A stretch of 34,556 bases of DNA from an uncultured Bacteroidales bacterium (GTDB lineage Bacteria > Bacteroidota > Bacteroidia > Bacteroidales > Marinilabiliaceae): NCBI GenBank assembly GCA_945607565.1, contig CALYZD010000016.1:1-34556 (forward strand). The letters are read 5' to 3'. Shown in pieces: positions 1 to 34,556 of the stretch. Every line of letters begins with the position of its first letter. Position 1 is the stretch's first letter. A program made the position numbers and the translations under genes. Under the pieces are notes generated by a model. The model had not been told where the DNA came from. It saw only the letters and a program-made list of their open reading frames with translations, and searched no databases.

Positions 1-32
1 TTATTCTTTCAGAAAACCAAAAAAATCGAATC

Positions 33-1202
33 ATGATGAACAGACAACACATCGCCACGCTCGCCCTGGCCGCCATGGCGGCCGCCTCGTGCGCCACCGG
101 GACACCCGAATGGATGACCTGCGCCGGCATCGCAAGGGCCATGGAGAGCGCCAACGACCACTGGCAGTCGACACACCCCGACAGCGGCAACGCCTTCTGG
201 GACAACGCCGTCTACCACACCGGCAACATCGAGGCCTGCCTCGTCCGACCCGACACCGCATGGCTCGGCTACTCCACGCGCTGGGCCGAGCGCAACCGCT
301 GGATGGGCGCCACCTGCCCCGACACCGCCCTGTGGCAATATCGCCCCTATGGCGAAGCGCCTGAGTTTGTGCTCTTTGGCGATTGGCAGGTATGCTTCCA
401 GACCTATCTCGACCTGGCACTGATGCAGCCCGACAGCATCCGCACGGCACGCGCCTTTGAGGTGATGCAGCACGAGATAGCGACACCCCGCACCGACTAC
501 TGGTGGTGGGCCGACGCCCTCTACATGGTGATGCCCGTGATGACCAAAATGTATCTGCACACCGGCAACGAGCTCTACATCAGCAAGATGTGTCAATACA
601 TGGCCCACACCGACAGCGTCATGTACGACGCCGACGCCTGCCTCTACTATCGCGACGCCAAATACGTCTACCCGCAGCACGCCACCGCCTCGGGCGCCAA
701 AGACTTCTGGGCGCGCGGCGACGGATGGGTCATGGCGGCGCTGGCCAAGGTCCTGGCCGACATCCCCGACGACGGCCCCCACCGCCCGCAACTGCTCGAA
801 CGCTTCAGAGCCATGGCCTCGGCCGTGGCAGCCTGCCAGCAGCCGCAGGGCCACTGGACGCGCTCGATGCTCGACCCCGACCACGCGCCCGGATTCGAGA
901 CCAGCGGCACGGCGCTCTTCACCTTCGCCCTTTTCCGGGGCATCAACCGGGGCTGGCTCCCGCGCGACCGCTATCTGCCGGTGGCCGTCAGGGGGTGGGA
1001 CTATCTGTGCCACACCGCCCTGCAGCCCGACGGCCGCGTGGGCTACGTCCAGCCCATAGGCGAGCGCGCCATCCCCGGCCAGACGGTCGACGCGCAGTCG
1101 ACTGCCAACTTCGGCGTGGGCGCGTTCCTGCTCGCGGCGGCCGAGGCCTATCGCTATGCCGCATCCGAAGATCAACCACAATCGTCCGAAAATCAAAACT
1201 AA
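33..1202 (+). CDS. GH105 unsaturated glycuronyl (rhamnogalacturonyl) hydrolase, probable lipoprotein
   Basis: Predicted to remove 4,5-unsaturated galacturonate or glucuronate from oligosaccharides left by polysaccharide lyases. The 389-residue protein has a (alpha/alpha)6-barrel pattern. The segment DYWWWADALYMVMP around residues 156-169 matches the GH105/GH88 catalytic region, with D161 the likely general acid (family knowledge from YteR). Further family-like stretches are FWARGDGWVMAAL near 228-240 and the ETSGTALF region near 290-297. The N-terminus is hydrophobic and ends in AASC near residue 20, an imperfect lipobox, so outer-membrane anchoring is likely but not certain. Two adjacent ATGs (33 and 36) could both serve as start. 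The next gene begins 6 nt after the stop, indicating an operon. No lyase that would generate its substrate is in the window. Substrate choice between pectin and arabinogalactan is inference. Confidence 0.88.
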   Translation: MMNRQHIATLALAAMAAASCATGTPEWMTCAGIARAMESANDHWQSTHPDSGNAFWDNAVYHTGNIEACLVRPDTAWLGYSTRWAERNRWMGATCPDTALWQYRPYGEAPEFVLFGDWQVCFQTYLDLALMQPDSIRTARAFEVMQHEIATPRTDYWWWADALYMVMPVMTKMYLHTGNELYISKMCQYMAHTDSVMYDADACLYYRDAKYVYPQHATASGAKDFWARGDGWVMAALAKVLADIPDDGPHRPQLLERFRAMASAVAACQQPQGHWTRSMLDPDHAPGFETSGTALFTFALFRGINRGWLPRDRYLPVAVRGWDYLCHTALQPDGRVGYVQPIGERAIPGQTVDAQSTANFGVGAFLLAAAEAYRYAASEDQPQSSENQN

Positions 1203-1208
1203 ACTGTC

Positions 1209-2468
1209 ATGAATAAAACATTGTCTGTGCTGATGCTCGCGCTCGCCCTCGGCGTCACGACATCGGCAGCCCGCAAAAACGAGGCGCAGCAGCCCTCGTC
1301 GCCCCAGGCCGACCGCCAGTATTGGGCCGAACTGCTCTACAAGATCGCCCAGCCCGTGCTCAGCAATATGGCCGAGGGCCGGCTGGTGCAGAACATGCAG
1401 CTCGAACTCAGCCCCACGTGGGACGGCCGCGACCGCCGCGTGGCCTACATGGAGTGCTTCGGCCGACTGATGGCCGGACTGGCCCCGTGGCTGGCCCTGC
1501 CCGACGACGACACGCCCGAGGGCGCCATGCGCTCGCGGCTGCGCTCGTGGGCGCTCCGCAGCTACGCCAACGCCGTCGACCCGTCGAGCCCCGACTACCT
1601 GCTGTGGCGCAAGGAGGGCCAGACGCTGGTGGACGCCGCCTACATCGCCGAGAGCTTCCTGCGTGCCCCCGAGGCCCTCTGGCAGCCGCTCGACAGCCTG
1701 ACCAAGGCCCGATACATCGAGGAGTTCACGCTCCTGCGCCGCGTCGACCCCTGCTACACCAACTGGATTCTCTTCGCCGCGCTCAACGAGGCCTTCCTCG
1801 AAAGCGTGGGCGCCACCGCCGACCGTATGCGCATGACGCTCACCGTCCGCAAGCTGCAGGAGTGGTACGTGGGCGACGGCTGGTATTCCGACGGCCAGCA
1901 GACGTTCCACTACGATTACTACAACTCCTACGTCATGCACCCGATGATGCTCGAACTCACCGAAGTGCTGCGCGACAGCAAGATATGGTTCTGGGGCGAC
2001 GACATGGCCAAGGTGGCCGAGCGCGCCCAGATGCGGTGCCGCCGCTATGCCGAGCAGCTCGAGCGCATCATATCGCCCGCAGGCACCTATCCGCCCATCG
2101 GACGCTCGCTCACCTACCGCACGGCCGCCTTCCAGCCGCTGGCACTCATGGCGCTGCGCCACACGCTGCCTCAGAAGACCACGCCCGGACAGGTCCGCGC
2201 CGCGCTCACGGCCGTCCACAAGGCCATCTTTTCGGACCCCACCAACTTCAACGAGGGCGGCTTCCTGACCATCGGCTTCGTGGGCCATCACCCCGACCTC
2301 GGCGACTGGTACAGCAACAACGGCAGCATGTACATCACATCGCTCAGCTTCCTGCCACTCGGCCTGCCCGCCACCGACCCCTTCTGGACCGACCCCGCCG
2401 AGCCGTGGACCGCCCGCAAGGCTTTTGCCGGACAGGATTTCAAAAAAGATTATCCGGTTGACTATTAA
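1209..2468 (+). CDS. DUF2264 domain protein, probable secreted glycoside hydrolase-like enzyme
   Basis: A 419-residue protein with a Sec signal peptide (hydrophobic to about residue 21) and then one DUF2264 (PF10022) domain over nearly the whole length. Family-like segments include TWDGRDRRVAYMECFGRLMAG near residues 70-90, the YVGDGWYSDGQQTFHYDYYNSYV stretch near 217-239, and GRSLTYRTAAFQPLALMAL near 297-315. The aromatic and acidic richness fits an alpha/alpha-barrel carbohydrate enzyme. From memory, some DUF2264 proteins are assigned to a beta-glucuronidase family (GH154) acting on arabinogalactan; I cannot confirm that this one belongs there. It sits 6 nt after the GH105 gene and upstream of beta-galactosidase and arabinofuranosidase genes, so a role on an acidic, galactose- and arabinose-bearing glycan is a fair inference. 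A 134-bp gap before the next gene holds no promoter I can defend. Confidence 0.82.
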   Translation: MNKTLSVLMLALALGVTTSAARKNEAQQPSSPQADRQYWAELLYKIAQPVLSNMAEGRLVQNMQLELSPTWDGRDRRVAYMECFGRLMAGLAPWLALPDDDTPEGAMRSRLRSWALRSYANAVDPSSPDYLLWRKEGQTLVDAAYIAESFLRAPEALWQPLDSLTKARYIEEFTLLRRVDPCYTNWILFAALNEAFLESVGATADRMRMTLTVRKLQEWYVGDGWYSDGQQTFHYDYYNSYVMHPMMLELTEVLRDSKIWFWGDDMAKVAERAQMRCRRYAEQLERIISPAGTYPPIGRSLTYRTAAFQPLALMALRHTLPQKTTPGQVRAALTAVHKAIFSDPTNFNEGGFLTIGFVGHHPDLGDWYSNNGSMYITSLSFLPLGLPATDPFWTDPAEPWTARKAFAGQDFKKDYPVDY

Positions 2469-2599
2469 TGATATATCGCATAAATTTTATTGCCTGATGA
2501 TGCACAAACTAACCTTCGTGTAACATCGGGCATATTTTATATGACTTTTTTGTGCTTTTTTTGCAAATCAGTCATCCACGCAAACAAAAATTGACATAA

Positions 2600-5695
<3,096 letters not shown>

Positions 5696-5715
5696 AAATC
5701 AATAAAAATTAACGC

Positions 5716-7248
<1,533 letters not shown>

Positions 7249-7256
7249 AAACGAAC

Positions 7257-7284
7257 GAGGCAAACGAACATTATCGTTTGCCTC
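7257..7284 (+). terminator. Inverted repeat after GH51 gene (possible terminator)
   Basis: Perfect 11-bp arms GAGGCAAACGA / TCGTTTGCCTC with a 6-nt loop, starting 8 nt after the GH51 stop codon. No long T run follows, so termination strength is uncertain; it may instead stabilise the 3' end of the mRNA. Confidence 0.55.
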
Positions 7285-7363
7285 AATCGATTTACAATCA
7301 GCGCATTGAGTCATAGTCTATGCAATTCGATTCAAAAAAAGTGCTAATAATATTATAGATATA

Positions 7364-7392
7364 TTGTAGCATCTTATTTTTTTCTATATTCG
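7364..7392 (+). promoter_or_regulatory. Candidate Bacteroidota promoter for the DUF2795 gene
   Basis: TTG at 7364-7366, an 18-nt spacer, then TATATTCG at 7385-7392. This is one mismatch from the -7 consensus TAnnTTTG. The expected leader is about 45 nt before the ATG at 7444. Confidence 0.45.
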
Positions 7393-7443
7393 CGCAGAGT
7401 CAGTGAAAAATGAAAAACGTTTATAGTTAAACACTTATAGAAA

Positions 7444-7665
7444 ATGTATTGGACACTTGAATTGGCTTCGAAGCTCGAAGATGCTCCGTGGCCGGCAACA
7501 AAAGACGAATTGATAGACTATGCATCACGCTCGGGCGCGCCTCTCGAAGTGATAGAAAATCTCCAGGAAATCGAAGACGACACCGAGATTTTCGAAAGCA
7601 TCGAAGATATTTGGCCCGATTATCCGAGCAAGGAGGATTTCTTCTTCAACGAAGACGAATATTGA
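7444..7665 (+). CDS. Small acidic DUF2795 protein
   Basis: A 73-residue cytoplasmic protein starting MYWTLELASKLEDAPWPATK and ending in a very acidic tail (FFFNEDEY). The N-terminal block of about 50 residues resembles the small DUF2795 (PF11387) family common in Bacteroidota, in which an 'APWPATKDELIDYA' type stretch is typical. Function is unknown. The gene has its own promoter-like sequence upstream and a strong terminator at 7702-7743, so it is a single-gene unit. It lies tail-to-tail with guaB if the intervening island is removed, suggesting that this is the native chromosomal order. There is no signal peptide or membrane segment. Confidence 0.8.
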   Translation: MYWTLELASKLEDAPWPATKDELIDYASRSGAPLEVIENLQEIEDDTEIFESIEDIWPDYPSKEDFFFNEDEY

Positions 7666-7701
7666 TACACATCAATATCCACTAATTTAAATCATCACAC
7701 A

Positions 7702-7743
7702 CAGAGGCAACGGCTGCAAAGTCGTTGCCTCTGATGGTTTTTT
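7702..7743 (+). terminator. Rho-independent terminator of the DUF2795 gene
   Basis: Perfect 11-bp stem CAGAGGCAACG / CGTTGCCTCTG (7702-7712 and 7723-7733) with a 10-nt loop, followed shortly by a T6 run at 7738-7743. Confidence 0.9.
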
Positions 7744-7813
7744 GTGGGGTGAGATAGAATTGCGAACCTGCGTGATGTGGAATGATAGTAATAAGCTAAA
7801 TCCTCCAAAACCA

Positions 7814-7850
7814 AAACGCTCTCCGCAAGCATGTGTTGCAGAGAGCGTTT
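7814..7850 (-). terminator. Duplicate of the guaB terminator hairpin
   Basis: 10-bp arms AAACGCTCTC / GAGAGCGTTT (7814-7823 and 7841-7850) with an inner GCAA/TTGC pairing. On the - strand it is followed by TTTTGGTTTTGG. It is identical to the hairpin at 17063-17099 and now lies away from any complete gene, where it may shield the DUF2795 region from the island. Confidence 0.75.
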
Positions 7851-7893
7851 CTTATCGGAATATGAAATTGTTTTTCTTTTCGCGGAGTGATTT

Positions 7894-7951
7894 TCATTGG
7901 CGCGAGTAGTTGGGCGCCTCCTGCGTGATGGCCACGTCGTGCGGGTGGCTT
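7894..7951 (-). pseudogene. guaB: guaB 3'-terminal remnant (about the last 18 codons)
   Basis: Read on the - strand this encodes [17 protein letters not shown] and a TGA stop, identical to the C-terminus of the intact guaB at 17143-18624. The reading frame breaks off at 7951, where island sequence begins. It is not a functional gene; it is the scar left by insertion of the island into the guaB 3' end. Confidence 0.95.
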
Positions 7952-8001
7952 CGGATTAGTATTTTTTGATTTATTTTGCGATATAGGAAAAAACGGAAAA
8001 G

Positions 8002-8051
8002 CATATCTCGAAAATAGAGATATGGTAAGTGATAAATAGATATACGTATAT
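8002..8051. promoter_or_regulatory. Two dyad-symmetric sites upstream of the methyltransferase start
   Basis: First dyad: perfect 8-bp arms CATATCTC (8002-8009) and GAGATATG (8017-8024) with a 7-nt spacer. Second: the perfect 12-bp palindrome ATATACGTATAT at 8040-8051, which overlaps the ATG at 8050. They lie in the only untranslated leader of the five-gene operon. They could be an operator or an mRNA hairpin limiting translation. No regulator gene is in the cassette, so the binding partner is unknown. A promoter must lie between 7952 and 8000. TATTTTG at 7972-7978 is an imperfect -7 candidate. Confidence 0.5.
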
Positions 8052-9366
8052 GGTGAAAAAAAAATATACATTCATTGATTTATTTGCAGGTGCTGGTGGC
8101 TTGTCTGAAGGCTTTATAAGAGCTGGATTTGAACCTATTGCACATATCGAAATGAAAAAAGAGGCTTGTGACACTTTGCGAACACGAGCCGCTTATCATT
8201 ATTTGAAGGACAAAAAACAGCTTGATATTTACAAGAGTTATTTATTTCACAAGCAAGAAAAAGATGATGGTTCAAAACTTTGGAATCAAGTTCCAAAAGA
8301 AGTTATAGATACTGTTATCCAATCAGAAATTGGCGAAAAGACAATTGACGGAATATTTGAAAAACTTGATACTCTGATTGGTGAGCGACAGCTTGATTTG
8401 ATTATTGGTGGTCCTCCGTGTCAAGCTTATTCTGTAGCTGGGCGAGCAAGAAAAGGGGAGGCAATGGCGACTGATCCTCGCAATGAATTGTATAAATTTT
8501 ATGTTCAATTTCTCGACAGATACAAGCCCAAAATGTTTGTGTTTGAAAATGTGTTAGGAATTAGAACAGCAAAAGGAGGTGAGCCTTTCAGAGACTTGCA
8601 AAAACGAGTCCGCGAACTTGACAATTGTAATTATGAGATAGAGGCTCGTGAACAGATAGCGTCAGAGTTTGGGGTTTTGCAACGTCGACACAGAATGATT
8701 ATCATAGGATGGCGCAAGACTGATAACGGAAAGCCGACAAAATATGGTCATTATCCTAACCTTGATGAATTCAAAATAGATAATCAATATCAGACATTAA
8801 GAGATTTGTTTTCTGATTTGCCAACAAGGGTAGCAGGAGATGGCAAATTATGTGAATGTGTAAAATATACAAAGCCGATTTCCAAAATGGCATACTTACA
8901 AAAGTATGCTTTGCGAAGCAATGATTTTGACTTTACAACACAACATATTTCACGTCCGAACAATCTCAATGATAGGGAAATTTATTGCTGGGCAGTAAAT
9001 AAATTTCTGAGAGAAAGGAAACAATTGTCTTACAGCAAAGATGTGCCAGCAGATCATCAAAGGCATAAAAATAAGGAAACATTTGACAACCGTTTTTCTG
9101 TAGTTAATCCGTATGGAGTATGTCATACAGTAGTTGCTCACATTGCTATGGACGGACATTATTACATATATCCCACTCTGAATCCAACTGTTAATAATGT
9201 GCGTTCCATTACTGTTCGTGAGGCAGCACGCCTTCAATCATTCCCTGACGATTACTATTTCGAAGGATCACGAAGTGCAGCTTTTATGCAAATAGGTAAT
9301 GCTGTCCCTGTAATTATGGCTCAAAAAATAGCAGAAGCAATTCTAAAACAACTTGCACAAAAATGA
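8050..9366 (+). CDS. C5-cytosine DNA methyltransferase of the defence cassette
   Basis: A 438-residue enzyme that would methylate cytosine in a specific DNA sequence using S-adenosylmethionine. Motifs in order: I, FIDLFAGAGGLSEGF at residues 8-22; IV, GGPPCQAYS at 120-128 with catalytic C124; VI, ENV at 166-168; VIII, QRRHR at 211-215; and IX/X, ARLQSFPDDYYF and QIGNAVP near the C-terminus. The target-recognition region lies between VIII and IX. An in-frame GTG at 8029 would add seven residues, but the ATG at 8050 places motif I at the normal distance from the N-terminus, so I chose it. There is no N-terminal helix-turn-helix extension. The stop overlaps the next start (ATGA, 9363-9366). Likely the self-protecting modification arm of the system. 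Confidence 0.95.
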   Translation: MVKKKYTFIDLFAGAGGLSEGFIRAGFEPIAHIEMKKEACDTLRTRAAYHYLKDKKQLDIYKSYLFHKQEKDDGSKLWNQVPKEVIDTVIQSEIGEKTIDGIFEKLDTLIGERQLDLIIGGPPCQAYSVAGRARKGEAMATDPRNELYKFYVQFLDRYKPKMFVFENVLGIRTAKGGEPFRDLQKRVRELDNCNYEIEAREQIASEFGVLQRRHRMIIIGWRKTDNGKPTKYGHYPNLDEFKIDNQYQTLRDLFSDLPTRVAGDGKLCECVKYTKPISKMAYLQKYALRSNDFDFTTQHISRPNNLNDREIYCWAVNKFLRERKQLSYSKDVPADHQRHKNKETFDNRFSVVNPYGVCHTVVAHIAMDGHYYIYPTLNPTVNNVRSITVREAARLQSFPDDYYFEGSRSAAFMQIGNAVPVIMAQKIAEAILKQLAQK

Positions 9367-10856
9367 ATTACGACAATATAGAAGTCCAAAAAGCCGTACC
9401 TGATGCCTCATCAATGATTGAGACATTTCGTGCCATCGGTTACAATCTTGAAACTGCTGTAGCCGACATAATCGATAATTCAATTTCTGCTGATGCAAAA
9501 AACATCTACATAGAACGCATTTGGCACGGTGGCACATCTATCATCACTATTAGAGATGATGGGCATGGAATGAATGGAGAAGAATTGATTAATGCTATGC
9601 GTCCAGGAGCACAAAATCCGCTTGCCGAAAGGGCAGAAACTGATTTAGGACGTTTTGGTTTGGGGTTGAAAACAGCCTCTTTTTCACAATGCCGCAAACT
9701 AACTGTTCTTAGCAAAAGGAACGGCTATGCACCAATTTTTTGGACATGGGATTTGGATTATGTAGCACAAACAAACGAATGGAATCTGATCAAATGGATT
9801 CCAGATGAATATAAGCATGCTTTAGATAATCAAACTTCTGGCACGATTGTTATTTGGACGGACTTAGATAGAGTTTTACCATTATCAACCTCAGAAGCCA
9901 ACGATAAAGCAAAAAGAAAATTTTCCAATTCTCTGGAACGTGTCAGGCAACATATTGCCATGACTTTTCACCGTTTTATGGAAGATAAAATCGTAAATAT
10001 TTATTGGTGTGGCAATATAATTGAACCATGGAATCCATTTTTTTCAAGTCCAGATGAGAATTTCACTGATACGCCTGCACCACAAGAAGGCATTTCTGGA
10101 GGAGGAACAATAAAGGGATTTGTGCTTCCACACAAAAGCCGTGTTTCCGAATATGCATATAAAGCAGGTGAAGGAATGAACGGTTATCCTGCACAGCAAG
10201 GTTTTTATGTTTACAGAGGTAAACGACTTCTATTGGCTGGTGATTGGTTGGGCATTTTTCGCAAAGAAGAACATTACAAACTTGTTCGTATTCAAATAGA
10301 TTTACCAAATACGCTCGATACAAATTGGCAAATTGACATCAAGAAATCCAAAGCAACACCGCCTGCGAATTGTCGGGACCAAATAGAACAATACGCAAAA
10401 AAAATACGCAGTGTTGGCGAAGATGTTTTTCGACATCGGGGAAAGATACTGAAATATAGGGCTGGTCAAGATTTTCAACCGCTTTGGTTAGATAAAACCA
10501 AGAATGGTAAATGGTCTTTTGTTGTTAATCGCGAACACCTATTGATAAAAAGTATAAAGGAAATGGCTAAAAAAGAGCCTGACCATGCAATTGACACACT
10601 TCTCAAATTCATTGAAGAATCAATTCCTACAAAAGCAATCTATGTAAAAGAGACGCACGAAGAAACTAAAGATTCGGATAAGCAAGAGATACAGAAAGAG
10701 CCTTTTTCTGATATGGACATGAACCTTATTAGACAAATGTTAAGGCAAATGTTCGATAACCAAATCAATAATGGCAAAACACCAGAGCAATCAAAATCAC
10801 TACTTAAAACGATAGAACCATTCAATAATTACGAAGAGCTAATTGAAGAATTATGA
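9363..10856 (+). CDS. MORC/MutL-like GHKL ATPase of the defence cassette
   Basis: A 497-residue protein with an N-terminal GHKL (Hsp90/MutL/histidine-kinase type) ATPase domain. The Bergerat-fold motifs are clear: ETAVADIIDNS at 30-40 (N box), DDGHGM at 65-70 (G1) and DLGRFGLGLKTAS at 94-106 (G2). A second domain (about 200-350) resembles the ribosomal S5-like transducer region, with a conserved-looking lysine in the IDIKKSKATPP segment. The C-terminal 100 residues are charged and helical. By analogy with MORC and MutL proteins it would clamp on DNA or control partner activity in an ATP-dependent way. It overlaps its neighbours on both sides by 4 nt (ATGA), consistent with translational coupling and complex formation. 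GHKL identification is firm; the mechanism is inferred. Confidence 0.9.
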   Translation: MNYDNIEVQKAVPDASSMIETFRAIGYNLETAVADIIDNSISADAKNIYIERIWHGGTSIITIRDDGHGMNGEELINAMRPGAQNPLAERAETDLGRFGLGLKTASFSQCRKLTVLSKRNGYAPIFWTWDLDYVAQTNEWNLIKWIPDEYKHALDNQTSGTIVIWTDLDRVLPLSTSEANDKAKRKFSNSLERVRQHIAMTFHRFMEDKIVNIYWCGNIIEPWNPFFSSPDENFTDTPAPQEGISGGGTIKGFVLPHKSRVSEYAYKAGEGMNGYPAQQGFYVYRGKRLLLAGDWLGIFRKEEHYKLVRIQIDLPNTLDTNWQIDIKKSKATPPANCRDQIEQYAKKIRSVGEDVFRHRGKILKYRAGQDFQPLWLDKTKNGKWSFVVNREHLLIKSIKEMAKKEPDHAIDTLLKFIEESIPTKAIYVKETHEETKDSDKQEIQKEPFSDMDMNLIRQMLRQMFDNQINNGKTPEQSKSLLKTIEPFNNYEELIEEL

Positions 10857-13657
10857 CACCAGAAATACTAAATCAAGCAGTTCGTCATTGTAGGCTAATT
10901 ATTGGTGAAGAAGCCTCAACAACAGATGTGAAGATAGACCAAGCCATCGCTATGGTCACACCATTATTTGGAGCAGAAAATATAGATACAATTCGTTTGA
11001 AACAAGAATTGCAAACCATATACTCAACGCAAGTTGAATCATTCCGAATCTTAGTTGGCAGAGAACGCCGGCAACCATGGTTGAATGATTTCAAGGCCAA
11101 TGAACAATCCGAATGGAAGTTTTGGAAACGTTATAAAGAATACCTTGAAAACAAAGGTTTTGCACCTCGCATTATAGAGAATTTAGACATCCTTACGGAT
11201 AAAATTCTTGATAATATGTTCAATCCAAAACTCAACGACATTCAACTCAGCAAAAAAGGACTTGTTGTTGGTCAAGTGCAATCTGGTAAAACTGCAAATT
11301 ATACAGGTCTTATTTGCAAGGCTGCTGATGCAGGGTTCAATTTTATCATTGTACTTGCTGGTATTCACAATAATCTGCGTAGTCAGACACAAGCCCGTCT
11401 CGATGAGGGTTTCTTGGGCTTTGGCACTCAATTTGAACGTGTTTATGCCAATAATGCACAGAATAAAATAGGAGTTGGCCGTAGCACACTATATCCAAAT
11501 TTGGTAGCTCATTCAATTACAACAAGTGAAGAAAAGGGCGATTTTACCAAACGTGCCGCTGGTATTGTGAATTTTAACACATCAGACCCAATTTTACTCG
11601 TCATCAAAAAGAATGTTTCCGTTTTGAAGCGTCTTTATACATGGTTGAAAACACAATCAAATGATAACAAAATAAACGCCAAATCGGTGCTTGTTATAGA
11701 CGACGAAGCTGATAACGCATCGGTAAACACAAATAGACCAGAACTGAATCCAACAAAAATAAATGGCTTAATTCGTGATATAATAAACATTTTTAACCGC
11801 AATGTTTATGTCGGATATACAGCAACTCCATTTGCCAATATATTCATCGCACAAGATGACACGGACTTATTCCCTCGCGATTTCATAATCAATCTGCCAG
11901 CACCTTCAAACTATATTGGTCCAGAAAAAGTCTTTGGTACATCTATTGTTCCTAATGATAATAATGATGACATTCTGCCTATTGTTTCCAAAATTTCCGA
12001 CTATTCAAATTTTGTTCCTGAAGGACATAAAAAAGATGGTGTCAAGCCTTCTTTTGATGACATACCAGAATCTTTGAAAACAGCAATCAAGTGTTTCATT
12101 GTTACTTGTGCTATTCGCATTGCACGTGGTCAGGGGTGCAAACATAACTCTATGCTTATTCACGTGTCAAGATTTCAAATATGGCAAAATGCAATAAAAG
12201 ATTTGATTGAGGAGTTGTTTAGATATTACAAGCAAGAAGTCGAGGCAAATGACCCCGCTATGCTTGAGGAGTTGAGACGCATTTTTGAAGCAGATACTAA
12301 CAACTATACTTCATATACAAGTACGACCAATAAAATACTCAATTCATCACTTTCTACAATTGATAACAATATACAAGTCCACACATGGGCGGAAATCAAA
12401 CCACTTCTTAATCGAGCTGTACAAAAGATTGTTGTCAAATCAATAAATGGTTCTTCTGGCGATATTATTGATTACCAACAGAATGAAAGAACAGGTATTT
12501 CTGTCATTGCAATAGGAGGTGATAAATTATCACGTGGTCTTACACTTGAGGGTTTGTCTGTTAGTTATTTCCTCCGTGCCTCAAAAATGTATGATACGCT
12601 GATGCAAATGGGACGTTGGTTCGGCTATCGCCCTGGTTATGTCGATTTGTGTCGTCTTTTCACAAGCGAAGAACTCAACGAATGGTTCAGGCATATTACC
12701 CTTGCAAGTGAAGAATTAAGAGATGAATTCAACTATTTGGCAGAATCTGGACAAACACCAGAACAATATGCACTAAAAGTCCGTCAACACGATGGTGTTT
12801 TGCAAATCACAGCAATTAACAAGATGAGAAACACCAGACAGATTGAAGTTTCATGGGCTGGCAAATTACGTGAAACTTACCAATTGCCTATGGGCAAAGG
12901 ATTGAAACAACGCAACCTCATCGCAACACAAGAATTGATTAACACACTTGGGACATCAGAACCACCTCAAAATAATAAAGGCAATTATTTGTGGAGAAAT
13001 GTCAGCCCTGAAGACATATGCACATACTTTGCTGCTTTCAATGTGGCAAAGTCGCTGAAAAAGGTAAATTTGGAACTTATATGCAACTATGTCAGAAAAC
13101 TTGCCCAACAAGGAGAACTGACATCGTGGCGTGTTGTGCTGATGAATAAGAAGAACGCACAAAAACAATTCTCTTTTGGAAATAACATTAATGTGGGATG
13201 TTTTGATCGTAATCGTGCTAAAGAAATTGGAGATGATACTTATTTCATAAGAAAGAATCACATTGTTGGTAATCAAGAAGATGAATTTATTGATATAGAC
13301 AATGAAGCTCTAAACGATGCGTTGATTGAAACCCGTGCCAAAATACAAGATTGGAGTAAGGAGTATCCATCGCCCAAAATCGTCCGTGAACAATATCGTT
13401 CGGTTACAAATCCTCTTTTAATCATATACCCTCTTAATCCAATATGCGCCAACATAAAAAATGACGATGGTACACCTAAAAATGGCACTATCCAATATGC
13501 AGAAATAGATCCTCCATTTATTGGTTTTGCTATCTCTTTTCCACATAGCGATGTCCCGAACAATGCCGTTTCTTATATAGTGAATAGAGTTGCAGAATAT
13601 GCAGATACCGAAGATAATTTTGATAACGAAGATGATAACAACTATGATGCAGAATAA
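10853..13657 (+). CDS. Z1 domain superfamily II helicase-like ATPase
   Basis: A 934-residue protein. Helicase motifs: Walker A GQVQSGKT at 140-147, a DDEAD Walker B at 283-287, and GYTATPFANIF at 321-331 (motif III-like). The Z1 signature follows, with RGLTLEGLSVSYFLR from 561 and MGRWFGYRPGY around 586-596 (motif VI region). Z1 (PF10593) proteins are found next to MORC-type ATPases, methyltransferases and PD-(D/E)XK nucleases in predicted restriction-like operons, where they probably translocate on DNA. The C-terminal 280 residues are family-specific and may bind partners. The start overlaps the GHKL gene by 4 nt; the end overlaps the nuclease gene by 14 nt. Confidence 0.93.
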   Translation: MTPEILNQAVRHCRLIIGEEASTTDVKIDQAIAMVTPLFGAENIDTIRLKQELQTIYSTQVESFRILVGRERRQPWLNDFKANEQSEWKFWKRYKEYLENKGFAPRIIENLDILTDKILDNMFNPKLNDIQLSKKGLVVGQVQSGKTANYTGLICKAADAGFNFIIVLAGIHNNLRSQTQARLDEGFLGFGTQFERVYANNAQNKIGVGRSTLYPNLVAHSITTSEEKGDFTKRAAGIVNFNTSDPILLVIKKNVSVLKRLYTWLKTQSNDNKINAKSVLVIDDEADNASVNTNRPELNPTKINGLIRDIINIFNRNVYVGYTATPFANIFIAQDDTDLFPRDFIINLPAPSNYIGPEKVFGTSIVPNDNNDDILPIVSKISDYSNFVPEGHKKDGVKPSFDDIPESLKTAIKCFIVTCAIRIARGQGCKHNSMLIHVSRFQIWQNAIKDLIEELFRYYKQEVEANDPAMLEELRRIFEADTNNYTSYTSTTNKILNSSLSTIDNNIQVHTWAEIKPLLNRAVQKIVVKSINGSSGDIIDYQQNERTGISVIAIGGDKLSRGLTLEGLSVSYFLRASKMYDTLMQMGRWFGYRPGYVDLCRLFTSEELNEWFRHITLASEELRDEFNYLAESGQTPEQYALKVRQHDGVLQITAINKMRNTRQIEVSWAGKLRETYQLPMGKGLKQRNLIATQELINTLGTSEPPQNNKGNYLWRNVSPEDICTYFAAFNVAKSLKKVNLELICNYVRKLAQQGELTSWRVVLMNKKNAQKQFSFGNNINVGCFDRNRAKEIGDDTYFIRKNHIVGNQEDEFIDIDNEALNDALIETRAKIQDWSKEYPSPKIVREQYRSVTNPLLIIYPLNPICANIKNDDGTPKNGTIQYAEIDPPFIGFAISFPHSDVPNNAVSYIVNRVAEYADTEDNFDNEDDNNYDAE

Positions 13658-14654
13658 CAATCATATAGCTGAGCTTTGGCAGCGGTTGGAAGAAGAAAAG
13701 ACGGTTGGTCTTGTGAAGCGTTTATATTCAAGCGTAATGGATTTTCACATATACGCGACTTTTCAATATCCAGAATCATATTTTGGTGTGGCATTCAGTT
13801 TTAGTAGCGACATCAAAATAGACATTTCCAATTTTGAGAATCTACGGGATTTGAAGGTATTGCTTCTTGATGACACTTCTTACGTCAACACAAAACTTAT
13901 CATTATTGAATTGCTGCATCCAACAAGTAGGGATATTTTTGCAATATTATGTGAGAATCTTGTTTTGTCTGTTATTCAGTTGAATACAGAACAAAAAATT
14001 GTTCACGCGGTTATCGGTCAACTGAACAAATGGAAAACTTTATTTGACAAAAGTACTTCTGAAGGATTATCAGCCGAGCAACAACAAGGTTTGTTTGGAG
14101 AACTTACATTCTTGCGAAAATGCCTTCTGCAGCACGATGCAAATCCTTTTGACGTACTCAATACTTGGGTTGGTGTAGAAGCTGCTTTACGTGATTTTCA
14201 ATGTTCTACATGGGCTGTTGAGGTTAAGACAACTGCAACAAACAATCCGCAGAGAGTCGCAATAAACGGTGAAAGACAATTGGATGAGACTCTACTTGAA
14301 AATCTTTTCCTCTTTCATTGTTCCGTTGAGGTTTCCAATGGTAATGGCGAAACTCTTAATCAAATTATAGCGGATATACGTTCCTTATTAGAAAGTAATG
14401 TTTATGCTCTGAACCTATTCAACTCAAAGCTATTTGAAGTAGGATATTTTGATGGTCATGCCAATAAGTATGAAAATAGATTTTATAAAATCAGATCTGA
14501 AAACTATTACAAAATCACGGATGACTTTCCTCGTATCAAGGAGAATGAATTGCGTAGTGGTGTGAGCGGAGTGAAATACGACATTATACTCGCCATGTGT
14601 GATGAGTATCTAATTACAGAAAGTCAACTATTAAGCACTATTCAGAATATATGA
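13644..14654 (+). CDS. DUF4420 PD-(D/E)XK motif nuclease
   Basis: A 336-residue protein matching the DUF4420 (PF14390) family of putative PD-(D/E)XK endonucleases. A plausible active site is E153 (QGLFGELTFL), D184 (ALRDFQ) and E193-x-K195 in WAVEVKTTA, the usual order for the fold. The likely role is the cutting subunit of the restriction-like complex. Several upstream in-frame ATGs exist (13590, 13599, 13632), but 13644 or 13647 gives a natural N-terminus (MMQNNNHIAELWQRLEEE) and a modest 14-nt overlap with the Z1 gene, as in the rest of this operon. The end overlaps the AIPR start by 4 nt. The catalytic assignment comes from motif reading, not structure. Confidence 0.87.
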   Translation: MMQNNNHIAELWQRLEEEKTVGLVKRLYSSVMDFHIYATFQYPESYFGVAFSFSSDIKIDISNFENLRDLKVLLLDDTSYVNTKLIIIELLHPTSRDIFAILCENLVLSVIQLNTEQKIVHAVIGQLNKWKTLFDKSTSEGLSAEQQQGLFGELTFLRKCLLQHDANPFDVLNTWVGVEAALRDFQCSTWAVEVKTTATNNPQRVAINGERQLDETLLENLFLFHCSVEVSNGNGETLNQIIADIRSLLESNVYALNLFNSKLFEVGYFDGHANKYENRFYKIRSENYYKITDDFPRIKENELRSGVSGVKYDIILAMCDEYLITESQLLSTIQNI

Positions 14655-16987
14655 ATGATGTCGAAAAATATTACCGGTCATTTCAACAAGAAATAATCGC
14701 TTTACAAGAAAGTGACGATGAAGGCGGTTCTCGTGAACAGCTGTTTACCCGTATTGCCATTGATATGTTAGCCGATGCTGGTGAAACGGAAAACACCACA
14801 ATTGCTTATGATGAGAAGGATTTGGGCAAAAGGGGACAACACAAAATCAATGGATACGCTGTTTCTGACAATTATGAAACCGTTGATTTATTCATTTCAA
14901 TATACAAGACAGGCGAAACAATAGTCATTGTTCCCAAAAGTGAAATAGACAAAGCCGCCTCTCTCATTACGAATTTTTTTCGCAAGGCCACTTACAATGA
15001 CTATGCGTGCGATATAGATGAATCTCGTCCAATTTTTGATTTCGCTAATCAGCTGGCAACTTATGATGAATTGAAGGGCAATTTGATCCGTGTAAATGCT
15101 TTTATTCTAACCAATGGAGAATACAAAGGCGGCATTCCGCCAAATGGCGAAATCAATGGGATACAAATTTTTTACCATGTCTTCGACATAAATAAATTAT
15201 ATCAGCTTTCAGAAGATTCACGTCTACCTATTGAAATAGATTTCGATGATTTTGGTGGCGAAAAGTTTGTCATACCTTGTATGCCAGCCAGTAATTCTAA
15301 CGGAGATTACAAAGCGTATCTCGCTATTATGTCTGGTAAATGTCTCTATAAGCTATATGAACAATATGGGGCTCGCCTATTAGAGCAAAATGTTCGTTCT
15401 TTTTTGCAATTCGCAGGCAAAATAAACAAGGGCATTCGTGATACCATCAAAACCGAACCGCATATGTTTTTTGCATTCAACAATGGTATTGCCGCTACCG
15501 CAGACCGCATTGAACTTGATGATAATAACCATATACGGAAGATTCGTAATCTGCAGATCGTAAACGGCGGTCAGACTACAGCGTCTATCTATACAACAGC
15601 GAAAAAAGACAAGACAGACATTTCTGATATTTATGTTCAGGTTAAATTCTCTGTAATTGATAATCCGGAACAATATTCGGATATAGTTTCGCGAATTTCA
15701 CGTTATTCAAATACACAAAATAAGGTGAATGATGCCGATTTCTCTGCCAACAATCCGGCATTAATCGCTATCGAAAAACTATCCAGATATGTACTTTCAC
15801 CTATAACACCGTCTTGTAATATTCAGACATATTGGTTCTTTGAACGTGCACGAGGGCAGTATAAGACTTTGCGAAGTCGCGAAGCCTTTACAAAGGCTCA
15901 GCGTGCGGCATTTGATAAAAAATATCCCAAAGAACAGGTGTTTACTAAAGTTGAATTGGCAAAATATATCAACGCTTATCAGGAAGTTGTTGGCGGCTAC
16001 AATAAGATTATTATTGGCCCGAATGCTGTTGTTAGAGGCAATGAAAAGAACTACGCTAAATTCATTAACAATAATTTGCCTGATGAAAAGAAAATCAACA
16101 ACGTCTATTTTGAAGATGCAATAGCCAAAGCCATAATTTTCAAGACAGCAGAAAAGCGCTATGGAACAAGGAAGAACGACTATTGTATTGGCGAACTTCG
16201 TCAAGTCGCTGTACCTTACACGATTTCATTGATTAGTTACCTTACCGGAAACAAATTGGATTTGTACAAAATCTGGAAGAACCAATCTCTTTCTGATGCA
16301 TTGTCAGATTTCATATATGATATGATGAAACAAGTCAATGCCTTTATCATGGACTCTTCGCCTATTTCACATTATATTGAGTGGGCAAAAAAAGATGAGT
16401 GTTGGAACTTGGCCAAACAACATGAGTGGAATTTCAATATTGATGAAATCAAGTCTGACTTGATAGATGAAATCAATCCGCCTAAGCGGAAAATTCTAAC
16501 AGATGAATGTGATTCTGAAGAAGAGGAAAAACATAAGGAGAGGCTATTGCGTAGCATCCCTTTCTCTTTGTGGAAAAAGATAGGCGAATGGGGTAAAGAC
16601 GCAGGAATATTAGACCCCACAAAACAAGGCTGGGCGAGTGATGTGGCGTTCATTGTTAAGAATAAACGCCAATTTGGAAAACAAGATAAAAAGCATGCGT
16701 TGTTTTTGTTCGATCTGGTGTGTCAACGTAATTCTGAGCTATTGGAGGAAGCTGATATAATTGCCGAATCTGAACAGAACGTTTCCCCAAAATCATCGTC
16801 TGATGAAATGACTCTTGAACTGATTCAGCGAATGGTGGATTGGGATAGACGCAAGCAAATTTTAGAGGATTGGAAGTGGAAAGTAATGGATGACGTCGTT
16901 CAGGGTCGCAAGCCTCTTACTGATCGGATGAGGTATGTTTTTTATCTAAATTTAGAAAAGTTGAAAAGAAATGGATTTGAAGGATAG
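14651..16987 (+). CDS. AIPR family (abortive-infection phage-resistance-like) protein
   Basis: A 778-residue protein whose middle region carries the AIPR (PF10592) signature: RSFLQFAGKINKGIRDTI near 252-269, FFAFNNGIAATADRI around 274-288, NGGQTTASIY at 305-314, and RYSNTQNKVNDADFSANNP around 352-370. The N-terminal 100 residues (REQLFTRIAIDMLADAG, KINGYAV at 65-71, VDLFISIYK at 78-86) look like a degenerate or small nuclease-type fold seen in other AIPR proteins. The C-terminal part is acidic and helical and ends in a basic segment. AIPR proteins recur in phage-defence operons; their biochemical role is unclear. As the last gene of the cassette it is cotranscribed with the methyltransferase. 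The guaB hairpin at 17063-17099 is the only terminator-like structure after it. Confidence 0.88.
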   Translation: MNDVEKYYRSFQQEIIALQESDDEGGSREQLFTRIAIDMLADAGETENTTIAYDEKDLGKRGQHKINGYAVSDNYETVDLFISIYKTGETIVIVPKSEIDKAASLITNFFRKATYNDYACDIDESRPIFDFANQLATYDELKGNLIRVNAFILTNGEYKGGIPPNGEINGIQIFYHVFDINKLYQLSEDSRLPIEIDFDDFGGEKFVIPCMPASNSNGDYKAYLAIMSGKCLYKLYEQYGARLLEQNVRSFLQFAGKINKGIRDTIKTEPHMFFAFNNGIAATADRIELDDNNHIRKIRNLQIVNGGQTTASIYTTAKKDKTDISDIYVQVKFSVIDNPEQYSDIVSRISRYSNTQNKVNDADFSANNPALIAIEKLSRYVLSPITPSCNIQTYWFFERARGQYKTLRSREAFTKAQRAAFDKKYPKEQVFTKVELAKYINAYQEVVGGYNKIIIGPNAVVRGNEKNYAKFINNNLPDEKKINNVYFEDAIAKAIIFKTAEKRYGTRKNDYCIGELRQVAVPYTISLISYLTGNKLDLYKIWKNQSLSDALSDFIYDMMKQVNAFIMDSSPISHYIEWAKKDECWNLAKQHEWNFNIDEIKSDLIDEINPPKRKILTDECDSEEEEKHKERLLRSIPFSLWKKIGEWGKDAGILDPTKQGWASDVAFIVKNKRQFGKQDKKHALFLFDLVCQRNSELLEEADIIAESEQNVSPKSSSDEMTLELIQRMVDWDRRKQILEDWKWKVMDDVVQGRKPLTDRMRYVFYLNLEKLKRNGFEG

Positions 16988-17060
16988 ATGATTTCAATGC
17001 ACTAATATAGTGTCTTCTGCCTGATTGAGTTCGGAACTGATTGCTGACAGGCGCATCAAG

Positions 17061-17200
17061 CAAAACGCTCTCCGCAAGCATGTGTTGCAGAGAGCGTTTC
17101 TTATCGGAATATGAAATTGTTTTTCTTTTCGCGGAGTGATTTTCATTGGCGCGAGTAGTTGGGCGCCTCCTGCGTGATGGCCACGTCGTGCGGGTGGCTT
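17061..17200. repeat. 140-bp direct repeat, right copy (part of intact guaB plus terminator)
   Basis: Identical to 7812-7951. Here the repeat is continuous with the rest of guaB: 17143-17200 is the end of the coding sequence and 17061-17142 is the 3' untranslated region with the terminator. It marks the right boundary of the island. Confidence 0.97.
17063..17099 (-). terminator. guaB terminator hairpin, possibly bidirectional
   Basis: 10-bp stem with arms at 17063-17072 and 17090-17099 plus an inner GCAA/TTGC pairing, 44 nt past the guaB stop. On the - strand it is followed by only a TTTT run. It lies between the convergent AIPR gene and guaB and may serve both. Confidence 0.75.
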
Positions 17201-18624
17201 TCTTGCATGCCCGATGCCGTGATGCGTGTGAAGCGTGCCTGGTGCAGGGCCGTGATGTCTTTGGCGCCGCAGTAGCCCATGCCCGAGCGGATGCCGCCAA
17301 TCAGCTGATAGATAACCTCGTAGAGCGAGCCTTTGTACGGCACGCGGGCGCTGATGCCCTCGGGTACCAGTTTTTTGACGTCGTCTTCCATGTCCTGGAA
17401 GTAGCGGTCTTTCGAGCCTTTCTGCATGGCTTCGAGCGAGCCCATGCCTCGGTAGGCCTTGAACTTGCGTCCGTTGTAGATTATCGTTTCGCCGGGCGAC
17501 TCTTCGACGCCGGCAAACAGGCCTCCGGCCATCAGGCAGTGCGCTCCGGCGGCGAGTGCTTTTACAAAGTCGCCCGAATATCTAAGGCCGCCGTCGGCAA
17601 TGACGGGGACATCTTCGAAGCCGTTCTCTTTGAGGGCTTTGGCCACGTCGTAGATGGCCGAGAGCTGTGGCACGCCCACGCCGGCTATGATGCGGGTGGT
17701 GCAGATCGAGCCCGGGCCGATGCCCACTTTCACGGCGTCGGCGCCTGCCTTGGCCAGTGCTACGGCCGCTTCGCCTGTGGCGATGTTGCCCACCACGATG
17801 TCGATGTCAGGATATTTTTCGCGTGCCTTTTTCAGCGTTTCTATCACGCCTCGGCTGTGTCCGTGTGCCGTGTCAATCACTATCGCGTCGACGTTGGCCT
17901 TGACCAGTGCGTCGATGCGCTCGAAGGTGTTGCTCGTCACGCCCACGCCGGCCGCCACTCTGAGGCGTCCCTTGCCGTCTTTGCAGGCGTAGGGTTTGTC
18001 TTTGGCCTTGGTGATGTCTTTGTAGGTGACAAGTCCCACAAGCTTGTTGTTCTTGTCGACCACGGGCAGCTTTTCTATTTTGTAGTGCTGGAGTATCTCG
18101 GCCGCTTTTTCCAAGTCGGTGGTCTGGTCGGTGGTTATCAGGTCGTCTTTGGTCATCACGTCCTGCACTTTCAGGTTCATGTTCTGCTGGAAGCGCAGGT
18201 CTCTGTTTGTCACTATGCCAACCAGATAGCCAAATTCGTCGACTACGGGTATGCCGCCGATCTTGTATTCTTTCATCAGTTTCAGAGCGTCGCCCACCGT
18301 CTTGTTCTGGAGGATGGAGACGGGGTCGTAGATCATGCCGTTTTCGGCTCGCTTGACGATTTCGACCTGCTTGGCCTGCTCTTCGATTGTCATGTTTTTG
18401 TGGATGACGCCGATTCCGCCTTCGCGTGCGATGGCGATGGCAAGGCGTGCTTCGGTCACAGTGTCCATGGCTGCCGACACGATTGGCGTTTTCAGTTTGA
18501 TGTGGCGAGAGAAGTTTGACGATAAATCGACTTCGCGCGGAAGAACTTCGGAATAGGCCGGTATTAGAAGTACATCGTCGAACGTGAGTCCGTTCGAGGC
18601 GATTCTATCTGCTAAAAATGACAT
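17143..18624 (-). CDS. guaB: Inosine-5'-monophosphate dehydrogenase
   Basis: Oxidises IMP to XMP with NAD+, the committed step of guanine nucleotide synthesis. The 493-residue protein is of normal length for the family. The TIM barrel starts with [17 protein letters not shown] and is interrupted by two CBS domains (about 95-205) of the regulatory Bateman module. The catalytic cysteine is C308 in GPGSICTTR. The flap and phosphate-binding motifs ([27 protein letters not shown]) follow. I start at the ATG at 18624 ([12 protein letters not shown]), which matches family N-termini; an in-frame codon at 18657 would add 11 unlikely residues. The last 58 nt lie in the 140-bp repeat, so the C-terminus now in use may have been supplied by the island, though the protein sequence is intact. 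guaA, the next enzyme, is 11 kb away. Confidence 0.98.
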
Positions 18625-18656
18625 GTGGTTATTTATTTGAAATATAAAATTTCGCA

Positions 18657-18664
18657 CAAAACTA
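18657..18664 (-). promoter_or_regulatory. guaB -7 promoter element
   Basis: TAGTTTTG on the - strand, an exact TAnnTTTG match, 32 nt upstream of the guaB ATG. No good -33 element lies at 19 nt spacing, so this is a partial match. Confidence 0.55.
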
Positions 18665-18715
18665 AGAAAATCTCGTTTACGCCGGCCCTATTTTCGGTTT
18701 TTTAATAAAATGTTT

Positions 18716-19291
18716 TCAGCCTATGTCTTCGCGTGGAATGATGCCGTTCATGATGGCGAAAATGGTCAGTGCGGGCACCGATTTGATTTTGAGTTTGGCC
18801 GTGATGTTCTTGCGGTGTGAGATGACGGTGTGCAGGCTGATGTTCAGCTGATTGGCTATTTCTTTGTTTATCAATCCTTTGCAGACGTACTTGAGGACTT
18901 CCTTTTCGCGTTCCGACAGCTGGTCGGCTTTGCCGGCGCACTCGTCGGGGTGGGGCGGACGGGTGGTGAGCTGCCTTATCTTTTCGGCTATCTGCGTGCA
19001 GCTCAGTGTGGTGGGCACGATGCTGATGTGCTGGTCGTCGGTTGCGGCGGCGGCGTTGTCGGCCAGCACCACGACGGGCGTCTGTGTGTTGATTAGAAAA
19101 TGATATTCGTCAGCAAATGTTCGCGCATCGGTCAGAATCATGTCATATTTCTGGTCGGGCGATGCGGCTTGCGCCATGCTGCCGGCCACCACTGTTTCGG
19201 CGTTGCCCAAGTGCTGCCGGCAGAGCTGCTGCAGTCCGTAGGCTCTCAGGTTGTCGGCGCATACGATTATGTATCTGTTATTGCTGAGCAT
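18716..19291 (-). CDS. LuxR/NarL-type helix-turn-helix regulator with degenerate receiver
   Basis: A 191-residue regulator. The C-terminal GerE/LuxR HTH (about 122-185) is clear: LSEREKEVLKYVCKGLINKE, then the recognition helix around LNISLHTVISHRKNITAKL. The N-terminal 110 residues have the length and strand pattern of a receiver domain. The phosphoacceptor context (DMILTDARTF) is preserved only loosely, and the conserved lysine near the end of the domain appears absent (IVPTTLS). It may therefore be a pseudo-receiver sensing something other than phosphorylation. The start codon overlaps the 3' end of the hemerythrin-like gene by 14 nt, so the two are coupled and probably respond to the same stress. 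Targets are unknown. Confidence 0.85.
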   Translation of the reverse strand: MLSNNRYIIVCADNLRAYGLQQLCRQHLGNAETVVAGSMAQAASPDQKYDMILTDARTFADEYHFLINTQTPVVVLADNAAAATDDQHISIVPTTLSCTQIAEKIRQLTTRPPHPDECAGKADQLSEREKEVLKYVCKGLINKEIANQLNISLHTVISHRKNITAKLKIKSVPALTIFAIMNGIIPREDIG

Positions 19292-20024
19292 AAGTGTTTT
19301 TCAGTCGTTTTTCGATCATTCGCGCTATCGGTATCAGGACTCTTTCTTCGATCTGAATGTGGTTGTGCATGTCGCGTTCGAACCGGGCGGCGGTGAACAT
19401 CAGGTTGTAGATGTCGGCCGACATGTGCTTGCAGGTGACGTATCTGATTATCAGGCTTTTCAGGTCGGATATTTTCATTTCGAGCTCGTAGTGCGTGTCG
19501 TTGAGTATTTCCTTTCCGCTCTCGCCATACAGTGCGCGGTGCCGCTCGCGTCCGGCGTCCGACATGGTGGCTGCGCTCAGGCTTGCGATGTAGGGAAACG
19601 TCTCTTTTTCTTCGCTTTCGAAGTGGGTCATCATTTCGCGTTTGTAGGTTTCGAAAAAGCCGATGATGAGGTTGTCGTCGTCGTGGCAGCTGCCGGTCCG
19701 GCTGTCGAAAATCCGGGCAAGCAGTGCGCCGAGTTCGCCGAAGTAGGCTTCGAGAAAATAGTCGTGCGAGTTTTTCAGAAACGGAATCAGGTCCGACGGC
19801 ATGAACCGGCACTCGGATATTTCGGGCGAGTAGGCGCGGTTGATGTAGGTGTTGAGCAGGCACAGAAACATCGAGACGTCGATGTCGTATTCGCGGCAGA
19901 CGGTTTCGATGCTTTTGTCTCTGAAGCTCATCAGAATGCCGAATCGGCCTGCGAATGGCAGTATCAGGCTGTCCTGTTCTATCAGTTCGGCCATTTTGTC
20001 GGCTGCGGTCACTATGTTGGTCAT
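19278..20024 (-). CDS. Hemerythrin-domain protein, RIC/ScdA-like di-iron protein
   Basis: A 248-residue cytoplasmic protein with the layout of RIC/ScdA/YtfE proteins, which help repair iron-sulfur clusters after nitric oxide or oxidative damage. The N-terminal 65 residues (DKSIETVCREYDIDVSMFLCLLN) resemble a helical DUF542-like domain but lack its usual cysteine pair. The hemerythrin domain follows, with candidate iron ligands H87 (SHDYF), H134 and E138 (MTHFESEEKETF), and H220, H222 and E226 (MHNHIQIEERVLIP). No signal peptide. It overlaps the LuxR-type regulator by 14 nt. The role in nitrosative or oxidative stress is family-based inference; oxygen or iron sensing is an alternative. Confidence 0.83.
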   Translation of the reverse strand: MTNIVTAADKMAELIEQDSLILPFAGRFGILMSFRDKSIETVCREYDIDVSMFLCLLNTYINRAYSPEISECRFMPSDLIPFLKNSHDYFLEAYFGELGALLARIFDSRTGSCHDDDNLIIGFFETYKREMMTHFESEEKETFPYIASLSAATMSDAGRERHRALYGESGKEILNDTHYELEMKISDLKSLIIRYVTCKHMSADIYNLMFTAARFERDMHNHIQIEERVLIPIARMIEKRLKNTYAQQ

Positions 20025-20116
20025 TTCGGTTGCGTGTTTCTGTGGTTTTGGTGTGATGCGTCTGTGGCTGTGCCCACGTTTGTGATGTCGGTTTCCAAAT
20101 ATCGTGATTTTTCCGC

Positions 20117-20147
20117 TACATTTGTCCGGATATAAATTTCAAATGTA
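20117..20147. promoter_or_regulatory. Paired -7 elements forming an inverted repeat between divergent genes
   Basis: TACATTTG at 20117-20124 (+) fits a -7 element for the META lipoprotein gene, giving a leader of about 20 nt. The same octamer on the - strand at 20147-20140 fits the hemerythrin-luxR operon, giving a leader of about 110 nt. The two form an inverted repeat with a 15-nt spacer. Predicted start sites nearly coincide, so transcription from one promoter would interfere with the other. The dyad could also be an operator. Confidence 0.55.
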
Positions 20148-20152
20148 ACGAT

Positions 20153-20566
20153 ATGAAAAAGATTTTTCTTGCAACGATGGTTGCGGCCTTGCTGAGTGCC
20201 TGCTGTTCGTCGCGTTCGGCTCAGAGCGCGTGCCGGAGCATTGTCGGCGAATGGACAGTGGAATGGATTGAAGGGTTTGAAAATGTGGCCGTAGAGGGCG
20301 AAGGTACGCCTGCCGTCACTTTCGAGTCGGACAAATATTATTCCTACACGGGCTGCAACCGGCTCAGCGGCTCGCTACAGCTTGACGGTCAGAACATTAG
20401 GTTCGGCGACGGTCCCATGACCAAGATGGCGTGCAACGATCGCGGCCGCGAGCAGAAGTTTATGGAAGCGATTTTCGCGGCCGACAATTTCGCGTTCGAC
20501 GGCGATGCGCTTCTGCTGCGCAGCGGTCAGAAAACCGTGATGCGCCTGGCGGCCAAGTCGAAGTGA
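20153..20566 (+). CDS. META domain lipoprotein (HslJ-like)
   Basis: A 137-residue lipoprotein with a classical lipobox (LLSAC, C17) and a single META domain. Family hallmarks are YTGCNRLSGSLQ near 62-73, the FGDGPMTKMACND segment near 83-95, and a following helix (EQKFMEAIF). META-domain proteins (HslJ in E. coli) are envelope proteins of poorly known function linked to stress or novobiocin resistance. This one stands alone, transcribed divergently from the hemerythrin operon, and its 3' end nearly touches the convergent DUF4294 gene (1 nt apart). The start at 20153 follows a perfect -7 element at the expected distance. Confidence 0.88.
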   Translation: MKKIFLATMVAALLSACCSSRSAQSACRSIVGEWTVEWIEGFENVAVEGEGTPAVTFESDKYYSYTGCNRLSGSLQLDGQNIRFGDGPMTKMACNDRGREQKFMEAIFAADNFAFDGDALLLRSGQKTVMRLAAKSK

Positions 20567-20567
20567 A

Positions 20568-21164
20568 TCAGAGCTCTCCGTTGTCTATCTGATTGATGAT
20601 ATATTCGATCATCCGGTCTTCGCCTTCGCCGTCGAACTCGCTCTTGAGGTTGGAGCCGAAGATGCGCGCGACCGACTGCCACAGGAAGGCCGAGAAGCGT
20701 CCCTTGAGCTGCCGGATGATTGCGTAGCTCGTCGAGCCGGTCTCGCGGTCGATGAGCTTGATGAGCAGACGCCCTTGCGACACGGTGAGTCGTCGCAGGG
20801 GCTTTTCAAATTCTTGGAAGAGCTCTTTCTCGGCTTTTTTCAGATACTCCTTTTTCTGTTTTTCGTCGCTCATAAGTGCCAGATTGTCTTCTATTTCGGC
20901 AATCTTGCGTCCGGCTATGCGGGCGTAGGGCAGCACTGTCTTTATGTTCCTGACAAGGCGCGAGTAGCGTTGCGCGGCGCGCTTCGATCTGAAGCGCCGG
21001 CGCGGCATTATTTTAATCTCCCTCAGCCTGACGTGCGGAATGGTGTCGCCGTCCACAATCACGCCGCGCGCAATAGCGGTTCCGCCGGCCGGGGCGGCGG
21101 TCTGCGGCTGCGCCGCGCAGCATGCCGAAACTATTATGATAAATGTCAGGACGGCTTTGAGCAT
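20568..21164 (-). CDS. DUF4294 protein, probable lipoprotein
   Basis: A 198-residue protein with a hydrophobic N-terminus ending in a lipobox-like VSAC (C15). The body matches the Bacteroidota-specific DUF4294 family: ARGVIVDGDTIPHVRLREIKI near 32-52, then an arginine-rich stretch (PRRRFRSKRAAQRYSRLVRNIK), a charged helical region (EKQKKEYLKKAEKELFQEF) and TVSQGRLLIKLIDRETG. Function unknown; the localisation suggests an envelope role. It lies 94 nt downstream of the nhaC-type gene on the same strand. I see no clean -7 element between them, so cotranscription is possible. The charged helices could form a coiled coil. Confidence 0.85.
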   Translation of the reverse strand: MLKAVLTFIIIVSACCAAQPQTAAPAGGTAIARGVIVDGDTIPHVRLREIKIMPRRRFRSKRAAQRYSRLVRNIKTVLPYARIAGRKIAEIEDNLALMSDEKQKKEYLKKAEKELFQEFEKPLRRLTVSQGRLLIKLIDRETGSTSYAIIRQLKGRFSAFLWQSVARIFGSNLKSEFDGEGEDRMIEYIINQIDNGEL

Positions 21165-21258
21165 CGGTTACAAAATTTGGGCTAAGATATGAAATAATTA
21201 ACGCCTCGGTTGTGCGCGGCGTCCGTTTTGCGTCGGCATCTTGGGGGCGGCGCGACGC

Positions 21259-22566
21259 CTACGCCCGGGGGCGTCCGGTGGCTATGCTCAGGGCTCCGGC
21301 AAAGCCGATCAGGATGGTGTAGAACGAGAACGGGATGATTTCGAGCGGCGACACGCCGGCCAGCTCCGACGCTATCAGCATCTGCGCGCCGTAGGGAATC
21401 AGTCCCTGCGTCAGGCACGAGAAGATGTCGAGCAGCGACGCCGCCCGTCTCGGTTCGATGGCGTAGCGGTGGGCAATGGGCTTGGCAAGCGGTCCGGCCA
21501 TGACGAGCGCAATGGTGTTGTTGGCTGTGCACAAGTTGGTTATGCAGATCAGGCCGGCCATGCAGGCCTCGGCCGCCTTGCGCGACGTGGCGAGTGCCGA
21601 CAGCCTTGCAATTATCCAATCCACGCCGCCGTTGTGCCGGATAAGCTCCAGCAGCCCTCCGGCCAGGAGCGACACGATGATGAGTTCGCCCATGCCGATG
21701 GCGCCGCTCTGCAGGGCTCCGACCCATTGCCAGACGTCGGACGAGCCGGTGCCGATGCCGCAGACGGCCGTGGCCGCGATGCCGACCGTCAGAACGGCGA
21801 ACACGTTGATGCCTGCCACGGCGCACACAATCACGATGAGGTAGGGCAGCATCTTGAGCCATTCAACCCTGTGCGTCAGATAGTTGGCTGGCTGATTGTC
21901 GAGGCCTATCAGGACGTAGACCACAAGCGAGACGAGCGCTACGGGCGCCACTATGCGGAAGTTGGCCCTGAACTTGTCGCGCATGTCGCAACCCTGTGTG
22001 CGCGAGGCTATTATCGTTGTGTCCGAAATGAACGACAGATTGTCGCCGAACATGGCGCCGCCCACAATGCAGCCGGCAATCATTCCGGTCGACAGGTCGA
22101 TGCTGTCGGCAATGCCTGCGGCCACCGGCATGATGGCCACGATGGTTCCCACCGACGTCCCCATGGCCATCGACACAAAGCAGGCCGTCACGAACAGGCC
22201 GGCCGGCACCATGCTGCCCGGCAGAACGCTCAGCACGGCGTTGACCGTGGCGTCGACGGCGCCCATGGCCTTGGCTGCGCTCGAAAAGCATCCGGCCAGA
22301 ATGAAGATGACAATCATTATCATAATGTTGCCGTTGGCTATTCCGCCCGTGAACAGCTCGATGCGCCGATTGAGGCTGCAGCCGCGCGTCATGCCGATGG
22401 CCACCGTGCAGGCCAGCATGAATGCGACCAGAACCGGCATTTTGTAGAAGTCGCGTTCGATGATGGATGTCAGCAGATATGTGACCAGAAAGACGATTAT
22501 CGGAATGATGGCCGCAAAGCTCGGCTGCCGGCCTTGGCTGGTTGGTGTGTCGTTTTTAGTTGTCAT
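21259..22566 (-). CDS. NhaC family Na+/H+ antiporter-type membrane transporter
   Basis: A 435-residue inner-membrane protein with about 11-12 hydrophobic segments. Family-like features are the MAMGTSVGTIVAIMPVAAGI region, GGAMFGDNLSFISDTTIIAS near the middle (acidic residues likely in ion coordination), and LCTANNTIALVMAGPLAKPIA toward the C-terminus. Members exchange Na+ for H+, and some couple transport to organic anions such as malate or lactate, so the substrate is not settled. I start at the ATG at 22566 (MTTKNDTPTSQ); an upstream in-frame codon at 22599 is less likely. A long GC-rich leader with hairpins precedes it. Confidence 0.87.
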   Translation of the reverse strand: MTTKNDTPTSQGRQPSFAAIIPIIVFLVTYLLTSIIERDFYKMPVLVAFMLACTVAIGMTRGCSLNRRIELFTGGIANGNIMIMIVIFILAGCFSSAAKAMGAVDATVNAVLSVLPGSMVPAGLFVTACFVSMAMGTSVGTIVAIMPVAAGIADSIDLSTGMIAGCIVGGAMFGDNLSFISDTTIIASRTQGCDMRDKFRANFRIVAPVALVSLVVYVLIGLDNQPANYLTHRVEWLKMLPYLIVIVCAVAGINVFAVLTVGIAATAVCGIGTGSSDVWQWVGALQSGAIGMGELIIVSLLAGGLLELIRHNGGVDWIIARLSALATSRKAAEACMAGLICITNLCTANNTIALVMAGPLAKPIAHRYAIEPRRAASLLDIFSCLTQGLIPYGAQMLIASELAGVSPLEIIPFSFYTILIGFAGALSIATGRPRA

Positions 22567-22870
22567 TCGGGTTCGGCAATTTTTTTGCCAAAAATGCACA
22601 TTTCCATCGTTATCGGCAACGGTGTGCCGATGTCAAATCCGATTTCCGGCAATCGGCACCTGCCCGTAGCAGGCCGACCGCCCTCGTGTCCGCACGCCCA
22701 ATCTGCAAAAATAGTTAATGGCAGGTCAAAGCCGTGGCGGCCGTCTGTGCGGAGCGGAAATTTCGTGGCGGCGATAATGATTGATACATAACGTTTTGTA
22801 ATCGAAACTGCGCGTTGCGGTAGCAATATTTCCGTTTGCAAACTTTAACCTCAAAAAAATGGTAGAAATA
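22567..22870. other. Intergenic region with a structured leader candidate upstream of the nhaC-type gene
   Basis: No credible gene. On the - strand, TATTTTTG (22713-22706) fits a -7 element, implying a leader of about 130 nt. Within it are perfect 8-bp arms GTGCCGAT / ATCGGCAC (22624-22631 and 22652-22659), and directly beside them a 5-bp stem CCTGC / GCAGG (22659-22663 and 22669-22673). The leader could be a cis-regulatory RNA, but no known riboswitch class is recognised. Confidence 0.4.
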
Positions 22871-22901
22871 GTTGTCGGTTTCTACATATTAGTTACTTTT
22901 G
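22871..22901 (+). promoter_or_regulatory. Strong Bacteroidota promoter for the small lipoprotein gene
   Basis: GTTG at 22871-22874, a spacer of exactly 19 nt, then TACTTTTG at 22894-22901, an exact TAnnTTTG match. This is the best-formed promoter in the window. The leader to the ATG at 22954 is about 45 nt and AT-rich, typical of highly expressed Bacteroidota genes. Confidence 0.8.
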
Positions 22902-22953
22902 CTCCTGTTAATCAAATAAAACAAAAATTCTTAACCAAGAAAATTAATTAAAA

Positions 22954-23163
22954 ATGAAAAAGTTATTTGCTATTGCAGCTGTTGCTGCTCTGTTCGTTGC
23001 TTGTGCAGGCCAAACTGCCAATAATGAAGAATCGTCTTGCTGCGCTGCCGACTCGGCTGCTGCATGCCCCGCTGCTGAAGCTGCTGCTGCTGACTCTGCC
23101 GCTGCTGACTCGGTTGTTGCCGACTCTGTAGCTGCTGACTCTGCTGCTGTTGTTGCAGAATAA
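22954..23163 (+). CDS. Tiny Ala/Ser/Asp-repeat lipoprotein
   Basis: A 69-residue protein with a signal peptide and lipobox (LFVAC, C17). The mature part of about 53 residues is low complexity, with variations of A-A-D-S repeated every four to five residues, plus three further cysteines in the first half (C33, C34, C42). Codons are GCT- and GAC/TCT-rich with many GCT alanines, unlike the GCC-rich neighbours. With its strong promoter and own terminator this suggests very high expression, or a different origin. No known family recognised. An abundant envelope or surface lipoprotein acting as a spacer is one possibility, unproven. The signal peptide, promoter and terminator make it a convincing gene despite its size. 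Confidence 0.8.
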   Translation: MKKLFAIAAVAALFVACAGQTANNEESSCCAADSAAACPAAEAAAADSAAADSVVADSVAADSAAVVAE

Positions 23164-23217
23164 TTCTTCCGAAACAACGATTTTGACCCGTCGCGGGTTA
23201 GAAAAACAACTTATTAC

Positions 23218-23261
23218 AAAAGAGGGTGTTGAGTTCTTTGACATCCTCTTTTGCTGTTTTT
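23218..23261 (+). terminator. Rho-independent terminator of the small lipoprotein gene
   Basis: 12-bp stem with one G-T wobble: AAAAGAGGGTGT (23218-23229) and ACATCCTCTTTT (23241-23252), with an 11-nt loop, followed by a T5 run at 23257-23261. Confidence 0.9.
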
Positions 23262-23293
23262 ATGGATGACGCATTGCACAAAACCTGAACTAT

Positions 23294-24394
23294 ATGAAAC
23301 TACTGATTCTATTGCTTTTAGCCTCGTTCGCGACAGCCGCGGCCCAGAACGTGCAGCGCAGGCTGACGCCCGGCTTCGACCGCGACGAATATCTGGAGTG
23401 CCTCAAGATGGCGTCCAACTTTTCCAACACCAAGCTCGACAGCATCTATCTGATCGACGGGCCGCAACACTTCGCCAAGGTCTATTCGTCGCCCAACATC
23501 GGCTTCGACAATGGCTGGGAACTCTGGATAGCCCCCGATTCGGTGGTGGCGCTCAGCGTTCGCGGCAGCATCCCGACCGAACTCAGCTGGTTCTCGAACT
23601 TCAACGCGGGCATGGTCAGCGCGTCGGGCGTGGCTCACGTGGGCACCGACACGGCCTACGACCTGTGCCCAGACAGCGCAGCCGCCGTCCATGCCGGGTG
23701 GCTTGGCGGAATGCTCTACATCGCCTCCGACATGCTGCCGCGCATCGACTCGTGCTACAGCTGCGGCTATCGCAACTACATCATCACCGGCCACAGTCAG
23801 GGCGGCGCCATCTCGTTCCTGCTCACCTCGCACCTCTACCGGCTGCGCACGTCGGGCCGGCTGCCGTCCGACATCGTCTTCAAGACCTACTGCAGCGCGG
23901 CGCCCAAGCCCGGCAACATGGTCTATTCGTGCCACTTCGACTATATGACCCGCGGCGGATGGGCCTTCAATGTCATCAGCTCGGTCGACTGGGTGCCCGA
24001 AACGCCGCTCAGCGTGCAGACAATCAGCGATTTCGCCCCCACAAACCCATTCGTCCATTTCGACGAGCTGGTGGGCCAGATGCCGCTGACCGACCGCATG
24101 AAGCTCCGCTTCCTCTACACCCGCCTCGACAATCCGACGCGCAAGTCGGAAAAACAGCTGCGCAAATATCTCGGCCGGACGCTGGGCCAGATGGTGGCCG
24201 ACAAATGCCCCGGCTACCGCCTGCCCGACTATGCCGTGTGCGCCAACTTCCAGCGCGCGGGCGTGCCCGTCGTCATGGTGCCCGACGCCGACTATTATGC
24301 GCTCTATCCCAAGGTCTACGCCAAGGATTTCTTTATCCATCACATGTTCAAGTCCTATCTCAAGCTGGCCGAATCGTACGACCCGGCGCGATAG
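23294..24394 (+). CDS. Secreted class 3 lipase-family alpha/beta hydrolase
   Basis: A 366-residue protein with a signal peptide (about 1-18, ending TAAAQ). The lipase class 3 core is visible: ALSVRGSIPTELSWFSNF near 86-103 (oxyanion strand), VHAGWLGGM near 132-140, the nucleophile elbow GHSQGG at 166-171 with S168, and the SSVDWVPETPL stretch near 229-239 with a probable catalytic D232. It would hydrolyse ester bonds of lipids or acylated compounds in the periplasm or outside the cell; the substrate is unknown. The ATG is 32 nt past the T run of the preceding terminator and no clean promoter is seen in that gap. The C-terminal third is family-variable. Confidence 0.88.
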   Translation: MKLLILLLLASFATAAAQNVQRRLTPGFDRDEYLECLKMASNFSNTKLDSIYLIDGPQHFAKVYSSPNIGFDNGWELWIAPDSVVALSVRGSIPTELSWFSNFNAGMVSASGVAHVGTDTAYDLCPDSAAAVHAGWLGGMLYIASDMLPRIDSCYSCGYRNYIITGHSQGGAISFLLTSHLYRLRTSGRLPSDIVFKTYCSAAPKPGNMVYSCHFDYMTRGGWAFNVISSVDWVPETPLSVQTISDFAPTNPFVHFDELVGQMPLTDRMKLRFLYTRLDNPTRKSEKQLRKYLGRTLGQMVADKCPGYRLPDYAVCANFQRAGVPVVMVPDADYYALYPKVYAKDFFIHHMFKSYLKLAESYDPAR

Positions 24395-24505
24395 CCGACA
24401 AATGCATTTTTATGCAAAAGACAAGAAGCGTCAGTTTTTCTTTCTGTTCCGAATGCTATAATTGCACCGTTTTTCAGACAATGCTTTAAACAATTGCGCC
24501 CGATT

Positions 24506-25630
24506 ATGCAAATCGAAGTCAAGATAGTCGATAACGATAAGATGCTCAGAGAGTTCGTCGATCTGCCCTACAAGCTCTACGCCGGAAATCGCTATTGGGT
24601 CCCGCCCATGAAGGCCGACGAACTCAAGGCCTTGCGCGCCGACGGCAATCCGGCAATGGACTTCTGCCAGGCGCGCCTGTGGGTCGCATTTTCGGGAGGC
24701 AGATGCGTGGGGCGGATTGGCGCGATAGTCAACCGGCTCTGGATTGAAAAGAACGGCAGGAACTATGGCCGCCTGACGCGCTTCGAGTCGATAGACGACC
24801 TGCAGGTGGCCACGCTGCTGCTGCGCACGGCCGAGGACTGGCTGCGCGCCCAGGGCATGGACCACGCCGAAGGCCCGCTCGGCTTCACCAACCTCGACCA
24901 TCAGGGCCTGCTCGTCGAGGGTCACGATTGGCTGCCGTCGGTCGCATCCGACTATAGCGCAGCCTATTACAGTCGCTTCTTCGAGGCCAACGGCTACCGG
25001 AAGGAAATCGACTGGCTCGAGTTCCGGCTCACATTTCCCGCCGCCCTGCCGCAGAAGTCGCTCAAGGTGGCGGCCATGCTCAAGCAGCGCTACGGCCTGC
25101 GCACCGTCAGTTTTTCGACCAAGGCCGAGCTTGCCGCCAAGGCTCCCGAAATATTCGACCTCTTCAACGAGGCCTTTGGCCAACTCTTTGGCACTTACCG
25201 TTTTCCGCAGCCGCTCATCGACTTCTACATTTCAAAATACATGCCCATTCTCGTCCCGCGCTACGTCAAGATGGTGGAGGATGCCGAGGGGCGTGCGGCG
25301 GGCTTCATCATAGCGCTGCCATCGCTGTCGCGAGCCATGCAGAAAGCGGGCGGCCGGCTGCTGCCGCTGGGCTGGTGGCACCTGATGCGGGCCCTCAGGC
25401 ATCCGCGCGAAATCGACCTGCTGCTCACCGGCGTCCGCCCCGAATTGCAGAAGCTCGGCGTCGCCGCACTGCTGATGAACGAGTTGTGGGAGACCGCCCA
25501 TGCCGACGGCGTCACGTTTGTCGAAACCACCGGGATGCTCGAAAACAATCACGTCGCCATTCAGATGTGGAAGTCGTTCGAGCACATACAGCACAAGCGC
25601 AAACGCTGTTATCTGAAGAAAATCATCTAA
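24506..25630 (+). CDS. GNAT-like acyltransferase, two-domain
   Basis: A 374-residue cytoplasmic protein. The N-terminal half contains a conserved-looking segment (DLPYKLYAGNRYWVPPM and the EGPLGFTNLDHQGLLVEG stretch near 125-142). The C-terminal part has GNAT-type features: LLTGVRPELQKLGVAALLMNEL near 308-329 and TTGMLENNHVAIQMWKSFEH near 340-359. Bacteroidota carry many such proteins annotated only as N-acetyltransferase; the substrate is unknown. An in-frame TTG at 24494 would add four residues, but the ATG at 24506 is the more natural start. A near-consensus -7 (TATAATTG, 24457-24464) precedes it. The YitT gene follows after 25 nt, suggesting cotranscription. Confidence 0.75.
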   Translation: MQIEVKIVDNDKMLREFVDLPYKLYAGNRYWVPPMKADELKALRADGNPAMDFCQARLWVAFSGGRCVGRIGAIVNRLWIEKNGRNYGRLTRFESIDDLQVATLLLRTAEDWLRAQGMDHAEGPLGFTNLDHQGLLVEGHDWLPSVASDYSAAYYSRFFEANGYRKEIDWLEFRLTFPAALPQKSLKVAAMLKQRYGLRTVSFSTKAELAAKAPEIFDLFNEAFGQLFGTYRFPQPLIDFYISKYMPILVPRYVKMVEDAEGRAAGFIIALPSLSRAMQKAGGRLLPLGWWHLMRALRHPREIDLLLTGVRPELQKLGVAALLMNELWETAHADGVTFVETTGMLENNHVAIQMWKSFEHIQHKRKRCYLKKII

Positions 25631-25655
25631 AAAAACGATCTAATACCTACCTAAT

Positions 25656-26615
25656 ATGACAAAAACTGAATTCGTAAGCGAGCTTCGGAGCTACGTCGTC
25701 ATCACGTTGGCACTGATGCTCAGCGGCATCGGCTGGGGATGCTTTGTTATTCCTTCCGACATTGTGGGCGGAGGTCTGATGGGCCTCTCGACCCTGATCT
25801 ACATCTCGACGGGGCTGCCTGTGGGCCCGGTCAACTTCGTGTCCAACATGCTTCTGATTCTCATCGCCATGAAGATTATCGGTAAGGGCTTCGGCTTCAA
25901 AACCATCTATTCGCTGGCTGTCTTGTCGTTCTTTGTGTCTGTGTGTCAGATATATATTAAAGAGCCGCTCATCACCGACCGTTTCATGGCGTCGGTCATC
26001 GGCGGCATAGCCATCGGCGGCAGCATCGGCATTCTGCTCACTCAGGGCGGCAGCACGGGCGGCACCGAGATCATCGCCATGATTGTCAACAAGTATCACG
26101 ACATCATGCCCGGCCGTATCATGATGCTGTGCGACTTGGTCATCATCGGGTCCAGCTTTTTCTATTTCCATAATATTGAGTCGATTACGTATGGCTACGT
26201 GGTCATGATATGCATGTCGCTCAGTGCCGACTATATGCTGACGGGCGCCAAGCAGTCGGTCCAGATATTCATCATTTCGCGGTTTCCGGGCAAGGTGGCC
26301 GACAACATCTCGTCCAAACTGCTGCGCGGCATCTCGATTCTCGACGGCAAGGGCTACTATTCGGGCGAGAAGCGCGAGTTCCTGATGATGATTGTGCGCA
26401 AGGCCGAGATGCACCTCGTGCTCAAGGCCGTCAAGGAAATCGACAAGGACGCCTTCGTGTCGGTGGGGTCGGTCTTCGGAGTCTACGGCCAGGGTTTCGA
26501 CACCTACAAGCCGCCGGTCAAGACGCCGCTCTCGGGCATGAGCCAGACGAAGGTGGTCCGCGTCAACGGCAAAATCATTCCACCCGAAAACATCAACATC
26601 GAATCGGGAAAATAG
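25656..26615 (+). CDS. YitT family membrane protein with C-terminal DUF2179 domain
   Basis: A 319-residue inner-membrane protein. Five or six hydrophobic segments fill residues 15-210 and include typical YitT motifs: IPSDIVGGGLMGLSTLIYISTGLPVGPVNF near 32-61 and GIAIGGSIGILLTQGGSTGGTEIIA near 117-141. A cytoplasmic DUF2179 domain (about 220-290) follows, containing RGISILDGKGYYSGEKREFLMMIV. YitT proteins are widespread putative transporters whose substrates are mostly unknown; the DUF2179 module may sense a ligand. The stop codon is inside the stem of the terminator at 26609-26639. Confidence 0.9.
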   Translation: MTKTEFVSELRSYVVITLALMLSGIGWGCFVIPSDIVGGGLMGLSTLIYISTGLPVGPVNFVSNMLLILIAMKIIGKGFGFKTIYSLAVLSFFVSVCQIYIKEPLITDRFMASVIGGIAIGGSIGILLTQGGSTGGTEIIAMIVNKYHDIMPGRIMMLCDLVIIGSSFFYFHNIESITYGYVVMICMSLSADYMLTGAKQSVQIFIISRFPGKVADNISSKLLRGISILDGKGYYSGEKREFLMMIVRKAEMHLVLKAVKEIDKDAFVSVGSVFGVYGQGFDTYKPPVKTPLSGMSQTKVVRVNGKIIPPENINIESGK

Positions 26616-26639
26616 TGCTTTCGGGCACTATTTTTTTTT
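26609..26639 (+). terminator. Rho-independent terminator of the YitT gene
   Basis: Perfect 10-bp stem AAAATAGTGC / GCACTATTTT (26609-26618 and 26625-26634) with a 6-nt loop, merging into a T9 run at 26631-26639. The left arm includes the YitT stop codon. Confidence 0.92.
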
Positions 26640-26764
26640 GTCTTCGTATCTGCCGGCAGGGGGTGAATCCAATTTTTCAATAAAAATGTTTTGTTGTTGT
26701 TTATGTAGAAAAAATATTGTTTTTTTGTGTTTATTGATTCAAATCGAAAGAATTACAATTACAC

Positions 26765-28687
26765 ATGAAGCCAATTTTTAGGTTGATCCTCGTCGCAGCC
26801 TTAGCCATGCCGTTTGCCGACGCCACGTCTCAGATCAAGCTGAGAGGGAAATATGCACAGGAATACAATAAAGCTTATCACGCAGCTTTGGGAACCGATT
26901 ATTCCAGCGCAATCCCCATTTTCCGCAAGCTCTACGCGCAGTATCCCAACAACATTGACATAGCTTTCAATCTCGGTGTCAGCTACTTGAATGCGAGCGG
27001 CAATCCGGATTCCACCATGTATTTTCTCAACCGTGCCCTTGAGTTGGACACCGACACGGCCTATACGCCCGAGCGGATTGAGCTCTTCATGGCACTGGCG
27101 CGCGCCCATCAGCTGAAGTACGACTACGACGGCGCTAACGCGCTCTACGACTTGGTGGAGCCCCATGCCGACAGCGAGGTCAGGGCCTCCATAGCCCGCG
27201 AGCGCGAGATATGCCGCACGGCTGTGAATCTGATGCAACATCCTGTGGTTCATGGCATCACGCCGCTCACGTCGCTCAATTCGAAGTACAACGACTATCG
27301 GCCGCTCATCTCTGCCGACGCAAGCAAGCTCATCTTCACGTCGCGCCGCCCGACGGGTGCCGATCAGAGGCCGTATTTTGCCGACGGCCAGTTCGAGGAG
27401 CGGATATACGAATCGACATTCGACGGCGAGCAATGGTCAAAGCCCAAGCGCATATCCGGCCTCTACGAAGGCGATGGGCAGGAAACGGCCACGTGTCTGT
27501 CGGTCGCGTCCAACGAGATATACATGCAGCGCGCCGGCGACATCTATTTTTCGCAGCTCGACAGCGTGTCGGAATGGAAGCCGGCCGTGCGCCTGCCCGA
27601 GCCCATCAATTCCGACTACGACGACGTGTCGCCCTATGTCAATGCCGACAACACGGAGCTCTATTTCGCGTCCAACCGCCCGGGCGGCTATGGCGGCTAC
27701 GACATCTACCGCAGCTACCGTCTGCCCAACGGCCAGTGGGCCCAGCCGCGCAACCTTGGCAGTGCCGTCAACACGGCCGCCGACGAGTTGTCGCCCGTCA
27801 TCCACCCGTCGGGGCGGCTGCTTTATTTCTGCTCCGAGGGCCACAACACGATGGGCGGCTTCGACATTTTCTACTCCAATCAGGAGACCGACAGCACCTA
27901 TCAGACAGTCAGTAACATAGGCTACCCAATCAACACGCCCGACGACGACCTCTACTTCATGCCGACGGCTTTGCAGAACGTGGGTTACTACGCCAGCTTT
28001 GAGTGGAAGGGCGAGAGCAACTCCAGCTTCAACCTCTATAAGGTCGACTACGAAGACCAGGAGCTGGCGACGCTTGTGGTCATGAAGGGAACGGTGCGCG
28101 CAGCGAATCTGCAGGACGTGCGCCTGACGGTCTACACGGCTGACGGTGAGGTGTATGGACGCTATCGGGTCAACGAGTACACGGGTCAGTTCGTGCTGAT
28201 ACTGAACGCCGGCTTCAAATACGACATCATCTGCAAAAGCCGGAATGCAAAGAAAACGCTTCATCTCGAGGCACTCAGCTCCGACGCGTATTCGAAAAGC
28301 AGCAATGTGGTCATGCTCGACGACATTGTGCTCGACGAAGTCGCGCAGGCCGAGCCGGCTGTGACCGACTATATCGTGCCCACAATCAGTCGCGGTGCCA
28401 ACGGCCTGTTGCTGCCGCCGTCGAGCGTCGAAATGCCCTACACGGTGCAGGTCATGTCGCTCCGCAAGCGCCTGAGCCCGAACGCAAACATCGGTCTCGA
28501 CCGCTCGAATCTGTTTGAATATGAGTACAAAGACGGCTGGTTCGTCTACTCCTACGGTTCGTTCGAGACCAAGTCGGAGGCCGACAAGGTCCGCCGCGAC
28601 ATTGTCAGCGAAACCTACATGCGCGACTCGTTCGTCCGCAACGTGCATCAGTACAGCAAGTACATCAAAACCACCACCGACAAATGA
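26765..28687 (+). CDS. PorE-like periplasmic TPR / PD40 propeller protein with SPOR-like tail
   Basis: A 640-residue exported protein (signal peptide about 1-22, no lipobox cysteine). Domain order: TPR-type helices (about 30-155, IPIFRKLYAQYPNNIDIAFNLGVSYL); a WD40-like PD40 beta-propeller (about 175-420) with blades reading YNDYRPLISADASKLIFTSRR, DDVSPYVNADNTELYFASNRPGGYGGYDIYRS and DELSPVIHPSGRLLYFCSEG; a carboxypeptidase-regulatory-like domain (about 430-520); and a C-terminal segment (about 562-636, PYTVQVMSLRKRL to WFVYSYGSFETKSEADKVRRD) resembling a SPOR peptidoglycan-binding domain. The first three match PorE of the type IX secretion system; PorE ends instead in an OmpA-like domain and is a lipoprotein. 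Peptidoglycan tethering is inferred. The stop overlaps the next gene's start by 4 nt. Confidence 0.83.
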   Translation: MKPIFRLILVAALAMPFADATSQIKLRGKYAQEYNKAYHAALGTDYSSAIPIFRKLYAQYPNNIDIAFNLGVSYLNASGNPDSTMYFLNRALELDTDTAYTPERIELFMALARAHQLKYDYDGANALYDLVEPHADSEVRASIAREREICRTAVNLMQHPVVHGITPLTSLNSKYNDYRPLISADASKLIFTSRRPTGADQRPYFADGQFEERIYESTFDGEQWSKPKRISGLYEGDGQETATCLSVASNEIYMQRAGDIYFSQLDSVSEWKPAVRLPEPINSDYDDVSPYVNADNTELYFASNRPGGYGGYDIYRSYRLPNGQWAQPRNLGSAVNTAADELSPVIHPSGRLLYFCSEGHNTMGGFDIFYSNQETDSTYQTVSNIGYPINTPDDDLYFMPTALQNVGYYASFEWKGESNSSFNLYKVDYEDQELATLVVMKGTVRAANLQDVRLTVYTADGEVYGRYRVNEYTGQFVLILNAGFKYDIICKSRNAKKTLHLEALSSDAYSKSSNVVMLDDIVLDEVAQAEPAVTDYIVPTISRGANGLLLPPSSVEMPYTVQVMSLRKRLSPNANIGLDRSNLFEYEYKDGWFVYSYGSFETKSEADKVRRDIVSETYMRDSFVRNVHQYSKYIKTTTDK

Positions 28688-29202
28688 TGCGTGGCCGGAC
28701 TGTGGCCCTCAGGGCGCTGGAGCCGTCGGATGCCGAACTGATGTATGCGTGGGAGAACGACATGGAACTGTGGGTGTGCGGCAACACGCTGAAACCCTTT
28801 TCGTTGCACGACATCAGGTGCTACATCGAAAGCTATTCGGAGCTCGACATCTACCAGTCGCGGCAGTTGCGGCTGATGGTGGTCCGGGCCGACGACGGCA
28901 CTCCGGTTGGCATGATAGACTTCTTCGATTTTGACCCGTTTCACAGGCGCGGCGGCATCGGGATAATGATTCACAGGCCGTTTCGCGAGCAGGGCTATGC
29001 AGCCGAGGCGTTGGGGCTTTTCGTCGCCTACATGGTCGACTTCCTTGGGCTCAAGTCGCTCTATGCCACTGTGGCGGTCGACAACGAGCCGAGCATCCGC
29101 CTCTTCGAAGGCGCCGGCTTTGCCTGCACGGGTGTCCGCAAGAGCTGGCTGCGCTGCGGCGACGAGTTCAAAGACGAGCTGTTTCTGCAGTATGTGGTCT
29201 GA
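28684..29202 (+). CDS. GNAT family N-acetyltransferase (RimJ/RimL type)
   Basis: A 172-residue protein spanning one GNAT domain. Landmarks are VALRALEPSDAELMYAWEND at the N-terminus, the acetyl-CoA-binding motif A region GGIGIMIHRPFREQGYAAEA near 98-117, and AVDNEPSIRLFEGAGF near 138-153 (motif B). Closest in style to RimJ/RimL or SpeG-type enzymes that acetylate protein N-termini or polyamines; the substrate is unknown. Its ATG overlaps the stop of the PorE-like gene (ATGA), so the two are translationally coupled; a second ATG at 28687 is an equal candidate. It converges on guaA with a shared hairpin between them. Confidence 0.88.
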   Translation: MMRGRTVALRALEPSDAELMYAWENDMELWVCGNTLKPFSLHDIRCYIESYSELDIYQSRQLRLMVVRADDGTPVGMIDFFDFDPFHRRGGIGIMIHRPFREQGYAAEALGLFVAYMVDFLGLKSLYATVAVDNEPSIRLFEGAGFACTGVRKSWLRCGDEFKDELFLQYVV

Positions 29203-29275
29203 CTGCGGGCGTTCAATCGGCCATTAAATCCGCATCAGTCATCACGCACGCGCGTGCCGATATTTCTACAAAGCG

Positions 29276-29307
29276 AAAGCCACGGTCTGGATTCAGGCCG
29301 TGGCTTT
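29276..29307. terminator. Bidirectional terminator between the acetyltransferase gene and guaA
   Basis: Perfect 10-bp stem AAAGCCACGG / CCGTGGCTTT (29276-29285 and 29298-29307) with a 12-nt loop. It lies between convergent genes, 73 nt after the + strand stop and 28 nt after the guaA stop. Short T-rich stretches follow on both strands. Confidence 0.8.
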
Positions 29308-29335
29308 GCGCATTTATGCCGGGTGGCTCGGGAGC

Positions 29336-30868
29336 TTATTCCCATTCGATGGTTGCCGGTGGCTTGGAGCTGATGTCGTAGACCACGCGGTTGACTCCGC
29401 GCACTTTGTTTATAATCTCGTTGCTGACCTTGGCCAGGAAGTCGTAGGGCAGATGCACCCAGTCGGCCGTCATGCCGTCGGTCGACTGCACGGCGCGCAG
29501 GGCTACGGCGTTTTCGTAGGTCCGTTCGTCGCCCATCACGCCCACCGACTGAACGGGCAGCAGCATGACGCCGGCCTGCCATACTTTGTCGTAGAGCCCT
29601 GCCTCGCGCAGGTTGCTGATGAAGATGTCGTCGGCCTCCTGCAGCACGCGCACCTTTTCGGGCGTCACGTCGCCGAGGATGCGGATGCCGAGCCCCGGGC
29701 CTGGGAACGGGTGTCGGCCAAGCAGTTCGGGGTTGATGCCCAAGGCTTTGCCCACGCGGCGCACTTCGTCTTTGAACAGCAGGCGGAGCGGCTCCACCAG
29801 CTTGAGGTTCATCTTTTCGGGCAGGCCGCCGACGTTGTGGTGCGACTTGATGGTGGCCGACGGGCCGTTGACCGACATCGATTCGATGACGTCGGGGTAG
29901 ATGGTGCCCTGGCCGAGCCAGCGTGCGTCGGTTATTTTCTGCGCTTCGGCGTCGAACACGTCGATGAATCCGCTGCCAATTATCTTGCGTTTGCGTTCCG
30001 GCTCTTTCACTCCGGCAAGGTCTTTCATGAACTTGTCGGTGGCGTCGACGCCGATCACGTTGAGGCCCATGCCTTTGTATTGCTCCAGCACGCTGGCGAA
30101 CTCGTTCTTGCGCAGCAGTCCGTTGTTCACGAAGATGCAAGTCAGGTTGCTGCCGATGGCGCGGCTCAGCAGCACGGCGGCCACGGTCGAGTCCACGCCG
30201 CCCGAGAGGCCGAGGATGACGCGGTCGTTCCCGATTCTGGCTTTGAGCTCGGCCACGGTGGTCTCCACGAACGAGTCGGGCGTCCAGTCCTGATGGCAGT
30301 TGCAGATGCCCACCACAAAGTTTTTGAGAATGGTGGAGCCTTCGGTCGAGTGGAAGACTTCGGGGTGGAACTGTATGCCGTAGGTCTCTTCGCCGTCGAT
30401 TCTGAAGGCGGCGTTGCGGACGCTGTCGGTCGAGGCCAGGAGCGTGTAGCCTTCGGGCAGCTGCGTGATGGTGTCGCCGTGCGACATCCAGACCTGTGTC
30501 GATGCCGAGACGCCGGCAAAGAGCGGCGACGCCTTGTCGCCCACGGTCAGCATGGCGCGGCCGTATTCGCGTGTGTCAGAGGGTTCTACCTTGCCTCCGC
30601 CCGAGTGCACAAGGTATTGCGCACCGTAGCAGATGCCCAGCATCGGCAGCACGCCTTTAAGGCCGCCGAGGTCGGGAATGAGCGCGTTTTTCTGGTGCAC
30701 CGAGTAGGGGCTGCCCGATAGGACTATGCCTTTGACGCTGTCGTCGATAGCCGGATAATGATTGTAGGGGTGGATTTCGCAATAGACGTTGAGCTCGCGT
30801 ATGCGGCGGCCAATCAGTTGGGTGTATTGCGAACCAAAATCGAGGATAAGAATCTTTTCCTGCATCAA
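29336..30868 (-). CDS. guaA: GMP synthase (glutamine-hydrolysing)
   Basis: Converts XMP to GMP using glutamine and ATP, the step after guaB. The 510-residue protein has both expected halves. The class I glutamine amidotransferase (about 5-190) has nucleophile C80 in LGICYGAQ and H168/E170 in FHPE. The ATP pyrophosphatase domain has the P-loop SGGVDST at 222-228. The C-terminal dimerisation domain ends [15 protein letters not shown], the canonical GMP synthase terminus. A second ATG directly follows the first; either may start translation. A -7-like TATCTTTA lies 30 nt upstream. It is complete, on the same strand as guaB but not in an operon with it. Confidence 0.98.
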
Positions 30869-30897
30869 TTTACGGTTGAATTGTTAATTAATGCCCG

Positions 30898-30905
30898 TAA
30901 AGATA
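30898..30905 (-). promoter_or_regulatory. guaA -7-like promoter element
   Basis: TATCTTTA on the - strand, one base from TAnnTTTG, 29 nt upstream of the guaA start in the 98-bp gap after rnz. The -33 match is poor. Confidence 0.4.
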
Positions 30906-30966
30906 GTCATTTTATGCTTTCCAATCTTATGACCGATGGCTTGTCTTGGTCTGTTTTTTTCATTTG

Positions 30967-31881
30967 TCAGCCGATGCTGATGCGCATTCCGTCGGCCACG
31001 GCAATGGTGTCGGCAAACACGCTGCGTGCCTCGTCGCGCAGCAGGTCGGTGTCGTGGTATCGGCTCGAATAGTGGCCGATGAGCAGCCGTCGGACTCCGG
31101 CGTCGCGGGCCACGGTGGCTGCCTGGCGTGCGGTGGAGTGCATGGTGGCTTTGGCCAGTGCGGCCTGGTCGTCGGCAAAGGTGGCTTCGTGGTAGAGCGT
31201 GTCGACGCCTCGCAGCCGTCCGGCAAGGTCGGGCATGTATTGTGTGTCGGAGCAGTAGGCGTAGCTTGCCGGCTCGGGAGCTTCGGTCAGCAGCAGGCTG
31301 CGGTCCACGGTGTTGCCCTCGCTGTCTTTGTATTCGCATCCTTCGAGGATGCGGGCTATGTCGCTGATGCCAAGGCCGTAGCGTGCTATGGCGTCTTTGC
31401 GCATGTTGGGGCGGCGTCGGCTTTCGCGAAAGACGAAGCCGCACGTAGGCAGGCGGTGCTTGAGCGCGATGCTTTCGACGCTCAGGGCTTTGTCGGAGTA
31501 GATGACGTGCGTGCCGTCGGTCTGCAGCGGGCGGAAGACCACTTCGTAGGTCAGGCGGTCGCAGAAGAAGTCGAGGTGCGGGCGCATCAGCTCTTCGAGC
31601 TTCGGGTGCGCGAATATTTCGAGCCGTGCCTTGCGGTTGAGCAGCGACATGGTCGATATCAGCCCAAGCAGGCCGAAGACGTGGTCGCCGTGCAGGTGCG
31701 ATATGAAGACGTGCGATATGCGCATGAAGTTCACCTTCATCCGCCGCAGCATGAATTGCGTCCCTTCGCCGCAGTCAATCAAAAAAGTCCGCCCGGATAG
31801 CGTGACTATCTGGGCGGACGGGTGTCTTTCTGACGTGGGAAGCGCAGAATTGCAACCAAGTATGCTCACTTCGATCGACAT
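30967..31881 (-). CDS. rnz: Ribonuclease Z (tRNA 3' processing)
   Basis: A 304-residue metallo-beta-lactamase-fold nuclease that trims tRNA precursors at the 3' end. The zinc-binding motif SHLHGDH is at 61-67 (H62, H64, D66, H67), preceded by FLIDCGEGTQFML. Further ligands are expected at YCSDTQYMP near 219-227 and the GHYSSRY segment near 273-279. An acidic/basic insert between them corresponds to the tRNA-binding arm region. Length fits the short form RNase Z/ElaC. It is the last gene of the rpsA-STAS-rnz unit, 10 nt after the STAS gene. Confidence 0.95.
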   Translation of the reverse strand: MSIEVSILGCNSALPTSERHPSAQIVTLSGRTFLIDCGEGTQFMLRRMKVNFMRISHVFISHLHGDHVFGLLGLISTMSLLNRKARLEIFAHPKLEELMRPHLDFFCDRLTYEVVFRPLQTDGTHVIYSDKALSVESIALKHRLPTCGFVFRESRRRPNMRKDAIARYGLGISDIARILEGCEYKDSEGNTVDRSLLLTEAPEPASYAYCSDTQYMPDLAGRLRGVDTLYHEATFADDQAALAKATMHSTARQAATVARDAGVRRLLIGHYSSRYHDTDLLRDEARSVFADTIAVADGMRISIG

Positions 31882-31891
31882 GCGGACGATG

Positions 31892-32245
31892 TCAGTTCTG
31901 CTGAGACAACTTCTGTTCCATCAATTCTTTTGCTTCGGCTGCATTGGCTGCGATGTCGATAGGCGGGTTGAAACTCGAAACGGTCACTATTCGTTCCACG
32001 TTCGGTTGCAGGCCGGCAAGAATCAATAAGCCGTTGCGGCACAATCGATTCGCTACAAGGATTGCACTGATACCGGCCGAGTCGCAATAGCTGCACTGCG
32101 TCAGGTCGATTATCATGTTTCTGACCGCCTTGCCCGACAGGAGCACCAGTTCCGATTTCAACCTCGATGCGCTCTGCATGTCGAGTCGGTCGGTGGTGGC
32201 TTCTATCAGAGTGTAGCTGTCGTGTTCTTCAATCTTGAAACTCAT
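31892..32245 (-). CDS. STAS domain protein (anti-sigma factor antagonist type)
   Basis: A 117-residue cytoplasmic protein that is one STAS domain, as in SpoIIAA/RsbV. The key phosphorylation site motif is CDSAGISAIL, with S56 the likely acceptor serine. The flanking strands IIDLTQCSY and LLILAGLQPNVERIVTVS fit the fold. Such proteins normally release a sigma factor by binding its anti-sigma factor. No anti-sigma kinase or phosphatase gene is nearby, so partners are unknown. It sits between rpsA (17 nt upstream) and rnz (10 nt downstream), which suggests growth-linked expression. Confidence 0.92.
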   Translation of the reverse strand: MSFKIEEHDSYTLIEATTDRLDMQSASRLKSELVLLSGKAVRNMIIDLTQCSYCDSAGISAILVANRLCRNGLLILAGLQPNVERIVTVSSFNPPIDIAANAAEAKELMEQKLSQQN

Positions 32246-32262
32246 CTTTACGTCGGATAAAT

Positions 32263-34050
<1,788 letters not shown>

Positions 34051-34107
34051 TTGTAATTTGTTGTGTTTTAATTAGTCGTTAGACATTATGTTGTTCTAAA
34101 ACGGCCA

Positions 34108-34115
34108 CAAAGATA
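34108..34115 (-). promoter_or_regulatory. rpsA -7 promoter element
   Basis: TATCTTTG on the - strand, an exact TAnnTTTG match, giving a predicted leader of about 50 nt before the rpsA ATG at 34050. The -33 region is not a good match at 19-nt spacing. Confidence 0.6.
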
Positions 34116-34176
34116 GCGTTTTATCCGTAGCCTGCCGACTTTTGCATGTTGCTTGTTTGTTAATAAATGTTACGAA

Positions 34177-34238
34177 AGGAGCGTCGTCCCCGCCGCTTGA
34201 ACGCAATTATAGGAGAAGCGGCATCCTCGCCGCTTGAA
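34177..34238. repeat. Imperfect 25-bp direct repeat, 37-bp period
   Basis: 34177-34201 and 34214-34238 match at 21 of 25 positions and share the end CGCCGCTTGAA. The second copy contains a 6-bp hairpin AGCGGC / GCCGCT. It lies upstream of the rpsA promoter. Resembles a dispersed intergenic repeat fragment, but only this locus is visible. Confidence 0.6.
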
Positions 34239-34303
34239 TAAAAAATCGTCCCCACCAACCCCAAACATAGTCCTCCATACCTTTATTATATATCACTGCG
34301 ACG

Positions 34304-34358
34304 CTTCGGTGTGTCTTCGGTGTGCCTTCGGTGACGCTTCGACGAGCCTTCCGTCCCG
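34304..34358. repeat. Degenerate 11-bp tandem repeat (about five units)
   Basis: Units start at 34304, 34315, 34326, 34337 and 34348, each beginning CTTCGG, CTTCGA or CTTCCG. The first two differ by one base (CTTCGGTGTGT, CTTCGGTGTGC), and later units decay. No credible gene covers this region. Confidence 0.65.
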
Positions 34359-34473
34359 AATGTGGCCCGGTCAGTCGTGTCTGCGGTGTGGCGATGTCGG
34401 ACAATTGTACAAAAATAAGGGTACGTATTACCTTTTTTGAATCTATACACATTTTAGCATTTATAAACACAGT

Positions 34474-34481
34474 TATATTTG
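34474..34481 (+). promoter_or_regulatory. Rightward -7 element for a gene beyond the window edge
   Basis: TATATTTG is an exact TAnnTTTG match. TTTT at 34452-34455, 18 nt upstream, is a weak -33. The downstream sequence to 34556 has no start codon in a useful context and probably forms the leader of a gene off the right edge. The remainder of 34116-34556 contains no gene I can support. Confidence 0.5.
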
Positions 34482-34556
34482 CTTGTCTGTCGGTGAACGC
34501 AGGCGGCAGTTTGCGGCGCGGCGGACGCAATCATCCTAATTAACCAAAAATACAAA

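What the first reader, a model, noticed from the sequence alone, without database searches (positions are those of the whole stretch)
8050..16987. Five-gene MORC-type restriction-like defence cassette (C5 methyltransferase, GHKL ATPase, Z1 helicase, DUF4420 nuclease, AIPR)
Seen: five consecutive + strand genes whose junctions all overlap (4, 4, 14 and 4 nt), with intact motifs: C124 PCQ and ENV in the methyltransferase, DDGHGM and GRFGLGLKTAS in the ATPase, GQVQSGKT and DDEAD in the Z1 protein, E153/D184/E193-x-K195 in the nuclease, NGGQTT in AIPR. Known: such gene neighbourhoods were predicted to be restriction-modification-like systems with MORC ATPases by Iyer, Abhiman and Aravind from sequence analysis. 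Inferred: the methyltransferase marks self DNA, the Z1 motor and GHKL ATPase form an ATP-driven DNA-sensing complex, DUF4420 cuts, and AIPR acts as an accessory or abortive effector. All modules look functional and experimental knowledge is sparse as far as I know.
Basis: partly seen in the sequence, partly recalled or inferred. Interest (0 to 1): 0.85.

Follow-up and report, generated by a model that had tools for sequence, protein, structure and literature searches.

The report
Mza-like restriction cassette beside guaB
Five overlapping genes form a complete copy of a widespread, already predicted bacterial phage-defence system that probably methylates the host's own DNA and cuts unmethylated foreign DNA; what is new is that the block sits alone, with no integration enzyme, between two copies of the end of the neighbouring guaB gene.

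Summary
The five genes are real, intact and correctly described. Genes 2-5 match the PADLOC and NCBIfam MzaB-E models; gene 1 is a C5-cytosine methyltransferase. The same order (methyltransferase, MORC ATPase, Z1, DUF4420, AIPR) is complete in 62 of 81 homologous loci from Bacteroidota to Chloroflexota, cyanobacteria and archaea, with catalytic residues essentially invariant. This layout is the 'type II' putative defence system of Miller et al. 2022, a methyltransferase-bearing relative of mzaABCDE that lacks MzaA. It is therefore a new member of a known kind, not a new system. Best mechanism: an ATP-dependent restriction-modification-like machine comparable to CglI/NgoAVII, whose Z1 protein is biochemically characterised. 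Vsr or mismatch-glycosylase genes adjoin 55 of 99 related operons, supporting true 5-methylcytosine chemistry. The methyltransferase target-recognition region is well conserved, so related operons may share a motif; a methyltransferase-bearing Mza in Listeria coincides with GCWGC modification, a motif to test. Two unrelated loci show the same geometry at other genes. How the cassette inserted is unresolved.

The parts
7809..7951 (.). left copy of the 143-nt direct repeat: displaced copy of the guaB 3' end plus terminator hairpin
   Evidence: one mismatch at 7811; 7812-7951 identical to 17061-17200
8002..8024 (.). perfect inverted repeat CATATCTC-N7-GAGATATG upstream of the methyltransferase gene, possible operator
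   Evidence: the same repeat was not found upstream of the methyltransferase gene in 16 relatives examined, so weak
8050..9366 (+). C5-cytosine DNA methyltransferase (PF00145); likely ATG start at 8050, GTG 8029 possible
   Evidence: E 1.4e-59; best PADLOC model DrmMII, 483 bits
9363..10856 (+). MzaB-like MORC-type GHKL ATPase
   Evidence: MzaB E 9.8e-102; MORC S5 motif
10853..13657 (+). MzaC-like Z1-domain SF2 ATPase
   Evidence: MzaC E 2.1e-171; Z1 E 1.6e-84; SF2 helicase folds, best E 1.1e-6
13644..14654 (+). MzaD-like PD-(D/E)XK nuclease, DUF4420
   Evidence: E 9.1e-85; E-D-E-x-K invariant
14651..16987 (+). MzaE-like AIPR protein
   Evidence: (AIPR E 1.3e-92, AIPR_N E 4.2e-39)
17058..17200 (.). 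right copy of the direct repeat: 85 nt of downstream terminator region plus 58 nt of the guaB 3' end
17143..18657 (-). guaB (IMP dehydrogenase), intact; apparent insertion target, convergent with the cassette
   Evidence: IMPDH E 5.5e-160

Best explanation
This is a complete, probably functional phage-defence cassette of the Mza / Z1-DUF4420-AIPR-MORC group with its own C5 methyltransferase. Proposed working: (1) the methyltransferase marks a short motif in host DNA (inferred; GCNGC-like is a motif to test). (2) On unmarked incoming DNA the MORC ATPase dimer clamps or entraps DNA and loads the Z1 motor (inferred from MORC/MutL biology). (3) The Z1 protein hydrolyses ATP and moves or remodels the complex along DNA (shown for the CglI relative, inferred here). 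(4) The DUF4420 PD-(D/E)XK protein cuts (inferred from its invariant active site). (5) AIPR contributes DNA or nucleotide binding through a nuclease-like N-terminal domain with an incomplete catalytic set and a ParB-like core, acting as specificity or checkpoint subunit rather than as a proven toxin (weak inference). The cassette was probably acquired horizontally from low-GC bacteria and lies as an island between duplicated ends of guaB.
For: Family models for all five proteins. Gene order complete in 62 of 81 loci. Catalytic residues conserved 95-100% in 73-95 homologs per protein, so selection is for activity. Vsr or HhH-GPD mismatch-repair genes at the operon in 55 of 99 loci (domains), expected if the methyltransferase makes 5-methylcytosine; the host has a Vsr on another contig. 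The Z1 model folds as an SF2 motor. In CglI/NgoAVII the Z1-type protein is a DNA-dependent ATPase coupled to a nuclease, triggered by sites not methylated by a C5 methyltransferase recognising GCSGC (PMC4267653; PMC5737866). Four Listeria monocytogenes strains with a methyltransferase-encoding mza system show GCWGC/GCSGC-type modification (PMC10687267).
Against: No experiment on this cassette. The B3 recognition domain and PLD nuclease of CglI are absent, so the specificity subunit is unknown. The AIPR fold matches are weak (no E below 0.001). Whether methylation protects the host or serves another role is untested; the original Mza is described with a sigma factor (MzaA) that is absent here. 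The Listeria motif is correlative, and homology of that methyltransferase to this one was not tested.
Confidence: 0.66

Rival explanations
1. Abortive-infection reading: sensing by the MORC/Z1 complex triggers AIPR (and perhaps DUF4420) to damage host DNA or another target, and the methyltransferase is an antidote-like safeguard; the cassette kills or arrests infected cells instead of clearing phage DNA.
For: AIPR family name and the AbiU profile match (E 6.3e-23); AIPR_N has restriction-fold-like matches (McrC, FokI, HamA).
Against: The AIPR_N acidic/lysine set is incomplete (E29 93%, D79 85%, K96 80%, hydrophobic where the second acidic residue should be). The strict conservation of the DUF4420 active site and the common Vsr partners fit a methylation-guided nuclease at least as well.
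Confidence: 0.2
2. Selfish maintenance module: an R-M-like cassette kept mainly because losing it is lethal (post-segregational killing), with defence a by-product.
For: Island-like low GC, flanking repeats that would allow exact loss by recombination, patchy distribution (matches at E <= 1e-100 in 11 of 393 genomes of the order, own included).
Against: Complex ATP-dependent restriction systems are generally poor at post-segregational killing (general knowledge); conservation of all five genes across phyla points to defence.
Confidence: 0.1
3. Insertion mode A (a question separate from function): remnant of a site-specific integrative element (CIME-like) that inserted at the guaB 3' end and lost its integrase, or was moved in trans.
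For: Direct repeats spanning a gene 3' end and terminator, gene left intact; CIME definition in PMC5704250.
Against: No integrase in the island; only two tyrosine recombinases, XerC/XerD-like, and no serine recombinase were found in the 93%-complete genome. The three loci with this geometry have three different target genes. No guaB-tail duplication within the downstream 3-13 kb examined in 40 relatives.
Confidence: 0.35
4. Insertion mode B: the target end was duplicated during insertion in the host lineage itself, by RecA-type single crossover of a circle carrying the cassette, or by homology-assisted illegitimate recombination.
For: The repeat is 140/140 identical over its core, whereas guaB tails of other genera reach at most 92% over 51 nt. 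In L057 the two copies share 59 sites against a congener, so the duplication arose in the host lineage. Different target genes.
Against: No mechanism observed; only 3 of about 78 testable loci show it.
Confidence: 0.4
5. Assembly artefact of the flanks: the contig is a metagenome-type join through a repeat near an assembler's k-mer length.
For: Draft genome of 190 contigs; exact repeat of 140 nt; no empty-site relative found.
Against: Junctions pass from repeat into AT-rich sequence, the only two copies in the genome are these, and a named isolate assembly, Seramator thermalis L057, shows the same geometry.
Confidence: 0.12

Closest known systems
Type II putative defence system of Miller, Stern and Burstein 2022 (Nat Commun 13:5731, PMC9523054)
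   Same: Z1 protein of about 925 aa, DUF4420 nuclease, cytosine methyltransferase, AIPR protein, association with MORC ATPase
   Different: No associated transcriptional regulator in this cassette; their sequence clusters could not be compared directly
mzaABCDE (Mza; described as validated in PMC9523054, originally Gao et al. 2020, the latter from memory)
   Same: MzaB, MzaC, MzaD and MzaE homologs in the same order
   Different: No MzaA sigma factor; a C5 methyltransferase instead; all four proteins far below NCBIfam equivalog cut-offs
CglI / NgoAVII ATP-dependent restriction systems (PMC4267653, PMC5737866)
   Same: Z1-type ATPase plus separate nuclease plus C5 methyltransferase
   Different: Nuclease is PLD + B3, not PD-(D/E)XK; no MORC ATPase; no AIPR
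MORC-containing R-M neighbourhoods of Iyer, Abhiman and Aravind 2008 (PMC2292703)
   Same: MORC ATPase with S5 motif, Z1 SF2 helicase with DThhQXuRhFG motif, restriction-fold nuclease, Dcm and Vsr association, AIPR
   Different: None of substance; this is an instance of their third operon type
CIME (cis-mobilizable element without recombination genes, PMC5704250)
   Same: Island between direct repeats at the 3' end of a gene, no integrase
   Different: No related element or integrase acting on the repeats identified

Membership tests
mzaABCDE (Mza) | MzaB, C, D and E homologs in one operon | tested here: met
   profiles with E 1e-25 to 1e-171 (PADLOC), in order
mzaABCDE (Mza) | MzaA sigma-factor-like gene | tested here: not met
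   No further gene fits inside the island; the MzaA profile finds only a sigma-70-like match on another contig, as it does in 10 of 14 control genomes
mzaABCDE (Mza) | NCBIfam equivalog score cut-offs | tested here: not met
   403/850, 701/1500, 140/420, 373/1050 bits for B, C, D, E
Miller 2022 type II system | core of Z1, DUF4420 nuclease and cytosine methyltransferase | tested here: met
Miller 2022 type II system | AIPR protein and MORC ATPase | tested here: met
Miller 2022 type II system | putative transcriptional regulator (described as associated, not core) | tested here: not met
   no further gene between the repeats
Miller 2022 type II system | membership in the authors' sequence clusters | not testable with these tools
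MORC (not paraMORC) ATPase | GHKL motifs plus S5 motif GhXhhpXXRhl | tested here: met
   GFYVYRGKRLL at 280-290; R285 and R288 invariant in 89 homologs
CglI/NgoAVII R-M | Z1 ATPase and C5 methyltransferase | tested here: met
CglI/NgoAVII R-M | R protein with PLD nuclease and B3 domain | tested here: not met
   only DUF4420 and AIPR domains found in the other genes
CIME / integrative element remnant | attL/attR-like direct repeats at a gene 3' end | tested here: met
CIME / integrative element remnant | related element or integrase using the same site | tested here: not met
CIME / integrative element remnant | empty site in a close relative | tested here: inconclusive
   no congeneric genome held; guaB neighbours differ in the nearest genus
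active anti-phage system | protection against phage | not testable with these tools
   needs plating experiments

The most novel reading that the evidence does not exclude
Methyltransferase-bearing Mza cassettes spread as bare, integrase-less units that insert at the 3' end and terminator of a convergent gene and duplicate that gene end, leaving direct repeats from which the whole defence system can be lost exactly and harmlessly; this would be an undescribed way of moving defence systems.
Probability: 0.15. Interest if true: 0.65.

Novelty: new member of a known kind. Interest (0 to 1): 0.42.

Why it matters
The biochemistry of the whole Z1/DUF4420/AIPR/MORC group is open: no sequence match to any solved structure was found for three of its proteins. 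A complete, compact, intact cassette with conserved catalytic sites and a concrete motif prediction makes the methylation-versus-restriction question directly testable. The duplicated guaB end suggests how such systems may come and go without harming the host gene, and gives exact boundaries for cloning the natural unit.

Tried and rejected
Site-specific integrase: none in the island; the two recombinases in the genome look like XerC/XerD. guaB as a general integration hotspot: no duplicated guaB tail in 40 relatives. Clean empty site in relatives: not found; DUF2795 lies 5-8 kb from guaB in many relatives with other genes between, and the nearest genus has other neighbours. Other flanking repeats judged unrelated or uninformative: L050 (540 nt, in transposase-like genes), L081 (338 nt, at transposase-like genes), L052 (47-nt tRNA end, ordinary tRNA-type island with its own integrase), L074 (repeat more than 3 kb from the operon on one side). 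Conserved operator: the inverted repeat before the methyltransferase was not shared. Phage or plasmid carriage of close homologs: only distant Z1 relatives below about 42% identity. Literature searches on guaB islands and integrase-less defence islands gave nothing direct.
Full report
OBSERVATION. The five genes are present as described, with overlaps of 4, 4, 14 and 4 nt and intact motifs. The ORFs lie in a block of about 37% GC in a contig otherwise at 53-65%. The window is a whole contig of a 190-contig draft genome.

IDENTITY. Pfam gives DNA_methylase, HATPase_c_3, Z1, DUF4420 and AIPR plus AIPR_N. PADLOC and NCBIfam give MzaB, MzaC, MzaD and MzaE for genes 2-5, but all four stay far below the NCBIfam equivalog cut-offs, and MzaA is absent; the MzaA profile finds only a sigma-70-like match elsewhere, as it does in control genomes. 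The layout, with a cytosine methyltransferase instead of MzaA, is that of the type II putative system in PMC9523054, and the neighbourhood is the third MORC operon type of PMC2292703. The ATPase has the MORC-specific S5 motif, so it is MORC proper and not paraMORC.

CONSERVATION. A scan of representative genomes for the Z1 protein gave 80 loci. With the window, 62 of 81 hold methyltransferase-B-C-D-E in this order, and several of the rest are cut by contig ends. Organisms range from Bacteroidales to Chitinophagaceae, Chloroflexota, Paenibacillus, cyanobacteria (some without B and E) and Methanomicrobia. In alignments of 73-95 sequences per protein the active-site residues are invariant or nearly so, including E-D-E-x-K of DUF4420 in 89 of 89. 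Some relatives add a gene between methyltransferase and MzaB, often a NOV_C domain protein.

CHEMISTRY. Vsr (50 loci) or HhH-GPD glycosylase (5 loci) genes accompany the operon in 55 of 99 loci (domain calls). Such enzymes repair T:G mismatches that arise from 5-methylcytosine (general knowledge), so the methyltransferase is presumably active in the family. The window cassette lacks one, but the genome encodes a Vsr on contig C17. The region between motifs VIII and IX of the methyltransferase, which holds the target-recognition domain, is as conserved in its second half (residues 301-385, mean 0.59) as the catalytic IV-VIII region (0.58); its first half is not (0.38). This suggests that members may share related target motifs. 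Two literature leads converge on GCNGC: M.CglI and M.NgoAVII methylate GCSGC (PMC4267653), and Listeria strains with a methyltransferase-encoding mza show GCWGC/GCSGC modification, like the enzyme M.BatI (PMC10687267; PMC8936443). I did not test sequence relatedness of those enzymes to this one, so GCNGC is a motif to test, not a result.

MOTOR AND NUCLEASE. The Z1 model (mean pLDDT 79) matches SF2 helicases such as Mtr4 and Hel308 and, lower, Hachiman HamAB (E 1.1e-6 to 5e-4). In CglI/NgoAVII the Z1-type protein is a DNA-dependent ATPase that needs the nuclease subunit and an unmethylated site, and translocation was proposed. No sequence match to a solved structure was found for the Z1, DUF4420 or AIPR proteins.

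AIPR. The model (mean pLDDT 85) has its best, weak matches to McrC and FokI nuclease folds and to a ParB N-terminal domain (E 0.03 and above). In the N-terminal domain E29, D79 and K96 are common, but the second acidic residue of the PD-(D/E)XK set is hydrophobic. I read it as a nuclease-like DNA-binding module with a ParB-like core; this is a weak inference.

BOUNDARIES. A 143-nt direct repeat flanks the cassette: 7809-7951 and 17058-17200, one mismatch at its edge, 140 nt identical. The left copy ends 77-98 nt before the first gene and the right copy starts about 70 nt after the last. The right copy is the last 58 nt of guaB (intact IMP dehydrogenase) plus 85 nt downstream containing a hairpin; the left copy is a displaced duplicate. 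Only these two copies were found in the genome. Between them lie only the five genes. The genome has two tyrosine recombinases, both XerC/XerD-like by sequence, and no serine recombinase was found.

COMPARISON OF BOUNDARIES. Among about 78 homologous loci with both flanks, two more have tight repeats of the same geometry: L066 (Cytophagales MAG, 76 nt, 87%) at the end of a different convergent gene, and L057 (Seramator thermalis, about 560-690 nt, 91-96%) at the end of an intact SusD-like gene. Random 9-kb segments gave 0 of 204 at E <= 1e-15 with 1-kb flanks; most Mza loci also have none. In L057 the two copies share 59 sites against a congener, so the duplication arose in the host lineage. 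In the window the repeat is identical over 140 nt, although the guaB tail of other genera is at most 92% alike over 51 nt, pointing the same way. No empty site could be shown. The insertion mechanism is therefore open; three different target genes and no integrase argue against one site-specific element.

MECHANISM. Shown: gene content, order, conserved active sites, mismatch-repair partners in relatives, island boundaries. Inferred: self-marking by methylation, loading by MORC, Z1 movement, cutting by DUF4420, role of AIPR. It works like an ATP-dependent restriction system; it is not a member of CglI (nuclease differs) and not a strict mzaABCDE (no MzaA, scores below cut-off). It fits the Miller type II group on every core feature that I could test.

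VERDICT. Ordinary as a gene set (a new member of a known, published kind), with one worthwhile addition, the integrase-less placement between duplicated gene ends, and a concrete motif to test.

Noticed in passing
window 7809-7951 and 17058-17200: 143-nt direct repeat made of the guaB 3' end and terminator flanks the whole cassette; no integrase between the copies.
   Followed up: yes
L066 around 7015 and 16076; L057:6345-6907 and 16994-17683: Same geometry (displaced 3' end of a convergent intact gene on the far side of the operon) in two unrelated genomes, at other genes.
   Followed up: partly
window 8002-8024: Perfect inverted repeat CATATCTC-N7-GAGATATG just before the methyltransferase gene, possibly an operator.
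   Followed up: partly
window 7444-7665: DUF2795 gene, 85-93% identical across families of the order; in many relatives it lies 5-8 kb from guaB in convergent orientation, so the island may occupy a rearranged ancestral neighbourhood.
   Followed up: partly
L171 / L172 (G000 contig C17, 169-678): Vsr mismatch endonuclease gene at a contig edge of the same genome, a possible trans partner of the methyltransferase.
   Followed up: partly
window 33-7248: Gene run with GH88-family, DUF2264, GH2 beta-galactosidase and alpha-L-arabinofuranosidase proteins, as in a polysaccharide utilisation locus; long antisense ORFs here look like high-GC artefacts.
   Followed up: no
L158, L159, L160: Distant Z1-like proteins (26-41% identity) in two other genomes of the same family, possibly other Z1 systems.
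   Followed up: no
L022:6083-6874, L023:7994-8506: Optional extra gene between methyltransferase and MzaB in relatives: NOV_C domain protein, or a 170-aa protein without a Pfam match.
   Followed up: partly
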